Positions 1 through 64,000 of a stretch of 64,000 nt of DNA are shown one piece after another. The position numbers and the translations under genes were made by a program. The first letter of the stretch is position 1. Each line of letters opens with the position of its first letter. This stretch comes from Bacillus spizizenii TU-B-10 (GTDB lineage Bacteria; Bacillota; Bacilli; Bacillales; Bacillaceae). The stretch spans positions 573,001 through 637,000 of the forward strand of contig NC_016047.1 of the NCBI RefSeq assembly GCF_000227465.1. Reading direction: 5' to 3'. Below the pieces are notes generated by a model. It did no database searches and had not been told where the DNA came from. It was given only the letters and a program-made list of their open reading frames with translations.

Positions 1-405
1 AAGCTGTCGGACGCTATCGCGAAAGCTGTCTATAAGGTTGATCCTGGCCTGATTCTTTTCGGTCTTGCTGAGAGCGAGCTCGTAAAAGCGGGAGAACGGA
101 TCGGACTTCAGACGGCAAATGAAGTGTTCGCCGATAGAACATACCAAGCGGACGGCACGCTGACACCGCGCTCCCAGCCGGACGCACTCATTGAAAGTGA
201 TGATGCCGCTGTCACCCAGGTGATCAAAATGGTGAAAGAAGGGGCGGTCAAATCTCAGCAAGGGCATGATGTGTCATTAAAAGCAGATACCGTTTGCATC
301 CATGGAGATGGAGCCCACGCGCTGACATTTGCGCAAAAAATCAGAAAAGAGCTCAAAGCGGCAGGAATTGAAGTGACAGCTATTTCAGCACAGAAGTCAA
401 CATAA
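1..405 (+). CDS. ycsF: 5-oxoprolinase subunit A (LamB/YcsF family), 3' part
   Basis: This is the C-terminal 134 residues of a LamB/YcsF-family protein; the frame is open from base 1 and the start lies outside the window. The family (PxpA) is the subunit A of bacterial 5-oxoprolinase, which together with PxpB and PxpC opens 5-oxo-L-proline to L-glutamate using ATP. Visible family features include the stretch with FADRTY and PRSQPDALI and the C-terminal [10 protein letters not shown] segment. It is the first visible gene of an operon that continues with ycsG, ycsI, kipI, kipA and kipR. Its stop codon overlaps the AAGGAGG ribosome site of ycsG. Confidence 0.93.
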
Positions 406-419
406 AGGAGGAACAATAG

Positions 420-1634
420 ATGGGGCAACAGAAAAAAACAGCAGAAAAAAAAGCGGGCAGCTGGTCATTGCTGATGGGTGCTGCCTTTTTAATGGCCACT
501 TCGGCGATCGGCCCAGGTTTCCTGACACAAACCGCAACATTCACAAACACACTCGCGGCAAGCTTCGGTTTTGTCATCTTAATCTCTATTATTTTAGATA
601 TTTTCGCCCAAACCAATGTTTGGCGCATTATCGCTGTGTCTGGAAAACGCGGTCAGGAAATTGCGAATATGGTGCTTCCGGGACTGGGGTATTTCATCGC
701 CATTCTCGTCGTGCTTGGCGGACTAGCTTTTAATATCGGGAATATCGGAGGTGCCGGTCTCGGACTCCAAGTGCTGTTCGGCATTACACCAGAAACAGGC
801 GCTTTGATCAGTGCTGTCGTTGCCATTTTCATCTTTTTAATCAAAGAAGCAGGAAAAGCGATGGACCGCTTTACGCAAATTGCGGGCTTTGCCATGATCA
901 TCTTAACGCTGTACGTCGCAATCACGTCTGCACCGCCAGTCGGACAGGCTGTGGCAAACACCTTTGCCCCTGAACAAATCAGTATATTCGCAATTGTAAC
1001 ACTAGTCGGCGGGACAGTTGGCGGATACATCACGTTTGCTGGGGGACACCGCTTACTGGATGCTGGCATTAAAGGAAAGGAAGCGATTCCGCAGGTGACA
1101 AAAAGCTCGGTTGCCGGAATTTTAATTACATCTGTTATGCGAATTGCCCTTTTCTTAGCTGTGCTCGGCGTTGTTTCAAAAGGCCTGCATATTGACGAAA
1201 GCAACCCGGCGGCCTCAGTGTTCCAGCTGGCAGCGGGAAATGTCGGTTATAAAATTTTCGGATTGATCATGTGGTCTGCGGCCATTACCTCTGTTATCGG
1301 GGCAGCTTATACGTCTGTTTCGTTCTTTAAAACCTTTTCTCCGAAAATTGAAAGGAATTCACGCGGCATTATTATCGGCTTTATCGTGATTTCTACGTTA
1401 GCTTTTGTCACAATCGGACAGCCTGCGAAAATTCTCGTGCTTGTCGGATCACTAAATGGCTTAATTCTGCCGATTGCGCTAGGAACGCTGCTTATTGCCG
1501 CATATAAGAAAAAGATTATTGGTGATTATAAGCATCCGCTTTGGCTGACCGTTTCAGGTGCACTTGTTGTGGTCGTAATGGCGATTATGGGAGTCTACAC
1601 GTTATTTACACAACTTCCTCAATTGTGGAGCTGA
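420..1634 (+). CDS. ycsG: NRAMP-fold membrane transporter of the 5-oxoproline operon
   Basis: This is a 404-residue, strongly hydrophobic protein with about 11 membrane segments and an NRAMP-like fold. The first membrane segment has GPG at residues 31-33 where metal transporters carry DPGN, so the metal-coordinating Asp and Asn are absent; mntH in the same window keeps them. Its position directly between PxpA and PxpB/PxpC homologues suggests that it imports 5-oxoproline or a related amide or amino acid rather than Mn2+. The start ATG has AAGGAGG at 405-411. The stop codon lies just upstream of ycsI, so translation is probably coupled. Family membership is sure; the substrate is inferred. Confidence 0.85.
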   Translation: MGQQKKTAEKKAGSWSLLMGAAFLMATSAIGPGFLTQTATFTNTLAASFGFVILISIILDIFAQTNVWRIIAVSGKRGQEIANMVLPGLGYFIAILVVLGGLAFNIGNIGGAGLGLQVLFGITPETGALISAVVAIFIFLIKEAGKAMDRFTQIAGFAMIILTLYVAITSAPPVGQAVANTFAPEQISIFAIVTLVGGTVGGYITFAGGHRLLDAGIKGKEAIPQVTKSSVAGILITSVMRIALFLAVLGVVSKGLHIDESNPAASVFQLAAGNVGYKIFGLIMWSAAITSVIGAAYTSVSFFKTFSPKIERNSRGIIIGFIVISTLAFVTIGQPAKILVLVGSLNGLILPIALGTLLIAAYKKKIIGDYKHPLWLTVSGALVVVVMAIMGVYTLFTQLPQLWS

Positions 1635-1657
1635 TAAAGGTGGAGCAATTAAACAAA

Positions 1658-2431
1658 ATGGCGCCGAAGGATGTGCGCGCCTTGATACGAGAGGGAAAAA
1701 TAACCGGGCCGACTGCAGGAATGTCCGGCGGCTATGCCCAAGCGAATCTTGTGATTTTGAAGAAAGACCTTGCGTTTGACTTCCTGCTGTTTTGCCAGCG
1801 GAATCAAAAACCCTGTCCTGTGCTGGATGTGACAGAAGCGGGTTCGCCAGTGCCATCGCTGGTCGCGCCGGATGCTGATATCAGAACGGACTTTCCAAAA
1901 TACCGTATTTACAGGCAGGGTATCTTGACGGAAGAAGTATCTGATATTACGCCATACTGGGAGGATGACTTTGTCGGCTTTCTGATCGGATGCAGTTTCT
2001 CTTTTGAACAGGCGCTGATCAATAATGGAATAGCTGTCCGGCATATTGATGAGGGGACAAACGTCCCGATGTATCAAACGAATATCGATTGTGTTCCGGC
2101 AGGAGCGTTTCAAGGACAGATAGTTGTCAGCATGAGACCCGTTCCAGAACGGCTGGCTGTACGCGCTGCACAAGTGACCTCACGTTTTCCGGCTGTGCAC
2201 GGAGGACCGATCCATATCGGCAATCCGGGAGCAATCGGCATTCGCGATCTGGACAAGCCGGATTTCGGAGATGCCGTTTCCATTCGTGAAGGCGAGGTTC
2301 CTGTTTTTTGGGCGTGCGGGGTGACACCACAAGCCGTGGCTATGAATGTAAAACCTGAAATGGTCATCACACATGCGCCGGGGCACATGCTCATCACAGA
2401 TATTCGAGACGAGTCGCTTGCGGTGCTGTAA
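1658..2431 (+). CDS. ycsI: DUF1445 putative hydro-lyase
   Basis: This is a 257-residue soluble protein of the DUF1445 (putative hydro-lyase) family. Conserved stretches are the N-terminal MAPKDVRALIREG, the middle DDFVGFLIGCSFSFE and the C-terminal CGVTPQAV and THAPGHMLITD. The related domain occurs in the mammalian D-glutamate cyclase, which makes 5-oxo-D-proline, and this fits the 5-oxoproline operon; the reaction in Bacillus is inference. ATG 1658 gives the family-typical length. A GTG at 1640, nearer to a weak GGAG, would add six residues. The reading frame is open further upstream inside ycsG, but that part is not expected to be translated. Confidence 0.82.
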   Translation: MAPKDVRALIREGKITGPTAGMSGGYAQANLVILKKDLAFDFLLFCQRNQKPCPVLDVTEAGSPVPSLVAPDADIRTDFPKYRIYRQGILTEEVSDITPYWEDDFVGFLIGCSFSFEQALINNGIAVRHIDEGTNVPMYQTNIDCVPAGAFQGQIVVSMRPVPERLAVRAAQVTSRFPAVHGGPIHIGNPGAIGIRDLDKPDFGDAVSIREGEVPVFWACGVTPQAVAMNVKPEMVITHAPGHMLITDIRDESLAVL

Positions 2432-2476
2432 CCTCTCGTCCTCCAAATGAACGAGAAATAAAAAGAGGTGAGAAAG

Positions 2477-3199
2477 ATGACTGAACGATTTCAAATCGAG
2501 CAGCTCGGTGATTCTGCAATGATGATCCGATTTGGAGAAGAAATAAACGAGCAGGTTAACGGCCTTGTCCATGCCGCGGCCGCTTACATAGAAGAACAGC
2601 CATTTCCGGGATTCATTGAATGCATCCCGGCTTTTACAAGTCTGACGGTATTTTATGATATGTATGAAGTGTACAAGCATTTGCCTCAAGGCATAAGCTC
2701 ACCTTTTGAGAAGGTCAAGCGCGATGTCAAAGAACGGCTGAAGGAAATAGCCACAGACTATGAGAACAACCGCCGCATTGTAGAAATTCCCGTCTGCTAT
2801 GGCGGTGAATTCGGGCCAGATTTAGAAGAGGTGGCGAAGATCAATCAGCTGTCACAGGAGGAAGTCATCGCCATTCATACAAACGGCGAATATGTGGTGT
2901 ATATGCTTGGCTTTGCACCTGGTTTTCCTTTTTTAGGCGGGATGTCCAAACGTATTGCCGCTCCAAGGAAATCTTCGCCAAGGCCGTCGATTCCCGCCGG
3001 TTCAGTTGGAATTGCGGGAATGCAAACAGGTGTGTATCCGATTTCAACGCCGGGCGGCTGGCAGCTGATCGGCAAAACGCCGTTGGCTCTGTTCCGGCCG
3101 CAGGAAAACCCACCTACGTTATTGAGGGCGGGAGATATTGTTAAATTCGTACGCATCTCAGAGGATGACTATCACGCCTATAAGGAGGAGTCCAATTGA
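2477..3199 (+). CDS. kipI: 5-oxoprolinase subunit B / KinA inhibitor KipI
   Basis: This is a 240-residue protein of the PxpB/KipI (allophanate hydrolase subunit 1-like) family. Motifs seen are [11 protein letters not shown] (about residues 148-158) and [12 protein letters not shown], ending in the conserved [13 protein letters not shown]. It is the subunit B of 5-oxoprolinase. In B. subtilis it is also known to bind the sporulation kinase KinA and inhibit its autophosphorylation, so it links nitrogen supply to sporulation. ATG 2477 is chosen because GAGGTG lies at a normal distance; an in-frame GTG at 2468 sits inside that ribosome site. Its TGA overlaps the TTG start of kipA. Confidence 0.95.
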
Positions 3200-4209
3200 G
3201 CATGAAAGTGGTAAAGCCCGGACTGCTCACAACGGTTCAGGATATAGGCAGAACGGGGTATCAAAAATACGGCGTTCTGGCAAGCGGAGCCATGGACACG
3301 GTTTCGCTGCGCATTGCCAATCTGCTGATCGGCAACAGCGAAAATGAAGCCGGTCTTGAAATTACGCTGATGGGGCCCGGTCCGTCGTTTTATTTTTCAA
3401 AAACGACGTTGATTGCGGTGACAGGGGCGGACTTCACTTTGCGTATTAATGACGAAGAAGCACCTTTGTGGAAGCCTCTGCTCGTCAAGGAAAACAGCAC
3501 GGTCAGCTTTGGTCCCTGCAAACTCGGCAGCCGTGCGTATTTAGCAACAGCCGGCGGCTTCGATGTGCCTGCCGTCATGGAAAGCAAAAGCACGTACGTC
3601 AGAGCAGGGATCGGCGGACTTCATGGCAGAGCGCTTCAAAAGGAAGATGAACTATCCATTGGGGAGACGTCATCTCTCTCGCAAACCATTCTTTCCCGAT
3701 TAAGCCCGCAGCTTGGAAAGCAGGGATTTGCAGCGCCGAAATGGTCGGTCAGCCGCGGGAGGTTTCTGCCATTGAAAAAGAATCCTGTCATTCGGGTGCT
3801 GGAAGGAAAACAATTCGGCTTTTTTACAGAAAAATCGAAAACGTGTTTTTATGAAGAAACATTTCGTGTCACGCCACAGTCCGACCGTATGGGCTACAGG
3901 CTCAAAGGAGAACCGCTCGAACTGAAGGCACCGCTAGAGATGGTGTCAGAAGCGGTTTCGTTTGGAACAGTTCAGGTGCCGCCTGACGGCAACCCGATTA
4001 TCCTGCTTGCAGACCGGCAAACGACCGGCGGCTATCCGAGGATCGCGCATATCATATCCGCTGATCTTCCGATTGTCTCCCAAATCATGCCGGGCGAGCA
4101 CGTCCAGTTTGAGCCTGTATCCCTTCAGGAAGCGGAAGCGCTTGCGATTGAACGGGAACAGCATATAAAAGAACTGAAAACGAGAATGAAGATGGAATGG
4201 CTGACATAA
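3196..4209 (+). CDS. kipA: 5-oxoprolinase subunit C / KipI antagonist KipA
   Basis: This is a 335-337-residue protein of the biotin-dependent carboxyltransferase-like (PxpC/KipA, allophanate hydrolase subunit 2) family. The N-terminal signature [22 protein letters not shown] is clear, and the C-terminal half has the family stretch [17 protein letters not shown]. It completes the PxpABC enzyme and is known to counteract KipI. AAGGAGGAG at 3182-3190 favours the TTG at 3196, which overlaps the kipI stop; ATG 3202 is the alternative and removes two residues. The overlap implies translational coupling, which would keep the B and C subunits equimolar. Confidence 0.94.
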
Positions 4210-4224
4210 CAAAGGAGATGAATG

Positions 4225-4977
4225 ATGCAGAATAAAAACAAAACCGTAGTCAAATCTATGGCTCTGCTTAATTTGTTTTTGCATGAACCAAGTCTTACCT
4301 TAAGTGAACTGGTATCGCTGTCAGGTATGCCGAAAACCTCTGTTCACCGGATGGTCAGCTCTTTGGAGGAAATGGGGTTCCTCAATCGGGATTTGTCCGG
4401 CGCTTATTCGCTGGGACTGGTATTTTTGGAATTCGGACAGCTCGTTGCTGACAGGCTGGATATTAGAAAAATAGCGAAACCGGTGATGGAAGAGCTGTGC
4501 CGGGAAGTGGATGAGGCCGTGCAATTGATCATGAGGGACGGCAATGAAGCGATATACGTTGAGAAAATAGAAGGGACACAGACTGTGCGGCTGTACACGG
4601 CGATCGGCAGGCGTTCTCCTCTGTACGCTGGAGCGTGCGCCAGAAGCATTTTGTCCTTTCTTCCCTGTGAAGAAATCGAAACATACATCAAACAAACGGA
4701 GCTCATTTCAATTGGCTCCGGCACGATTACCGATCCCGAAAAATTGCTGCAGGAGATTGATGCCTCTATACAAAATGGCTATACCGTCAGCTATTCAGAG
4801 CTCGAAAACTATACAGCGGCCATCGGCGCCCCGATCTTTAACCATAAGCGTCAGGTGGCAGCCGGCATCAGCATTGCAGGCTTTGAAGCGAGATTTACAG
4901 AAGACAGGCTGCCTTATTTAACAGAAAAGGTGAAGGATGCCGCTTTACAGATTTCCAGAAAAATAGGGTATTCATAA
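4225..4977 (+). CDS. kipR: IclR-family regulator of the 5-oxoproline/kip operon
   Basis: This is a 250-residue IclR-type repressor. Residues 1-65 form the winged helix-turn-helix (LTLSELVSLSGMPKTSVHRMVSSLEEMGFL), and residues 75-250 form the effector-binding domain with the conserved YAGACARSILSFLP and GAPIFNHKRQVAAGISIAG stretches. It is the last gene of the operon it is known to repress. AAAGGAG at 4211-4217 lies seven bases before ATG 4225, so that start is preferred over the adjacent ATG 4222. The ligand is not visible from sequence; 5-oxoproline or a nitrogen signal is a reasonable guess. Confidence 0.94.
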   Translation: MQNKNKTVVKSMALLNLFLHEPSLTLSELVSLSGMPKTSVHRMVSSLEEMGFLNRDLSGAYSLGLVFLEFGQLVADRLDIRKIAKPVMEELCREVDEAVQLIMRDGNEAIYVEKIEGTQTVRLYTAIGRRSPLYAGACARSILSFLPCEEIETYIKQTELISIGSGTITDPEKLLQEIDASIQNGYTVSYSELENYTAAIGAPIFNHKRQVAAGISIAGFEARFTEDRLPYLTEKVKDAALQISRKIGYS

Positions 4978-4991
4978 GTAGCCGATCTTTT

Positions 4992-5033
4992 CTCCACTGC
5001 GTACATTAACGTATCGACGTTCAGGAGTGGAGG
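4992..5033 (+). promoter_or_regulatory. Nested hairpin covering the lipC ribosome site
   Basis: CTCCACT (4992-4998) pairs with AGTGGAG (5026-5032). Inside it, AACGT and ACGTT around an ATCG loop form a second perfect stem. The 3' arm contains the GGAGG that should serve lipC, so the structure could hide the ribosome site if the transcript begins upstream, for example in kipR. It could instead be a DNA dyad for a regulator. Confidence 0.45.
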
Positions 5034-5040
5034 AAAGAAC

Positions 5041-5682
5041 ATGGTGCTTCAATATATAGCACTGGGGGATTCTTTGACGACGGGGAGAGGCTCCGGGCTG
5101 TTTTCTCCCGGCTTCGTCCAACGTTTCGGAGACATGATGGAAGCCGACTTGAAAACAAAAACGGCAATATCCATCTTTGCCAAATCAGGCTTAAATACAG
5201 AAGAAATTCTGGGGCTCCTGTCATATCCCTATGTGCAAAAATGCATTCAAGATGCTGGCATGATAACCATTACAGGGTGCGGAAACGATCTCATCAATTC
5301 GGTCTTAGCCTACCAAACGTCTAAGGATGAAACGATTTTCAGCCGTGTATCCGCCCATTGCCATGAGAATTTTGAAAAGATGATTGCCAAAATCGCTGAG
5401 ATCAAAGGAGAAAACCCGTCCCCGTACGCCATCCGTGTGTTCAACTTATACAATCCGTTTCCCGAAATTGATATCGCTGGCAAATGGATCACATCCTTTA
5501 ATTCACATTTAGAAACACTTGCATCAGCACCCCATGTCAAAATCGCGGATGCCTACAGCATCTTCAAAGGCAAAGAACAGGAATATCTGTCCTTTGACGG
5601 TGTCCATCCGAACAGCAAAGGCTATCAAGCGATGGCTGAAGCAGTTCACAAGTTAGGCTATAAAGAATTGTCAGTTTCATAG
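5041..5682 (+). CDS. lipC: GDSL-type lipase/phospholipase LipC of the spore coat
   Basis: This is a 213-residue SGNH/GDSL hydrolase. The catalytic serine is in [11 protein letters not shown] (Ser11), the oxyanion Asn block is in TGCGNDLIN, and the Asp/His pair is in [10 protein letters not shown] (Asp186, His189). There is no signal peptide. LipC of B. subtilis is a phospholipase B located in the spore coat and needed for efficient L-alanine germination. GGAGG at 5029-5033 precedes the ATG. It is separated from kipR by about 60 bases containing a nested hairpin and is followed by a strong terminator, so it may be both read through from the kip operon and transcribed alone during sporulation. 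Confidence 0.93.
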
Positions 5683-5684
5683 AA

Positions 5685-5714
5685 AACGCGCCTTATGACA
5701 GGGCGCGTTTTTTA
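5685..5714 (+). terminator. Terminator after lipC
   Basis: AACGCGCC and GGGCGCGTT form a GC-rich stem around an eight-base loop, followed by a run of T. Confidence 0.9.
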
Positions 5715-5855
5715 TGTGTGAATGAAATATTAAAAGAAACTTAAAATTCTCTGTCTTCTGTTCTACAGACAAAAAAAGTGCGCTAGAATAATGGAGGACG
5801 TAGGCAAAAATAGCCATAACGTTCAATATTTCGTATATAAGGAAGGATGGTCCTT

Positions 5856-6101
5856 TTGTTTCGGATTTTTAAAATGTCTTTTGCGGTTATCATTATTGTA
5901 CTGGCGCTTATTGCTTTTAAATATACGGAACACACCTCTGTTATCCAATCGGTCATGCTCGTCTTTCTTGGCGCCGTTATGTTTATGCAGGGGCTTGAAG
6001 AGCGCAAAAAAGAAAACGACGGCTCAGGCGCTTTCAATATTTATACCGCCGTTTTCGTATGGTCTGTCTCTCTCATCGGTTTTACACTTCATATTATATA
6101 A
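5856..6101 (+). CDS. yczI: Small membrane protein YczI (DUF3953)
   Basis: This is an 81-residue protein with three hydrophobic segments (about residues 5-22, 29-47 and 62-80) and a charged middle loop EERKKENDG. It belongs to the DUF3953 family of Bacillus membrane proteins; the function is unknown. TTG 5856 is chosen because GGAAGGA at 5841-5847 is eight bases upstream. An in-frame ATG at 5847 overlaps that ribosome site. It runs convergent to yczJ with only five bases between the two stop codons and no visible terminator between them. Confidence 0.75.
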   Translation: MFRIFKMSFAVIIIVLALIAFKYTEHTSVIQSVMLVFLGAVMFMQGLEERKKENDGSGAFNIYTAVFVWSVSLIGFTLHII

Positions 6102-6106
6102 ATCTA

Positions 6107-6394
6107 TTACACATCCTGAAAATGCTCGACCGTCGGGAACGGGGTATAGAACCGATGAAGCAAGGCTTTCCACTCTTGATACTCTGAAGAACCGCGAAAG
6201 CCTTCCGTATGGTCCTCAAGTGTTTCCCACTCCACAAGCAGCAGATATTTATGTGTTTCTTCCATGCATTTTGATAACGAGTGAGTGATATAGCCCTTCA
6301 TGCCAGAAATAATCGGCGCCGCTTGCCGGAACGCCTCCTCAAACTCTTGTTCAAGCCCTTCTTTAATGTGAAGCATTGCTGCCTCTCTGACCAT
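6107..6394 (-). CDS. yczJ: Antibiotic-biosynthesis-monooxygenase-fold protein YczJ
   Basis: This is a 95-residue protein with the ferredoxin-like ABM fold: the N-terminal strand MVREAAMLHIKEG, the helix EQEFEEAFRQAAPII, then GMKGYITHSLSKC and LLLVEWETLEDHTEGFRGS, which is the typical W-E-x-x-E-x-H pattern. Members are small dimeric quinol or tetrapyrrole monooxygenases or plain binding proteins, so the substrate cannot be called. The start at 6394 has an AGAAGGGA ribosome site; the frame is open 38 codons further upstream without a better start. It is convergent with yczI and divergent from pbpC. Confidence 0.8.
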   Translation of the reverse strand: MVREAAMLHIKEGLEQEFEEAFRQAAPIISGMKGYITHSLSKCMEETHKYLLLVEWETLEDHTEGFRGSSEYQEWKALLHRFYTPFPTVEHFQDV

Positions 6395-6545
6395 GTCATC
6401 CCTTCTTTCCTTCTTTTCAAATAGTCTACAGCAAATGACAGGAGATTTCTGCAAAATCGAAGAACCTTTTCCTTCATTTTCAAAAAAATCTTGCACGCAC
6501 CAATTCATTTAAGAGAAAATAATAAGTGGAAGGCAGGGGAAAGTC

Positions 6546-8552
6546 ATGTTAAAAAAGTGTATTCTACTAGTATTTCTATGCGTCGGATTGATTGGGTTAA
6601 TCGGATGCTCCAAGACAGATTCACCAGAGGATCGCATGGAAGCATTCGTGAAACAGTGGAACAGTCAGCAATTCGATGACATGTATCAAAGCCTGACTAA
6701 AGATGTCAAAAAAGAAATCTCCAAAAAAGATTTCGTCAACAGGTATAAAACCATCTATGAGCAGGCAGGCGTAAAACATCTGAAAGTCACTGCGGGAGAA
6801 GTGGATGAAGACGATAAAGACAACAAGACGATGAAGCACATCCCGTATAAAGTCAGCATGGATACAAATGCGGGCAAGGTCAGCTTCAAAAATACCGCTG
6901 TGCTGAAATTAGAAAAAACAGATGACGAGGAGTCATGGAATATAGATTGGGACCCATCGTTTATTTTCAAGCAGCTGGCTGATGACAAAACGGTACAAAT
7001 TATGAGCATTGAACCAAAACGCGGCCAAATCTACGATAAAAACGGGAAAGGCTTAGCCATCAATACAGATGTTCCAGAAATCGGAATTGTTCCCGGAGAG
7101 CTTGGCGACAAAAAAGAAAAAGTCATAAAAGAGCTCGCGAAAAAACTTGATTTGACTGAAGACGATATCAAGAAAAAGCTGGATCAAGGCTGGGTGAAGG
7201 ACGATTCGTTTGTGCCGGTCAAAAAGGTCAAGCCGGACCAGCAAAAATTAGTGTCTGAGGCGACGTCATTACAAGGTGTAACAAGAACGAATGTCAGCTC
7301 CCGCTATTATCCGTATGGTGAAAAGACAGCCCATTTGACAGGCTATGTCCGCGCCATCACTGCGGAAGAACTGAAGAAAAAGAAAGACGGAATGTACAGC
7401 GATACGTCTAACATCGGCATCGCCGGACTTGAAAATGTGTATGAAGACAAGCTAAGAGGCACAACCGGATGGAAAATCTACGTGCCGCAAACTGGAGAAG
7501 TCATCGCTGAAAAGAAAGCGAAGGACGGCGAGGATCTTCATCTTACAATTGATATCAAAACGCAAACGAAGTTGTATGATGAACTGAAGGATGACAGCGG
7601 GACGGCAGTCGCGCTGCAGCCGAAGACAGGCGAAACACTCGCACTTGTCAGCGCGCCTTCTTACGATCCAAACGGATTTATTTTCGGCTGGAGCGATAAG
7701 GAATGGAAAAAACTAAACAAAGATAAAAACAATCCATTTTCAGCGAAATTCAACAAAACATACGCACCGGGTTCTACAATTAAACCGATTGCGGCTGCCA
7801 TCGGGATCAAAAACGGCACCCTAAAAGCGGATGAGAAGAAAACAATCAAAGGAAAAGAGTGGCAAAAAGATTCGAGCTGGGGCGGCTATTCAGTGACACG
7901 TGTGTCAGAGAGCCTTCAGCAAGTTGATCTTGAAAATGCCCTCATTACGTCAGACAATATTTATTTTGCACAGAACGCGCTTGATATGGGAGCGGACACC
8001 TTCACAAAAGGCTTGAAAACGTTCGGCTTCTCAGAGGATATTCCATATGAATTCCCGATCCAGCAATCGTCTATCGCAAATGACAAGCTCGATTCAGACA
8101 TTTTGCTTGCTGATACGGGGTACGGACAAGGGCAAATGCAAATGTCTCCGCTTCACTTGGCGGCTGCTTACACGCCATTTGTCGACAACGGAGATCTTGT
8201 CAAACCGACGCTAATCAAAAAAGATTCGCAAACAGCTGATGTTTGGCACAAGCAAGTTGTCACGAAGGAAGGAGCGGCAGACATTACAAAAGGACTGAAG
8301 GGCGTTGTGGAAGACGAGCGTGGATCAGCGTATCAGCCTGTCGTGAAAGGAATCACCGTTGCCGGAAAAACAGGAACAGCCGAGCTGAAAACATCTAAAG
8401 ATGATAAAGACGGCGCTGAAAATGGCTGGTTCGTCGGCTACGATTATAAAAACAAAGACCTGCTTGTCGCCATGATGATCCAAAATGTGCAGGACCGCGG
8501 TGGCAGCCACTATGTTGTTGAGAAAGCGAAAAAGCAATTTCAATCGAATTAA
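6546..8552 (+). CDS. pbpC: Penicillin-binding protein 3 (class B transpeptidase)
   Basis: This is a 668-residue class B PBP. Residues 1-20 form a lipoprotein signal ending in LIGLIGC, residues about 25-145 an NTF2-like MecA_N domain, about 150-320 the dimerisation region, and about 345-665 the transpeptidase. The catalytic motifs are complete: STIK with Ser410, SDN at 469-471 and KTG at 608-610. It crosslinks peptidoglycan outside the membrane. It resembles low-affinity PBPs such as PBP2a in domain plan, and its B. subtilis homologue is linked to beta-lactam tolerance. A GGGGAAAG ribosome site precedes the ATG. No obvious terminator separates it from ycsN. Confidence 0.95.
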   Translation: MLKKCILLVFLCVGLIGLIGCSKTDSPEDRMEAFVKQWNSQQFDDMYQSLTKDVKKEISKKDFVNRYKTIYEQAGVKHLKVTAGEVDEDDKDNKTMKHIPYKVSMDTNAGKVSFKNTAVLKLEKTDDEESWNIDWDPSFIFKQLADDKTVQIMSIEPKRGQIYDKNGKGLAINTDVPEIGIVPGELGDKKEKVIKELAKKLDLTEDDIKKKLDQGWVKDDSFVPVKKVKPDQQKLVSEATSLQGVTRTNVSSRYYPYGEKTAHLTGYVRAITAEELKKKKDGMYSDTSNIGIAGLENVYEDKLRGTTGWKIYVPQTGEVIAEKKAKDGEDLHLTIDIKTQTKLYDELKDDSGTAVALQPKTGETLALVSAPSYDPNGFIFGWSDKEWKKLNKDKNNPFSAKFNKTYAPGSTIKPIAAAIGIKNGTLKADEKKTIKGKEWQKDSSWGGYSVTRVSESLQQVDLENALITSDNIYFAQNALDMGADTFTKGLKTFGFSEDIPYEFPIQQSSIANDKLDSDILLADTGYGQGQMQMSPLHLAAAYTPFVDNGDLVKPTLIKKDSQTADVWHKQVVTKEGAADITKGLKGVVEDERGSAYQPVVKGITVAGKTGTAELKTSKDDKDGAENGWFVGYDYKNKDLLVAMMIQNVQDRGGSHYVVEKAKKQFQSN

Positions 8553-8652
8553 AATGCCTTTTTGACAGGAGCGAAAGGAAAAAGGGGATCTGAGGCCGAA
8601 TGAACTAATAAGGGGCAAAACCCGGTTTATACAAAGAAAAGAGGGATTTTGC

Positions 8653-9555
8653 ATGCAGCGTATTCAATTGGCGGAGGATCTTCAATTTTCAAGAGTCGTA
8701 CACGGGCTTTGGCGGCTGAATGAATGGAACTATTCAGATGCCGAGCTGCTCAGCCTCATTGAATGGTGTATCGATCACGGCATCACAACCTTTGATCATG
8801 CGGATATTTACGGAGGCTATACGTGCGAAAAACTGTTTGGAAATGCCCTTGCCCTTTCGCCCGGATTAAGGGAAAACATAGAGCTGGTCACAAAATGCGG
8901 CATTGTTCTTGAATCACCTGAACGTCCCGCACACAAATCGCATCATTATAACACAAGCAAATCACATATTTTGGCATCTGTTGAGCAATCCCTTTTAAAC
9001 CTTAGAACGGATTATATCGACGTACTGCTGATTCACAGACCTGACCCGCTCATGGATCCGGAGGGAGTAGCAGAGGCGTTTCAGGCGCTAAAATGCTCCG
9101 GCAAGGTCAGGCACTTCGGCGTTTCAAATTTTAAAGATCACCAGTATCGCATGCTGGAATCGTATTTGCCTGAGAAGCTCGTGACCAACCAAATTGAGCT
9201 TTCTGCATATGAATTAGAAAATGTTCTGGACGGCACTTTGAACTTGTGCCAAGAAAAACGGATTTCGCCGATGGCTTGGTCACCGCTGGCAGGCGGCAAA
9301 GTTTTCACTGGTGACACGGAAAAAGACCGCCGTGTCCGCTCGGCGCTCGAATCTGTTCAGGCGGAAATCGGCGCCGCTTCATTGGACGAGGTGATGTACG
9401 CATGGCTGTTCACGCATCCGGCCGGCATCATGCCGATTGTCGGAAGCGGAAAACGCGAGCGGATTTCCGCCGCAGTAAACGCTTTGGCATACAAGCTTGA
9501 CCATGATCAGTGGTTCCGTATTTTTACAGCCGTACAGGGTTACGATATTCCTTAA
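8653..9555 (+). CDS. ycsN: Aldo/keto reductase YcsN
   Basis: This is a 300-residue AKR-family NADPH-dependent oxidoreductase with a TIM-barrel fold. The catalytic tetrad is visible as Asp/Tyr in FDHADIYGGYTCEKLFG, Lys in ELVTKCGIV and His in DVLLIHRPDP. The C-terminal cofactor segment MPIVGSGKRERI is also present. It resembles E. coli YdhF and Bacillus YqkF-type enzymes; the natural substrate is unknown. The ribosome site is AAGAGGG seven bases before the ATG. The 100 bases between pbpC and this gene show no clear promoter, so joint transcription with pbpC is possible. Confidence 0.92.
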   Translation: MQRIQLAEDLQFSRVVHGLWRLNEWNYSDAELLSLIEWCIDHGITTFDHADIYGGYTCEKLFGNALALSPGLRENIELVTKCGIVLESPERPAHKSHHYNTSKSHILASVEQSLLNLRTDYIDVLLIHRPDPLMDPEGVAEAFQALKCSGKVRHFGVSNFKDHQYRMLESYLPEKLVTNQIELSAYELENVLDGTLNLCQEKRISPMAWSPLAGGKVFTGDTEKDRRVRSALESVQAEIGAASLDEVMYAWLFTHPAGIMPIVGSGKRERISAAVNALAYKLDHDQWFRIFTAVQGYDIP

Positions 9556-9560
9556 CAAAA

Positions 9561-9590
9561 AGCACCAGCTTAGCAGCTGGTGCTTTTTCA
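9561..9590 (+). terminator. Terminator after ycsN
   Basis: AGCACCAGCT (9561-9570) pairs with AGCTGGTGCT (9575-9584) and is followed by TTTT. Confidence 0.92.
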
Positions 9591-9633
9591 ATATTGTCAC
9601 ACCGCTTAGTGCCAAATTACCATTTATAAGTGA

Positions 9634-9662
9634 TTGAAACTCACTTGAAAGCGTTTTATATT
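9634..9662 (+). promoter_or_regulatory. mtlR promoter with embedded cre site
   Basis: TTGAAA (9634-9639) and TATATT (9657-9662) are 17 bases apart. Between and over them lies TTGAAAGCGTTTTAT (9645-9659), one mismatch from the CcpA operator consensus. A repressor there would block RNA polymerase, fitting glucose repression of the mannitol activator. Confidence 0.7.
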
Positions 9663-9744
9663 ATAAAGAAAACCTCTCTTTTTCCTCTCCTGTATCTCCT
9701 TGCGACTTCATCCGCACATCATGACTGTCTAGGAGGCCTTTTTT

Positions 9745-11835
9745 ATGTATATGACTGCCAGAGAACAAAAGCTTTTAAAGCACTTGTTATTACAAAATCG
9801 ATATGTAACCGTAACTGAGCTTGCTGAGCTGATGGAAGTCAGCACGAGAACCATTCACAGGGAGCTCAAATCAATTAAGCCGCTGATGGAAACTGTCGGG
9901 CTTACGCTCGATAAGCAGCCTGGAAAAGGGCTGAAGGCAGTGGGAAGTCCCGAAGATAAACAAAAGCTGCTTACCGATTTATCATATGAACAGCATGAAT
10001 ATAGCGCGGACGAACGGAAACTGCTTATTCTCTGTTCGTTATTAGAGTCTCAGGAACCCGTCAAGCTGTACACGCTAGCTCATGACCTGCAGGTGACGAA
10101 TGCCACGGTCAGTTATGACTTAGACGAGCTGGAGAAATGGATTTCTCCCTTCGGATTGACACTGATCCGTAAAAGAGGTTTTGGCATCCAACTCATAGGA
10201 CCGGAGAATGCAAAACGTAAAATTGTCGGCAACCTGATTGTGAATCGCCTCGACATCCAAATGTTTTTGGAAGCGGTTGAATTAAACATCAAAGGTAAAG
10301 CTGATTCTTCAGAGTCAGAGAAAATGTTTGGTGTAGTCAGCAAAGGCGAGCTGTTAAAAATGGAGCGTATCCTATTTCAGCTGAAAGAAGAAATCGCCTT
10401 TTCATTGTCCGACAGCTCTTATATAGCGCTCGTCGTCCATCTGACGTTTGCGATCGAACGGATCAAGCTTGGGGAAACCATCACCATGGAGGAAAATGAG
10501 CTTGAGGAACTGAAAAATGCGAAAGAATACAGCTCCGCTCTTGAAATCGCTGGCGAGCTTGAACGTGCCTTCGGCGTGACGATTCCAGAAGCGGAGGTCG
10601 GCTATATTACAATCCACCTTCGAAGCGCCAATCGAAAATACAAAACAGAATACAAAGCACAGGAAATCGAACTGGAAACAGCCCTTCAAACAAAGCGGCT
10701 CATTGCTTTTATTTCAGACAAAATCAGAATGGATCTCACGAAAAACTACTCTTTATATGAAGGGTTGATCGCCCATTTGGAGCCGGCCGTCAGCCGCATA
10801 AAAGAGAATATCGAGATATATAATCCGATGAAGGAACAGATCAAGCGCGATTATTTTCTGCTTTATATGGCGATCGAAGAAGGCGTGGAAAAGTATTTTC
10901 CGGGTATGTCCTTTTCTGATGATGAGATCGCTTTTATCGTCCTTCACTTCGGGTCTGCCCTTGAAATCAAAAAAGAAGAAGCAAAAGTGAAAGCGCTTGT
11001 CGTTTGCTCGAGCGGGATCGGCTCTTCGAAAATGCTTGCTTCCAGACTGAAGAAAGAACTGCCGGAAATTCAATCGTTTGATATGTCATCTTTGATCGAG
11101 CTGAAGGGCAAGGACGTCCAAGCCTATGATATGATCGTTTCCACCGTTCCGATTCCTTACGAAAACATTGATTACATTATGGTCAGCCCGCTTTTAAACG
11201 AGGAAGATGCAAACCAGGTGAAACAGTATATCAAGCGGAAAATTCCGCTCATTCTTGAGAAAAACAGAAGCCCGAAGGAAGAGGTGCAGCAAGCTGACGT
11301 ACCTGACATGCTGAAAGCGGCGGAAAGCATGGGGCGGTATATGGCCGTCATTCAAGATGTTCTGCGCCACTTTACACTTACTCACCTCAAAACAAACCCG
11401 GATCATAGTATGCTCTTGTTAGAGCTTTTTCAACAGCTGAAGAAGGATGGCTTGATCCGTGATCCGAAAAAAGCGGCGGTTTGCCTGGCGGAGCGGGAGA
11501 AACAAGGGGGATTGGGAATCCCGGGGACGAACATGGCACTTTATCATCTCAAAAATGATGAAATCGTCCTGCCTTTTTTCAAAATGTATGATCTGAGCAC
11601 CTCTTATGAAGTGAATGGCATGGACGGAAATACCCTCAGCATGACACGCATCCTTGTGATGATGGCGCCTAGCTCATTATCTGCTGAAGGATCGGAGATT
11701 TTAAGCGCGATCAGCTCCGCTATTATCGAGAGCAGAGAGAGTATGGCGGGGTTTCAGGGAGAGGGAGAACAAGAACTGTATCAGCGGTTAAACCGCATAT
11801 TTTTCACATGGATGAAGGGAAAAAACATACTGTAA
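9745..11835 (+). CDS. mtlR: Mannitol operon transcriptional activator MtlR
   Basis: This is a 696-residue PTS-controlled activator of the mannitol genes. Domains in order are an N-terminal HTH ([13 protein letters not shown]) plus a second winged HTH, PRD1 (about 200-305, with a regulatory His at 291 in YITIHLRS), PRD2 (about 310-415), an EIIB-Gat-like domain with Cys421 in [11 protein letters not shown], and an EIIA-Mtl-like domain with His601 in [10 protein letters not shown]. HPr and EII phosphorylate these sites to couple activity to mannitol and glucose. Compared with my recollection of the 694-residue 168 protein it has two extra residues near SSESEKM. The start ATG follows AGGAGGCC. 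Confidence 0.95.
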
Positions 11836-11845
11836 TCCGGCATGG

Positions 11846-11874
11846 CACACGTCAAAAAATTGGCGTGTGTTTTT
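11846..11874 (+). terminator. Terminator after mtlR
   Basis: CACACGTCAA and TTGGCGTGTG form a ten-pair stem with one G-U around AAAA, followed by TTTTT. Confidence 0.85.
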
Positions 11875-11952
11875 ATGTGGATAGGGTACAAAATAAGAAA
11901 AAGTGGGACTATTTTATCATTCAGTAATGGAATAATTCCAAAATGAAATAGT

Positions 11953-11981
11953 TTTACAAGTTATCTTTTTTGGGTTAAAAT
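11953..11981 (+). promoter_or_regulatory. Sigma-A promoter of ydaB
   Basis: TTTACA (11953-11958) is followed after 17 bases by TAAAAT (11976-11981), about 65 bases before the ydaB start. Confidence 0.7.
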
Positions 11982-12046
11982 GGGTGAGGTAAGGAAGAAA
12001 ATCTAACAAATAATTGAAGATTCAAGAGAATATAGGAGATGACGAT

Positions 12047-13558
12047 ATGGAAACATTACAGCATCTGATTCTGCATGACATGCCGGATAGCGAAGAAATA
12101 GAAGCTGTAAAAAGCGGAGCTCATACACTGACATATAAAGGTTACCGCAAACGGATTAATCAGCTGGCGAATGCCCTGCTGCAAAAAGGAATTCAAAAAG
12201 GCGACCGTATTGCATTGCTTTGCAAAAACGGTCATCCCGCATCAACTGTTATGTTTGCTGCGCTTGAAATAGGTGCTGTTGTCGTACCTGTCAGCTGGCA
12301 GCTGAAACCATATGAAATGACAGGTATTTTAAAAGCAAGTGAACCAAAAGCGATGTTTTATGGAGCGGAGTTTAAAGAGACACTGGACGAAGTTCTTCCT
12401 GAACTGTCTTCACTGTCTTTAACAATGGAAACAGGGACAGCTTACGAAACATCTGCTGAATTTGAAGCTCTGTTTGCTGGTCCTGATCATTTGCCCGAAA
12501 CTGAAATGGTTTCCCCTGATGATACAGCGCTTCTGATGTTTACGTCTGGAACAACGGGAAACCCGAAAAGATGCATGATCACACATGGCGGCATATACAG
12601 ATACGTAACAAGATCCAACAGCTCAACAACACGCATGAAGAGCCTTCGTTTTCTCGCGTGCCACCCGATTTACCATACGAGTGCGCTCATTTGCATCATG
12701 CTTGGAACCTTTGCAGGCACAACCTTCATTTTTACAAAGGACCAAGATCCTGTTCATATGCTGAAGGTCATTGAAGAAGAAAAAATTCAGAGTGTGATGG
12801 CTCTTCCTGTGTTTTACACGTATTTGCTTGAAGCGTGGGAAACGCACCAAACCGACTTATCTTCGCTTGTGATTTTAATGACAGGCGGAACAAAAGTGCC
12901 GAGCAGCCTGATCCGCCGCTATCTTGATATCGGCATTCCGCTCGCGCACGGGTATGGAAGCACTGAGGCTTGGGGAATCAGCACATGGACGCCTGATATG
13001 GGAATGGATAAAGCGGCCTCTGCAGGAAAGCCTGTGGCAGGTGTTAAAGTCAAAGTGGAAGATCCTCAGACGGGAGAAGAACTCCCTCAAGGAGAAATCG
13101 GCGAAATCGTTGTTCACACCCCATTTTTATTTAAAGGCTATGAAGACAATCCAGAAGCGACAGCGAAAGTGCTGCAAAACGGCTGGTTTAGAACTGGAGA
13201 TTCAGGCTATGTAGATGAAGATGGCTTTATTTTCATCACTGGACGCTACAAGGATGTCATTATTTACGGAGGCGATAACGTCTATCCGGATCAGGTTGAA
13301 GAAGTCATCCAGCAGATTCCGGGAATCCTTGAAACAGCGGTGGTCGGTATTCCTGACCCTCTGTACGGGGAAAAGCCGAAAGCTTTTATCGTGACAAACG
13401 GCGGCCAGCGTATAACGGAAGAGGATGTCATCGCATTTTGTAAAGAACGCCTTTCCGCTTACAAAATACCTGAAGTCGAGTTCGTTAAAGAACTGCCTAA
13501 AAATAACCTCGGCAAGGTGAAAAAAGACGTCTTGCGCAAGCAGGCCGTACATTCGTAA
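12047..13558 (+). CDS. ydaB: AMP-forming acyl-CoA synthetase YdaB
   Basis: This is a 503-residue ANL-superfamily enzyme that adenylates a carboxylic acid and transfers it to CoA. The phosphate-binding motif MFTSGTTGNPKR starts near residue 164, the A5 motif is in HGYGSTEAWGIS, the hinge in GWFRTGDSGYVDEDG and ITGRYKDVIIYGGDNVYP, and the catalytic Lys in NNLGKVKKD. The substrate (fatty or aromatic acid) is not determined by sequence. ATG 12047 follows TAGGAG; a TTG 33 bases upstream in frame lacks a ribosome site. It stands alone between its own promoter and a two-way terminator. Confidence 0.92.
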   Translation: METLQHLILHDMPDSEEIEAVKSGAHTLTYKGYRKRINQLANALLQKGIQKGDRIALLCKNGHPASTVMFAALEIGAVVVPVSWQLKPYEMTGILKASEPKAMFYGAEFKETLDEVLPELSSLSLTMETGTAYETSAEFEALFAGPDHLPETEMVSPDDTALLMFTSGTTGNPKRCMITHGGIYRYVTRSNSSTTRMKSLRFLACHPIYHTSALICIMLGTFAGTTFIFTKDQDPVHMLKVIEEEKIQSVMALPVFYTYLLEAWETHQTDLSSLVILMTGGTKVPSSLIRRYLDIGIPLAHGYGSTEAWGISTWTPDMGMDKAASAGKPVAGVKVKVEDPQTGEELPQGEIGEIVVHTPFLFKGYEDNPEATAKVLQNGWFRTGDSGYVDEDGFIFITGRYKDVIIYGGDNVYPDQVEEVIQQIPGILETAVVGIPDPLYGEKPKAFIVTNGGQRITEEDVIAFCKERLSAYKIPEVEFVKELPKNNLGKVKKDVLRKQAVHS

Positions 13559-13562
13559 AAAG

Positions 13563-13593
13563 AGAAGCCCGCCACTTTATGTGGCGGGCTTCT
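13563..13593. terminator. Two-way terminator between ydaB and ydaC
   Basis: AGAAGCCCGCCAC (13563-13575) pairs perfectly with GTGGCGGGCTTCT (13581-13593). The ydaC stop codon lies in the loop, so the hairpin serves both convergent genes. Confidence 0.88.
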
Positions 13594-14173
13594 TTGCAGT
13601 TGCACAGACAGAAAGCTCAGGCTTCATGTTTTTAAATTGCAACTCAATGTCTTGGAAGCCGGCCGCTTTAAAGTCAGCAATCATCTGTTTTCCAAATGAT
13701 TTGGTTTTCTCGGGACTGGCATCCGCTTCCCGCGGCTGCATCGTAATCGCTGCTTTTCCGCCGGGCTTTAGCGCCCGAAATATCTGTTTCATGCCTTTTG
13801 TTTGGTCATTCCAAATGGTGTAGTTGTTAACGGAAATCACTTTATCATAAAACGAGGCATTAAGAGGAAATGTCTCGACACTTCCTTGTATCAGTCGCAC
13901 CTCCTTCGTTTTTACTCTGCGGGCGGCCAGCTTCAGCATGGCCTCTGACACATCAATCCCATCAAGACGGATGTCCTTTTCACGATTCAGCATCTGCTGC
14001 ATGCAGTATCCCGGCCCAAACCCCACTTCTAAAATGCTGTCCCCGCGTGTGATCCCCAGCTGATCTATTGTCCACTGATTCAGTGTCTGATTTTCAGCAG
14101 CCATGATGTACCCGGCAATCATGCCGATTACGCCCTTTGGCCTGCTGAATTTTTTAGAAAGCATGTTAATCAT
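13577..14173 (-). CDS. ydaC: SAM-dependent methyltransferase YdaC
   Basis: This is a 198-residue class I methyltransferase. The SAM-binding motif I is ILEVGFGPGYCMQ, the acidic residue of motif II lies in DGIDVSEAMLKLA, and the motif IV region is SVNNYTIWND. The substrate is unknown; it resembles small UbiE/Methyltransf_11-type enzymes. Start 14173 is seven bases from AAAGGGGG on the minus strand, better than the internal ATG for MLSKKF. It is divergent from ydaD, and the 150 bases between them carry the ydaD stress promoter. Confidence 0.88.
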   Translation of the reverse strand: MINMLSKKFSRPKGVIGMIAGYIMAAENQTLNQWTIDQLGITRGDSILEVGFGPGYCMQQMLNREKDIRLDGIDVSEAMLKLAARRVKTKEVRLIQGSVETFPLNASFYDKVISVNNYTIWNDQTKGMKQIFRALKPGGKAAITMQPREADASPEKTKSFGKQMIADFKAAGFQDIELQFKNMKPELSVCATAKKPAT

Positions 14174-14259
14174 TCAGCAACCCCCTTTGCAAGTTATTTC
14201 CTCCTTGCGTTTCATGTGAAACATTTTTCTGATAAAGCAATGTGAAGGTGCCAATCCAT

Positions 14260-14285
14260 GTTTATCCAACGAACGTGTGAGGTAC
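14260..14285 (+). promoter_or_regulatory. Sigma-B-type promoter of ydaDE
   Basis: GTTTAT (14260-14265), 14 bases, then AGGTAC (14280-14285), close to the sigma-B consensus GTTTAA-N12-15-GGGTAT. It lies about 40 bases before ydaD, a known general-stress gene. Confidence 0.6.
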
Positions 14286-14323
14286 ACAACAAATAGACAT
14301 GAAAACAAAGGAGGAGAATCATC

Positions 14324-15184
14324 ATGGCCAATTATCCAAAAGAACTGCCGGCCCAAACCCAAAATCGCCAACCGGGAATTGAAAGCGAAATGAATCCAAG
14401 TCCGGTGTATGAGTATGAGGATTATAAAGGAGCGGACAAATTAAAAGGAAAAGTAGCGCTCATTACGGGCGGCGACAGCGGGATCGGACGCGCGGTATCC
14501 GTTGCTTACGCAAAGGAAGGCGCTGACATCGCCATTGTGTATAAGGATGAGCATGGGGACGCCGAAGAGACGAAGAAGCGTGTAGAACAAGAAGGCGTAA
14601 AATGCCTGCTGATCGCTGGTGACGTAGGTGAAGAGGAATTCTGCAATGAAGCGGTTGAAAAAACGGTCAAGGAACTAGGCGGCCTTGACATCCTTGTAAA
14701 TAATGCCGGTGAACAGCATCCGAAGGAAAGCATCAAAGATATTACAAGCGAACAGCTTCACCGCACATTCAAAACAAACTTTTATTCTCAATTTTATTTG
14801 ACTAAAAAAGCAATTGATTACCTGAAACCGGGCAGCGCGATTATCAACACGACATCTATCAACCCGTATCGCGGGAACCCGACGCTGATTGATTATACAG
14901 CGACAAAAGGCGCAATCAATGCCTTTACCAGAACAATGGCGCAGGCGCTTGTGAAAGACGGCATCCGCGTAAACGCAGTCGCGCCAGGACCAATCTGGAC
15001 ACCATTAATCCCGTCTACGTTCTCTGAAGATAAAGTTGCTCAATTTGGGCAAAATACGCCGATGGGCCGTCCGGGTCAGCCTGTTGAGCACGTCGGCTGT
15101 TATGTGCTGCTGGCTTCAGATGAGTCATCTTACATGACAGGCCAGACGCTGCATGTCAACGGCGGAGACTTTGTAACGACGTAA
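14324..15184 (+). CDS. ydaD: General-stress short-chain dehydrogenase YdaD
   Basis: This is a 286-residue SDR enzyme. An N-terminal tail of about 40 residues (PAQTQNRQPGIESEMNPSP) precedes the Rossmann motif TGGDSGIGRA; NNAG and the catalytic Ser (NTTSINPY) and YTATK (Tyr-x3-Lys) follow. It resembles the large subfamily of stress-induced SDRs (E. coli YghA, Bacillus GspA39 and YhdF). A ribosome site AAAGGAGG precedes ATG 14324. It forms an operon with ydaE six bases downstream of its stop. The substrate is unknown, but pairing with a lyxose isomerase-like protein suggests a sugar or sugar alcohol. Confidence 0.93.
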   Translation: MANYPKELPAQTQNRQPGIESEMNPSPVYEYEDYKGADKLKGKVALITGGDSGIGRAVSVAYAKEGADIAIVYKDEHGDAEETKKRVEQEGVKCLLIAGDVGEEEFCNEAVEKTVKELGGLDILVNNAGEQHPKESIKDITSEQLHRTFKTNFYSQFYLTKKAIDYLKPGSAIINTTSINPYRGNPTLIDYTATKGAINAFTRTMAQALVKDGIRVNAVAPGPIWTPLIPSTFSEDKVAQFGQNTPMGRPGQPVEHVGCYVLLASDESSYMTGQTLHVNGGDFVTT

Positions 15185-15732
<548 letters not shown>

Positions 15733-15735
15733 GTG

Positions 15736-15763
15736 TTGAAAAAAAGGGAATCATCGTTATAAT
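15736..15763 (+). promoter_or_regulatory. Sigma-A promoter of ydaF
   Basis: TTGAAA (15736-15741), 16 bases, perfect TATAAT (15758-15763), 28 bases before the start codon. Confidence 0.75.
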
Positions 15764-15790
15764 GGGTAAAAAAGGAAAGAGGGCGAGGGA

Positions 15791-16342
15791 ATGTTCACCT
15801 GCAAGGTAAATGAGCACATCACCATTCGATTATTGGAGCCAAAGGATGCGGAGCGGCTGGCCGAACTCATTATCCAAAATCAGCAGCGGCTCGGCCAGTG
15901 GCTGTTTTTTGCGGAAAATCCAAGCAGTGCTGAAACGTACAGAGAAACGATCATTCCAGATTGGCGGCGGGAGTATGCCGACCTGAACAGCATCGAAGCG
16001 GGGCTCCTTTTTGACGGCAGCCTATGCGGCATGATCGGTCTGCATAACCTTGATCAAGTGAATCGAAAAGGGGAAATCGGATACTGGATTGCCAAAGAAT
16101 ATGAGGGCAAAGGCATCGTTACCGCCGCCTGCCGAACACTCATCACGTACGCTTTTGAAGAGCTTGGACTGAATCGCGTTGCTCTCTGTGCTGCTGTAGG
16201 GAATCAGAAAAGCAGAGCGGTCCCGGAGCGGCTCGGCTTTCAAGAGGAAGGAAAGGCACGGGACGGCTTATTCGTTAATGGCAGGTATCATGACCTTGTC
16301 TATTACAGCTTGCTGAAGCGTGAATGGAAAGGATCAAAATAA
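15791..16342 (+). CDS. ydaF: GNAT-family acetyltransferase YdaF
   Basis: This is a 183-residue GNAT enzyme of the RimJ/RimL type, which acetylates protein N-termini with acetyl-CoA. The N-terminal half RLLEPKDAERLAELI, the acceptor-side strand GEIGYWIAKEYEGKGIVTAA containing the pyrophosphate loop EGKGIV, and the RVALCAAVGNQKSRAVPERLGF motif are all present. It resembles ribosomal-protein serine acetyltransferases; the true substrate in Bacillus is not settled. A GAGGGCGAGG ribosome site precedes ATG 15791. It is monocistronic between its own promoter and the ydaG stress promoter. Confidence 0.92.
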   Translation: MFTCKVNEHITIRLLEPKDAERLAELIIQNQQRLGQWLFFAENPSSAETYRETIIPDWRREYADLNSIEAGLLFDGSLCGMIGLHNLDQVNRKGEIGYWIAKEYEGKGIVTAACRTLITYAFEELGLNRVALCAAVGNQKSRAVPERLGFQEEGKARDGLFVNGRYHDLVYYSLLKREWKGSK

Positions 16343-16357
16343 AGCGCGCATTTTTTT

Positions 16358-16384
16358 GTTTAAATCTTCCCCGGATGTGGAAAA
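16358..16384 (+). promoter_or_regulatory. Sigma-B promoter of ydaG
   Basis: GTTTAA (16358-16363), 15 bases, GGAAAA (16379-16384). It lies 36 bases before ydaG, a known sigma-B general-stress gene. Confidence 0.7.
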
Positions 16385-16419
16385 GTAACAGCGGAGACGT
16401 TAAAAAGGAGTGATTCAAG

Positions 16420-16842
16420 ATGAATCAGCAAGACATTAAACAAAAAGTGCTGGATGTTCTAGATCACCATAAAGTAGGCTCGCTCGCAACGGTTCAAAAA
16501 GGCAAGCCGCATTCCCGCTACATGACTTTTTTCCATGACGGGCTGACGATCTACACACCGACAAGCAAGGAAACTCATAAAGCGGATGAAATTGAGAACA
16601 ACCCCAATGTCCACATTTTATTAGGCTATGATTGTGAAGGCTTTGGCGACGCGTATGTTGAGGTTTCCGGGAAAGCCAAAATCAACAATTCGGCAGAACT
16701 GAAGGACAAAATATGGAGTTCCAAATTAGAGCGCTGGTTTGACGGTAAGGATGATCCGAATCTGGTGATTCTTGAAATTGAACCGGAGGATATCAGATTA
16801 ATGAATGCCGGAGAGAAAACACCGGTCTCACTCGAACTATAA
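16420..16842 (+). CDS. ydaG: General stress protein 26, FMN-binding split-barrel
   Basis: This is a 140-residue protein of the pyridoxamine-phosphate oxidase-like split-barrel family (general stress protein 26). Typical stretches are VGSLATVQKGKPHSRYMTF near the N-terminus and NNPNVHILLGYD in the middle. Members bind FMN or related flavins and form dimers; the enzymatic role is unknown. AAAAGGAG lies just before the ATG. It is expressed from the sigma-B-type promoter immediately upstream. A 504-base untranslated stretch follows. Confidence 0.9.
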   Translation: MNQQDIKQKVLDVLDHHKVGSLATVQKGKPHSRYMTFFHDGLTIYTPTSKETHKADEIENNPNVHILLGYDCEGFGDAYVEVSGKAKINNSAELKDKIWSSKLERWFDGKDDPNLVILEIEPEDIRLMNAGEKTPVSLEL

Positions 16843-16847
16843 AAAAT

Positions 16848-17264
16848 TTGTGTTTTCAGGGGCGATATGTTATCATGAATAGCTAGTAAGAAAAATAAGC
16901 AAATAAAAAAGAAAGTAAACTTCTTTTTTCTGTTTTGAGAGAGAAGCTTACCGCTTCCCAAGCAGCATAACCAGCTGCCCTTATTCTTTTCCTTCATAAC
17001 AAATCGCCCCTAACGATGAGATGGAAAAAAGACTTTTTTGTTTTACAATTCACACCGGCGCGGCTTCGGAGCCGCAGTGACGATTGAGAGGTAGGGCTTT
17101 CGTTGTCTTGTGTTCAAGAAATTTCCATGGTGTTTACTTTCCAGAATGATTCTTCGGAACAATGCTTTATGAATCTAACCCGCCCGACTTGGCGGATGAT
17201 ATAATCTTTATTTGCGTATAGAAAAGAATAAGACAAACCGCTCGGCGTACGCCGGCGGTTTTTT
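16848..17264 (+). ncRNA. Candidate untranslated RNA between ydaG and amj
   Basis: The 504 bases between ydaG and amj hold no convincing reading frame but look transcribed. TTGTGT-17-TATCAT (16848-16876) is a plausible sigma-A promoter. An A/T hairpin lies near 16907-16932, a GCGGCT-TCGG-AGCCGC stem near 17060-17076, and a strong terminator at 17235-17264 (AAACCGC pairing with GCGGTTT, plus CGGC with GCCG, then T6). An extended -10 TGATATAAT lies near 17200. It could be a small RNA or an attenuated leader of amj. I do not recognise a riboswitch class. Confidence 0.45.
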
Positions 17265-17286
17265 ATTGTTAAAAAACACATCGCAC

Positions 17287-17313
17287 TGAAACCTCTTTGT
17301 CTTCTTTCGAGTC
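17287..17313 (+). promoter_or_regulatory. Possible ECF-type (sigma-M) promoter of amj
   Basis: TGAAAC (17287-17292) followed after 15-16 bases by CGAGTC. The -35 matches the sigma-M/W type well and the -10 poorly. amj is a known sigma-M regulon member, which is the main support. Confidence 0.35.
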
Positions 17314-17346
17314 TTATCTCTAGGATGAAATTGGAGGAAGAATAAC

Positions 17347-18156
17347 GTGCATGTCATGACAACACAAGTACTTTTTATTTTCTGTTTTTTATTACTGATT
17401 CACTCGATAGAAACCTTAGCTTACGCCACAAGGCTTTCCGGGGCCCGCGTGGGATTTATTGCGTCCGCGCTTTCCCTTTTTAATGTCATGGTCATCGTGT
17501 CCAGAATGTCGAACATGGTGCAGCAGCCCTTTACCGGACATTTAATTGATGATGCGGGAAAAAACGCACTGGCGATTGTAGGCGAACAGTTCCGCTTCTT
17601 GATTTTCGGATCGACAGTCGGCACCATCCTGGGCATTATCCTGCTTCCGTCTTTTGTCGCTCTTTTTTCACGGGCGATTATTCACTTGGCGAGCGGCGGC
17701 GGCTCCGTTTTTCAAGTGTTTCGAAAGGGGTTCTCAAAACAAGGATTCAAAAATGCCCTTTCCTATTTGCGTCTGCCGTCTCTTTCATATGTAAAGGGAT
17801 TTCACATCCGCTTGATTCCGAAGCGTTTGTTTGTCATCAATATGCTGATCACATCGATTTATACGATTGGCGTGCTTTCAGCTTTGTACGCAGGCCTTCT
17901 GGCGCCGGAGCGCAGCACGACAGCCGTCATGGCATCGGGCTTGATCAACGGAATTGCGACGATGCTGCTGGCGATTTTTGTTGATCCTAAGGTATCCGTT
18001 CTTGCCGATGATGTGGCAAAAGGAAAACGAAGCTATACGTATTTAAAATGGACCTCTGTCACAATGGTCACATCAAGGGTGGCAGGCACTCTTCTCGCCC
18101 AGCTGATGTTTATTCCGGGCGCCTACTATATCGCGTGGCTGACAAAGTGGTTTTGA
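17347..18156 (+). CDS. amj: Alternate lipid II flippase Amj
   Basis: This is a 269-residue integral membrane protein with about six hydrophobic segments. It matches Amj (YdaH), the B. subtilis lipid II flippase that substitutes for MurJ and is induced by envelope stress. The N-terminal stretch LLLIHSIETLAYATRLSGAR is family typical. GTG 17347 is preferred because GGAGG (17333-17337) is nine bases away; ATG 17356 would be too far. The gene follows a terminator-ended leader and ends at a perfect two-way terminator shared with ydzA. Confidence 0.94.
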   Translation: MHVMTTQVLFIFCFLLLIHSIETLAYATRLSGARVGFIASALSLFNVMVIVSRMSNMVQQPFTGHLIDDAGKNALAIVGEQFRFLIFGSTVGTILGIILLPSFVALFSRAIIHLASGGGSVFQVFRKGFSKQGFKNALSYLRLPSLSYVKGFHIRLIPKRLFVINMLITSIYTIGVLSALYAGLLAPERSTTAVMASGLINGIATMLLAIFVDPKVSVLADDVAKGKRSYTYLKWTSVTMVTSRVAGTLLAQLMFIPGAYYIAWLTKWF

Positions 18157-18161
18157 TAAGA

Positions 18162-18194
18162 AAGGCTGGATCATAAAGATCCAGCCTTTTTCGC
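18162..18194. terminator. Two-way terminator between amj and ydzA
   Basis: AAAGGCTGGATC (18162-18173) pairs perfectly with GATCCAGCCTTT (18179-18190), with T on the plus side and T (as A) on the minus side. Confidence 0.92.
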
Positions 18195-18200
18195 GCTTAC

Positions 18201-18491
18201 TTATTTATATTTCCGTAATCCGCGGTCGTACAAAAAGTTTCCGAATGGGACAAAAGCGGCGATGAAGCCGGCGGCTGACCATTTCAGCGACCATTTGACA
18301 GAGAAGGTTGCATACGCCAAGACAAGCAAATACAAAATGAACAACCCGCCGTGAACCGAACCGACAATTGTCACCGCCAGCGGAAGGCCTGCCCAATATT
18401 TAAGCGGCATGGCGATGAACAGCAGGATTAAGAGTGACATTCCTTCAATAAAACCCATCGTGCGAAGTCTTCCGATCGGCGTTTGCAGCAT
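18201..18491 (-). CDS. ydzA: DUF3817 membrane protein YdzA
   Basis: This is a 96-residue protein with three membrane segments and the DUF3817 family pattern GRLRTMGFIEGMSLLILLFIAMPLKY and GSVHGGLFILY; the conserved His is in the loop of the second pair. The function is unknown. In other bacteria the domain occurs near or fused to membrane exporters. Start 18491 follows AAGGAGGG at a seven-base distance on the minus strand; the ten codons upstream in frame precede no better site. It is convergent with amj and divergent from lrpC. Confidence 0.85.
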   Translation of the reverse strand: MLQTPIGRLRTMGFIEGMSLLILLFIAMPLKYWAGLPLAVTIVGSVHGGLFILYLLVLAYATFSVKWSLKWSAAGFIAAFVPFGNFLYDRGLRKYK

Positions 18492-18616
18492 AAATCGCCC
18501 TCCTTGTGGACACGTTTTCATTCTATACTATAAACAATCCGGAGGGCGCATATGACAGCTTTCAGAAAATGTTCGGAAAACATTCATTTTTAAATACTAT
18601 TTCTAGGGGACTGTAC

Positions 18617-18645
18617 TTGTCATTTACAAAAATACCCGAGATAAT
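18617..18645 (+). promoter_or_regulatory. Sigma-A promoter of lrpC
   Basis: TTGTCA (18617-18622), 17 bases, GATAAT (18640-18645), about 30 bases before the lrpC start. Confidence 0.65.
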
Positions 18646-18676
18646 GTGTACAAAATCATAAAAGAAGGATGTTGAA

Positions 18677-19111
18677 ATGAAACTTGACCAGATTGATCTG
18701 AATATCATTGAGGAGCTGAAGAAGGACAGCCGTTTGTCAATGAGGGAATTAGGCAGGAAAATTAAGCTGTCGCCGCCATCTGTGACAGAACGGGTGAGGC
18801 AGCTTGAATCGTTCGGGATCATTAAGCAATACACGCTGGAGGTCGATCAGAAAAAGCTGGGGCTTCCCGTTTCATGCATTGTGGAAGCAACCGTCAAAAA
18901 CGCGGATTACGAGAGGTTCAAAAGCTATATTCAAACATTGCCGAATATCGAATTTTGCTACCGGATTGCGGGTGCAGCCTGCTATATGCTGAAAATCAAC
19001 GCTGAAAGCCTCGAAGCGATAGAAGATTTCATTAACAAAACATCGCCCTACGCGCAAACCGTCACTCACATTATTTTCTCAGAAATTGACACGAAAAACG
19101 GGTGCAGTTAG
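18677..19111 (+). CDS. lrpC: Lrp/AsnC-family DNA-binding protein LrpC
   Basis: This is a 144-residue Lrp/AsnC protein. Residues 1-50 form the helix-turn-helix (MRELGRKIKLSPPSVTERVRQLESFGII) and residues 60-140 the RAM ligand-binding domain. LrpC of B. subtilis wraps DNA into nucleosome-like complexes and has been linked to sporulation, amino-acid metabolism and DNA repair. The ribosome site GAAGGATG is close to the ATG. It lies directly upstream of topB. Two proteins that change DNA topology being adjacent may be meaningful, although topB has its own promoter. Confidence 0.94.
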   Translation: MKLDQIDLNIIEELKKDSRLSMRELGRKIKLSPPSVTERVRQLESFGIIKQYTLEVDQKKLGLPVSCIVEATVKNADYERFKSYIQTLPNIEFCYRIAGAACYMLKINAESLEAIEDFINKTSPYAQTVTHIIFSEIDTKNGCS

Positions 19112-19175
19112 AGAGTGCTTGTTCAAGTCTGTTATAATAAAAGGATGAGCGTGAAAGAAAGAGAAGTGATCAAGC

Positions 19176-21362
19176 ATGTCAAAAACAGTTGTATTAGCTG
19201 AAAAACCTTCAGTCGGCCGGGATTTGGCCCGGGTGCTGAAGTGCCATAAAAAAGGAAACGGTTATCTCGAAGGCGATCAATATATTGTTACATGGGCTTT
19301 GGGCCATTTGGTGACACTTGCTGATCCGGAAGGCTACGGAAAAGAATTTCAATCATGGCGGCTGGAGGATCTGCCGATTATCCCAGAACCATTAAAGCTT
19401 GTTGTGATTAAGAAAACCGGAAAACAGTTCAATGCGGTCAAATCGCAGCTTACCCGTAAAGACGTCAATCAGATTGTCATCGCGACTGATGCAGGCCGGG
19501 AAGGGGAGCTTGTTGCGCGCTGGATCATTGAAAAAGCAAATGTCCGTAAGCCGATCAAGCGGCTGTGGATTTCATCTGTGACAGATAAAGCGATCAAAGA
19601 AGGCTTTCAAAAGCTGCGCAGCGGCAAAGAATATGAAAACCTGTATCATTCTGCCGTCGCCAGAGCGGAAGCGGATTGGATTGTGGGGATTAACGCGACC
19701 CGTGCCCTCACCACAAAATTCAATGCCCAGCTATCATGCGGCCGTGTACAGACCCCGACGCTTGCTATGATTGCAAAGCGGGAGGCGGACATTCAAGCGT
19801 TTACGCCGGTTCCATATTACGGCATCCGCGCGGCGGTCGATGGCATGACGCTGACGTGGCAGGATAAAAAATCAAAACAGACGAGAACGTTCAATCAAGA
19901 CGTAACTAGCCGTTTGCTAAAAGACCTCGAAGGAAAACAAGCGGTCATTGCTGAGCTGAAAAAAACAGCGAAAAAAAGCTTTGCACCTGCGCTTTATGAT
20001 TTAACGGAGCTTCAGCGTGACGCCCACAAGCGCTTCGGATTTTCAGCCAAAGAAACGCTTTCTGTGCTGCAGAAGCTGTATGAGCAGCATAAGCTCGTCA
20101 CATATCCGCGGACGGACTCAAGATTTTTATCCAGTGACATCGTCCCGACGTTAAAAGACCGTCTGGAAGGCATGGAAGTAAAACCGTATGCCCAATATGT
20201 CAGCCAAATTAAAAAACGCGGCATCAAATCTCATAAAGGCTACGTCAATGATGCGAAGGTATCAGACCACCACGCGATTATCCCGACCGAAGAGCCGCTC
20301 GTTCTCAGCAGTCTGAGTGATAAAGAACGGAAGCTGTATGACCTGATTGCGAAACGTTTCCTTGCTGTATTAATGCCGGCATTTGAATATGAGGAAACAA
20401 AGGTCATCGCTGAAATCGGCGGAGAAACCTTTACGGCGAAAGGCAAAACCGTGCAGTCACAAGGGTGGAAAGCCGTTTATGACATGGCGGATGAGGATGA
20501 TGAGCAGGAGGATGACAGAGATCAGACACTCCCTGCCCTTCAAAAAGGCGATGCTCTTACCGTCCGCATGTTAACTGAAACAAACGGCCAAACGAAGCCG
20601 CCTGCCCGCTTTAACGAAGGGACCCTGCTGTCAGCGATGGAAAACCCAAGCGCCTTTATGCAGGGAGAAGAAAAAGGCCTCGTCAAAACGCTTGGAGAAA
20701 CAGGCGGCCTCGGCACAGTGGCAACACGTGCCGACATTATTGAAAAACTGTTCAACAGCTTTTTAATAGAGAAAAAAGACAAAGATATTTTTATCACTTC
20801 TAAAGGAAAACAGCTCCTGCAGCTTGTTCCGGAGGATCTGAAATCACCGGCCTTAACGGCAGAATGGGAGCAAAAGCTGTCTGCGATCGCCGCCGGCAAA
20901 TTAAAATCATCTGTCTTTATTAAAGACATGAAGGCTTATGCTAACCAAACGGTAAAAGAAATCAAAAACAGCAGCCAAACCTTCAGACACGACAACGTCA
21001 CGGGAACGGCATGTCCGGAATGCGGCAAAATGATGCTGAAGGTAAACGGCAAACGCGGCACGATGCTCGTGTGCCAAGACCGTGAATGCGGAAGCAGAAA
21101 AACGATTGCCCGAAAAACAAACGCGCGCTGCCCGAACTGCCATAAAAAAATGGAGCTTCGCGGCCAAGGCGAGGGCCAGACCTTCGCGTGTGTCTGCGGG
21201 CACCGTGAGAAGCTTTCCGTATTTGAAAAACGAAAAAACAAAGACAAAGGGCGCGCTTCCAAACGGGACGTTTCCTCTTATATGAAAAAACAAAATAATA
21301 AAGAAGAGCCGATTAACAACGCGCTGGCAGAACAGCTGAAGAAACTCGGTTTGGATAAATAA
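19176..21362 (+). CDS. topB: DNA topoisomerase III
   Basis: This is a 728-residue type IA topoisomerase. The TOPRIM domain has Glu in VLAEKPSVGRDLA and DxDxE-type residues in ATDAGREGELVARW. The active-site tyrosine is Tyr310 in TYPRTDSRFL. The C-terminal 110 residues hold Cys pairs (CPECG, CQDRECG, CPNCHKK, CVCGH), a zinc-ribbon-like tail. It decatenates and relaxes negatively supercoiled DNA by single-strand passage. An extended -10 TGTTATAAT lies at 19130-19138, and a strong terminator follows. Confidence 0.96.
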   Translation: MSKTVVLAEKPSVGRDLARVLKCHKKGNGYLEGDQYIVTWALGHLVTLADPEGYGKEFQSWRLEDLPIIPEPLKLVVIKKTGKQFNAVKSQLTRKDVNQIVIATDAGREGELVARWIIEKANVRKPIKRLWISSVTDKAIKEGFQKLRSGKEYENLYHSAVARAEADWIVGINATRALTTKFNAQLSCGRVQTPTLAMIAKREADIQAFTPVPYYGIRAAVDGMTLTWQDKKSKQTRTFNQDVTSRLLKDLEGKQAVIAELKKTAKKSFAPALYDLTELQRDAHKRFGFSAKETLSVLQKLYEQHKLVTYPRTDSRFLSSDIVPTLKDRLEGMEVKPYAQYVSQIKKRGIKSHKGYVNDAKVSDHHAIIPTEEPLVLSSLSDKERKLYDLIAKRFLAVLMPAFEYEETKVIAEIGGETFTAKGKTVQSQGWKAVYDMADEDDEQEDDRDQTLPALQKGDALTVRMLTETNGQTKPPARFNEGTLLSAMENPSAFMQGEEKGLVKTLGETGGLGTVATRADIIEKLFNSFLIEKKDKDIFITSKGKQLLQLVPEDLKSPALTAEWEQKLSAIAAGKLKSSVFIKDMKAYANQTVKEIKNSSQTFRHDNVTGTACPECGKMMLKVNGKRGTMLVCQDRECGSRKTIARKTNARCPNCHKKMELRGQGEGQTFACVCGHREKLSVFEKRKNKDKGRASKRDVSSYMKKQNNKEEPINNALAEQLKKLGLDK

Positions 21363-21365
21363 TAG

Positions 21366-21395
21366 AAAAACCTGTGCATATCGCACAGGTTTTTC
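21366..21395 (+). terminator. Terminator after topB
   Basis: AAAAACCTGTGC pairs with GCACAGGTTTTT around a short ATATC loop. Flanking GAAT/ATTC bases can extend it. It is nearly symmetrical and could work both ways. Confidence 0.92.
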
Positions 21396-21564
21396 TATTG
21401 GACTTAGGTCCCGTTTTTTTATTGATCAAAAAGGGAAAAAAAAGCTAGCAATCTGCATTTTTTTCTTTTATAGTAAATGTACTTTGTAACATGGCAGTCA
21501 TATTTTCGTCTATATATATTTGTGAGCGTCTGAATCGTTTCGGGCGACAAAGGGGGATTTGCCT

Positions 21565-22653
21565 GTGAGGCATCTGTTAATCGCTGTCATCTTATTCTTC
21601 TTATCTATCGGACTTTCCGCAGGGTGTGTTGAAGCTGGAAACAAGACCCAAAATCAGTCAACAGCAGAAATGAACACCAGCCAGCTCCAGCCGGCAGAGT
21701 ATTTCATCTATCACAATCTAATGAATGACCAAGGGTTAATCAAAACCGATTTTTCAGACCAGCCTTCGTATCTATCAGAATCTCTTGGCCTGTGGATGGA
21801 GTTTTTGGTCAGCAAAAATGATGCCCCGCATTTCCAGGAGCAATATCAGCATCTGACGGATTCATTTCTGCTGAGCAATCACTTGGTAACGTGGAAGATT
21901 CAAAACGGCCAAGCGAGCGGGACGAATGCGCTGATAGATGATATGAGAATTATGCTGTCTCTTGACCAAGCTGCCGCAAAATGGGGCCGCAGCGACTACG
22001 CGCAAACGGCCCGGGATATCGGCACGGCTTTGAAGACATACAATATGAACAACGGATTATTTACAGACTTTTACGACTCACAGGCCGCTTCAAAGGATGT
22101 GACGATTTCATACGTCATGCCTGATGCATTAGCTGTCTTAAAGAAGAATGGAATCATAGACGAAGAAACGGAACAGCGGAATGCCAATGTTCTCTATTCA
22201 GCTCCTTTAAAAAATGGCTTTTTGCCGAAAACATACAGCTCTGTCACGAAGGAATACACGTATGATAGTGAAATCAACCTGATTGATCAGCTGTACGCTG
22301 CTTGGCATTTGCCGGAAGGGAATGAAAATGCCGCTGTTTTAGCGGACTGGATCAAGCAGGAATTTCAGACAAACGGAAAGCTGTACGGACGATATTCGGC
22401 AGATACGAAGGAGCCTGCCGTCAAATATGAGTCGCCATCCGTATACGCATTAGCCGTATTATTTTTAACGAAACAGCATGAAGACAGCTCTGTCATCAAA
22501 GCCATATATGACAGAATGAGTGACTTTGAAATTCATGATCCGGTGAAATCGTATTATGGAGGCTATATGAGCGGCACTCAGACGCATTCTTTTGACAATC
22601 TGCTGCCGCTGTTAGCCGAAAGGAAGCTTTTTAATGAAAATATCATTCAATGA
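21565..22653 (+). CDS. ydaJ: Glycosyl hydrolase family 8-like lipoprotein YdaJ
   Basis: This is a 362-residue exported lipoprotein: a signal peptide with lipobox LSAGC (Cys about residue 21), then an (alpha/alpha)6-barrel domain related to glycosyl hydrolase family 8. It is the first gene of ydaJKLMN, an exopolysaccharide operon laid out like the bcs cellulose genes. A hydrolase of this type may trim or release the polymer. GTG 21565 is chosen because AAAGGGGG is eight bases upstream; TTG 21559 is too near. The stop of ydaJ overlaps the start of ydaK by 20 bases. Confidence 0.87.
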   Translation: MRHLLIAVILFFLSIGLSAGCVEAGNKTQNQSTAEMNTSQLQPAEYFIYHNLMNDQGLIKTDFSDQPSYLSESLGLWMEFLVSKNDAPHFQEQYQHLTDSFLLSNHLVTWKIQNGQASGTNALIDDMRIMLSLDQAAAKWGRSDYAQTARDIGTALKTYNMNNGLFTDFYDSQAASKDVTISYVMPDALAVLKKNGIIDEETEQRNANVLYSAPLKNGFLPKTYSSVTKEYTYDSEINLIDQLYAAWHLPEGNENAAVLADWIKQEFQTNGKLYGRYSADTKEPAVKYESPSVYALAVLFLTKQHEDSSVIKAIYDRMSDFEIHDPVKSYYGGYMSGTQTHSFDNLLPLLAERKLFNENIIQ

Positions 22654-23485
22654 ATCACAAAAATTATTTACTTATTTTTCAGGGCTCATTGCAGCCCTGT
22701 CTCTGTTTATTTATTATGTGTCAGTCCAGCAATCGGAAGGGGCTCTGATCATTTGCATTACGTTTGTCGTCATCGCCGCAGGCATCTGGTTCGGCCCGAT
22801 TTACGCGCTGGCAGTGACCTTAATCGTACTCTTTGTTCTCGGTACCTTAATGATGTTTTTCCAGACTGGACAGGCTGCGCTGTTTCCGGCTGAGGAAGGG
22901 CTGCGAATGCTTGTCGTGTGGGGAATTGCGCTTTTGCTGTTTTCTTTTATATCAGGAAGAATCCACGATATTGCAGTAGGGCTTCGGCGATCAGTTACAC
23001 GGCTTCAATCCGAAATCAAAAGCTTTGTCGCTGTGGACAGAGTGACCGGATTTGATAACAAGCAGAGGATGAAGCTGGAACTTTCAGAGGAAATCAAACG
23101 GGCGGAGCGCTACGGCAATTCTTTCGTGTTTTTGCTGCTGCATATGCATTATTTCAAAGAGTTTAAGTCTTTGTACGGTGAAAAAGAAACAGACCGTCTC
23201 TTCCAATATGTCAGTCAGCAAATCAGGTCAAGCGTCAGGGAAACGGATAAGAAATTCCGCCCCTCTGACGAGCGTATCGGGATCGTGCTGACGCACACGC
23301 CAGCTGAACATATGCCGGCCGTCCTGACAAAGCTGAAAAAACAATTAGACACGTATCAGCTGGAAAATGGAAAGTATGTGTCGCTCACGTTCCACGTCTG
23401 CTACTTGCCTTACCGTAAAGATATCAAAACAGCTGATCAATTTTTAGAAGAACTGGAAAACGAGATGATGATGAATGAACTATAA
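22634..23485 (+). CDS. ydaK: Degenerate GGDEF membrane receptor YdaK
   Basis: This is a 283-residue protein with four N-terminal membrane segments (residues about 10-125) and a C-terminal GGDEF-like domain. The catalytic GGDEF loop reads SDERI (residues 211-215), so it cannot make c-di-GMP. The inhibitory-site motif RETD (202-205) is kept five residues ahead, as expected for a c-di-GMP receptor. It is known to bind c-di-GMP and activate the neighbouring synthase. It overlaps ydaJ by 20 bases and ydaL by 11, so translation is coupled along the operon. Confidence 0.93.
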   Translation: MKISFNESQKLFTYFSGLIAALSLFIYYVSVQQSEGALIICITFVVIAAGIWFGPIYALAVTLIVLFVLGTLMMFFQTGQAALFPAEEGLRMLVVWGIALLLFSFISGRIHDIAVGLRRSVTRLQSEIKSFVAVDRVTGFDNKQRMKLELSEEIKRAERYGNSFVFLLLHMHYFKEFKSLYGEKETDRLFQYVSQQIRSSVRETDKKFRPSDERIGIVLTHTPAEHMPAVLTKLKKQLDTYQLENGKYVSLTFHVCYLPYRKDIKTADQFLEELENEMMMNEL

Positions 23486-25205
23486 AGGAATCACGCTGCT
23501 CTGCGTCACAATGCTTCTGCTTTCGGCTATTGCATCTTTTCCCGTTTCTGGACAAGCGAAAGAGCCGGATGCCGGCATCCTCATCATCTATTCAACCTTG
23601 GACGGCAAAGAGTCGTCTCAAGTCAAAATGCTCGATTTGCTTGCGGGCCACTTTACATCCCATGTGACCGTCAAAAAAGATTCAGACGTGGAAGCGTCGG
23701 ATTTCAAAGGCAAAGGCCATGTGATTTATTACGGCCAAACGAAAAGAAAGCTCAGCAAAAAATTAGTGTCTCTTATCAGCAACGTAAAAAAAACTGTTGT
23801 CGCCATCGGCTATAACGCTGGCCAAATCAGCCAATTTTCCGGGCTTTCATTAGCCCGCAAAGAAAATGTGTACCAGGTCCACAGCAGGTCGGAAAAGGCC
23901 GAGGTATCTCTGGAGAGCGGGCTTAACGTGCTGAGCGTATCAGGCCTGAAAGGAAAGGCGCTTTATACCTTCAAAGCCGGTGACGGCAAAACGCATTCTT
24001 TTATATGGAAAACAAAAAAAGACAATGTGTACATTGGATTAACGAATTTGTTGAATGACAATTTGATCGTGGCGAAACAGCTCAGAGAAGTTTTCGGTGA
24101 GAAGGCGGGGGCGACGTTATTGTATTTGCGTCTCGAGGATATCAGCCCGATGTCTGATGAAAAATTGCTGCTTCAAGCCGGTACATATCTGCATAAGAGG
24201 CATGTTCCTTTTATCCTGGCAGTGATTCCCGTTTACTTGAATCCGGAAACAGGCGACAAAGTGTATTTGTCTGATAAACCGAAGATGGTCCAGGTGCTGA
24301 AAAAGCTGCAAAGCATGGGCGGCAGTATCATTGTTCACGGCTATACACACGCCTATCGCTACAGTGAAACAGGAGAGGGCTTTGAATTTTGGGATGCAAA
24401 GGCGGATCAGCCGATTACATCTGGAAATGCCGAAGACACCCCATCCATTTTGGAAAAAGAGCAGGACTTTCCGAACGAACACGCCTATAACAGCTATCTA
24501 AAACCATTTCGTGAAAAGGAAGAAACGTATACAAAGCAAAAATTGACGCGCGCTATTGAGGATTTGACATCATCGGGTCTCTACCCGCTTGCATTTGAAG
24601 CCCCGCATTACACGATGTCCGAATATGGCTATCAGATCGCCTCGCAGTATTTTACAAGCATATTCGGCCAGGTTCAGCTCAGCAGCACAACGTGGAAAAC
24701 ATCCGGTGCACCCCCGTTTGTGAGTGCTTCTTCGATGTTGCACGGCATGACGCTGTATCCGGAAACGATCGGCTTTGTCGATACATCTAAGCAAAACCCG
24801 CTCGGCGATATGGAGGAGCACATCTCCCAGATGATTGATTTTGAAGGTGGAGTAGCCGGAGGATTTTATCACCCGTATCTCGGGATGAAATATCTGCCGG
24901 AGCTGGTTGATCAAATGGAACGCATTCCAGACAGTGAATGGCTTGATTTAAAGAAAACGAAACAAACCGTCAAAACAGACAAAGTGGAAATCCATACAAG
25001 TGGTGACGGAACGATTCAGGTGAAAAACGGCGTAAGCGCCATTGACGAGTTTTTCGATCATCATCGGCAAACCCCTCTGGAAAAGGCGTTATGGATTCTC
25101 TCCGCAATCGTGCTCTTATTTGTCGTCATGTTTGTCAGTTATACGTTTTACTTGAGAGCCACATTGAAAAAACGAATTTTTAAGGAGAGAAGAAGCCTTG
25201 GGTAA
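23475..25205 (+). CDS. ydaL: DUF2334 deacetylase-like membrane-anchored protein YdaL
   Basis: This is a 576-residue exported protein: a signal peptide (residues 1-28), an N-terminal domain of about 190 residues, a DUF2334 polysaccharide-deacetylase-like domain (about 215-480, with LEDISPMS and the metal-site-like IVHGYTHAYR), and a C-terminal membrane anchor (about 538-562) followed by basic residues. It probably modifies the exopolysaccharide outside the membrane; activity is inferred from the fold. ATG 23475 overlaps the end of ydaK by 11 bases; the 3' end overlaps ydaM by eight. Confidence 0.9.
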   Translation: MNYKGITLLCVTMLLLSAIASFPVSGQAKEPDAGILIIYSTLDGKESSQVKMLDLLAGHFTSHVTVKKDSDVEASDFKGKGHVIYYGQTKRKLSKKLVSLISNVKKTVVAIGYNAGQISQFSGLSLARKENVYQVHSRSEKAEVSLESGLNVLSVSGLKGKALYTFKAGDGKTHSFIWKTKKDNVYIGLTNLLNDNLIVAKQLREVFGEKAGATLLYLRLEDISPMSDEKLLLQAGTYLHKRHVPFILAVIPVYLNPETGDKVYLSDKPKMVQVLKKLQSMGGSIIVHGYTHAYRYSETGEGFEFWDAKADQPITSGNAEDTPSILEKEQDFPNEHAYNSYLKPFREKEETYTKQKLTRAIEDLTSSGLYPLAFEAPHYTMSEYGYQIASQYFTSIFGQVQLSSTTWKTSGAPPFVSASSMLHGMTLYPETIGFVDTSKQNPLGDMEEHISQMIDFEGGVAGGFYHPYLGMKYLPELVDQMERIPDSEWLDLKKTKQTVKTDKVEIHTSGDGTIQVKNGVSAIDEFFDHHRQTPLEKALWILSAIVLLFVVMFVSYTFYLRATLKKRIFKERRSLG

Positions 25206-26460
25206 TACGCTGTTCTTTATCTCGCTAAGTTTAATATGGGTTATGCTTCTCTACCACATGTTTCTCATGCAGGGCGGATTTCGCCACTATATGACCTTCG
25301 AACGGGACATCCCGAAGTGGAGAGAAAACATGAAGGAGCTGCCAAAGGTTAGTGTTCTCATCCCGGCGCATAACGAAGAGGTTGTGATTCGGCAGACGCT
25401 GAAGGCGATGGTCAACCTTTATTATCCGAAGGACCGTCTGGAGATTATCGTCGTTAATGACAATTCATCAGACCGGACGGGTGATATCGTCAATGAATTT
25501 TCCGAGAAATACGATTTCATCAAAATGGTGATTACGAAGCCGCCAAACGCAGGAAAAGGCAAATCCTCTGCACTTAACTCTGGTTTTGCCGAATCGAACG
25601 GCGATGTGATCTGTGTATATGACGCCGACAACACGCCTGAGAAAATGGCCGTGTACTACCTTGTGCTCGGCCTGATGAATGACGAAAAGGCAGGCGCCGT
25701 GGTTGGGAAATTCCGCGTCATCAATGCGGCAAAGACGCTGCTGACGAAGTTTATTAATATCGAAACGATCTGTTTTCAATGGATGGCCCAGGGAGGCAGA
25801 TGGAAGTGGTTCAAAATCGCCACTATCCCAGGCACCAACTTCGCGATCCGCAGAAGCATTATCGAAAAGCTCGGGGGCTGGGATGACAAAGCGCTTGCTG
25901 AGGATACCGAGCTGACGATCCGGGTGTATAACCTTGGCTACCACATCCGCTTTTTCCCTGCCGCCATCACTTGGGAGCAGGAGCCGGAAACGTGGAAGGT
26001 GTGGTGGCGCCAGCGCACCAGATGGGCGCGCGGCAATCAATATGTTGTGCTGAAATTTTTGGCGCAGTTTTTCAAGCTGAAACGAAAACGGATTATCTTT
26101 GATTTGTTTTATTTTTTCTTTACGTACTTTCTGTTTTTCTTTGGCGTGATCATGTCAAATACGATATTTGTAGTGAATCTGTTTTATGATTTGCATTTGT
26201 CGGTCGGTTTTTTGGCAATGATTCTCTGGATTTTGGCGTTCTTCTTATTTATGACAGAGGTCATGATTACGTTGAGCATTGAAAAAACAGAAATGAACAG
26301 GCAAAACTTTTTTATCGTATTTCTCATGTACTTTACATACTCGCAGGCATGGATTGTGCTGGTCATCTATTCTTTATTCGTAGAAATCAAGCACCGTTTA
26401 TTCAAGCAGGAGGTCAAATGGTACAAAACAGAACGATACAATCAACATAAAAGCGGGTGA
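25198..26460 (+). CDS. ydaM: Family 2 glycosyltransferase (exopolysaccharide synthase) YdaM
   Basis: This is a 420-residue membrane glycosyltransferase of the GT2 family. Motifs in order are PAHNEE, the first Asp block VVNDNSSDRT, the DxD-type CVYDADNTPE, AEDTELTIRV with the catalytic Asp and the QxxRW motif in WRQRTRWARGNQ. One membrane segment is N-terminal and about four follow the catalytic part. It polymerises a sugar and extrudes the chain, like BcsA, but lacks a PilZ domain; the c-di-GMP input comes from YdaK instead. The TTG start follows AAGGAG (25183-25188) at nine bases. Confidence 0.94.
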   Translation: MGNTLFFISLSLIWVMLLYHMFLMQGGFRHYMTFERDIPKWRENMKELPKVSVLIPAHNEEVVIRQTLKAMVNLYYPKDRLEIIVVNDNSSDRTGDIVNEFSEKYDFIKMVITKPPNAGKGKSSALNSGFAESNGDVICVYDADNTPEKMAVYYLVLGLMNDEKAGAVVGKFRVINAAKTLLTKFINIETICFQWMAQGGRWKWFKIATIPGTNFAIRRSIIEKLGGWDDKALAEDTELTIRVYNLGYHIRFFPAAITWEQEPETWKVWWRQRTRWARGNQYVVLKFLAQFFKLKRKRIIFDLFYFFFTYFLFFFGVIMSNTIFVVNLFYDLHLSVGFLAMILWILAFFLFMTEVMITLSIEKTEMNRQNFFIVFLMYFTYSQAWIVLVIYSLFVEIKHRLFKQEVKWYKTERYNQHKSG

Positions 26461-26465
26461 CCTTT

Positions 26466-28577
26466 TTGAAACAAATAATGATTTTTCTCACAAGCTTCAT
26501 GCTCATGGCGATGGCCGGACAAACGGCTTTTGCCAAAGAGGTGGAGGTCAGCGGTTCGCTCCTCGGAAAAAGCAGCCAAGAACAAGCCAAACAGCAGGTG
26601 CTGACAAGCGACCTGATTACACTGTACGGATCAAAAGACAGCGCGGAGCTGACGTATCAGATCCCGGCAGGCGCATCTTCCGGCAACCAGCAATTGGTGA
26701 TTGAATACGAGGCATCAAATCTTTTAATTTCTCCATCATCGTTAACGGCTGTCATTGACGATGAACCGGTCAAAACGTTAAAGCTTGATGGTGATTACAA
26801 ACGGAAAACAGTAAAGCTAAACCTGAATAAAAGCCAGTCTGCCCAAGGCTATCACAACGTATCGCTGAAATTTTACGGCGTGATGAAAGAGGGCGTTTGC
26901 GTCAGACAGGATACGTCCGGCAACTGGATCAAAATTTATCCGGACAGCCGCCTGACGCTGGCGGACAGCAGTGAAGCGAAGGGAACGTCGCTGGATCATT
27001 ATCCATATCCTTTCGCCCAATCGGGAAATACAGCGGAAGAAACCGCCATCGTCATTCCGGATGACCCAAGTTCGGCCGAAATCGAAGCTGCAGCTAAAAC
27101 AGAAGGCTATTTGAAAACGGCGGACAGCAGTGTCAGCATTTCGTATGTTACGGAATCTGAACTGAAGAAAATAGACAAGCCGACGATTTTCATCGGCGTG
27201 GACAAGCATTGGAACGGCAAGGTGAAAAAGCTGATGAAACAAGCCGGCTTACAGGCAAAAGGAGACAAGCTCCTGCTTGCGGAGCGGGTGCTGAAAGCAG
27301 AGGGCAAGCAGCAGCCGGTTCTGTTTGCGGAAGCGTCATCCGATGATGTGCTCACTGAAAAAATCAGTGTCATCACGGATCAGACTTATACAGGCCAGCT
27401 CAGCGGCGACACACTCTCAATCAGCAAGCTGAAGCAGGCAGAAAAAAAAGAAAGCAATAAGCTGACTCTCGAGAATTTTGGAGCGGGTGATATCACAATT
27501 GGAGCTGACAAAACTTCTTCTGCACATTACTTTTATCCAGCTTCGGCGGTTTTAGACCAAAACCAATCAGCAAAGCTGTCGCTCAAGCTGAAGAAGTCCG
27601 AAACAATTCAAGCCTTAACGGCGGAAAACGAATCGGTTTCTCAGGCGGCAGAACTGAAGATCATGATCAATGGCCAGCCGCACTCGGTCCGGCTTGATGA
27701 TTTAGGAAAAGAAGATAAAAACGGATTCTATCATGTCATGGTAAAAGTGGACCCTAAACTGCTGCAAAAAAACCGCTACATTGATATTCAGTTCGTTACG
27801 ACTGGGCTAAAGGAAAACAATCCTTGCAACACCACTGATGAAGAAAAGTGGGTCTTTATCGATAAAAGCAGTACATTGTCTTACGCCATCAAAGATATGT
27901 CTCCGTCAGCGGATTTCCAAGAGTGGCCGCTTCCTTACGCTGGAAATCAGGAACAAACAACGCTAATCGTTCTTCCTGACACCGTAAGCCAATCGAAGCT
28001 TGCGGAACTTTCTCTCGTAACGGAGTCCTTCGGCAGTGAAGCGCAGCACACATATACGGTGAAAAAATCATCTGATGTAACAGCAAATGATGCCAAAGGG
28101 CGGAACCTCATTTTCATAGGGGGTATCGATCAATTTTCTCTTCTGAAGGAGAAATCATCAGATCTGCTTGTTCCGCAAACAAAGAACGGCTCGTTTGATG
28201 TATCAGGTTTTGAGATGCTGAATGAGACAACAAAACGAGTGGCATTTACTCAAGCGTCTCTTTGGGATACACGCTACACAATGGCTGTCTTTGCACCATC
28301 AAAAGGAACTGGCACGGCTGTCACGAAAGAGATCATCAGTTATCTGAATAGTACCGATGACTCGGCAACCGTCGTTAACGAAACCACCAGCCAGCAGGTG
28401 TTTACAAACCACCAGCAGCTTAAATCTGAAACTAACAGTTCCAGCGCAGAGCAATCATCACAGGATAATAGCCAGAAATGGCTGTATATTGGCGTGCTGG
28501 CACTTATTATGGTGATTGCGGCAGTGTTCATTTGGGTTGCCGTAAGACGAAGAAAAAGAAAGACAGATACAGAATAA
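26466..28577 (+). CDS. ydaN: BcsB-like exopolysaccharide export protein YdaN
   Basis: This is a 703-residue protein with a signal peptide (MKQIMIFLTSFMLMAMAGQTAFAKE), two long BcsB-like carbohydrate-binding repeats outside the membrane (conserved pairs such as GVCVRQD and NPCNTTDE, VIPDD and VLPDT) and a single C-terminal membrane helix (about 670-692) with a KRKTDTE tail. It is the presumed partner of YdaM, guiding the polymer as BcsB does for cellulose. TTG 26466 gives a normal ribosome-site distance from GGGTGA; a GTG at 26457 overlaps the ydaM stop. Confidence 0.9.
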   Translation: MKQIMIFLTSFMLMAMAGQTAFAKEVEVSGSLLGKSSQEQAKQQVLTSDLITLYGSKDSAELTYQIPAGASSGNQQLVIEYEASNLLISPSSLTAVIDDEPVKTLKLDGDYKRKTVKLNLNKSQSAQGYHNVSLKFYGVMKEGVCVRQDTSGNWIKIYPDSRLTLADSSEAKGTSLDHYPYPFAQSGNTAEETAIVIPDDPSSAEIEAAAKTEGYLKTADSSVSISYVTESELKKIDKPTIFIGVDKHWNGKVKKLMKQAGLQAKGDKLLLAERVLKAEGKQQPVLFAEASSDDVLTEKISVITDQTYTGQLSGDTLSISKLKQAEKKESNKLTLENFGAGDITIGADKTSSAHYFYPASAVLDQNQSAKLSLKLKKSETIQALTAENESVSQAAELKIMINGQPHSVRLDDLGKEDKNGFYHVMVKVDPKLLQKNRYIDIQFVTTGLKENNPCNTTDEEKWVFIDKSSTLSYAIKDMSPSADFQEWPLPYAGNQEQTTLIVLPDTVSQSKLAELSLVTESFGSEAQHTYTVKKSSDVTANDAKGRNLIFIGGIDQFSLLKEKSSDLLVPQTKNGSFDVSGFEMLNETTKRVAFTQASLWDTRYTMAVFAPSKGTGTAVTKEIISYLNSTDDSATVVNETTSQQVFTNHQQLKSETNSSSAEQSSQDNSQKWLYIGVLALIMVIAAVFIWVAVRRRKRKTDTE

Positions 28578-28604
28578 AACAGAGGCAATCTAGCCTCTGT
28601 TTTA
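28576..28604 (+). terminator. Terminator of the ydaJKLMN operon
   Basis: AAAACAGAGGC (28576-28586) pairs with GCCTCTGTTTT (28593-28603) around AATCTA. Confidence 0.9.
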
Positions 28605-28674
28605 TTATTTTTGGTATGTAAATTCCAGTTGTGGAACCTATCATTTTATTTTTTCCGCCCGGCCAATAAGCCTC

Positions 28675-28703
28675 TTTACAACGTGCAGGAACGGGAGTAT
28701 GAT
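28675..28703 (+). promoter_or_regulatory. Sigma-A promoter of the kimA leader
   Basis: TTTACA (28675-28680), 17 bases, TATGAT (28698-28703). Transcription would begin near 28710, just ahead of the riboswitch. Confidence 0.8.
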
Positions 28704-28711
28704 CTCTTTTA

Positions 28712-28918
28712 GAAAACAAATCGCTTAATCTGAAATCAGAGCGGGGGACCCATTAGAACGGCTTTTTTGCCGTTGGGGTGAATCCTTTTTAGGTAGGGCA
28801 AACTCTCATATGCCCGAATCCGTCAGCTAACCTCGTAAGCGTTCGTGAGAGGAGATGAATGAAACCTGTGTTCGATGTGATGGCACAGGGGCATCCGTTT
28901 GCCTCTGTGTTTTTTGCT
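28712..28918 (+). promoter_or_regulatory. c-di-AMP (ydaO) riboswitch of kimA with terminator
   Basis: The leader holds the class-defining blocks GGGGGACCCA (28743-28752) and CCGTCAGCTAACCTC (28820-28834), closed by CGCTTA (28722-28727) with TAAGCG (28836-28841). The expression platform is a terminator, CACAGGGGCA (28884-28893) with TGCCTCTGTG (28900-28909) then T6. CCTGTG at 28865-28870 can pair with CACAGG 28884-28889 instead, freeing the gene. In the known class, c-di-AMP binding favours termination, shutting off K+ import. Confidence 0.95.
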
Positions 28919-29049
28919 GTTCATTTTTAGAATGCAAATCGCATACAGAGACATCATAGCAGAAAGGACTATTACAAAATGTGAGAGCTAGATGCTGATG
29001 TTTTTATTGTTTTAATTGAAAAATGAGAAATTAAAAGGGGAAGACATCG

Positions 29050-30873
29050 ATGTATCATTCAATCAAACGTTTTTTGATTGGGAAACCACTAAAATCTCAA
29101 GCAGCTGGAGAGCAAAAACTGACGAAATTAAAAGCCTTAGCGATGCTTTCCTCAGATGCGCTTTCATCTGTCGCATACGGCACAGAACAAATTTTAATCA
29201 TTTTGGCAACAATCAGTGCTGCTGCATTTTGGTACTCCATTCCGATTGCGATTGGCGTCCTCATATTGCTGCTCGCACTGATTCTTTCATACAGGCAAAT
29301 TATTTACGCTTACCCGCAGGGCGGCGGAGCGTATGTTGTGTCGAAAGAAAACCTCGGTGAAAAGCCGGGATTGATCGCAGGCGGTTCACTGCTTGTCGAT
29401 TATATTTTAACGGTAGCGGTAAGTATTTCCGCAGGAACGGACGCTATCACGTCGGCCTTTCCTGTATTGCATGATTATCATGTGCCGATTGCTGTTTTAC
29501 TTGTTTTAGTCATTATGATTTTGAACCTGCGCGGGCTTTCGGAATCAGCATCGATTCTTGCCTATCCGGTTTATCTGTTTGTGGTGGCACTTTTGGTTTT
29601 GATAGCAGTCGGGTTGTTTAAACTCATGACAGGGCAAATAGACCAGCCAGTCCATCATACACCGCTCGGTACACCTGTAGCCGGCATTACGCTGTTTTTG
29701 CTGCTCAAGGCTTTTTCTTCGGGCTGCTCGGCTTTGACCGGGGTTGAGGCCATTTCTAACGCGATTCCTGCTTTCAAAAACCCGCCTGCGCGAAACGCGG
29801 CTAGAACTCTTGCAATGATGGGCATTTTGCTGGCGATTCTGTTTTCTGGGATCACGGTGCTCGCATACGGCTATGGAACGGCGCCGAAGCCCGATGAAAC
29901 GGTGGTTTCACAAATTGCGTCTGAAACCTTCGGGCGGAATGTGTTCTACTATGTGATCCAAGGTGTCACATCACTTATTTTGGTCCTTGCGGCAAATACG
30001 GGATTTTCAGCCTTCCCGCAGCTTGCCTTCAACCTGGCGAGAGACCAGTACATGCCGCGTATGTTTACAGTCAGAGGCGACCGCTTAGGCTTCTCAAATG
30101 GGATTATCTTTTTAGGCGTTGCTTCGATTGTGCTCATCCTGCTATTCGGAGGACAGACAGAGCATTTAATCCCGTTATATGCTGTGGGCGTATTTATTCC
30201 ATTTACGCTTTCGCAAACCGGCATGTGCATCAAATGGATTAAGCAAAAACCAAAAGGGTGGATCGGAAAAATGCTGATCAACTCCTGCGGCGCTTTGATT
30301 TCGTTTATGGTTCTGTCGGTCCTGTTTGTGACGAAGTTTAATGTTGTATGGCCTGTGTTAATCTTTATGCCTATCGTCGTTTTACTGTTTTTTGCGATTA
30401 AAAATCACTACACAGCTGTCGGTGAACAGCTTCGCATCGTAGACAAAGAGCCAGAAGAAATCAAAGGCACGGTTGTGATTGTGCCTGTAGCTGGTGTCAC
30501 CACCGTCGTGCAAAAATCGATTCACTATGCGAAATCACTGTCCGATCAGGTGATCGCAGTTCACGTGTCATTTGACAGAGAACAGGAAAAGAAATTCGAA
30601 AAACGCTGGGAAGAGCTCAATAACGGAGTGCGTCTCGTTACGCTTCACTCCTCGTACAGAAGCCTTGTCCATCCGTTTGATAAGTTTTTGGAAACAGTTG
30701 AGGCAAAAGCGAAGAAGGAGCAGTTTTCCGTCATGGTGCTGTTTCCGCAATTTATTACGAAAAAACGCTGGCACACCATCCTTCACAACCAATCGGCTTT
30801 CCTCCTCAGAGTCCGGCTGTTCTGGAAAAAGGACATAATGGTTGCCACGCTGCCGTATCATTTTAAAAAGTAA
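29050..30873 (+). CDS. kimA: High-affinity potassium importer KimA
   Basis: This is a 607-residue KUP/APC-superfamily transporter. About 12 membrane segments fill residues 25-450, starting with [11 protein letters not shown] and the conserved [24 protein letters not shown]. The C-terminal cytoplasmic domain (about 465-607) is universal-stress-protein-like and binds c-di-AMP in the known protein, so both RNA and protein are controlled by the same nucleotide. It imports K+ with protons at low external K+. AAAAGGGG precedes the ATG. It is monocistronic, between the riboswitch and a terminator. Confidence 0.96.
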
Positions 30874-30881
30874 AGCTCTAG

Positions 30882-30911
30882 GACCAAGGGAATCACCTTG
30901 GTCTTTTTTTT
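30882..30911 (+). terminator. Terminator after kimA
   Basis: GACCAAGGG (30882-30890) pairs with CCTTGGTC (30896-30903), followed by a run of eight T. Confidence 0.9.
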
Positions 30912-30931
30912 GCGGGAAAAGGAGAAATGCA

Positions 30932-31327
30932 ATGTATACACAAGGTGCATTTGTGATCGTGTTGAACAACAATCAGCAGATTCTGCTGGTTAAACGAAAG
31001 GATGTCCCTTTATGGGATCTGCCGGGCGGCACGATCGATCCCGGGGAAACGGCTGAGGCAGCGGCAGTTCGGGAGGTATTGGAAGAAACGGGATACAGCG
31101 CAGTGCTTTCTGCGAAAATAGGTGTCTATCAAAGGCCAAAGTTTCAAGATGAGCAGCATGTATTTGCCGGACACATAACAGGCGGACAAGCGATAGCGAA
31201 CGGGATGGAGACAGCGGAATTGAAGTGGTTTTCTCCGCAACGTTTGCCGCTTTTTATGGTGCCGAACCGAAAAAGGCAAATCAAAGATTTCGTGAATGGC
31301 GCTCTAGATATAACCATCACCCTCTAG
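30932..31327 (+). CDS. mutT: Nudix hydrolase MutT, C-terminally truncated
   Basis: This is a 131-residue Nudix hydrolase. The complete Nudix box is present, G-x5-E-x7-REVLEETGY, beginning in [16 protein letters not shown] 30932 follows AAAAGGAG; the frame is open upstream through the kimA terminator, but that is not expected to be coding. A TAG at 31325-31327 ends the frame after ITL. The same frame continues with 17 codons reading DRGMLAVIDLLKRRLGK to a TGA at 31379-31381. With those codons the protein would be 149 residues, the length I recall for the 168 homologue. The catalytic core is intact, so activity may survive. The role (sanitising oxidised nucleotides) is inferred from the name and family. 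Confidence 0.85.
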
Positions 31328-31394
31328 GACAGAGGCATGCTTGCGGTGATCGACCTGTTGAAAAGAAGACTGGGCAAGTGATAAAGGTCTCCGG

Positions 31395-31421
31395 GTTTTA
31401 AAGTGTTTCTCCTGTGGTATT
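31395..31421 (+). promoter_or_regulatory. Sigma-B promoter of ydaP
   Basis: GTTTTA (31395-31400), 15 bases, GGTATT (31416-31421). It lies 27 bases before ydaP, a known sigma-B general-stress gene. Confidence 0.7.
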
Positions 31422-31447
31422 GAAAAAAGGAAAAAGGAGGATACGGC

Positions 31448-33172
31448 ATGGCACACAAAACTGCAGGACAAGCAATGACAGAACTGCTTGAACAATGGGG
31501 AGTTGATCATGTTTACGGCATCCCTGGAGACAGTATAAATGAGTTTATCGAGGAATTAAGACATGAAAGAAATCAATTGAAATTCATTCAAACCCGCCAT
31601 GAAGAGGTAGCAGCGCTGGCGGCCGCGGCTGAGGCAAAACTCACCGGCAAGATCGGCGTCTGCCTGTCAATCGCAGGGCCGGGTGCAGTGCACTTATTAA
31701 ACGGTTTATATGATGCAAAAGCGGACGGCGCCCCTGTGCTGGCAATTGCAGGACAGGTTTCATCAGGCGAAGTCGGACGGGATTATTTTCAGGAGATCAA
31801 GCTTGAGCAAATGTTTGAAGACGTGGCTGTGTTCAATAGAGAGGTACATAGTGCGGAATCACTGCCGGATCTCTTGAATCAGGCGATCCGCACCGCCTAC
31901 AGCAAAAAAGGCGTTGCGGTATTAAGCGTGTCTGATGATTTGTTTGCGGAGAAAATCAAACATGAGCCCGTGTACACCTCACCAGTGTATATTGAAGGGA
32001 ACCTTGAACCGAAAAAAGAACAGCTTGTCACTTGCGCGCAATATATAAATAACGCCAAGAAGCCGATTATCTTGGCGGGGCAGGGAATGAAAAAGGCGAA
32101 ACGGGAGCTTCAGGAGTTTGCGGACAAAGCTGCAGCCCCGATCGTTGTCACGCTCCCGGCAAAAGGCGTCGTCCCCGATAAGCACCCGCATTTTCTCGGC
32201 AACCTCGGGCAGATCGGCACAAAGCCGGCCTACGAGGCAATGGAGGAATGTGATTTATTAATTATGCTCGGAACTTCATTCCCGTACCGCGATTATTTGC
32301 CTGATGACACGCTGGCGATCCAGCTCGATTCAGACCCGGCGAAAATCGGAAAACGCTATCCGGTGACAGCGGGACTTGTCTGTGATTCGACTCTCGGCCT
32401 GCGTGAGTTAACGGAGTATATTGAACGGAAGGAAGACAGAAGATTCCTGAATGCCTGCACGGAACATATGCAGCATTGGTGGAACGAAATCGAAAAAGAT
32501 GAGGCCGAGGCGGAAACACCGCTCAAACCCCAGCAGGTCGTGGCACGTCTTCAGGAAGCGGCAGCCGATGATGCGGTGCTCTCTGTAGATGTCGGCACTG
32601 TGACAGTCTGGATGGCGCGGCATTTCAAAATGAACGCGAACCAGGATTTCATCGTTTCCAGCTGGCTTGCGACAATGGGCTGCGGCCTGCCGGGAGCAAT
32701 CGCAGCAAGCTTGTCCGAACCGGAGCGCCAGGCCATCGCCGTCTGTGGTGACGGGGGCTTTTCCATGGTCATGCAGGATCTCCCGACCGCCGTCAAATAC
32801 AAGCTCCCAATCACCGTCGTCATTTTAAACAATGAAAACCTCGGTATGATCGAGTACGAGCAGCAGGTCAAAGGCAATATCGACTATGTCACAAAGCTTC
32901 AAAATGTCGACTATGCCGCATTTGCAGAAAGCTGCGGAGCAAAGGGCATCAAGGTGACCAAAGCGGAAGAGCTTGCACCCGCTTTCCACGAGGCGTTACA
33001 TGCTGACCAACCGGTCGTTGTGGATGTCATGATTGGAAACGAACCGCCGCTGCCTGGCAAAATCACCTACGGGCAGGCGAAAGGCTTTAGCAAATACATG
33101 CTGAAAAACTTCTTCGAAAACCAAAAATTTGAAATGCCGTCACTGAAGAAAAGTTTAAAGCGGTTATTCTAA
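31448..33172 (+). CDS. ydaP: Thiamine-dependent pyruvate oxidase YdaP
   Basis: This is a 574-residue ThDP enzyme. The N-terminal PYR domain has the cofactor Glu in TRHEEVAALAAAAEAKL, the middle domain (about 195-330) is FAD-type, and the C-terminal PP domain has the GDG-x-NN motif in CGDGGFSMVMQD to NNENLGMIEYE. The ending SLKKSLKRLF resembles a membrane-contact tail as in E. coli PoxB, so it may feed electrons from pyruvate to the quinone pool while making acetate; this is inference. AAAAGGAGG precedes the ATG. Confidence 0.92.
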   Translation: MAHKTAGQAMTELLEQWGVDHVYGIPGDSINEFIEELRHERNQLKFIQTRHEEVAALAAAAEAKLTGKIGVCLSIAGPGAVHLLNGLYDAKADGAPVLAIAGQVSSGEVGRDYFQEIKLEQMFEDVAVFNREVHSAESLPDLLNQAIRTAYSKKGVAVLSVSDDLFAEKIKHEPVYTSPVYIEGNLEPKKEQLVTCAQYINNAKKPIILAGQGMKKAKRELQEFADKAAAPIVVTLPAKGVVPDKHPHFLGNLGQIGTKPAYEAMEECDLLIMLGTSFPYRDYLPDDTLAIQLDSDPAKIGKRYPVTAGLVCDSTLGLRELTEYIERKEDRRFLNACTEHMQHWWNEIEKDEAEAETPLKPQQVVARLQEAAADDAVLSVDVGTVTVWMARHFKMNANQDFIVSSWLATMGCGLPGAIAASLSEPERQAIAVCGDGGFSMVMQDLPTAVKYKLPITVVILNNENLGMIEYEQQVKGNIDYVTKLQNVDYAAFAESCGAKGIKVTKAEELAPAFHEALHADQPVVVDVMIGNEPPLPGKITYGQAKGFSKYMLKNFFENQKFEMPSLKKSLKRLF

Positions 33173-33174
33173 AA

Positions 33175-33208
33175 AAAAACAGGGGCCTTTTGAGGCCCTT
33201 GTTTTTAT
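33175..33208 (+). terminator. Terminator after ydaP
   Basis: AAAACAGGGGCC pairs with GGCCCTTGTTTTT around TTTTGA, with T at the end. Confidence 0.85.
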
Positions 33209-33271
33209 GTATTGGAAACAAATGTATTTTTTAGTTATCATAACATTACATTGCAAATAAAGGAGGAAAGT

Positions 33272-33472
33272 ATGTTTGAATCCATAAAATTAGTGGTGTA
33301 CTTATTAGGATCAACAGGAATGATTTATGCAGCCTGTCATGATTTTCGCCATGCTCAAAACGGACAAAAGGACAAATGCATCTTCTTTCAAAGCAAAAAG
33401 ATCAGCGCATTTGTCCTTTTATGTTTCGTATGTTTATTCTTTTCAAATCTTGCAGAGTTCTCTTCTTTATAA
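33272..33472 (+). CDS. Small two-helix membrane protein, unknown
   Basis: This is a 66-residue protein beginning MFESIKLVVYLLG, with hydrophobic segments at about 5-20 and 46-62 and a basic, Cys-containing loop between them. A very good ribosome site AAAGGAGG lies just upstream, and TTGGAA-18-TATCAT (33212-33241) is a possible promoter. The frame is open 20 codons further upstream but without such a site. I do not recognise a family. Its stop codon is two bases from the stop of the convergent small gene. Confidence 0.65.
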   Translation: MFESIKLVVYLLGSTGMIYAACHDFRHAQNGQKDKCIFFQSKKISAFVLLCFVCLFFSNLAEFSSL

Positions 33473-33474
33473 GT

Positions 33475-33744
33475 TTATTTCTCTTTTTTCTTAAGCCCGA
33501 AAAAGAAAGGAAAAGCAGAACCAACCAAGAAGGTGCCGAATAAAAACATTCCGCCGATAAACACGTGAAAATTCGTGTGTCCGGCCGTAAACGCGGTGAT
33601 CAAGGAAATGATACTGAGCACGATCATGGCAATGCCAGGCGCGACTCTCATTTTTCCTTTGGATTTATAGGCAACAACAGAACATAAAATTCCGATTACA
33701 ATAGGAACAATCCACAAATAAAACAGAATAAATACTGACATCAT
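33475..33744 (-). CDS. Small membrane protein, unknown
   Basis: This is an 89-residue protein with three hydrophobic segments (about 3-24, 34-54 and 60-80) and a C-terminal KKKEK tail. CGGAG lies six bases from the start at 33744 on the minus strand; the ORF can be opened to 98 residues from 33771, where no ribosome site is seen. It resembles generic DUF4064-like four-helix or three-helix Bacillus membrane proteins, but I cannot name a family with confidence. It is convergent with the small gene at 33272 and lies downstream of mntH behind a terminator. Confidence 0.65.
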   Translation of the reverse strand: MMSVFILFYLWIVPIVIGILCSVVAYKSKGKMRVAPGIAMIVLSIISLITAFTAGHTNFHVFIGGMFLFGTFLVGSAFPFFFGLKKKEK

Positions 33745-33811
33745 CAAAACTCCGATTTTTTCTTCTATCATAACAAATTTCTGTCAAAAAGGGTATCAAT
33801 GAGCTTTTGCG

Positions 33812-33841
33812 AAAAATCAAAACCGGCTTAGCAGCCGGTTT
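33812..33841 (-). terminator. Terminator after mntH
   Basis: AAACCGGCT (33820-33828) pairs with AGCCGGTTT (33833-33841). Read on the minus strand it follows the mntH stop and is trailed by TTGATTTTT. Confidence 0.8.
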
Positions 33842-33843
33842 TT

Positions 33844-35121
33844 TTAACGAAACGTATCAACAATTAAAAATACATTCAAAGCAACGATCAATACAGCAAT
33901 CAGCCAAGAAACCACTGTGACCCATTTGGCGTTGATCAGTGACCCCATAATCCGTTTATTGCTTGTAAACATAATAAGCGGGATTAAGGCAAAGGCGATG
34001 CCGAAGGACAGCACGACCTGGCTCAGTACGAGAGCGGTTGTCGGATTGACGCCTGATGCGATGATCAAGATCGGCGGAATAATCGTGATAAACCGCCGTA
34101 CATACAGCGGGATGCGATAGTTGATAAATCCCTGCATGATCACGTCGCCTGAAAGTGTGCCGACTGACGAACTGGATAGTCCGGCAACGAGCAGCCCGAT
34201 TCCGAATAAAGCCGCTGACACAGGGCTGACAAGATGTCCGAATTGTTGATATGCGACATCGAGATCCTCGACAAACAGGCCGTTTTTGAAGAATAATGCA
34301 GCAGCCACAATCAGCATACTTGCATTAATAGCTCCTGCAATCAGCATCGCTATTAAAATATCAATAAATTCAAATCTGAAGATTTTTTTCCGTTCAGTAT
34401 CAGTTTTGCCAACAACCCGCCGCTGTGTAAGGGCAGAGTGTAAATAAATGGCGTGCGGCATAACGGTTGCGCCGAGAATACCCGCTGCAAGAAGCACACT
34501 GTCAGTGCCATGAAACGCCGGGACAAAAAGGCCCTTCATCACTGACGCGGCATCAGGCTTTGCGAAAAAGGTCTGCAACGCAAAGGCGATCACCACTACA
34601 AATAGCATACCGGCAATGCCGGCTTCAAGTGAGCGATAACCGCGGCGCTGAAGCTCCAATATCGCGAAAGAACCGATCGCCGCTATAATAGACGCTTCAA
34701 GCATCGGGATGCCAAACAGCAAATACAGTCCCAGAGCCGCCCCGATAAATTCCGCCAGATCAGTTGCGATAATGACCAGCTCGCCCTGAATCCATAATCC
34801 AATGGAGACGGGTTTTGGAAATTCTTCGCGGGCAACCTCAGGCAGATTTTTGCCTGTGGCAATACCGAGTTTGGCGGATAGTGATTGGATTAAAAGCGCC
34901 ATGATATTCGAAAATAAAATCACCCATAGCAACATATATCCGTATTTAGAACCCGCCGATATATTCGTTGCGAAATTGCCGGGATCAATATAGGCGATGG
35001 CTGCTATAAATGCTGGGCCCAGAAAAGGAAGCAGCCCTCTGAATCCTCTGATTTTCCCGTCAAGCGCATCTTGGACTGCTTTGGAACGGGGAGATTGTGC
35101 TGTGATGTCCTTGTTCATCAT
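33844..35121 (-). CDS. mntH: Manganese transporter MntH (NRAMP)
   Basis: This is a 425-residue NRAMP-family proton-coupled Mn2+ importer with about 11 membrane segments. The metal-binding motif DPGN is at residues 46-49 (AYIDPGNFATN) and the second one, MPH, is in GATVMPHAIYLHS. The family loop GFINYRIPLYVRR is present. The start has two consecutive ATGs after AGGTGAG; the first is taken. Regulation is very clear: a sigma-A promoter followed by an MntR operator between promoter and gene, so transcription stops when Mn2+ is sufficient. Confidence 0.96.
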   Translation of the reverse strand: MMNKDITAQSPRSKAVQDALDGKIRGFRGLLPFLGPAFIAAIAYIDPGNFATNISAGSKYGYMLLWVILFSNIMALLIQSLSAKLGIATGKNLPEVAREEFPKPVSIGLWIQGELVIIATDLAEFIGAALGLYLLFGIPMLEASIIAAIGSFAILELQRRGYRSLEAGIAGMLFVVVIAFALQTFFAKPDAASVMKGLFVPAFHGTDSVLLAAGILGATVMPHAIYLHSALTQRRVVGKTDTERKKIFRFEFIDILIAMLIAGAINASMLIVAAALFFKNGLFVEDLDVAYQQFGHLVSPVSAALFGIGLLVAGLSSSSVGTLSGDVIMQGFINYRIPLYVRRFITIIPPILIIASGVNPTTALVLSQVVLSFGIAFALIPLIMFTSNKRIMGSLINAKWVTVVSWLIAVLIVALNVFLIVDTFR

Positions 35122-35163
35122 GTCTCACCTGAATTCTGATTGTTTTTGCCGAACAACAAAGAG

Positions 35164-35178
35164 TTTCCTTAAGGCAAA
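35164..35178 (-). promoter_or_regulatory. MntR operator of mntH
   Basis: The plus strand reads TTTCCTTAAGGCAAA, an interrupted palindrome identical in type to the known MntR box. It lies between the mntH transcription start and its ribosome site. Confidence 0.9.
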
Positions 35179-35191
35179 TTATTTTATCTAC

Positions 35192-35220
35192 ATCATATGA
35201 CCATCCCGGTTTATTGTCAA
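35192..35220 (-). promoter_or_regulatory. Sigma-A promoter of mntH
   Basis: On the minus strand: perfect TTGACA (35220-35215), 17 bases, TATGAT (35197-35192). The rest of 35122-35349 holds the MntR box and the ydaS terminator only. Confidence 0.88.
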
Positions 35221-35300
35221 CCGAAAATGTTCAAAGTACATTCATAAATTTTTCCCTGTTATGTAACATGATATGTAGGGATTCGGATAAGGTCCCATAT

Positions 35301-35330
35301 AAAAAGACATCGTTTCAGTTCGAAACGATG
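35301..35330 (-). terminator. Terminator after ydaS
   Basis: CATCGTTTC (35308-35316) pairs with GAAACGATG (35322-35330). On the minus strand it is followed by TCTTTTT. Confidence 0.85.
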
Positions 35331-35349
35331 CCTCCTGTATGAAATGAGT

Positions 35350-35607
35350 CTAGGCTTCCTTACGCAGCCCGCGGAATACGAGGCCCAGCAAGAACACGAA
35401 GATGGCAGCCCCGATGATGGCTGGGAAAATAGCAAAGCCAGCGAGGCTCGGTCCCCAAGTGCCAAGGAGTCCGTGTCCGATCCAAGCACCGATCAGCCCG
35501 GCAATCATAGAACCGAAAATTCCTCCCGGCATCCGGTTTCCTACGATGGCGCTTCCGATTAATCCGATTACGATCGCAACAACTAATGAAACCAAAAAGC
35601 TAATCAT
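35350..35607 (-). CDS. ydaS: GlsB/YeaQ/YmgE-family membrane protein YdaS
   Basis: This is an 85-residue protein of the transglycosylase-associated (GlsB/YeaQ/YmgE) family: three membrane helices rich in Gly with the pattern GLIGSAIVGNRMPGG and GMIAG-like GSMIAGLIGAWIGH. Family members are small stress-induced membrane proteins in many bacteria; the function is unknown. ATG 35607 is set by GAGGTGAG on the minus strand; the alternative GTG at 35616 lies inside that site. A sigma-B-type promoter stands upstream. Confidence 0.87.
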   Translation of the reverse strand: MISFLVSLVVAIVIGLIGSAIVGNRMPGGIFGSMIAGLIGAWIGHGLLGTWGPSLAGFAIFPAIIGAAIFVFLLGLVFRGLRKEA

Positions 35608-35640
35608 AATACTCACCTCTCATAAATGATTTATCAATCA

Positions 35641-35666
35641 ATAACCGCTTATGCCAAACCTGAAAC
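35641..35666 (-). promoter_or_regulatory. Sigma-B-type promoter of ydaS
   Basis: Minus strand: GTTTCA (35666-35661), 14 bases, GGTTAT (35646-35641). Confidence 0.55.
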
Positions 35667-35684
35667 ACCGAAAAGCATATCGCT

Positions 35685-36137
35685 TTATGATTCTGCTTTA
35701 ATTTTTCTCTGCACGCTGCCGTCAGCCAAATGAACAATCACCTCAGTGCCTTTATGTGCTGCAATTTCCTTTGCCCGTTCAATCGCATCTTTCTTTGTAT
35801 CTTTGATCTCAGAGACACGTTTGGCACCCTCGGCTTTGACCGCCCAGCCGTTTTTATGCTTGATGACATGCTCAGCTTTATCCATAAGCTCTGGGCCGTT
35901 GCCACTGCTTGAATCTTCATCGCGTTCTGTCTCATCATCATGCTTGAGGAAATCATCAATTTCTTCTTTAGAGGCGTTTTCCGCCCATTCCTTTGCTTTG
36001 CTTGTCGCAATCGGAATCGCGCGTCCGTCCTCATAGCCCTCATCAATCATCGCATTCGCAATTTCAATTGCTTTTTTCTGTACCGGCTTCTCAAGATTTC
36101 TTAATGAAGCGGGATAATCCTTCATCGACCAAGGCAT
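35685..36137 (-). CDS. ydaT: General-stress protein YdaT (ChaB-like / DUF2188)
   Basis: This is a 150-residue charged, soluble protein. The N-terminal 55 residues (DYPASLRNLEKPVQKKAIEIANAMIDEG) look like a ChaB-type helical domain, a very acidic linker (DDETERDEDSSSG) follows, and the C-terminal 60 residues (NGWAVKAEGAKR and HKGTEVIVHLADGSVQ) form a DUF2188 domain. The function is unknown. Start 36137 is eight bases from AAAGGAG; the ATG at 36143 is only two bases from it. A very good sigma-B promoter precedes it. It is divergent from ydbA. Confidence 0.87.
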   Translation of the reverse strand: MPWSMKDYPASLRNLEKPVQKKAIEIANAMIDEGYEDGRAIPIATSKAKEWAENASKEEIDDFLKHDDETERDEDSSSGNGPELMDKAEHVIKHKNGWAVKAEGAKRVSEIKDTKKDAIERAKEIAAHKGTEVIVHLADGSVQRKIKAES

Positions 36138-36168
36138 GTCCATCACTCCTTTTCCTTTTATAAAAATG

Positions 36169-36193
36169 GTACCCGCAGGTGAAAAATAAAAAC
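36169..36193 (-). promoter_or_regulatory. Sigma-B promoter of ydaT
   Basis: Minus strand: GTTTTT (36193-36188), 13 bases, GGGTAC (36174-36169), very close to consensus. Confidence 0.8.
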
Positions 36194-36254
36194 GTTTTCG
36201 AGAAAATGAAGGTATACTATATAGTAGAAAAAACGGAAGGGAAGTGCGAGTTGG

Positions 36255-37073
36255 GTGACACCTGAACTTAAAGAAGACTTACATCAGCAATTAAAAGAAA
36301 TAGAAAAATGGGAAAAAGATCAGCAAAAAGTCTGGTTTTGGGAAAAGCTCAGCCGTCTCCCGTTTCAGCTGCTGGACAAGCTGACGCCGGAATTCATTCA
36401 GAAAAAGATCGGCAAGCTTTTGGATGAGGTCGGCAGCTTTGTTCAAACAGGAGGACAGTATCTGACATCGGAAAAACAGATTATCAAAACGTTTCAAAAG
36501 AAGCTGCCGGAGCAAACCTTTGAGTCTTTGGAGGACGTCCGAAAAGCGCCTCTGCCTGTCATGGATGAAATTGCGGAAGGAATGGGCAAAAACAGAATCA
36601 ACACGGCAACCGTACAAGGCGCGACAACGGGTGTGGGCGGTGTGTTTACGCTGGCGGCAGACATTCCGGCCGTGCTTGGTCTGTCGTTAAAAACGCTGCA
36701 GGATATCGCTGTTGCTTACGGCTATGACCCAAAGGAGAAAAAAGAGCGTGTCTTCATCGTAAAATGTTTGCAGCTGACATCGGCTGATGTTGTCGGCAAA
36801 AAATCGATTTTGCAAGAATTAAAAGACTATGATCAAGATCGTACATATAAGAATGTCGCTTCTCAAATCCAAGGCTGGCGTGAAGTCGTATTAGGATATC
36901 GCGACACGTTTGGCTGGAAAAAGCTTTTTCAACTAGTGCCGGTCGCGGGAATGGTCTTTGGCGCGGCAGCCAATCGCTCAACATTAAACGACATTACCGA
37001 AACGGGCATGATGCTGTATAAAAAGAGGCGCATTCTTGAGCGGCTGAAAGAAACAGAACAAGAGATGGAATAG
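36255..37073 (+). CDS. ydbA: EcsC-family protein YdbA
   Basis: This is a 272-residue protein whose C-terminal two thirds form an EcsC domain (TTGVGGVFTLAADIPAVLGLSLKTLQDIAVAYGYDP and the glycine-rich end LVPVAGMVFGAAANRS). The domain is named after a protein next to the Ecs ABC transporter; its biochemical role is unknown. It has hydrophobic patches but no clear membrane anchor. GTG 36255 is the only start with a ribosome site (GAAGGGAAG, rather far at 11 bases). It is divergent from ydaT and followed by a terminator. Confidence 0.87.
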   Translation: MTPELKEDLHQQLKEIEKWEKDQQKVWFWEKLSRLPFQLLDKLTPEFIQKKIGKLLDEVGSFVQTGGQYLTSEKQIIKTFQKKLPEQTFESLEDVRKAPLPVMDEIAEGMGKNRINTATVQGATTGVGGVFTLAADIPAVLGLSLKTLQDIAVAYGYDPKEKKERVFIVKCLQLTSADVVGKKSILQELKDYDQDRTYKNVASQIQGWREVVLGYRDTFGWKKLFQLVPVAGMVFGAAANRSTLNDITETGMMLYKKRRILERLKETEQEME

Positions 37074-37076
37074 AAG

Positions 37077-37112
37077 AAAGCAGACGGACAACGCGCTCCG
37101 CCTGCTTTTTTT
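37077..37112 (+). terminator. Terminator after ydbA
   Basis: AAAGCAGACGGA (37077-37088) pairs with TCCGCCTGCTTT (37097-37108) with one mismatch, then T. Confidence 0.85.
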
Positions 37113-37141
37113 AGTGGAAACACACCCAATGTGCTTTGTTT

Positions 37142-37166
37142 GTTTAAAAGAATTGATAGCGGGAAA
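37142..37166 (+). promoter_or_regulatory. Sigma-B promoter of gsiB
   Basis: GTTTAA (37142-37147), 13 bases, GGGAAA (37161-37166). gsiB is one of the strongest known sigma-B targets. Confidence 0.9.
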
Positions 37167-37201
37167 ACAACAACCAACACCAATTAAAGGAGGAATTCAA
37201 A

Positions 37202-37573
37202 ATGGCAGACGATAACAAAATGAGCAGAGAAGAAGCAGGTAGAAAAGGCGGAGAAACAACAAGCAAAAACCATGATAAAGAATTCTATCAAGAGATTGGC
37301 AAAAAAGGCGGAGAAGCCACTAGCGAAAACCATGACAAAGAATTCTATCAAGAAATCGGCGAAAAAGGCGGAGAAGCCACTAGCCAAAACCATGACAAAG
37401 AGTTCTACCAAGAAATCGGCGAAAAAGGCGGAGAAGCCACTAGCGAAAATCATGACAAAGAATTCTATCAAGAAATCGGCCGTAAAGGCGGAGAGGCAAC
37501 AAGCAAAAATCACGATAAAGAATTCTATCAAGAAATTGGCTCAAAAGGCGGAAACGCCCGCAACAACGACTAA
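37202..37573 (+). CDS. gsiB: Glucose-starvation-inducible LEA-like protein GsiB
   Basis: This is a 123-residue, very hydrophilic protein built of five 20-residue repeats of the KGGE-A/T-TS-x-NHDKEFYQEIG type (residues 15-114), similar to plant group 1 LEA desiccation proteins. It accumulates in sigma-B-induced cells after glucose starvation, heat, salt or ethanol and probably protects proteins or holds water. Ribosome site AAAGGAGG at a normal distance. It is monocistronic between a near-consensus sigma-B promoter and a strong terminator. Confidence 0.97.
   Translation: MADDNKMSREEAGRKGGETTSKNHDKEFYQEIGKKGGEATSENHDKEFYQEIGEKGGEATSQNHDKEFYQEIGEKGGEATSENHDKEFYQEIGRKGGEATSKNHDKEFYQEIGSKGGNARNND
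37244..37543 (+). repeat. Five 60-bp direct repeats in gsiB
   Basis: The repeats encode 20 residues each. They are very similar at DNA level (AACCATGACAAAGA and TTCTATCAAGA recur), so copy number may vary by recombination or slippage between strains. Confidence 0.93.
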
Positions 37574-37604
37574 TCAAAAGCATAAAGGCAGACAACCTGT
37601 AGAT

Positions 37605-37642
37605 AAAAAGCGATCCGGCACATCAGCTGGATCGCTTTTTTA
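37605..37642 (+). terminator. Terminator after gsiB
   Basis: AAAAAGCGATCC (37605-37616) pairs with GGATCGCTTTTT (37629-37640) around a 12-base loop. Confidence 0.93.
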
Positions 37643-37708
37643 TTTTAGGAATTTTCTCAATTTATGCCGGTATTACGATACAATAAGTGAAAAAAGGGGT
37701 TTTCGCTA

Positions 37709-38035
37709 ATGTCCGAGATGCAAAATTTGCTCGCCATCGCCAATGAAGTCAAAGAAAAATACGCCAATTTTCCAATCTCAGAGGTCAACGACCACTGTGT
37801 GCGCCTCGCTGTGTTTACAGGAGAATATGACTGGCACCATCACCCCGACTCAGATGAATTATTCATTGTTCTTGAAGGTGAACTGCTGATCGATTTTAAG
37901 GACAAAGAAACCGCGGTACTCAAAGCAAATGACAGCCTGCTGATCCCAAAAGGAACGATTCACCGCACGCGCTCTTACGTCAGAACGGTGAATCTCTGTG
38001 TCGAGCATACACAAGCGAAAACAGTCATCATATAG
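37709..38035 (+). CDS. ydbB: Cupin-domain protein YdbB
   Basis: This is a 108-residue single-domain cupin. Metal-ligand motif 1 is GEYDWHHHPDSDELFIVLEG and motif 2 is LLIPKGTIHRT. Such proteins bind small metabolites or act as simple isomerases or dioxygenases; the substrate is unknown. The ribosome site AAGGGG is about ten bases before the ATG. It is followed eight bases later by ydbC, so the two are probably one transcript. Confidence 0.87.
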   Translation: MSEMQNLLAIANEVKEKYANFPISEVNDHCVRLAVFTGEYDWHHHPDSDELFIVLEGELLIDFKDKETAVLKANDSLLIPKGTIHRTRSYVRTVNLCVEHTQAKTVII

Positions 38036-38043
38036 GAATTGCC

Positions 38044-38403
38044 ATGCTAATCAAAAGGATTGTATGTGAAGTAGACGCTGCAAACACTGAAGCATTTTCA
38101 AAAGCGCAGTCACAGTGGGGAGCATTATCACATGTAAGTGGCTTCATCAAACAGGCCGGCGGCTGGCGGAAAACAGCAGATGGGCTGTTCACCGCAGAAA
38201 TCATCAGCGTTTGGGAGAACAGAGCTGCCTATGATCATTTTATGGAGAACGAACATGACAGCATATACGAGGAAAATGAACAGAAGGCAATGATTCTTTC
38301 GATAGAAGTGAAGCTGTACGAAGAGGGTGAACCGTTCATTCACGATCTGTTACATAACTCTGACATCCGGCACGAACCAGACTGGACGGTTCTGAAGGCA
38401 TAA
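38044..38403 (+). CDS. ydbC: ABM-like protein YdbC (DUF4937)
   Basis: This is a 119-residue soluble protein with a ferredoxin-like, dimeric alpha/beta-barrel pattern: the N-terminal strand MLIKRIVCEVD, SHVSGFIKQAGGW, AEIISVWENRAAYDHFMENEHD. It belongs to DUF4937; the function is unknown. A weak AGGA ribosome site precedes the ATG eight bases after the ydbB stop, so translation may be coupled. It is convergent with ydbD, sharing a two-way terminator. Confidence 0.87.
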   Translation: MLIKRIVCEVDAANTEAFSKAQSQWGALSHVSGFIKQAGGWRKTADGLFTAEIISVWENRAAYDHFMENEHDSIYEENEQKAMILSIEVKLYEEGEPFIHDLLHNSDIRHEPDWTVLKA

Positions 38404-38406
38404 TGA

Positions 38407-38434
38407 AAGCCCAAAACATCATGTTTTGGGCTTG
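38407..38434. terminator. Two-way terminator between ydbC and ydbD
   Basis: AAGCCCAAAACAT pairs with ATGTTTTGGGCTT. The plus-strand T tract is poor (TTGTGTCTTT). The stem sequence is nearly identical to the terminator behind cshA. Confidence 0.75.
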
Positions 38435-38439
38435 TGTCT

Positions 38440-39261
38440 TTACTCGCGTCCCGGAAGCGTATCATGAACAAAAGGCGGTGCTGGTTTTAATTCCGGTTTT
38501 TCTCCAAAAGCTTTAGCTTCTTTCACATATTCAAAGGCTTCTCCATCCGGCGCTTTTTCGTTCAGCCAGGTTTGTTCGGCGCTTTCCTCGCCTTCAGAGA
38601 AATTGATAAGCTGATGCGAGAACTCTTGTTTTTCAAGTGCTTTCGGGAAGGTCCCCGGCACAATCGGGCCTTCTTGTGCTTCTAATTCTTTAATAGCGGC
38701 GAGCCATTGGTTTTGGTGCATCGTGTCACGCGCCAGCAGGAAGCTGAGCATATCTTTAACGCCTTTGTCATCCGTCATTTCAAACAGGCGTGCAACCTGC
38801 AGACGGCCTTGTGATTCCGCATTCAGATTGGCGCGGAAGTCTGCCAGCAGGTTTCCGCTTGCTACGATATAGCCGCCGCTCCAAGGTACGCCTGTACTGC
38901 TTTCCGGCATGGCGCCAAGTCCTGATACAATTGCATGGTGAGGGTTCATGCCGCCCAGGATGGAGCCGATGACCGGATCTTCAGCGGCTTTTTCCTGCTG
39001 ATCAAGCGGGGCATCCTCAAGAAGTCTCGCAATCATCGTAGCGATCATTTCAACATGCCCGAGTTCCTCAGTTGCCGTATCCATCAGCAAATCCTTGTAT
39101 TTTTCATTTCCTCTTGTATTCCAGCCTTGAAATAAGTATTGCATGGCAACAGAAATTTCTCCGAATTGCCCGCCTAAAATTTCTTGCATTTTTTTAGCGA
39201 ATAATGGATCTGGACGATCTGGTTTAGCAGGATGCTGCAGCTTTTTCGTATGCTTAAACAT
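38440..39261 (-). CDS. ydbD: Manganese catalase YdbD
   Basis: This is a 273-residue dimanganese catalase of the ferritin-like superfamily, which converts H2O2 to water and oxygen. Ligand residues are seen in GQFGEISVAMQYLFQ (Glu), DTATEELGHVEMIATM (Glu and His of ExxH), ESQGRLQVARLF (Glu) and LLARDTMHQNQW (His). It resembles spore-coat CotJC-type catalases in fold but is longer. GGAGATGG precedes the start on the minus strand. The sigma-B promoter upstream makes it an oxidative-protection gene of the stress response. Confidence 0.93.
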   Translation of the reverse strand: MFKHTKKLQHPAKPDRPDPLFAKKMQEILGGQFGEISVAMQYLFQGWNTRGNEKYKDLLMDTATEELGHVEMIATMIARLLEDAPLDQQEKAAEDPVIGSILGGMNPHHAIVSGLGAMPESSTGVPWSGGYIVASGNLLADFRANLNAESQGRLQVARLFEMTDDKGVKDMLSFLLARDTMHQNQWLAAIKELEAQEGPIVPGTFPKALEKQEFSHQLINFSEGEESAEQTWLNEKAPDGEAFEYVKEAKAFGEKPELKPAPPFVHDTLPGRE

Positions 39262-39296
39262 GTTTCCATCTCCTTTTTTCGTTTATCTCTATTTAT

Positions 39297-39321
39297 ATTT
39301 CCGATCAATTGAAAGATAAAC
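39297..39321 (-). promoter_or_regulatory. Sigma-B promoter of ydbD
   Basis: Minus strand: GTTTAT (39321-39316), 13 bases, GGAAAT (39302-39297). Confidence 0.7.
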
Positions 39322-39346
39322 GAAAAACAGCGTATCGAGATGGGGA

Positions 39347-40399
39347 TTACGAATCCTCTCGCAGCTCTAAAAGCTCCTGTATCAGCTTCCGGCCGAAGAT
39401 GGGCTCGTACTGCCGGTAAACAGGATCAAGGCGCTTCATCCATTCTTTTTTCTCTTTATCTGACAGCTCGTAGATTTTAATAGATGAATGTTTTTGGATT
39501 TCTTCCAGCTGCTCCTTGTTCATTTCTTCGGCATACGTTTCGTTCCACTCCGTCGTTTCCTTCATCGCTTCAGTCAAAATGCGCCTTGTTTCCGATGTTT
39601 GCGCGTTCCAGAAATGCTCATCAGTCATGACAGCGTAACCGAGATAACCGTGGCTGCTTATTGTCAAATAGTCCTGAACATTATAAAATTTTTTAGAATA
39701 GATGTTTGAGATTGTATTTTCTTCGCCATCGACTACATTGTTTTCTAACAGCTGAAAGGTAGAATTGAAGGATTCCTGATGAGGTGTTGCGCCAAGCAGC
39801 TTGAACTGATCCTCTATCACATCGCTTTGCATAATGCGGAGATCTTGTCCTTTTAAATCATCCGGGTCTTTGACCGGTCCTTGATTTGTCGTGATTTGCT
39901 TAAAGCCGTTTGTCCAATAGGCGAGTCCTTTTAATTGATTTTTCTTTAGAGAATCAAACAGCTGTGTGCCGATGCTGCCGTTCAGCCCTTTTTTGACAGC
40001 ATCGTAATTTGTAAATGCATACGGAAGATCCAGCACGCCCCATTCAGGCGAGAGCATGCCGAGCTTCGATGTGGAGGGGGCGATAAATTGAACGTCGCCG
40101 TTTTGCAATGCTTCAATTTCTTCGATGTCCGAATACAGGCTACCATTCGGGAACACTTCAATTTTTATTTTTCCGCCTGATTTTTCGTTCACCAGCTCGG
40201 CGAATTTATTGGCGGCCAGCCCTTTCGGCGTATTTTCGGCAACCACATGGCTGAATTTAAACACGATTTGATCCTGTAAGCCTTCCTGGTCGTCATCATA
40301 AACAATCTCTTCACTGCCGGTATGATCATGGAATCCGATAAATAAAGCGGTTGCAATTCCGGCGATCATCAGTGCGAGACATGCAAGGAAACTCTTCAT
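39347..40399 (-). CDS. dctB: C4-dicarboxylate binding protein DctB
   Basis: This is a 350-residue exported protein: an N-terminal signal/anchor (MKSFLACLALMIAGIATALFIG) and a DctP-type solute-binding fold with family stretches FKFSHVVAENTPKGLAANKFAELV, GLAYWTNGFKQIT and DLRIMQSDV. No TRAP membrane subunits are nearby. In B. subtilis DctB binds dicarboxylates and acts as a co-sensor of the kinase DctS together with the transporter. AGGGGAGGGG is the ribosome site on the minus strand. It is divergent from dctS, 69 bases apart. Confidence 0.93.
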   Translation of the reverse strand: MKSFLACLALMIAGIATALFIGFHDHTGSEEIVYDDDQEGLQDQIVFKFSHVVAENTPKGLAANKFAELVNEKSGGKIKIEVFPNGSLYSDIEEIEALQNGDVQFIAPSTSKLGMLSPEWGVLDLPYAFTNYDAVKKGLNGSIGTQLFDSLKKNQLKGLAYWTNGFKQITTNQGPVKDPDDLKGQDLRIMQSDVIEDQFKLLGATPHQESFNSTFQLLENNVVDGEENTISNIYSKKFYNVQDYLTISSHGYLGYAVMTDEHFWNAQTSETRRILTEAMKETTEWNETYAEEMNKEQLEEIQKHSSIKIYELSDKEKKEWMKRLDPVYRQYEPIFGRKLIQELLELREDS

Positions 40400-40468
40400 G
40401 AAAACCCCTCCCCTTCATTAAGGATAGTGGGGACAATGCCATTCGTAAAGACCTGAAAGGAGAAGCTG

Positions 40469-42076
40469 ATGAACAAAAAGAAGCTCTCAATCCGTTGGAA
40501 AATCACGATCTTATCCTATATACTCGTCATTTTCTCCTTTTTGATCGGCGGCATTGTGCTCATTGGCAATATCCAGCATACAGAGGAGCGGGAGCTGAAA
40601 AAACGTTTGATGAATACGGCCCGGACGGTGTCAGAGATGACAGAAGTGAAAGAGGCCTTGGCGAGAAACAAACAAACAGAAGCGGTTCGCCATGCGGTTG
40701 AAGAAATCAGGATGATTAATGAAGCAGACTATATTGTCGTCATGGATATGAATCACATCCGATATACGCATCCTGTCAGCACAAGCATCGGCAAGAAATC
40801 TGAGGGTGCAGACGAGGAGGCGGCGTTTGCGGAGCACATTTATTTCTCAGAAGCAAAGGGTGAGATCGGCACGGCGGTCCGGGCTTTTTATCCGGTGAAG
40901 GATCATGATCTGAACCAGATTGGCGTGGTGCTTGTCGGGAAAACACTGCCGGGGATCGCAGACATCCTGCTTCATTTAAAGCGAGATATTACATTCATCG
41001 TTGTGCTGACACTAGGCTTCGGCCTTGCAGGGTCCTTTCTGCTGGCGCGCCATATCAAAAAACAAATGTTTCAGCTTGAGCCACATGAGATTGTCCGAAT
41101 GTATGAAGAACGGACAGCGACGTTTCACTCAATGAATGAAGGCGTAATTGCCATTGACAATCGGCTCATCATTACAATTTTCAATGAAAAAGCGAAACAG
41201 ATCTTTGAGGTGCAGGGGAATTTGGTCGGGAAGGTGATTTGGGACGTTCTCAAGGATTCGCGCCTGCCCGAAATCGTGGAGCGGAACAAAGCGGTTTATA
41301 ATGAAGAAATTCGCGTCAGCGGAAAGGTCATCATGAGCAGCAGAATTCCGATTGTCATGAAGAAAAAAGTCATCGGCGCCGTCGCTATTTTTCAGGACAG
41401 AACGGAAGCCGCCAAGATGGCAGAGGAATTGACGGGCGTCAAAAACTTTGTGGAGGCGCTCCGCGTTCAAAACCATGAGCATATGAATAAGCTGCATACA
41501 ATCGCCGGCCTCATCCAGCTGGGGAAATCTGAAAAAGCCTTGCAGCTTGCATTCCAGGCATCAACTGAGCAGGAAAATGTGACTGAATTTCTGCACCGCT
41601 CGATTCAAAATGACGCCGCGGCGGGCCTTCTATTAAGTAAAATCAGAAGAGGAAGGGAGCTCGGCATTGCTGTTCATATTGATGAAAACAGCAGCCTTCA
41701 GCAATTTCCCGAGCATGTTGATCAGCATGATATCGTCGTGCTTTTGGGGAATCTGATTGAAAATGCCTTCGGTTCATTTGAAACCGTTCAATCTGATGAT
41801 AAACGAATTGACATCAGCATCGAACAAACGGATGATATCCTTGCTATTTTAATAGAAGATAACGGGTGCGGGATTGAACCGACACACATGCCGCACCTTT
41901 ACGACAAAGGATTTACGGTCAATAAAACAGGCGGCACAGGCTATGGCCTGTATTTAGTAAAACAAATCACAGACAAAGGATCGGGCACGATAGAAGTTGA
42001 TTCACACGCGGGACAGGGAACATCTTTTTCTATCGTTTTTCCAATGAAGGGGGAGGAAGCACAGCATGACTCGTAA
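40469..42076 (+). CDS. dctS: C4-dicarboxylate sensor kinase DctS
   Basis: This is a 535-residue CitA/DcuS-type histidine kinase. Residues about 13-33 and 172-192 are membrane segments flanking a periplasmic-type PASp sensor domain; a cytoplasmic PAS domain (about 210-320) follows. The phospho-acceptor His is in ALRVQNHEHMNKLHTIAGL, and the HATPase domain has NLIENAF, DNGCGIE and GTGYGLYLVKQ. It detects fumarate, succinate or malate with DctB and phosphorylates DctR. AAAGGAGAA precedes the ATG. The stop overlaps dctR by 11 bases. Confidence 0.95.
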   Translation: MNKKKLSIRWKITILSYILVIFSFLIGGIVLIGNIQHTEERELKKRLMNTARTVSEMTEVKEALARNKQTEAVRHAVEEIRMINEADYIVVMDMNHIRYTHPVSTSIGKKSEGADEEAAFAEHIYFSEAKGEIGTAVRAFYPVKDHDLNQIGVVLVGKTLPGIADILLHLKRDITFIVVLTLGFGLAGSFLLARHIKKQMFQLEPHEIVRMYEERTATFHSMNEGVIAIDNRLIITIFNEKAKQIFEVQGNLVGKVIWDVLKDSRLPEIVERNKAVYNEEIRVSGKVIMSSRIPIVMKKKVIGAVAIFQDRTEAAKMAEELTGVKNFVEALRVQNHEHMNKLHTIAGLIQLGKSEKALQLAFQASTEQENVTEFLHRSIQNDAAAGLLLSKIRRGRELGIAVHIDENSSLQQFPEHVDQHDIVVLLGNLIENAFGSFETVQSDDKRIDISIEQTDDILAILIEDNGCGIEPTHMPHLYDKGFTVNKTGGTGYGLYLVKQITDKGSGTIEVDSHAGQGTSFSIVFPMKGEEAQHDS

Positions 42077-42746
42077 GGAATGGAAGGTTCTGCTCATTGA
42101 AGACGATCCGATGGTTCAAGAGGTAAACAAGGATTTCATCACAACTGTCAAGGGCTTTACTGTCTGTGCAACAGCGGGAAACGGAGAAGAAGGCATTAAG
42201 CTGATTAAAGAAAAACAGCCCGACCTCGTCATTCTCGATGTGTACATGCCGAAAAAAGACGGAATCAAAACCTTGCAGGAGATCAGAAAGCAAAAACTTG
42301 AAGTGGATGTCATCGTCGTCTCCGCTGCAAAAGACAAAGAAACGATCTCTCTTATGCTACAAAATGGAGCGGCTGACTATATCTTAAAACCGTTTAAGCT
42401 TGAGCGAATGAGACAGGCACTTGAAAAGTACAAGCAATATAAACAAAAAATAGAAGCGAGCGATACGCTGTCCCAGGAACAGCTCGATGCGATCCTGAAT
42501 ATTCCGCAGCAGGCCGTACAGGATTTGCCGAAAGGGCTGAATCATTTCACGATGAATGAAGTTACTGCTTTTTTGAAACAGCAAACTGCATCTCTTTCTG
42601 CGGAAGAGGTCGCCAAGGCGCTCGGCATCGCCAGAGTGACAGCTAGACGATACCTTGATTATCTTGAAAAAACCGGAACCATTAAATTGGACGTTCAATA
42701 CGGCGGAGTCGGCAGGCCCGTCAACCGCTACGTGTTTAAAGGATAA
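42066..42746 (+). CDS. dctR: Response regulator DctR
   Basis: This is a 226-residue CitB-type response regulator. The receiver domain (residues 7-122) has the acidic pair EDD at 12-14, phospho-acceptor Asp58 in VILDVYMPK and Lys in the ADYILKPF stretch. The C-terminal half has a helix-turn-helix (EEVAKALGIARVTARRYLDYLEKTG). It activates dctP when C4-dicarboxylates are present. Overlap with dctS implies coupled translation; dctP follows after about 120 bases that contain its promoter. Confidence 0.95.
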   Translation: MTRKEWKVLLIEDDPMVQEVNKDFITTVKGFTVCATAGNGEEGIKLIKEKQPDLVILDVYMPKKDGIKTLQEIRKQKLEVDVIVVSAAKDKETISLMLQNGAADYILKPFKLERMRQALEKYKQYKQKIEASDTLSQEQLDAILNIPQQAVQDLPKGLNHFTMNEVTAFLKQQTASLSAEEVAKALGIARVTARRYLDYLEKTGTIKLDVQYGGVGRPVNRYVFKG

Positions 42747-42802
42747 ATTTGAGACCAAAAAGACCAAAATGTCCGTTATGATCATAAACTTCCCCAGACT
42801 GT

Positions 42803-42817
42803 ATGAAAACGCTATCA
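42803..42817 (+). promoter_or_regulatory. cre site in the dctP promoter region
   Basis: ATGAAAACGCTATCA matches the CcpA operator consensus WTGNAANCGNWNNCW at every position. It overlaps a TATCAT that could be the -10 box, so CcpA would repress dctP on glucose. Confidence 0.8.
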
Positions 42818-42866
42818 TTCTAGTAAGAAAGACACAAAGGTGAATAGGACAGGGGGAATGCAGGAT

Positions 42867-44132
42867 ATGAAACTGTTTAAAAATTTAACAGTTCAGGTCA
42901 TAACTGCGGTCATCATTGGGGTCATTGTCGGACTGGTCTGGCCGGATGTCGGCAAAGAAATGAAGCCGCTTGGCGATACATTTATCAACGCTGTTAAAAT
43001 GGTGATCGCCCCAATCATTTTCTTCACAATCGTTCTCGGGATTGCAAAAATGGGCGATATGAAGAAGGTTGGAAAAGTAGGGGGAAAAGCGTTTATTTAT
43101 TTCGAGGTTGTCACTACCCTCGCACTCATTATCGGTTTATTTGTCGTCAATATCATGAAGCCGGGCGCGGGTCTTGATTACAGCAAGCTTGAAAAGGGAG
43201 ATGTATCACAATACACGCAAAATGGCGGTCAGGGAATCGACTGGATTGAATTTATCACACACATTGTTCCGTCCAACATGGTTGATGCCTTCGCAAAAGG
43301 GGACATTTTGCAGGTCTTATTCTTTTCTATTCTTTTCGGAGTCGGTCTTGCAGCATTAGGTGAAAAGGGGAAAAGCGTGATTGATTTCTTCGACAAGATT
43401 TCTCACGTCTTTTTCAAAATCATCGGCTACATCATGCGTGCCGCGCCAATCGGGGCATTCGGGGCGATGGCGTATACGATCGGGCATTTCGGTCTCGATT
43501 CCATCAAGCCTCTGGCAAGCTTAATGATGTCTGTTTATATTACGATGTTCCTGTTCGTGTTTGTTGCTTTAAATCTCATCTGCAAGCTTTACGGATTCAG
43601 CCTGTGGAATTACCTGCGCTTCATTAAAGATGAGCTTCTGATCGTGCTTGGCACAAGCTCTTCAGAATCGGTGCTTCCGCGAATGATGGATAAAATGGAG
43701 CGCTACGGCTGTTCGAAATCGGTTGTCGGGCTTGTTATTCCGACGGGCTATTCATTTAACCTTGACGGCACATCCATTTATTTATCAATGGCGACGGTTT
43801 TTCTGGCACAGGTGTTTGGAGTAGACCTCAGCATCGGCCAGCAAATTACAATTATCCTCGTTCTGATGCTGACATCGAAGGGAGCAGCCGGTGTGACGGG
43901 AAGCGGATTTATCGTCCTTGCCTCAACACTGTCAGCGCTTCAGGTCATTCCGCTGGAGGGTCTTGCACTCCTGCTTGGGGTCGATCGTTTTATGAGTGAA
44001 GGAAGAGCGATTGTGAACCTGATCGGAAACGGAATAGCCACGATTATTGTTGCAAAAAGCGAAAATGAATTCGATGAAGCAAAAAGCATAGAGGCTGTTG
44101 AAGGCATGAAAAAAATGAAAACAGCAGTCTGA
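42867..44132 (+). CDS. dctP: C4-dicarboxylate:cation symporter DctP
   Basis: This is a 421-residue DAACS-family symporter for succinate, fumarate and malate. Family features are the serine-rich hairpin GTSSSESVLPRMM, the NLDGT motif (FNLDGTSIYLS) and the last-helix stretch VDRFMSEGRAIVNLIGN. Where glutamate carriers have Asp and Thr in that stretch, this one has Ser and Ala, as expected for a substrate without an amino group. ATG 42867 is ten bases from AGGGGG; ATG 42858 is almost inside it. It is controlled by DctS/DctR and by a perfect cre site. Confidence 0.95.
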   Translation: MKLFKNLTVQVITAVIIGVIVGLVWPDVGKEMKPLGDTFINAVKMVIAPIIFFTIVLGIAKMGDMKKVGKVGGKAFIYFEVVTTLALIIGLFVVNIMKPGAGLDYSKLEKGDVSQYTQNGGQGIDWIEFITHIVPSNMVDAFAKGDILQVLFFSILFGVGLAALGEKGKSVIDFFDKISHVFFKIIGYIMRAAPIGAFGAMAYTIGHFGLDSIKPLASLMMSVYITMFLFVFVALNLICKLYGFSLWNYLRFIKDELLIVLGTSSSESVLPRMMDKMERYGCSKSVVGLVIPTGYSFNLDGTSIYLSMATVFLAQVFGVDLSIGQQITIILVLMLTSKGAAGVTGSGFIVLASTLSALQVIPLEGLALLLGVDRFMSEGRAIVNLIGNGIATIIVAKSENEFDEAKSIEAVEGMKKMKTAV

Positions 44133-44139
44133 AAAAAAG

Positions 44140-44168
44140 AACGGCCCATCCATGGGGCCGTTTTTTTA
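44140..44168 (+). terminator. Terminator after dctP
   Basis: AACGGCCC (44140-44147) pairs with GGGCCGTT (44155-44162), then a run of T. Confidence 0.92.
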
Positions 44169-44281
44169 ATTGTTTAAGAATAATTAAGGTGAGGACAGAG
44201 ACCTCAGCATTTTTTTGTTATATAATTTACAAATGGATACTATATTGAATGAAGGACGTTTGTCCTAACAGGAGTGTATAA

Positions 44282-45334
44282 ATGGCCGCTTTAGTTAAAT
44301 TTTTTCAGCACCCGGGAGTAAGGCGTTTTTCCGTCTTTGTCGTGTTAACTGGTGTGTTATACCTATTTAAGAGCATGATCAACTTAATATTGCTGACTTT
44401 CATTTTCACATTTCTTATGGATCGTTTGGAGCTTGTCGTACGGCAGTTTTTAAGCCAGTTCTTCCATGTGAGCCAGCGGGTGGTCATTACGTTTCTTTAC
44501 ATGTTGCTGGCTGTGCTGCTTACAGTCGGGGGGTTTGTATTTTATCCTGTCGTCGCGGCGCAGATTCAGCAGCTGGTAAAGCAGATTAAACATATTGCGT
44601 ATCACCCGGACACCATCCCTTTCTTTGATGAGATCACCAGTGTTTTCGGAGATATTAATGTCAGTTCATATGTCAAAGAGGGTTTCAATGTGGTGTATAC
44701 GTATCTGGCAGATATCAGCACATTCGGCTTGCAGATCGTAATGGCGCTCATTCTCAGCATGTTTTTCTTATTTGAGAAAAAACGGCTTTCTGAATTCATG
44801 GCTAAATTTAAAACGAGCAAACTGGCGGTCTTTTATGAGGAAATTGCTTTTTTCGGAAGCAAATTTGCAAGAACGTTCGGCAAGGTGCTTGAGGCTCAAT
44901 TCATCATTGCGCTCGTCAACTGTATTCTGACGTTTATCGCGCTTTGGATTATGCATTTCCCGCAGCTGTTTGGGCTTTCTATTATGGTGTTCTTCCTTGG
45001 ATTGATCCCTGTAGCAGGCGTCGTCATTTCTCTGATCCCGCTCAGTATTATCGCTTACAGCACTGGCGGCGGAATGTATGTGCTCTACATTGTGCTTGTC
45101 ATATTCGCCATACATGCGATCGAAACGTATTTCTTAAATCCGAAGCTGATGTCTGCGAAAACGGAGCTGCCGATCTTTTTCACCTTCACAGTACTCATTT
45201 TCTCTGAGCACTTTTTCGGTATTTGGGGTCTAATTATCGGGATTCCGATCTTTGTGTTTCTCCTAGATATTCTTGATGTCACCAACAAGGAAGAAGGACC
45301 CAAAAGATTCCAAGAGAAAAGTAACAAAAAATAG
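44282..45334 (+). CDS. ydbI: AI-2E family transporter YdbI
   Basis: This is a 350-residue membrane protein of the AI-2E (UPF0118, TqsA/YdgG) family with about seven to eight membrane segments and the family-conserved C-terminal part FFLGLIPVAGVVISLIPLSIIA and YFLNPKLMSAKTELPIFFTF. Members export autoinducer-2 or act as Na+/H+ antiporters; the substrate here is unknown. AGGAG precedes the ATG. No terminator is seen after its stop; the promoter of the next leader starts at once. Confidence 0.88.
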   Translation: MAALVKFFQHPGVRRFSVFVVLTGVLYLFKSMINLILLTFIFTFLMDRLELVVRQFLSQFFHVSQRVVITFLYMLLAVLLTVGGFVFYPVVAAQIQQLVKQIKHIAYHPDTIPFFDEITSVFGDINVSSYVKEGFNVVYTYLADISTFGLQIVMALILSMFFLFEKKRLSEFMAKFKTSKLAVFYEEIAFFGSKFARTFGKVLEAQFIIALVNCILTFIALWIMHFPQLFGLSIMVFFLGLIPVAGVVISLIPLSIIAYSTGGGMYVLYIVLVIFAIHAIETYFLNPKLMSAKTELPIFFTFTVLIFSEHFFGIWGLIIGIPIFVFLLDILDVTNKEEGPKRFQEKSNKK

Positions 45335-45363
45335 TTTACAAAATTGGATCTTTTCTGTATAAA
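45335..45363 (+). promoter_or_regulatory. Sigma-A promoter of the second c-di-AMP leader
   Basis: TTTACA (45335-45340), 17 bases, TATAAA (45358-45363), beginning one base after the ydbI stop codon. The start of RNA would be near 45370. Confidence 0.8.
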
Positions 45364-45384
45364 TAAACTAAATCATACAATAGT

Positions 45385-45567
45385 AAGCCACACGCTTAAT
45401 CCTTTTATAAGGAGTGGGGGACCCAATCTTTTGGGGTTAATTTTTCATCTGAAAAACGGACATCTCTTCGTCCGAACCCGTCAGCTAACCTCATCAGCGT
45501 GAAGAGAGAGTCCTGTGGTTTGAAGTTACAGCCAAAGCCCACGGGAGTCTCTCGCGGGCTTTTTTTC
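45385..45567 (+). promoter_or_regulatory. c-di-AMP (ydaO) riboswitch before a DAACS symporter
   Basis: The leader shares two exact blocks with the kimA riboswitch: GGGGGACCCA (45416-45425) and CCGTCAGCTAACCTC (45478-45492). CACGCT (45391-45396) closes the fold with AGCGTG (45496-45501). The terminator has its stem arms within 45536-45560, followed by T7. GAGAGAGTCCTGTGG (45504-45518) can pair with CCACGGGAGTCTCTC (45539-45553) with 13 of 15 matches, a competing antiterminator. Ligand binding is therefore expected to turn the gene off, as in kimA. Confidence 0.93.
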
Positions 45568-45586
45568 AAAAAAGGGAGGAATGCGG

Positions 45587-46825
45587 ATGAAACTGGCTAC
45601 AAAGATAATCATTGCATTGGTGCTAGGTGCGGTGACGGGGATTATTCTTAACGTAACATCACCTGAATTATTTGAAAATTTAAATAAGTTTGTATTCGGG
45701 CCGCTGGGCACCATCTTTTTAAACCTCATTAAAATGCTTGTCGTTCCGATTGTCTTTTTCTCATTGACACTCGGAGTAGCCGGGCTGGGCGATCCTAAGA
45801 AGCTTGGCAGAATCGGTGTAAAGGCGATTTCTTATTTTCTCGTCACGACAGCAGTGGCGATTACCATTGCCATCATTTTAGCTCTTGTCATCAAACCGGG
45901 AGAGTTTGGAACGTATGATACATCGTCTGCCGAATTCACTGCTGAAAAAGCGCCAAGTATTGCGGACACCCTGTTAAACATTATTCCGACCAACCCTGTG
46001 CAAGCGATGACGGAAGGAAATATGCTGCAAATTATCGCTTTTGCCATTTTTGTCGGGCTTGGGATTACAATGCTTGGGAAAAAAGCGGATATGCTTCTCA
46101 AAGTTGTTGAACAAGGAAATGAATTGATGATGTACCTGGTGAATCTTGTAATGAAGTTCGCTCCGTATGGTACATTCGGTCTGATTGCGACAGCTATCGG
46201 AAGCCAAGGGTTCAGCGCAATGAAAGCGATGGGCTTGTACATGATTGTGGTAACCCTTGCATTACTGATACATGCAGTCGTTACCTACGGATCTACGGTT
46301 GCGCTTATAGCCAGAAGAAATCCGATTACGTTCTTTAAAAATTTCTCAGAGGTTATGGTCGTTGCATTCAGTACTTCCAGCAGCAATGCGACCCTGCCTG
46401 TATCCATGGATGTGGCCCAGAAAAAATTAAAAGTGCCTGAGCCGATCAGCAGCTTCGTCCAGCCGCTCGGTGCTACAATTAATATGGACGGAACAGCCAT
46501 CATGCAAGGGGTAGCCACTGTCTTCATTGCGCAGGTATTCGGGCATGATCTGACATTCACTCAGCTGCTGATGGTGATACTGACGGCAGTGTTAGCAAGT
46601 GTCGGTACCGCGGGTGTTCCTGGAGTCGGCTTGATTATGCTCGCCATGGTGCTTCAATCTGTCGGCCTGCCTGTCGAGGGAATCGGATTAATTCTTGGAA
46701 TTGACCGTCTGCTTGATATGCTCCGTACAGTGGTGAACACAACAGGAGACGCGGCCTGCGCCGTCATTATTACAGAAACAGAAAAGAACAAACAGCCTGA
46801 GCAAACGCCGACTCTATCGGTTTAA
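45587..46825 (+). CDS. Glutamate/aspartate:cation symporter (GltP/GltT-like)
   Basis: This is a 412-residue DAACS-family carrier with eight membrane helices. The hairpin-1 motif SSSNATLP, the NMDGTAIMQG motif and the helix-8 stretch DRLLDMLRTVVNTTGD are those of glutamate/aspartate transporters: the Asp, Arg, Thr and Asn that hold the amino acid in the GltPh structure are all present. ATG 45587 is about eight bases from AAGGGAGG; ATG 45581 is too near. It is a paralogue of gltP/gltT and is not at this locus in B. subtilis 168 as I recall it. It is monocistronic behind a c-di-AMP riboswitch. Confidence 0.9.
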   Translation: MKLATKIIIALVLGAVTGIILNVTSPELFENLNKFVFGPLGTIFLNLIKMLVVPIVFFSLTLGVAGLGDPKKLGRIGVKAISYFLVTTAVAITIAIILALVIKPGEFGTYDTSSAEFTAEKAPSIADTLLNIIPTNPVQAMTEGNMLQIIAFAIFVGLGITMLGKKADMLLKVVEQGNELMMYLVNLVMKFAPYGTFGLIATAIGSQGFSAMKAMGLYMIVVTLALLIHAVVTYGSTVALIARRNPITFFKNFSEVMVVAFSTSSSNATLPVSMDVAQKKLKVPEPISSFVQPLGATINMDGTAIMQGVATVFIAQVFGHDLTFTQLLMVILTAVLASVGTAGVPGVGLIMLAMVLQSVGLPVEGIGLILGIDRLLDMLRTVVNTTGDAACAVIITETEKNKQPEQTPTLSV

Positions 46826-46858
46826 CCAAACATTTGGAAGCAACAAATGCTATAATAC

Positions 46859-46895
46859 AAACAGTGCCTAATTTTTGGGCACTGTTTATTTTTTG
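46859..46895 (+). terminator. Terminator after the symporter gene
   Basis: AAACAGTGCC (46859-46868) pairs with GGCACTGTTT (46878-46887), followed by ATTTTTTG. It lies between a TGCTATAAT box (46848-46856) and ydbJ. Confidence 0.88.
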
Positions 46896-46916
46896 TCGAA
46901 AAAGGAGGAAGGCTTT

Positions 46917-47843
46917 ATGGCTGAGCCGATTTTACATATTGAAGGCCTCGATAAAAAGATTGGGTCTAAACAGATTTTAAAACAGATCAGCATGGACGTC
47001 ATGGAGGGCGAAATCATCGGCCTGCTCGGTCCTAATGGTTCCGGAAAAACAACACTCATCCGTATCATCGTCGGGTTATTAAAACAAAACAGCGGAAGTG
47101 TGACAATCAGCGGATTTCAGCATGATACAGAGTTTGAAAAAGCGATGGAAGCGGTTGGAGCGATCGTCGAAAATCCTGAGTTCTATCCGTACTTGACAGG
47201 ATGGGAAAACCTCAAGCACTTTTCGAATATGCACAAAAAAATAACGGATGAACGGCTTGATGAAGTAGTGGAACGTGTAGGGCTGACATCAGCAATTCAT
47301 GATAAGGTGAAAACCTATTCCCTTGGCATGCGCCAGCGTCTTGGTATTGCACAGGCGATTCTTCACCGGCCGAAGCTTCTTATTTTAGATGAACCGACAA
47401 ACGGTCTTGATCCCGCCGGCATGAAGGATTTTCGCGATCATATTAAGGAGCTCGCAGAAAAGGAAGGAACAGCAGTCCTGTTCGCCACTCACTTATTGCG
47501 TGAGGTTGAAGATCTGTGTGACCGTGTCATCATCATTCAAAAAGGCGAGATCAAAGCGGAAGTCAGCTTACATGGAACAGATCAAAAAACAGAAAAAGCG
47601 ATCATTGAAGTGCAGCCGGAAGAAAAAGCGCTCAATTGGCTGGCAGGCAATCAATATCAAGCAGAGCGGCAAGACGGGGCGATTGTTGTTGAGGTAGCAA
47701 AAGAAAACATTCCGGAGCTGAATCGTTCACTTGTCGGACAAGACCTGAATGTCTTTTCCATTACGCCTTATACGCAACCACTTGAAGATGAATTCATAAA
47801 AGCGACAACTGTTCATCAAGAGGAGGGAGAAGAGCTTGTCTAA
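46917..47843 (+). CDS. ydbJ: ABC transporter ATP-binding protein YdbJ
   Basis: This is a 308-residue ABC ATPase. Walker A is GPNGSGKTT, the signature is YSLGMRQRLGIAQAI, Walker B is LLILDEPTNGLDPAG and the switch His is in FATHLLREVE. The C-terminal 80 residues are a domain seen in BcrA/YtrB-type export ATPases. With YdbK it forms an ABC-2 type exporter of unknown substrate. ATG 46917 is eight bases from AAAGGAGG; the frame is open 14 codons upstream across the terminator. It overlaps ydbK by eight bases. Confidence 0.92.
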   Translation: MAEPILHIEGLDKKIGSKQILKQISMDVMEGEIIGLLGPNGSGKTTLIRIIVGLLKQNSGSVTISGFQHDTEFEKAMEAVGAIVENPEFYPYLTGWENLKHFSNMHKKITDERLDEVVERVGLTSAIHDKVKTYSLGMRQRLGIAQAILHRPKLLILDEPTNGLDPAGMKDFRDHIKELAEKEGTAVLFATHLLREVEDLCDRVIIIQKGEIKAEVSLHGTDQKTEKAIIEVQPEEKALNWLAGNQYQAERQDGAIVVEVAKENIPELNRSLVGQDLNVFSITPYTQPLEDEFIKATTVHQEEGEELV

Positions 47844-48603
47844 ATTAATTTGGAATGAACATATGAAACTTTTTAATCGGAAGGTCACGTTGGTATCTCT
47901 TATCCTGATGGCGGTCTTTCAATTTTTCATGGCCTTGATCATTAAACGGATTGTCATCAGTGCCGGAACGGATGAAAACTTCATCGGCTATTTATCGTAT
48001 ACACCGAGTCTGAACATCCTGCTGCAGGCTTTAACGATCGTGATTGCAGCGACAATAGTTTCGATGGAATTTGATAAAAAGACGATCAAATTTTTGCTCA
48101 TCCGTCCTGTTAAACGCCAAAAGGTTTTTTGGTCAAAATTAATCACAGTCGTAATGGTCAGCTTTTATTTGTATCTGGCATACTACATTTTGGCATTATT
48201 ATTCGGTCTCGTCTTTTTCGGCACATCCGTGAGCGCGGAATCAAAGACATTGCTGATCAACACCTTAGCGCTGATCGGCTCAAACTGGCTTGAAGCCGTA
48301 ATGATGGGATTATTCGGGCTGCTTTGTTCTTCACTGTTCCGCAACAGCGCGGTAGCAGTTGTTGTTTCTTTTGTCGTTTTATACGGAGCGAGTACACTTG
48401 TCCAGCTCATGAAGCTCTTTGAAAACAAATGGGGCAGCTTTTTGCTTTTTGCCAATACTGACTTTACGCAATACAGAAGCGGAGCAACAGCGTTGTTTTC
48501 CGGCATGACACCATTATTTTCAGCAGGGATTATCATCATACATGCCATATTCTTCATCGCCGTTGGCTGGTGGTGCTTCTGTAAACGGGATGTCCGGGTG
48601 TAA
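47836..48603 (+). CDS. ydbK: ABC-2 type permease YdbK
   Basis: This is a 255-residue membrane protein with six hydrophobic segments, the permease partner of YdbJ. It has the ABC-2 pattern: a first cytoplasmic helix SKLIWNEHMKLFNRKV, then LQALTIVIAATIVSMEFDKKTIKFLLIRPVKRQKVFWSK, the typical coupling loop of this group. The substrate is unknown; close relatives handle peptides or antibiotics. TTG 47836 overlaps the ydbJ end, with GGAGGGAGAAG as ribosome site inside ydbJ. Confidence 0.9.
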   Translation: MSKLIWNEHMKLFNRKVTLVSLILMAVFQFFMALIIKRIVISAGTDENFIGYLSYTPSLNILLQALTIVIAATIVSMEFDKKTIKFLLIRPVKRQKVFWSKLITVVMVSFYLYLAYYILALLFGLVFFGTSVSAESKTLLINTLALIGSNWLEAVMMGLFGLLCSSLFRNSAVAVVVSFVVLYGASTLVQLMKLFENKWGSFLLFANTDFTQYRSGATALFSGMTPLFSAGIIIIHAIFFIAVGWWCFCKRDVRV

Positions 48604-48697
48604 AGGCAAGGAATGACATTTTTGTGAAAAAGCTCACGTAAATCAATATCATTTGATATTTTGGTTTATACTAAAGGTACTGACGGAGGTGTCTCGA

Positions 48698-49033
48698 TTG
48701 AGGAACTTTATTACCGCTTTACCGATTGTATTGCTGCTTGGATTCTCATTTGTGTCATTCATGTTTCAGTTTGAACATCTTGTTTATTTCAGACTCGCGC
48801 TTGGGTTGTTCTCTCTCGTGGGGCTGTACATGATATATAAAATGAAGACGGGCGTCCGTTATTTTATCATCTATCTGTATGCCAGCTGGATTGTGCTTGC
48901 GGCAGTGACTGCTTTTGAAGAGCCAATCTTCTCGAGCTTTTTCTTTGGCGGCCTGGTGATGACAATGGGTTACCTGACATATATGCTGATTTATCTCGGC
49001 ATGAAACAAGACCGGGATGCAAATCCTGTGTAA
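48698..49033 (+). CDS. ydbL: Membrane protein YdbL, unknown function
   Basis: This is a 111-residue protein with four hydrophobic segments and little else (FITALPIVLLLGFSF, LALGLFSLVGLYMIY, YFIIYLYASWIVLAAV, FFGGLVMTMGYLTYMLIYLG). No family function is known. TTG 48698 is seven bases from GGAGGT (48685-48690); the frame is open 15 codons upstream without support. It follows ydbJK after about 95 bases, so it may be in the same transcript, perhaps as an accessory subunit; that is inference only. Confidence 0.8.
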   Translation: MRNFITALPIVLLLGFSFVSFMFQFEHLVYFRLALGLFSLVGLYMIYKMKTGVRYFIIYLYASWIVLAAVTAFEEPIFSSFFFGGLVMTMGYLTYMLIYLGMKQDRDANPV

Positions 49034-49036
49034 GCG

Positions 49037-49067
49037 CGCTGTTCCCTTGGGGGAACGGCGTGTTTTT
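49037..49067 (+). terminator. Terminator after ydbL
   Basis: CGCTGTTCCC (49037-49046) pairs with GGGAACGGCG (49051-49060), one G-U, then TGTTTTT. Confidence 0.88.
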
Positions 49068-49162
49068 CTATACCGGACAAAAGGTTAACAGTTGCGGAAT
49101 AATGGCAGGAAATCTATAATACATATTAAATTTATCGGAATTAAAACTTGGGGGGCTGCCGG

Positions 49163-50308
49163 ATGTCATTATTTATACAAAACGATCAACAGCGGCAATG
49201 GATGGAGAAAATCGGACGGATTGCGGATGAATTTCAGCAAACAGCAGCTGAAGATGATGAACAAGGACGTTTTCCTGTAGAAAAAATACAAAAACTGCGT
49301 GATGCTGGGTATACGGCATTAACATTGCCGGCATCTCATGGAGGAGGAGGCATTTCTGTTTACGATATGCTCCTGTTTCAAGAAAGGCTGGCACGGGGAG
49401 ATGCTCCGGCAGCACTGAGCATCGGCTGGCATTTGAGCGTAATTGGAGAGCTTGGAGAAGGCAATAGCTGGGATAAAGACGTGTTTGCGTATATTGCAAA
49501 GGAAGTTCAAAACGGAGCCGTCATCAACAGGGCGGCGACAGAAGCGAAAACCGGAAGCCCGACAAGAGGAGGGCGTCCCGGTACAAACGCCGTCAAAAAG
49601 GATGGCAAATGGGCAGTAAACGGAAGAAAAACCTTTACGACGATGTCACAAGCACTGGATTATTTTTTAGTGACGGCATGGATTGAGGAAAAACAAACAA
49701 CAGGCGTGTTTCTCGTTCATAAAGATGATCCCGGTTTGTCGATTGAAGAAACGTGGGATATGATCGCGATGCGGGCGACTGGAAGCCATGACCTTGTACT
49801 GAATGAGGTAACGCTTGATGAGGAGAAACTGGTGGAATTGCTTCAAGGACCTCGGGGAGCTAAGCCGAATGGCTGGCTGCTTCACATCCCGGCGATTTAT
49901 CTTGGCATTGCTCAAGCGGCGCGAGACTATGCGGTGCAATTTGCATCTGAGTATTCTCCAAACAGTTTGAAGGGACCGATCAAGAATGTTCCGGCCGTAC
50001 AGCAAAGAACAGGCGAAATGGAGCTTGAACTGCTCAATGCCAGACATTTTCTTTTCCATATCGCTCAATTATATGACGATCCGGAGCGCCGCCCTCACTT
50101 GAGAAGCGAGCTCGGTGCGGCGAAACATATCGTCACAAATGCTGCGCTGTCTATCGTCGATAAAGCGATGAGAATTGTCGGAGCCAAAAGCCTTGAACGA
50201 ACCAACCCGCTTCAGCGCTATTACCGTGATGTGCGCGCCGGTCTCCATAACCCGCCGATGGATGACGCGGTGATCCAAAAGCTGGCTACGGAAGCGTTTG
50301 AGTCATGA
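49163..50308 (+). CDS. ydbM: Acyl-CoA dehydrogenase-like protein YdbM
   Basis: This is a 381-residue flavoprotein of the acyl-CoA dehydrogenase superfamily: an N-terminal helical domain (FPVEKIQKLRDAGYTALTLPASHGGGG), a middle beta domain with WAVNGRKTFTTMSQALDYFLV and the MRATGSHDLVL strand, and a C-terminal helical bundle. The catalytic Glu position is not clear; the family also includes monooxygenase-type and desulfurisation enzymes. The substrate is unknown. ATG 49163 is eight bases from GGGGGG; an in-frame upstream start at 49148 lies in that tract. Confidence 0.9.
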   Translation: MSLFIQNDQQRQWMEKIGRIADEFQQTAAEDDEQGRFPVEKIQKLRDAGYTALTLPASHGGGGISVYDMLLFQERLARGDAPAALSIGWHLSVIGELGEGNSWDKDVFAYIAKEVQNGAVINRAATEAKTGSPTRGGRPGTNAVKKDGKWAVNGRKTFTTMSQALDYFLVTAWIEEKQTTGVFLVHKDDPGLSIEETWDMIAMRATGSHDLVLNEVTLDEEKLVELLQGPRGAKPNGWLLHIPAIYLGIAQAARDYAVQFASEYSPNSLKGPIKNVPAVQQRTGEMELELLNARHFLFHIAQLYDDPERRPHLRSELGAAKHIVTNAALSIVDKAMRIVGAKSLERTNPLQRYYRDVRAGLHNPPMDDAVIQKLATEAFES

Positions 50309-50309
50309 A

Positions 50310-50337
50310 AAAAAGAGCCATCCCGGCTCTTTTTATG
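50310..50337 (+). terminator. Terminator after ydbM
   Basis: AAAAAGAGCC pairs with GGCTCTTTTT (50324-50333) around ATCCC. Its last bases overlap the stop codon of fbpB on the other strand. Confidence 0.9.
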
Positions 50338-50479
50338 TATTGTTTTGCTCTTGCAGATTTTTTTGATGCTTGCGGTCGATCCTGTCATAAATGACGTTCA
50401 TCAGCTTTGGATTGCCCATAATCGCCTCTTTGTTTTCCTGGATCAGCTGTTGGTAAGTTTTTACTTTACGCTTCGGCAT
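50333..50479 (-). CDS. fbpB: Fur-regulated small basic protein FbpB
   Basis: This is a 48-residue basic protein (MPKRKVKTYQQLIQENKEAI, later NPKLMNVIYDRIDRKHQKN), matching the FbpB family. FbpB works with the small RNA FsrA in the iron-sparing response, helping block translation of iron-rich enzymes under iron starvation. AGGAGGG lies nine bases before the start on the minus strand. Its start lies inside the end of fbpA (14-base overlap), so the two are translationally coupled. It shares the fbpA promoter and Fur box. Confidence 0.88.
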   Translation of the reverse strand: MPKRKVKTYQQLIQENKEAIMGNPKLMNVIYDRIDRKHQKNLQEQNNT

Positions 50480-50630
50480 GCTCCGGTGCCCTCCTGACAT
50501 GTTTGTATTCACTTTCTAACTCCGTTAGCGACAATTCATACAAATGACGCTTTGACTTTTTGTATATACCATTCTGTATTAACAGATGAATGAGCTGTTT
50601 TTTTCTGATTTCTGCAGACTGAGGTGTCAT
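50466..50630 (-). CDS. fbpA: Fur-regulated small protein FbpA
   Basis: This is a 54-residue protein with the FbpA family pattern IRKKQLIHLLIQNGIYK and HLYELSLTELESEYKH. It is the first gene of the fbpAB transcript and a predicted helper of FsrA in the iron-sparing response. ATG 50630 is ten bases from GGAGGT (50641-50646); the TTG at 50648 lies within that ribosome site, so it is less likely. The gene is controlled by a perfect Fur box. Confidence 0.85.
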   Translation of the reverse strand: MTPQSAEIRKKQLIHLLIQNGIYKKSKRHLYELSLTELESEYKHVRRAPEHAEA

Positions 50631-50659
50631 TATGTCACCAACCTCCAATCAAACGATAT

Positions 50660-50674
50660 TGATAATCATTATCA
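50660..50674 (-). promoter_or_regulatory. Fur box of fbpAB
   Basis: TGATAATCATTATCA is a perfect 7-1-7 Fur operator just downstream of the fbpAB transcription start. Fe-loaded Fur would block the operon. Confidence 0.95.
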
Positions 50675-50683
50675 ATTAACCCC

Positions 50684-50712
50684 AGTATACAATGTCCACA
50701 ATAGCCTGTAAA
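50684..50712 (-). promoter_or_regulatory. Sigma-A promoter of fbpAB
   Basis: Minus strand: TTTACA (50712-50707), 17 bases, TATACT (50689-50684), followed by the Fur box. Confidence 0.88.
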
Positions 50713-50875
50713 GGTGAAAACAGTCCTATTCTTTCGCAAATTGGCAAACATTCAACAGATCGACAAAAAGTTTCCCGGGCAATAATTTGCTGTCGAAATG
50801 TCCCTCTTATGAATGTTGCCGCTCTATTTTTTATGTTTTGAACCATACTATGTAATAGAATGGAGGCTGGTATTC

Positions 50876-51748
50876 ATGGAGCGGACAGAAAATCTGAAAA
50901 AAGGAGAAAAAGGAGCGCTCCTCAATATTTTGGCATATGTCATCCTTGCTGTTTTGAAGCTTGTAATCGGGATTTTATATCATTCCGAAGCGCTGAGAGC
51001 AGACGGATTAAATAATGGAACAGATATTGTTGCGTCAGTAGCTGTGCTGATTGGATTGCGTATTTCCCAAAGGCCGGCTGACAGCGATCATCCATATGGC
51101 CATTATCGGGCTGAAACGATTTCGTCTCTTGTTGCGTCTTTTATTATGATGGTTGTCGGCATTGAGGTGTTAATCGGCGGAGGAAGAGCGATTGCGGGCG
51201 GAACAACGGAAACGCCAAGTCTTATCGCTGCATGGACGGCGTTAGGCAGTGCTGTGTTTATGTATGGCATCTATTTATATAACAAAAGGCTGGCAGCGTC
51301 CATTAAAAGCTCTGCCCTGATGGCAGCGGCAAAGGACAGTAGGTCAGACGCTTTTGTAAGTGTCGGAGCATTTATCGGTGTGATGTCATCCCAGCTGCAG
51401 CTGCCGTGGATCGATCCGGTAACGGCTTTTATCATCGGTATCATCATCTGCAAGACGGCATGGGACATCTTTAAAGACGCTTCACATTCTTTAACAGACG
51501 GTTTTCATTTAAAAGATCTTGAGCCTTATAAACAGACCGTCGGCAGGATCGAGAATGTACATCGTCTAAAAGATGTGAAAGCGAGGTATCTAGGAAGCAC
51601 AGTTCATATCGAAATGGTCATTACGGTTGATCCGAAGCTTACAGTAGAAGAAGGCCATGGAGTGGCGGATGAAGTAGAAGACAAAATAAAACATGAACAC
51701 GATGTGACTCATGTTCATGTTCATGTAGAGCCTGACGACATAAAATAA
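50876..51748 (+). CDS. ydbO: CDF-family cation exporter YdbO
   Basis: This is a 290-residue cation diffusion facilitator: six membrane segments and a cytoplasmic C-terminal domain. Metal sites are the helix-2 ADGLNNGTD (Asp residues) and helix-5 KDSRSDAF; HPYGHYRAET is the conserved loop. The C-terminal tail HEHDVTHVHVHVEPDD is His-rich. The metal may be Zn, Mn, Fe or Co. ATG 50876 is ten bases from GGAGG; the longer reading frame lacks support. It is divergent from Fur-regulated fbpAB but shows no own Fur box. Confidence 0.9.
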   Translation: MERTENLKKGEKGALLNILAYVILAVLKLVIGILYHSEALRADGLNNGTDIVASVAVLIGLRISQRPADSDHPYGHYRAETISSLVASFIMMVVGIEVLIGGGRAIAGGTTETPSLIAAWTALGSAVFMYGIYLYNKRLAASIKSSALMAAAKDSRSDAFVSVGAFIGVMSSQLQLPWIDPVTAFIIGIIICKTAWDIFKDASHSLTDGFHLKDLEPYKQTVGRIENVHRLKDVKARYLGSTVHIEMVITVDPKLTVEEGHGVADEVEDKIKHEHDVTHVHVHVEPDDIK

Positions 51749-51762
51749 GGCTGTTTAACGAA

Positions 51763-52083
51763 TTAGCTTATATGTTCAGATAAAAATTCAGTCACTTCTT
51801 CAGGCGTTTTGGCATTGGCGCTGTGAAGGTGAGCTGTTTTTTCACCGTTTTTGAAGATAAGCAAGCTAGGAATACCCATTACTTGGTATTTTTCAGCCAG
51901 TTCAGGAAGCTCGTCCTTATTCAGCTCATACCAATCGTTTTGATTGTACTCTTCCAAAATATCGCCGATGAACATATTCATGCGCGTGCAGTCTGGGCAC
52001 CAATCAGCATAAAACTTTACGATAATTTCTTTATCAGATTGAATCAGTTCGTTAAATTGTTCGTTTGTCGTGATTTTTTTCAT
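51763..52083 (-). CDS. ydbP: Thioredoxin-like protein YdbP
   Basis: This is a 106-residue thioredoxin-fold protein. The active site is FYADWCPDCTRMN, so WCPDC replaces the usual WCGPC; the cis-proline is in MGIPSLLIFKNG. It may reduce disulfides in the cytosol, with a redox potential different from TrxA. AAAAGGAGATG is the ribosome site on the minus strand. It is convergent with ydbO, only 14 bases apart, and divergent from ddl. Confidence 0.92.
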   Translation of the reverse strand: MKKITTNEQFNELIQSDKEIIVKFYADWCPDCTRMNMFIGDILEEYNQNDWYELNKDELPELAEKYQVMGIPSLLIFKNGEKTAHLHSANAKTPEEVTEFLSEHIS

Positions 52084-52236
52084 ATGTCACATCTCCTTTT
52101 CAATGCCATTTTAATATAAAATAAAAAGGAATTACATACAAATGCATTCAACATCAGCATGCCCAAAAATAATTAGATCATTTTCTTGTGAAAGTGATAA
52201 GATAGTAAAGATGAATTGTAGTGGGGGGAGTATCCA

Positions 52237-53322
52237 TTGAAAACAAGTCTAGGATTAGTGTACGGAGGAAAGTCGGCAGAACATAATGTTTCCCTGCAGA
52301 CAGCTCTGGCTGTAATCAAAGCGCTAAATACTGAGAAGTTTGATATACATCCGATTTATATAACAGAAAAAGGCGAATGGGTAAAAGGCGCCCGTTTAAC
52401 TGAGCCTGTTTCAAACGTGAAAATGCTTCAATTTGAGCAAGGAGGCAGTGCGTTTTCTCCAGCTGCCCTAAACCAGGAGATGTTTCCGCAGGAAGCGTCA
52501 CAGCAAAATGAAGCCATCGACGTCGTATTCCCGCTCCTCCACGGACCGAACGGAGAAGACGGTACGATCCAAGGAATGCTCGAACTGTTGAATGTTCCTT
52601 ATGTCGGCAACGGTGTGCTTGCTTCCTCAGCTGGCATGGATAAAGTTGTCATGAAACATTTATTCGCGCAAGCCGGCCTTGCTCAGGCTAAATACGCTGC
52701 TTTCCTTAAGAAAGACTGGACTCGTTCTCCGGAAGAAAGCTGTGAGCAGGTCGAACAGGAATTAGGCTATCCTTGCTTCGTAAAACCGGCGAACCTTGGC
52801 TCAAGTGTCGGAATCAGCAAATGCCGAAACCGTGAAGAACTGCAAAAAGCGTTTGAGCTTGCTTTCCAATATGATCGCAAAGTTGTCGTTGAAGAAGGAA
52901 TTAACGGCCGCGAGATCGAGATCGGTGTTCTTGGAAATGACGATCCTAAATGCTCTGTTGTGGGAGAAATCGCACCGAAGACAGATTTCTACGATTACAA
53001 AGCGAAATATGAGGATGGAGATACTGATCTGATGATTCCGGCAATTGTGACCGATGAGGAATACGCAACAATCAGTGATATGGCGATCAAGGCGTTTAAA
53101 GCGATCGATGGGTCAGGACTCGTCAGAGCGGACTTTTTCCTGACAGCTGACGGCGAAGTTCTGATCAATGAAGTCAACACAATGCCTGGCTTTACACCTT
53201 TCAGCATGTTTCCGCTCCTCTGGAAAGAGGCTGGAGTGGAATACGCTGACCTGATTGAACAGCTTGTGGAGCTTGCAAAAGAACGCCATGCTGAAAAACA
53301 ATTGATTAAGCATACATTTTAA
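52237..53322 (+). CDS. ddl: D-alanine--D-alanine ligase
   Basis: This is a 361-residue ATP-grasp ligase that joins two D-Ala for peptidoglycan synthesis. The N-terminal [30 protein letters not shown], the nucleotide loop [14 protein letters not shown], and the C-terminal RADFFLT and [17 protein letters not shown] are all present. The TTG start follows GGGGGGAG at six bases. It forms a cell-wall pair with murF, which uses its product, and alr downstream supplies the D-Ala. A hairpin lies between ddl and murF. Confidence 0.96.
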
Positions 53323-53333
53323 TAATAAACATG

Positions 53334-53363
53334 GACACTGCCGGTCAGAGGGCAGTGTCTTTT
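53334..53363 (+). terminator. Hairpin between ddl and murF
   Basis: GACACTGCC (53334-53342) pairs with GGCAGTGTC (53351-53359), followed by only TTTT. It is probably a partial terminator that lowers murF relative to ddl. Confidence 0.75.
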
Positions 53364-53396
53364 CCCGTATATACAAAAGAAAGAGAGGGACCTCAC

Positions 53397-54770
53397 TTGA
53401 TTAAACGAACAGTAAAGAACATTGCGGAGATGGTCAAAGGCACACTGACAAATCCGCAATATGAACAAACAGTCATTCATGGAGTGGCAACTGATACAAG
53501 AAAACTGGAACAACAGCAGCTTTTCATCCCGCTGAAAGGGGAACATTTCAACGGCCACACTTTTGTGCCGCAGGCTTTTGAAGCCGGTGTAGCGGCCGTT
53601 CTTTGGGATCGGTCAGAACCAAACCCGCCCGAGAATCAAGCCGTGATCTTAGTGGACGACACCCTTTCCGCTCTTCAGCAGCTTGCAAAAGCTTATTTGC
53701 AGGAGCTTGGCACCCGTGTCATCGGGGTAACTGGAAGCAATGGCAAAACGACAACGAAAGATATGATTCACGCCGTCCTGGGAACCCGATACCGTGTCCA
53801 CAAAACAGGAGGAAACTTCAATAATCACATCGGTCTGCCGCTGACGGTTTTAGCCATGCCTGAAGATACGGAGATCGCTGTATTGGAGATGGGAATGAGC
53901 GCCAAAGGAGAAATTGATCTTCTGTCCCGCCTGGCAAACCCGGATGCTGCAGTAATTACGAATATCGGCGAATCCCACATGCAAGACCTTGGCTCAAGAG
54001 AAGGTATCGCGGAGGCGAAGCTTGAAATCATTAATGGGCTAAAAGAAGACGGGGTGCTGATTTATATCGGAGACGAACCGCTCCTTCAAAATGCATACAG
54101 CTGCCAGACGAAAACGTACGGTACGGGAGCGCATAATGATTATCTGCTTCAGGATGTCAGCCAGAGCGAGGAAGGAACCCATTTTACAATCAAAGGGATG
54201 GAAAAAACGTTTTTTATTCCGATACTTGGCAAGCACAATGTCATGAACGCCATGGCTGCGATTGCTGCAGGGGCTTATTTCGGCATCACGCCTGAGGATG
54301 CGGCAAAAGGACTGAGCGGTCTAAAGGTAACTGGCATGAGACTTGAACTCATCAAAACAGACAGCGGCATTTCGATAATCAATGACGCTTATAATGCCAG
54401 TCCGACTTCCATGAAGGCTGCGATTCTATTGACAGAAAGTCTTGAAGGCTACGGGAAAAAAATGCTCGTGCTCGGCGATATGCTTGAACTCGGCGATCTT
54501 GAAGAAACATTCCATAAAGAGTGCGGCGCTGTGATCAGCCCTGAGAAAATTGACCGCGTCTTTACGTACGGAAAACTGGGAGCTTTTATCGCGGAAGGCG
54601 CACTGAAACACTTTGAGAAAGAACGCGTCAGCCATTACACTGAGAAAAAAGATCTCCTCCAAGCTGTGAAGGAAAACGCGTCAAAAGGAGATTTAATTTT
54701 ATTCAAAGCGTCCAGAGGTATGAAGCTTGAAGAAATCGTTAAAGATTTAATAGAGAGCCCGCTTTCGTAA
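53397..54770 (+). CDS. murF: UDP-MurNAc-tripeptide--D-Ala-D-Ala ligase MurF
   Basis: This is a 457-residue Mur ligase that adds D-Ala-D-Ala to the cytoplasmic wall precursor. The P-loop is GVTGSNGKTTTKDM, a second region is VLEMGMSAKGEI and ITNIGESH, and the C-terminal domain begins at TGMRLEL with NDAYNASPTSM. TTG 53397 is six bases from GAGGGA (53385-53390). The frame extends upstream through the hairpin to 53331, but that part is not coding. It is the second gene of ddl-murF. Confidence 0.96.
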   Translation: MIKRTVKNIAEMVKGTLTNPQYEQTVIHGVATDTRKLEQQQLFIPLKGEHFNGHTFVPQAFEAGVAAVLWDRSEPNPPENQAVILVDDTLSALQQLAKAYLQELGTRVIGVTGSNGKTTTKDMIHAVLGTRYRVHKTGGNFNNHIGLPLTVLAMPEDTEIAVLEMGMSAKGEIDLLSRLANPDAAVITNIGESHMQDLGSREGIAEAKLEIINGLKEDGVLIYIGDEPLLQNAYSCQTKTYGTGAHNDYLLQDVSQSEEGTHFTIKGMEKTFFIPILGKHNVMNAMAAIAAGAYFGITPEDAAKGLSGLKVTGMRLELIKTDSGISIINDAYNASPTSMKAAILLTESLEGYGKKMLVLGDMLELGDLEETFHKECGAVISPEKIDRVFTYGKLGAFIAEGALKHFEKERVSHYTEKKDLLQAVKENASKGDLILFKASRGMKLEEIVKDLIESPLS

Positions 54771-54872
54771 AAAAATCTTGCGGAAAAACCGCATATTGCA
54801 TCATAAAATAACATGATGTGCAAACACTAATGTATGCCGGACGGAAATTATGTATATCTGGCCGGCTGCGGC

Positions 54873-55170
54873 TATGATACAATATATATAGGTTATTTCG
54901 CGATACGAACATATTCGCCCGGACTTTTCATCCGCTGACCCGAAGTTCTCCGCCGGATACAGGGGAGCGGATGGAGAAGCAGCCGGCATATTCGAGAAGC
55001 CGATCTGCTTCTCATCTTATTGAAAAACAACTAGTGTAATGGTAAGATAAAACTTAAAGTAATTCGGGCTTTGTATACGGATGGATCCTGTCCTTTTTGT
55101 CTAAAGGGCAGTTTTATAAGTGGTAAATCACGACATTACTGAAACAGCAATTAGAAGGAGTTTGAATAAT
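54873..55170 (+). promoter_or_regulatory. Structured leader of cshA
   Basis: About 400 bases separate murF and cshA. From a TATGAT box near 54873 on, the stretch can fold strongly: CATCCGCT (54929-54936) with AGCGGATG (54966-54973), directly followed by GAGAAGCAG (54974-54982) with CTGCTTCTC (55005-55013). A terminator-like hairpin CTGTCCTTT with AAAGGGCAG and TTTT lies at 55088-55115. The sequence suggests an attenuated or self-regulated leader. I recognise no named RNA family. Confidence 0.5.
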
Positions 55171-56655
55171 TTGACTATAACGTTTCAAGATTTTAATTTA
55201 AGTTCTGATCTCATGAAAGCAATTAATCGTATGGGATTTGAAGAAGCAACACCGATTCAGGCACAAACGATACCGCTCGGACTTTCAAATAAAGACGTCA
55301 TTGGACAAGCGCAAACAGGTACAGGTAAAACAGCTGCGTTTGGTATACCCCTTGTTGAAAAAATTAACCCCGAGTCTCCTAATATTCAAGCAATCGTAAT
55401 CGCGCCAACCCGTGAATTAGCCATTCAAGTATCTGAAGAATTATATAAAATCGGACAAGATAAACGTGCGAAGGTTCTTCCTATTTACGGCGGACAGGAT
55501 ATTGGACGGCAAATCCGGGCGTTAAAGAAGAATCCGAATATTATTGTCGGAACACCTGGACGTCTTCTTGACCACATCAACCGCCGCACAATTCGTTTAA
55601 ACAATGTAAACACTGTTGTAATGGATGAAGCGGATGAAATGCTGAACATGGGATTCATTGACGACATTGAATCTATTCTTTCAAACGTGCCGAGCGAGCA
55701 TCAGACACTTCTGTTCTCTGCTACAATGCCAGCGCCGATCAAACGCATTGCAGAGCGTTTTATGACTGAGCCGGAACACGTAAAAGTAAAAGCAAAAGAA
55801 ATGACGGTTTCTAACATTCAGCAGTTCTATTTGGAAGTGCAAGAACGCAAAAAATTCGATACACTGACTCGCCTTCTTGACATTCAGTCTCCTGAGCTTG
55901 CGATCGTATTCGGACGTACAAAACGCCGTGTCGATGAGCTGGCTGAAGCCCTGAACCTTCGCGGATATGCGGCTGAAGGAATTCACGGTGACTTAACGCA
56001 GGCAAAACGTATGGTTGCGCTTCGTAAATTTAAAGAAGGTGCAATCGAAGTTCTTGTTGCAACTGATGTTGCCGCTCGCGGACTTGATATCTCAGGCGTC
56101 ACACACGTGTACAACTTCGACGTGCCTCAAGATCCTGAAAGCTATGTTCACCGTATCGGAAGAACTGGCCGTGCAGGAAAAACAGGTATGGCGATGACGT
56201 TTATTACACCGCGTGAGAAAAGCATGCTTCGCGCAATTGAACAAACAACAAAACGCAAAATGGACCGCATGAAGGAGCCTACACTTGATGAAGCGTTAGA
56301 AGGCCAGCAGCAGGTTACTGTTGAACGTCTTCGCACGGCAATCAGTGAAAACAACCTAAACTTCTACATGACAGCGGCAGCTGAGCTGCTTGAAGATCAT
56401 GATGCAGTAACAGTGGTTGCGGCTGCTATCAAAATGTCTACAAAAGAGCCGGACAACACACCAGTTCGCTTAACAGACGAAGCGCCGATGGTCAGCAAAC
56501 GCTACAAGAACCAGCGCACTTCTAAACGCAGAGACGGACAAGGCGGCGGCTACCGCGGCGGAAAAGGGAAAAACAACAACCGTTCTTCCTATGACAAAAA
56601 GCGTTCAAACGATCGCCGTTCTTCAGGTGACAGACGCCAGAAAAAATCTTACTAA
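55171..56655 (+). CDS. cshA: DEAD-box RNA helicase CshA
   Basis: This is a 494-residue DEAD-box helicase of the RNA degradosome and cold response. Motifs in order are the Q motif ([11 protein letters not shown]), I AQTGTGKT, Ia PTRELA, Ib TPGR, II DEAD in [33 protein letters not shown] and [12 protein letters not shown]. The C-terminal 60 residues are Arg/Gly/Asn-rich ([17 protein letters not shown]), an RNA-binding tail. TTG 55171 is ten bases from AAGGAG; an in-frame GTG at 55120 lacks a ribosome site. A long leader precedes it. Confidence 0.96.
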
Positions 56656-56667
56656 TTCTATCGATTG

Positions 56668-56699
56668 AAAGCCCAAAACATGACGTTTTGGGCTTTTTT
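56668..56699 (+). terminator. Terminator after cshA
   Basis: AAAGCCCAAAAC pairs with GTTTTGGGCTTT around ATGAC, then a run of T. The stem matches the one behind ydbC almost base for base. Confidence 0.92.
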
Positions 56700-56767
56700 A
56701 TGTTCGCGATTGGCTATTCAGCAAACTTTCAGCTGACGGATGCCATTTTTCTCTGTATGCTTAAGAA

Positions 56768-56796
56768 TGAAACCTTTCTGTATAAGAGACGTATAA
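56768..56796 (+). promoter_or_regulatory. Sigma-W promoter of ydbST
   Basis: TGAAAC (56768-56773), 16 bases, CGTATAA (56790-56796). It is a perfect match to the sigma-W consensus, 30 bases before ydbS. Confidence 0.93.
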
Positions 56797-56826
56797 GTAA
56801 CGACGAAAAATCGGGAGGTAGGTATT

Positions 56827-57306
56827 TTGAGAGACCAGCCAAAAAACCAAATCAGTCCAGACGGATTAAAGGTTTGGCGACTTCAAGAGATCATCATATC
56901 CGCTGTTTGCTTGCTTATCGTCATAGCAGTTGCGGTATTAAGCTATTATTTTCATTGGCCGTACTGGATCAGCGGCGGGCTCGGCGCTGCTTGGCTGCTA
57001 GGTTCGGTTGTGACGGTCTTTATCATTCCAAAGATCCGTCATAAAGTGTGGCGCTATGAAGTCCATGAACATGAAATAGATATTCAGTCAGGTATTTTTG
57101 TGGTGACGCGTGTGATTGTCCCGATGGTCAGAGTTCAGCACGTCGATACGTCACAAGGTCCGTTATTGAAAAAATACAACCTGGCAACCGTAAAAATTTC
57201 CACGGCCGCGACCGTTCACTCGATCCCCGCTTTGGCGATGGAGGAAGCGGATCGGCTGAGAGACTCCATTTCCCGTCTGGCAAGGGTGACTGACGATGAT
57301 GTCTGA
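56827..57306 (+). CDS. ydbS: bPH2 (DUF304) membrane protein YdbS
   Basis: This is a 159-residue protein with two membrane segments (about 22-60) and one bacterial pleckstrin-homology bPH2 domain (about 70-150, with RYEVHEHEIDIQSGIFVV and VPMVRVQHVDTSQGPLLKKYNLA). It works with YdbT; the sigma-W promoter ties the pair to envelope stress, and in B. subtilis they have been linked to resistance against certain antimicrobial peptides. The TTG start is seven bases from GGGAGGT. It overlaps ydbT by 11 bases. Confidence 0.92.
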   Translation: MRDQPKNQISPDGLKVWRLQEIIISAVCLLIVIAVAVLSYYFHWPYWISGGLGAAWLLGSVVTVFIIPKIRHKVWRYEVHEHEIDIQSGIFVVTRVIVPMVRVQHVDTSQGPLLKKYNLATVKISTAATVHSIPALAMEEADRLRDSISRLARVTDDDV

Positions 57307-58777
57307 ACCGAAACGCCTGCACCCGGCGGCAGTCATTTTGAATTTATGCCATACCATTATTCAAACGATAAAAAATATCATTCTGCCATTCTTTTTTGTG
57401 TATATCGTCAATTCGAACAATACTGTCCGTTTTTACGGAGCCATTGCGCTCGGTGTGCTGTTCATCTGGCTTATAGCCGCAAGCATCATCAAATGGAGAA
57501 GGTTTACCTATCGAATTGAAGATGATGAATTCAGAATCGAAGAAGGCTTGTTTGTTACGAAAAAGCGATACATATCGATCGATCGGATTCAAACGATGAA
57601 TACGAGCGCGGGCGTGGTCCAGCAAATCTTTAAGCTTGTGAAGCTGCAAATTGAAACGGCAGGCGGAGGCAAGGAGGCGGAAGCCGTTCTTTCTGCTATT
57701 TCTGTTGAAGAAGCCGAACGCATCAAGGAAGCCGTCTTTAAGAAAAAAGCGCAAAGGCACGAAAGCGAACAAGAGGAAGAATGGCTTGAAGCTGAGCAGG
57801 AGTTCATTCCGGCCGTTGAGCCGCAAGAGCACTATCGGATGAACGTGAAAGAGTTGCTCATGGCCGCTTCTACATCTGGGGGAATCGGAGTGATTATCTC
57901 CGCTGTATTTGCGCTTTTTACCCAGCTTGACGAAGTGCTGCCGATGGATTGGTTTTTTGATAAATTTTCCTTCCTTCAGCACGCGAGCATCGGCATTTAT
58001 GCGGTACTCATTTTTATTGGTTTATTTATCGCCTGGGTGTTCAGCATCGCCGGTATGATGTTTAAATACGCGAACTTTCAAATCATAAAAAAAGAGCAGG
58101 AATTGGTGATTTCAAGGGGAATTATTGAAAAACATCAAGTCACGATCCCGCTTCGAAAAATACAAGCCATTAAAATAAAAGAAAACATCATCCGCCAGCT
58201 TTTCGGCTTTGTGACGGTGTCCATCGTCAGCGCGGGCGGAGGCGACCGGGAAAAAGAAGAGGGCGCTTTGACCATTCTTTTTCCGATGATTCATAAAAAA
58301 AAGCTTCCGCACATGCTCCGGACATTTACGCCGGAATATACGCTGGAAGAAAACGTCCGCCGCCTGCCGCGGCGCGCGTTGAAACGATATCTGTTCCGTT
58401 CCGTCATTTTTTCACTCTTTTTGATTATCCCATTATGTATCTTTTTTCAGCCATGGGGCTATCTGTCGATCATCCTGCTGCCGATTGAATTGATCTTCGG
58501 CTACCTCGCATTTAAGGATACAGCATGGACGATTAACGAGGACCGGCTTCAGCTGACCTCAAGATTTATCGGCAGAACCACCGCGATTGTGTTGAATAGG
58601 CGAATGCAGGTTTGCAAGTTCAGCCAATCCTATTTTCAAAAGAAAGGCCGCCTGTATACCATTTCTACCTCGGTAAAATCATCAAGCCATATGGAAGAAT
58701 TAACGGTGAGGGATGTAGGTGAAGAGGATGCAGACTTCATTTTAAATTGGTATTCATATGAAAAAGCGGACGGTTAA
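57296..58777 (+). CDS. ydbT: Multi-bPH2 membrane protein YdbT
   Basis: This is a 493-residue protein with three membrane pairs and three bPH2 (DUF304) domains (first at about 75-145 with IEDDEFRIEEGLFVTKKRYI, second at about 265-340, third at about 405-485). It is the larger partner of YdbS in the sigma-W envelope-stress regulon. It starts with two ATGs overlapping the end of ydbS, implying coupling. Its stop TAA shares the TTAA at 58774-58777 with the stop of the convergent ydcA. Confidence 0.92.
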   Translation: MMSEPKRLHPAAVILNLCHTIIQTIKNIILPFFFVYIVNSNNTVRFYGAIALGVLFIWLIAASIIKWRRFTYRIEDDEFRIEEGLFVTKKRYISIDRIQTMNTSAGVVQQIFKLVKLQIETAGGGKEAEAVLSAISVEEAERIKEAVFKKKAQRHESEQEEEWLEAEQEFIPAVEPQEHYRMNVKELLMAASTSGGIGVIISAVFALFTQLDEVLPMDWFFDKFSFLQHASIGIYAVLIFIGLFIAWVFSIAGMMFKYANFQIIKKEQELVISRGIIEKHQVTIPLRKIQAIKIKENIIRQLFGFVTVSIVSAGGGDREKEEGALTILFPMIHKKKLPHMLRTFTPEYTLEENVRRLPRRALKRYLFRSVIFSLFLIIPLCIFFQPWGYLSIILLPIELIFGYLAFKDTAWTINEDRLQLTSRFIGRTTAIVLNRRMQVCKFSQSYFQKKGRLYTISTSVKSSSHMEELTVRDVGEEDADFILNWYSYEKADG

Positions 58778-59373
58778 TACCGCCGCTCTTTTTTTTGCAC
58801 ACATAAAAACGAGAGAAGAAACCCGCCGCAAAGTCCAAACAGATGGGCCATCATGTTAATATTGGAGTTGATAAACGACATGAGAACGGCAAATGCGAGC
58901 AGTGTGAGAATCATTTTGGAATGCTCTTGCCCGATCAGTTCTTTGCGAAAAAGAACCATAAACAGGTACACGCCGAACAGCCCGAAAATCGCGCCGGAAG
59001 CCCCAACATGCACGTAATCAAGCGGCTCTGTAACATATGTGCCGATATTGCCGATGATGCCGGAGCCAGCGTACACAAGAAGGAAACGCGCTTTTCCCAG
59101 CATGCGTTCCAAAGCCGGGGCAAATAAAAAGATGGACATGGAATTGAACAGCAGATGGGTAAAACCGGCGTGCAGCAAAACGGGAGTGATCAGCCGCCAC
59201 CATTCACCGTTTGCGACGCCTAAATTATAGCCTGTGACCGCATCTCTCCATAACACGACTGAATGGACAGGAAGTGAAAAAAACAGCCAGAGAACAGCTT
59301 GCAAGGCCAATATAAAGGTGACAATGGGATAAAGCCTGATAAACGTTTGAAAATTTTCGGTCCGTATAAACAT
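58774..59373 (-). CDS. ydcA: Rhomboid-family intramembrane protease YdcA
   Basis: This is a 199-residue rhomboid with six membrane helices. The catalytic Ser is in GASGAIFGLFG (GxSG), the His in the last helix in MMAHLFGLCGGF, and the conserved HAGFTHLLFNSMS lies in helix 2. It cleaves membrane substrates within the bilayer; the target is unknown. It is divergent from acpS and tail-to-tail with ydbT, the stop codons overlapping in TTAA, with no terminator visible between them. Confidence 0.92.
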   Translation of the reverse strand: MFIRTENFQTFIRLYPIVTFILALQAVLWLFFSLPVHSVVLWRDAVTGYNLGVANGEWWRLITPVLLHAGFTHLLFNSMSIFLFAPALERMLGKARFLLVYAGSGIIGNIGTYVTEPLDYVHVGASGAIFGLFGVYLFMVLFRKELIGQEHSKMILTLLAFAVLMSFINSNINMMAHLFGLCGGFLLSFLCVQKKERRY

Positions 59374-59467
59374 TCCGAGCCCCTTTTCTTCATTTTGGTA
59401 TTTCTATAGTAACACGTTTATGAGACAAACCTTTCAAATAGTACGTACGCAAAGGAGGTTATCACAC

Positions 59468-59833
59468 ATGATTTACGGCATTGGACTAGACATCACAGAG
59501 CTTAAACGGATCGCTTCTATGGCTGGACGTCAAAAAAGATTTGCTGGAAGGATTTTAACTCGAAGCGAGCTTGACCAATATCATGAGCTTTCAGAGAAAA
59601 GAAAAATCGAATTTCTCGCGGGCAGATTTGCGGCAAAAGAAGCATTCTCGAAAGCATATGGCACTGGTATAGGGAAGCAGCTCAGTTTTCAGGACATTGA
59701 AATTAAGAAAGACCAAAATGGCAAGCCTTACATCATTTGTGCGAAGTTGAGTCAGGCCGCCGTTCACGTATCGATCACTCATACAAAGGAATACGCAGCC
59801 GCGCAGGTTGTCATTGAAAGGTTGTCAAGCTAG
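59468..59833 (+). CDS. acpS: Holo-[acyl-carrier-protein] synthase AcpS
   Basis: This is a 121-residue phosphopantetheinyl transferase that loads the CoA-derived arm onto ACP. The Mg-binding Asp is in YGIGLDITELKRI and the second motif in FLAGRFAAKEAFSKAYGTGIG; VSITHTKEYAAAQ completes it. ATG 59468 follows AAAGGAGG (59451-59458). The frame is open 16 codons upstream without a ribosome site. It is followed by ydcC after a long dyad. Confidence 0.95.
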   Translation: MIYGIGLDITELKRIASMAGRQKRFAGRILTRSELDQYHELSEKRKIEFLAGRFAAKEAFSKAYGTGIGKQLSFQDIEIKKDQNGKPYIICAKLSQAAVHVSITHTKEYAAAQVVIERLSS

Positions 59834-59889
59834 TCTGCATATTAGGGAAACCCCGCTCATATATTTGATAGTGCATTAAGGGAGACAAG

Positions 59890-59960
59890 TTGTTTGAGGC
59901 TTTTATGGTACGCATCCGTTCTGCCTAACGTGTACCGAGCGTACCGTTAAAGTCAAACAA
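59890..59960. repeat. Long imperfect inverted repeat upstream of ydcC
   Basis: TTGTTTGA (59890-59897) pairs with TCAAACAA (59953-59960), CTTTTA-like bases with TAAAG, and GGTACGC (59907-59913) with GCGTACC (59939-59945). The loop is 25 bases and has no T tract, so a simple terminator is unlikely. It occupies most of the gap between acpS and ydcC. Confidence 0.6.
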
Positions 59961-60006
59961 GCGATTTCTTCCTTTTACATCAATTGAGAAAAAGGGGTTG
60001 AAAAAG

Positions 60007-61014
60007 GTGAGAAAAAGCTTTGTTTTGCTTTTAACGGGACTGCTTGCTGTCCTTATTCTTTCTGCCTGCGGGCAAAAAACGCAGCAAGATATTGTGACCG
60101 GTTTAGATGAAAAGGCGAAAGAATACACCTCGTACAAAGCAAAAGCAAAAATGACCATCGAGACAGGGAGTGAGCCTCAAGTATACAATGTGGAAATCTG
60201 GCACAAAAAGCCGTCTCTGTACAGGGTTTATTTAGAAAATCCGAAAAAGGACCAAAATCAAGTCATTTTACGAAACGAAAACGGAGTATTTGTTCTCACG
60301 CCGTCTTTAAATAAGAGCTTCAGGTTTCAAAGCGACTGGCCGAACAACAGCAGCCAGGTCTACTTGTTTGAATCGCTCGTAAAGGATGTTCAAAACGATT
60401 CGGATGCCGTTTTTACTGCCAAAGAAAAGAAATACGTATTCGAAACAAAAACGAACTATCAGCATAACAAAATGCTGCCAACGCAAGAAATCACGTTTAA
60501 CAAAAAAGATATGAGCCCGTCATCTGTCAAAGTCATGGATACAGACCGCAAAGTCATGGTGAAAGTAGAATTCAGCAGCTTTGAATTTAATAAACAATTC
60601 GACAAAGAATCATTTGACGAAAAGAAAAATATGACTCTTTCCCAAATGGATGTCGCCACAAGCGCGAAGCCATCCGATACGTTCGCGGTAAAAACGCCGC
60701 TAGAACTGCCGCTAGGCGTAAAGCTGCTTGAAGAAAAAGATATTTCTACTGAAGACGGGAAGCGGATCATCATGACCTACGGAGGAGAAAAGTCATTTAC
60801 CTTAATTCAGGAAAAAGCCCAGATTGCCAAAGCTTCTTCTTCAGTTACGATGAACGGCGAACCGGTAAATCTCGGCTACACGATCGGCGCCTTGTCGGAT
60901 GCATCATTATCATGGACCTATGACGGTGTAGATTACCTTCTCTCCTCTAAAGATCTTTCTAAAGAGGAAATGGTGACAGTCGCGAAAAGCATGCAGGGAC
61001 AATCATCTAAATAA
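60007..61014 (+). CDS. ydcC: LolA-like lipoprotein YdcC
   Basis: This is a 335-residue exported lipoprotein: signal peptide with lipobox LSAC (ILSACGQK), then an N-terminal LolA/outer-membrane-lipoprotein-sorting-like beta domain (KAKMTIETGSEPQVYNVEIWHKKPSLYRVYL) and a C-terminal domain (about 220-330). Members in spore-formers include sporulation and germination proteins (GerS-like), but its role is not settled. GTG 60007 is nine bases from AAGGGG; TTG 59998 directly abuts that site and would add three residues. Confidence 0.87.
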   Translation: MRKSFVLLLTGLLAVLILSACGQKTQQDIVTGLDEKAKEYTSYKAKAKMTIETGSEPQVYNVEIWHKKPSLYRVYLENPKKDQNQVILRNENGVFVLTPSLNKSFRFQSDWPNNSSQVYLFESLVKDVQNDSDAVFTAKEKKYVFETKTNYQHNKMLPTQEITFNKKDMSPSSVKVMDTDRKVMVKVEFSSFEFNKQFDKESFDEKKNMTLSQMDVATSAKPSDTFAVKTPLELPLGVKLLEEKDISTEDGKRIIMTYGGEKSFTLIQEKAQIAKASSSVTMNGEPVNLGYTIGALSDASLSWTYDGVDYLLSSKDLSKEEMVTVAKSMQGQSSK

Positions 61015-61020
61015 CCGCCG

Positions 61021-61048
61021 AAGGCCAAACATGATTTGGCCTTTTTTT
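61021..61048 (+). terminator. Terminator after ydcC
   Basis: AAGGCCAAA (61021-61029) pairs with TTTGGCCTT (61035-61043), then T5. Confidence 0.92.
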
Positions 61049-61128
61049 CGTTAGGCATCGTTTCCCTTTGTCCTTTAATTTTAGTATGATATGTAAATGA
61101 TATTGAATAAAAGCTAGGAAGTGTCATA

Positions 61129-62298
61129 ATGAGCACAAAACCTTTTTACAGAGATACGTGGGCGGAAATCGACTTGTCCGCGATAAAAGAAAATGTCAGC
61201 AATATGAAAGAACATATCGGCGAACATGTCCATCTGATGGCAGTTGTAAAAGCGAACGCATACGGGCATGGTGACGCGGAAACAGCGAAGGCGGCTCTTG
61301 ACGCAGGTGCTTCATGCTTGGCTGTGGCCATTCTGGATGAAGCGATTTCGCTGCGCAAGAAGGGCTTGAAGGCGCCTATATTGGTACTCGGCGCGGTTCC
61401 CCCGGAGTATGCGGAAATCGCAGCTGAATATGACCTGACATTAACAGGTTATTCTGTTGAATGGCTTCAGGAAGCCGCCCGCCACATGAAAAAAGGTTCT
61501 CTTCATTTTCATTTGAAGGTCGATACGGGGATGAACAGGCTGGGCGTAAAAACAGAAGAAGAAGTACATCACGTGATGGCGATTCTTGACCGCAACCCCC
61601 GTTTAAAATGCAAAGGGGTATTTACCCATTTTGCGACAGCGGATGAAAAAGAAAGAGGCTATTTTTTTAAGCAGTTTGAGCGCTTTAAAGAACTGATTGC
61701 TCCGCTCCCGCTAAAGAAAATGATGGTGCACTGCGCGAACAGCGCCGCCGGCCTTCGCCTGAAAAAAGGCTTTTTTAACGCGGTCAGATTCGGCATCGGC
61801 ATGTACGGCCTCCGTCCGTCAGCCGACATTACGGATGAAATACCGTTTGAGCTGCGCCCTGCATTCACCCTGCATTCGACGCTGTCTCATGTCAAATTGA
61901 TCAGAAAAGGCGAGAGCGTCAGCTATGGAGCGGAATACACAGCGGAAAAAGACACATGGATCGGGACGGTGCCTGTCGGCTATGCGGACGGCTGGCTTCG
62001 AAAATTGAAAGGAACCGAAATTCTTGTGAAGGGAAAGCGGCTGAAAATAGCGGGCCGAATCTGCATGGACCAATTTATGGTGGAGCTGGATCAAGAATAT
62101 CCGCCAGGCACAAAAGTCACATTAATAGGCCGGCAAGGGGATGAATACATTTCCATGGATGAGATTGCAGGCAGGCTCGAAACCATCAACTACGAGGTGT
62201 CTTGTACAATTAGTTCCCGTGTTCCCCGTATGTTTTTGGAAAATGGGAGTATAATGGAAGTAAGAAATCCTTTATTGCAGGAAAATACAAGCAAATAG
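61129..62298 (+). CDS. alrA: Alanine racemase
   Basis: This is a 389-residue PLP enzyme that makes D-alanine for the cell wall. The PLP lysine is Lys41 in VVKANAYGHG; the second catalytic base Tyr is in SVSYGAEYTAEKDTW. MNRLGVK and ICMDQFMVELD are also conserved. It supplies the substrate of Ddl earlier in the window and is often called dal in B. subtilis. The ribosome site AGGAAGTG is weak but normal in distance. The 115 bases after it lead into the toxin-antitoxin pair. Confidence 0.96.
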   Translation: MSTKPFYRDTWAEIDLSAIKENVSNMKEHIGEHVHLMAVVKANAYGHGDAETAKAALDAGASCLAVAILDEAISLRKKGLKAPILVLGAVPPEYAEIAAEYDLTLTGYSVEWLQEAARHMKKGSLHFHLKVDTGMNRLGVKTEEEVHHVMAILDRNPRLKCKGVFTHFATADEKERGYFFKQFERFKELIAPLPLKKMMVHCANSAAGLRLKKGFFNAVRFGIGMYGLRPSADITDEIPFELRPAFTLHSTLSHVKLIRKGESVSYGAEYTAEKDTWIGTVPVGYADGWLRKLKGTEILVKGKRLKIAGRICMDQFMVELDQEYPPGTKVTLIGRQGDEYISMDEIAGRLETINYEVSCTISSRVPRMFLENGSIMEVRNPLLQENTSK

Positions 62299-62413
62299 CT
62301 CATCTCAATGGAGAATTCATAAAACAGCTTTGCTTGCAGAGTGAATAATGGTATCATTATCACTGGATGGATAAAAGAGTCGTATCCGTAAGTTTGGTGG
62401 AGGTGTATGTTTT

Positions 62414-62695
62414 TTGTCTGAATCCAGCGCAAGAACCGAAATGAAAATCAGCTTGCCCGAAAACCTAGTAGCTGAATTGGATGGTGTAGCGATGCGGGAG
62501 AAACGAAGCAGAAACGAACTGATATCACAAGCAGTGAGAGCGTATGTCAGCGAACGAACAACTCGTCACAACCGTGATTTGATGAGACGCGGCTATATGG
62601 AAATGGCGAAAATCAACCTGAATATTTCTTCTGAGGCTCACTTTGCGGAGTGCGAGGCTGAAACGACAGTTGAGCGCTTAGTCAGCGGAGGATAA
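62414..62695 (+). CDS. ndoAI: Antitoxin NdoAI (MazE-like, EndoAI)
   Basis: This is a 93-residue antitoxin. The N-terminal 45 residues form a ribbon-helix-helix ([36 protein letters not shown]); the C-terminal tail ([22 protein letters not shown]) binds and blocks the toxin NdoA. It is typical of the Gram-positive MazE type. TTG 62414 follows GGAGGT with about ten bases. A perfect ATAATG/CATTAT inverted repeat at 62345-62360 lies upstream and might be an operator. The toxin gene follows four bases later. Confidence 0.95.
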
Positions 62696-62699
62696 TCAT

Positions 62700-63050
62700 T
62701 TGATTGTGAAACGCGGCGATGTTTATTTTGCTGATTTATCTCCTGTTGTTGGCTCAGAGCAAGGCGGGGTGCGCCCGGTTTTAGTGATCCAAAATGACAT
62801 CGGAAATCGCTTCAGCCCAACTGCTATTGTTGCAGCCATAACAGCACAAATACAGAAAGCGAAATTACCAACCCACGTCGAAATCGATGCAAAACGCTAC
62901 GGTTTTGAAAGAGATTCCGTTATTTTGCTGGAGCAAATTCGGACGATTGACAAGCAAAGGTTAACGGATAAGATTACTCATCTGGATGATGAAATGATGG
63001 ATAAGGTTGATGAAGCCTTACAAATCAGTTTGGCACTCATTGATTTTTAG
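62700..63050 (+). CDS. ndoA: mRNA endonuclease toxin NdoA (MazF, EndoA)
   Basis: This is a 116-residue MazF-family ribonuclease that cuts single-stranded mRNA at UACAU in the known Bacillus protein. Conserved features are [29 protein letters not shown] and the [21 protein letters not shown] stretch with the catalytic Arg and Thr. TTG 62700 follows GGAGG at nine bases. It is co-transcribed with the antitoxin and followed by a terminator before rsbRA. Confidence 0.95.
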
Positions 63051-63062
63051 ACATATGTGCAG

Positions 63063-63088
63063 GTTGCTCAAATAGAGCAACTTTTTTT
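63063..63088 (+). terminator. Terminator after ndoA
   Basis: GTTGCTC (63063-63069) pairs with GAGCAAC (63075-63081), followed by seven T. Confidence 0.88.
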
Positions 63089-63166
63089 GTTTTCAAAAAA
63101 CATAAACGATATAATAGTGAAATAACGTAAAAAAATATGTTGTTTTTTATTGGGAGGTAAGCGAAT

Positions 63167-63991
63167 TTGATGTCGAATCAGACTGTATACCAGTTCATTG
63201 CCGAGAATCAAAATGAACTGCTCCAACTGTGGACTGACACACTAAAAGAATTAAGCGAACAAGAATCATATCAGCTGACTGACCAAGTGTATGAAAATAT
63301 ATCTAAAGAGTATATCGACATTCTTCTCTCATCTGTTAAGGATGACAGCGCTGCTGAAAGCCAAATTAGCGAACTGGCGCTTAGAGCCGTCCAAATAGGG
63401 CTTTCTTTGAAGTTTTTGGCTACGGCGCTGGCTGAATTCTGGAAGCGTCTCTACACGAAAATGAACGATAAGAGATTGCCAGATCAAGAGAGTACGGAAT
63501 TAATCTGGCAGATCGACCGCTTTTTCAGTCCGATTAATACAGAAATCTTTAACCAATACTCAATCTCATGGGAGAAAACAGTATCCCTGCAAAAAATCGC
63601 GCTGCAGGAGTTATCAGCTCCGCTCATTCCGGTGTTTGAAAACATTACCGTGATGCCGCTTGTCGGAACAATTGATACCGAACGTGCTAAACGAATTATG
63701 GAAAATCTTCTTAACGGCGTCGTCAAACATCGGTCTCAAGTCGTGTTAATCGATATTACGGGCGTGCCGGTCGTTGATACGATGGTTGCCCATCATATTA
63801 TTCAAGCGTCTGAAGCGGTAAGGCTTGTCGGAGCGAAATGCCTGCTCGCCGGAATCCGTCCGGAAATTGCTCAGACCATCGTTAACCTGGGGATCGATTT
63901 ATCCCAAGTTATAACTAAGAATACCCTGCAAAAAGGAATTCAAACGGCTTTGGAAATGACAGATCGAAAAATTGTTTCATTGGGGGAATAA
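63167..63991 (+). CDS. rsbRA: Stressosome protein RsbRA
   Basis: This is a 274-residue RsbR: an N-terminal non-haem globin-like sensor domain (about 1-135), a linker helix and a C-terminal STAS domain (about 150-265). The two phospho-acceptor threonines are Thr171 (IDTERAK) and Thr205 (PVVDTMV). With RsbS it forms the 1.8 MDa stressosome and holds RsbT until stress. It is the first gene of the sigma-B signalling operon, which continues beyond the window. GGGAGGT (63152-63158) supports the TTG 63167 or the ATG next to it. Confidence 0.96.
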   Translation: MMSNQTVYQFIAENQNELLQLWTDTLKELSEQESYQLTDQVYENISKEYIDILLSSVKDDSAAESQISELALRAVQIGLSLKFLATALAEFWKRLYTKMNDKRLPDQESTELIWQIDRFFSPINTEIFNQYSISWEKTVSLQKIALQELSAPLIPVFENITVMPLVGTIDTERAKRIMENLLNGVVKHRSQVVLIDITGVPVVDTMVAHHIIQASEAVRLVGAKCLLAGIRPEIAQTIVNLGIDLSQVITKNTLQKGIQTALEMTDRKIVSLGE

Positions 63992-64000
63992 CATTTTGAG

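Follow-up and report, generated by a model that had tools for sequence, protein, structure and literature searches.

A leader RNA of the c-di-AMP riboswitch class stands directly before the gene of an SDF-family symporter in Bacillus spizizenii TU-B-10. We propose that this RNA is a transcriptional c-di-AMP OFF riboswitch acting on a Na+-coupled aspartate/glutamate symporter, so that one messenger would govern the uptake of both K+ and its counter-anion; we put the probability of this reading at about 0.8. The leader itself is an ordinary member of its class, and the novelty, as far as our searches reach, lies in its target and the neighbourhood of that target.

A full-length c-di-AMP riboswitch precedes a symporter gene

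The window, which is the whole 64,000-nucleotide stretch analysed here, contains the symporter locus and the kimA locus with the following features.

28712..28856, + strand: c-di-AMP riboswitch of kimA (RF00379, 103.4 bits by cmscan)
29050..30873, + strand: kimA, named from its place and its riboswitch; Pfam AA_permease_2
44282..45334, + strand: upstream neighbour, which we take to be ydbI
45335..45363, + strand: sigma-A-type promoter TTTACA-N17-TATAAA, from sequence and its recurrence in 21 aligned orthologous leaders
45383..45513, + strand: full-length c-di-AMP riboswitch aptamer (RF00379, 98.0 bits by cmscan)
45534..45566, + strand: intrinsic terminator hairpin with seven T (-15.5 kcal/mol for 45535-45569)
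45574..45579, + strand: ribosome-binding site GGGAGG, from sequence
45587..46825, + strand: SDF/DAACS symporter, probable Na+-coupled aspartate/glutamate importer, from PF00375, alignment with GltPh, key residues and dN/dS
46859..46887, + strand: terminator-like hairpin 3' of the symporter gene, with a 13-bp stem and a T run
46917..47843, + strand: downstream neighbour, presumably ydbJ

A cmscan search of the whole window matched 45383-45513 to model positions 1-134 of 134 in RF00379 (98.0 bits, gathering score 38, E 5.3e-22), so this segment belongs to the c-di-AMP riboswitch class. A sequence-only reading had assigned the leader to this class from two exact blocks that it has in common with the kimA riboswitch, and had suggested a search with the Rfam model; both blocks are present in the two aligned sequences, and the significant full-length match bears the assignment out. 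The same reading counted the leader as a second riboswitch, which is correct for the window, where the kimA and symporter copies are the two. The whole genome (4,207,222 bases in one contig) holds three RF00379 copies, the third being followed by an ORF that we label KtrA-like and whose relatives match TrkA_N/TrkA_C. The conserved core, common to the kimA and ktrA copies, has 32 invariant columns over 32 copies.

The leader had also been credited with its own promoter and terminator, and both were found: the promoter hexamers lie at 45335-45340 and 45358-45363, starting immediately 3' of the ydbI stop codon, and the terminator hairpin is followed by seven T. Both elements recur across 21 aligned orthologous leaders (21 of 30 loci, the other nine having been dropped, with the motif sought on one strand only). 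A generic promoter scan did not report the symporter-leader promoter because its rule requires T at the final base of the -10 hexamer. Elsewhere in the window, a match to the BsrC sRNA lies at 17030-17116 on the minus strand (79.3 bits).

A 3' tail may choose between the aptamer loop and the terminator

Three further elements of the leader are predicted to form the switch.

45462..45469, + strand: aptamer hairpin loop AUCUCUUC, pseudoknot partner of the 3' tail (loop-tail duplex -10.0 kcal/mol; pairing across copies)
45501..45514, + strand: switching tail GAAGAGAGAGUCCU, with the aptamer loop and the terminator arm as alternative partners (pairing across copies; folding energies)
45504..45553, + strand: predicted antiterminator, formed by the tail with the 5' arm and loop of the terminator (45500-45557 folds at -25.9 kcal/mol)

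The duplex of the tail with the terminator arm is calculated at -15.3 kcal/mol, compared with -10.0 kcal/mol for that with the aptamer loop. Folding of 45498-45570 gave the antiterminator as the minimum free energy structure (-27.0 kcal/mol), and blocking the tail gave the terminator (-19.6 kcal/mol). The loop-tail pseudoknot of the window copy comprises 9 bp, two of which are G-U pairs; 4 bp or more can form in all 31 copies examined, with one degenerate copy (L204) excluded. This pairing is only modestly specific: the mean score was 15.1 for native partners and also high, at 13.7, for swapped ones, and the native sum was reached by 3 of 2000 permutations, a figure uncorrected for relatedness.

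Of 60 leaders, some of them near-identical, 59 have a terminator-like hairpin, and in 53 of these 59 at least five tail-arm pairs can form before the hairpin is completed (fewer than five in the other six). In a thinned set, the hairpin was present in 29/30 leaders and in 29/150 dinucleotide shuffles; at -12 kcal/mol or better, it was present in 24/30 and 2/150, and together with a competing tail in 19/30 and 2/150, respectively. The antiterminator was the full-length minimum free energy structure in just 4 of the 13 leaders scored, so for most of these 13 it could act only while the RNA is being transcribed. Accordingly, antitermination at equilibrium was dropped as the general mode, and co-transcriptional action is proposed instead.

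We then propose a model for the switch. At low c-di-AMP, as at low K+, the tail would form the antiterminator by pairing with the terminator arm, allowing the symporter to be made. At high c-di-AMP, when K+ is sufficient, the ligand-bound aptamer would keep the tail through the loop-tail pseudoknot, so that the terminator forms and import ceases. Both ligand binding and the direction of control are predicted here from class membership and folding. The source genome carries three genes for DAC-domain proteins. The proposed mechanism would fit the OFF behaviour published for kimA and ktrAB; in the part of the source available, repression of kimA is 112-fold with glutamate and 5 mM K+ (PMC7857571).

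The symporter resembles Na+-coupled acidic amino acid importers

The sequence-only reading had placed a DAACS symporter directly behind the leader, and the ORF is indeed intact and of the SDF family (PF00375, 451.1 bits against a cut-off of 27.9, E 4.4e-135). The protein has 412 residues when read from the ATG at 45587, and the ORF is open from an ATG at 45581 (414 residues); the former is the more likely start, as judged from the ortholog alignment and the position of the ribosome-binding site. A terminator-like hairpin stands behind the gene (46859-46887), so its transcript is probably monocistronic. Where kept, the gene is under strong purifying selection, with dN/dS of 0.03-0.06 in 11 of 12 comparisons and undefined in the remaining one.

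In the alignment with GltPh, the symporter keeps the TM8 signature LDMLRTVVNTTGD as well as the NMDGT and GTAGVPG motifs. Equivalents of GltPh D394, R397, T398 and N401 are all present (TM8 LDMLRTVVN), as are the features of the Na+-coupled type, namely the D405 equivalent and NMDGT. We take D394 to contact the substrate amino group, R397 the side-chain carboxylate and D405 to belong to a sodium site. The place of D394 is taken by S in the genome's own DctP, and that of D405 by N in DctP and the GltT-like paralog, by H in the GltP-like paralog and by S in L088 (GltT-like and GltP-like are our own labels). The symporter is 29-39% identical to the four other family members of the genome, with 39% to the GltT-like and 35% to the GltP-like paralog, and the nearest solved chains carry the name aspartate transporter.

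No NCBIfam model scored above its own cut-off for the symporter. The names GltP (NF008440, 300.3 against a cut-off of 638) and DctA (NF002461, 253 against 513) were rejected. Together, the residues point to a Na+-coupled importer of acidic amino acids (aspartate/glutamate), in agreement with the substrate class suggested previously.

The riboswitch-symporter unit is widespread in the genus and was lost from some lineages

To describe its distribution, we used the RNA family and the symporter protein as queries against 44 genomes of the genus. An ortholog was identified in 34 genomes, 33 intact with at least 73% identity and one broken, and in all 34 a riboswitch lies 63-99 nt upstream on the same strand. 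These symporter-linked copies account for 34 of the 88 riboswitch matches in the genus sample. In G010, G019, G034 and G037, the symporter-linked copy is the only one among the matches listed, and stricter filters may miss others. The location between ydbI and ydbJ is shared with distant members of the genus (L004, L005, L053 and G008).

The broken gene, in G007 (L157, 3322-4704), consists of two pieces in different frames, one of which contains a TGA; the riboswitch before it still scores 89.8 bits, and the break is probably a recent loss. The gene is absent from ten genomes (G002, G003, G013, G016, G025, G026, G032, G033, G035 and G040). Because ten of 44 genomes are without the gene and one has a broken copy, the gene is dispensable.

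One of the ten, G035, looks to us like B. subtilis 168 and has its kimA riboswitch at 486 kb. Over 231 columns, its ydbI-ydbJ gap matches the 3' end of the gene plus the sequence behind it at 79% identity, and G033 contains the same 3' relic with 90% identity over 221 columns. Both relics begin at window position 46649, and searches with RF00379 and with our own covariance model found no symporter riboswitch left in either genome. This pattern fits one common deletion of about 1.3 kb that removed the promoter, the riboswitch and most of the gene. G025 retains a degenerate riboswitch (26.5 bits with our own model, not counted as a riboswitch), behind which no gene was found. A sequence search found no gene remnant in the seven other genomes, six of which have just 28-38-base matches beyond the stop codon of the gene and one of which (G013) has none; their losses are therefore suggested by parsimony. 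By the same argument, the riboswitch-symporter unit would be ancestral in the genus and would have been lost from the B. subtilis 168 lineage through the deletion of about 1.3 kb, the link to 168 being drawn from the resemblance of G035.

These findings bear on how the locus arose. The sequence-only reading regarded the gene as inserted and particular to this strain, took 168 to have no gene between ydbI and ydbJ, and proposed a comparison of that gap. A strain-specific insertion that captured a kimA-like riboswitch would agree with the gap of the 168-like genome, which indeed has no working gene, but the gap is not devoid of the gene, as it holds the 3' relic. With gene and riboswitch in 34 of 44 genomes, the same ydbI-ydbJ place in distant members, and relics in G035 and G033 with a common start, we reject the insertion, to which we give next to no chance. 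It is also very improbable that the leader is a decaying, non-functional copy. Such copies are known elsewhere, in G025 (26.5 bits) and G044 (51 bits), but the leader described here matches the full model at 98 bits, counterparts of its promoter, core, tail and terminator are found in orthologs, and the downstream gene is under strong purifying selection.

The symporter adjoins ktrAB in related genera

Outside the genus, 36 genomes of the same family were sampled, and 28 of them have an ortholog at 70-77% identity. A riboswitch lies upstream of the symporter in 14 of the 28 (one degenerate): in 5/6 for genus g2 (including the degenerate copy, 51 bits), 1/1 for g3, 7/7 for g4 and 1/1 for g6. 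None of the 13 symporter homologs of genus g5 has an upstream riboswitch of its own. The degenerate copy, L204 (G044, 4120-4261, minus strand), is a symporter riboswitch without the conserved 3' part and is perhaps a switch in decay.

In 18 of the 28 orthologs outside the genus, ktrA and/or ktrB lie on the same strand no more than 3 kb downstream; of the remaining ten loci, eight were covered over 2.9-5.5 kb downstream, and those of G055 and G062 over just 1.0-1.4 kb. A riboswitch precedes ktrA in 14 of the 18 ktr-adjacent loci. Seven genomes (G048, G052, G058, G060, G061, G063 and G065) show the order riboswitch-symporter-riboswitch-ktrAB, with 2.7 kb between in G063 and G065, and this order occurs in three sister genera, g2, g4 and g6. 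Seven g5 genomes have symporter-riboswitch-ktrA, with the first riboswitch missing.

Across the order, we sampled 150 genomes; 88 of them have homologs (E 1e-140 or better), which occupy 96 places. A riboswitch lies directly upstream at 24 of these (21 of 93 by our own covariance model, plus three own-family places from the earlier family and genus searches) and is absent at 72. Among named homolog loci, 14 of 80 have an upstream riboswitch, and our own covariance model gives the same 14, which include Bacillus sonorensis, B. zhangzhouensis, B. haynesii, Cytobacillus oceanisediminis, Metabacillus mangrovi, Alkalihalobacterium chitinilyticum and Tepidibacillus decaturensis. The two counts are not additive, since at least nine of the 80 named loci duplicate a sequence of another set (L009 is G060, for example). 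An own-model match at L346 (11.8 bits, E 0.8) was not counted as a riboswitch.

A gene tree was built with FastTree from 195 proteins, of which seven identical ones were dropped, with DctP as outgroup and nine genus loci entered. Over its 188 rows, the riboswitch state changes seven times, with the degenerate L204 labelled as riboswitch-bearing and with gain and loss indistinguishable.

Most other targets classified here are K+ importers

In a second sample from the order, 43 of 61 genomes yielded a total of 67 riboswitch matches, and joining their coordinates with the homolog places showed that 8 of the 67 precede an SDF symporter. We also classified the gene following the best-scoring copy in each of 29 genomes (L311-L339), a biased set. 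The next gene is a K+ importer in 27, and the targets are KimA (11), KtrA (5), KtrB (5), KdpA (5), Kup (1) and the SDF symporter (1), with L326 unread and with Kup and four KdpA classified from 70 residues each. Within this set, the symporter is the only target type other than a K+ importer. L331, at first taken as a riboswitch before an unknown ORF with no Pfam match, proved to be a triple riboswitch array before kdpA and was counted as kdp. Three c-di-AMP riboswitches likewise stand in tandem before kdpA at L340 (G084), L341 (G065) and L342 (G061), and two at L343 (G077); L340 and L341 have an additional copy on the opposite strand.

In the available parts of published work, the class is also linked to osmolyte and amino acid transporters and to cell-wall genes (PMC7266159, PMC11520302, PMC7288161), and its control of amino acid transporters beside K+ transporters is stated in general terms (PMC7266159, PMC11520302). 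SDF-family targets may be among these. KimA itself matches the Pfam family 'Amino acid permease', and this label may partly lie behind the wording "amino acid transporter". Na+/H+-dicarboxylate symporters appear among the targets of antisense-acting riboswitches in the portion of PMC9943018 available, which does not name c-di-AMP among the classes. No c-di-AMP riboswitch ahead of a symporter for glutamate or aspartate was described in the literature searched, as far as its text was available; one may be listed in the primary surveys of the class (Nelson 2013, Block 2010).

K+ and its counter-anion may answer to one messenger

We infer the substrate, the coupling ion and the physiology of the symporter from the comparisons above. 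In the proposed model, the K+ importers encoded by kimA and ktrAB and the uptake of the main counter-anion of K+ would answer to c-di-AMP through parallel riboswitches. The sequence-only reading had tied the symporter to K+ uptake, and this tie is stronger than could be seen from the window because relatives outside the genus have the gene next to ktrAB.

Several published observations, as given in the text available of each source, concern the same ions. B. subtilis without c-di-AMP tolerates no glutamate, and glutamate stimulates KtrCD (PMC7857571). AimA, GltT and GltP are the glutamate transporters studied there, and the control of aimA by c-di-AMP is described as 'yet to be uncovered' (PMC7857571). 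In L. lactis, c-di-AMP lowers the Glu/Asp counter-ion pools through K+ import (PMC8092236).

Two alternatives would accept the riboswitch and the symporter and differ on what is transported or why. The protein could carry another substrate, such as a C4-dicarboxylate, serine or cystine, as the SDF/DAACS family includes such types and no NCBIfam model exceeded its cut-off. We find this improbable, since the equivalents of GltPh D394 and R397 are both kept, DctP has S in place of the D, and the nearest solved chains are named aspartate transporters. The purpose could instead be carbon/nitrogen or aspartate metabolism, for example together with pyruvate carboxylase. In excerpts from work on other Firmicutes, c-di-AMP affects both pyruvate carboxylase and the pools of aspartate (PMC5575661, PMC7288161, PMC8822347), and in the genus the locus lies between dctP-ydbI and ydbJ, away from K+ genes. 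This purpose is a little easier to entertain than another substrate and still unlikely, because the gene adjoins ktrAB in sister genera and the other classified riboswitch targets are nearly all K+ importers.

We thus favour joint control of K+ and its counter-anion. On balance, we lean towards the wider view that c-di-AMP controls a cation/anion pair at the RNA level, the K+ importers and the symporter carrying the same riboswitch and the 168-like genome having lost the anion arm. A direct link from c-di-AMP to a probable aspartate/glutamate importer would then exist in most genomes of the genus (34/44), with only a relic in the 168-like genome. If true, loss of the anion arm from a genome like that of the model strain would account for the failure to see a direct c-di-AMP-glutamate switch there. 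The distribution also suggests that the regulon defined in 168 for the c-di-AMP riboswitch does not represent the genus completely.

Comparison with known systems

The symporter leader shares with the kimA and ktrAB riboswitches of B. subtilis the RNA class, the full-length match, the core, the loop-tail pairing and the terminator platform. It differs in its target, an SDF-family symporter rather than a K+ importer, and one hairpin of its aptamer is short, whereas the corresponding hairpin of the kimA and ktrA copies is longer. The kdpFABC riboswitch of B. thuringiensis, as described in the part of PMC6488665 available, likewise controls ion uptake, with a K+ ATPase as the target there and an amino acid symporter here. 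With GltPh and the 'aspartate transporter' 9bgz of the SDF/DAACS family, the symporter has in common NMDGT, the HP2 motif GTAGVPG and the TM8 pattern D..R..N..D; the protein described here stands behind a c-di-AMP riboswitch, and its transport activity is predicted from sequence. As with GltT, GltP and AimA of B. subtilis, the import of acidic amino acids would be tied to c-di-AMP and K+, and the available text of PMC7857571 names no riboswitch for aimA. In L. lactis, with GlnPQ and its Glu/Asp pool, c-di-AMP lowers the pool of K+ counter-ions, as it would in our model; the effect there runs via K+ import (PMC8092236, in the part available), whereas a direct RNA switch is proposed here.
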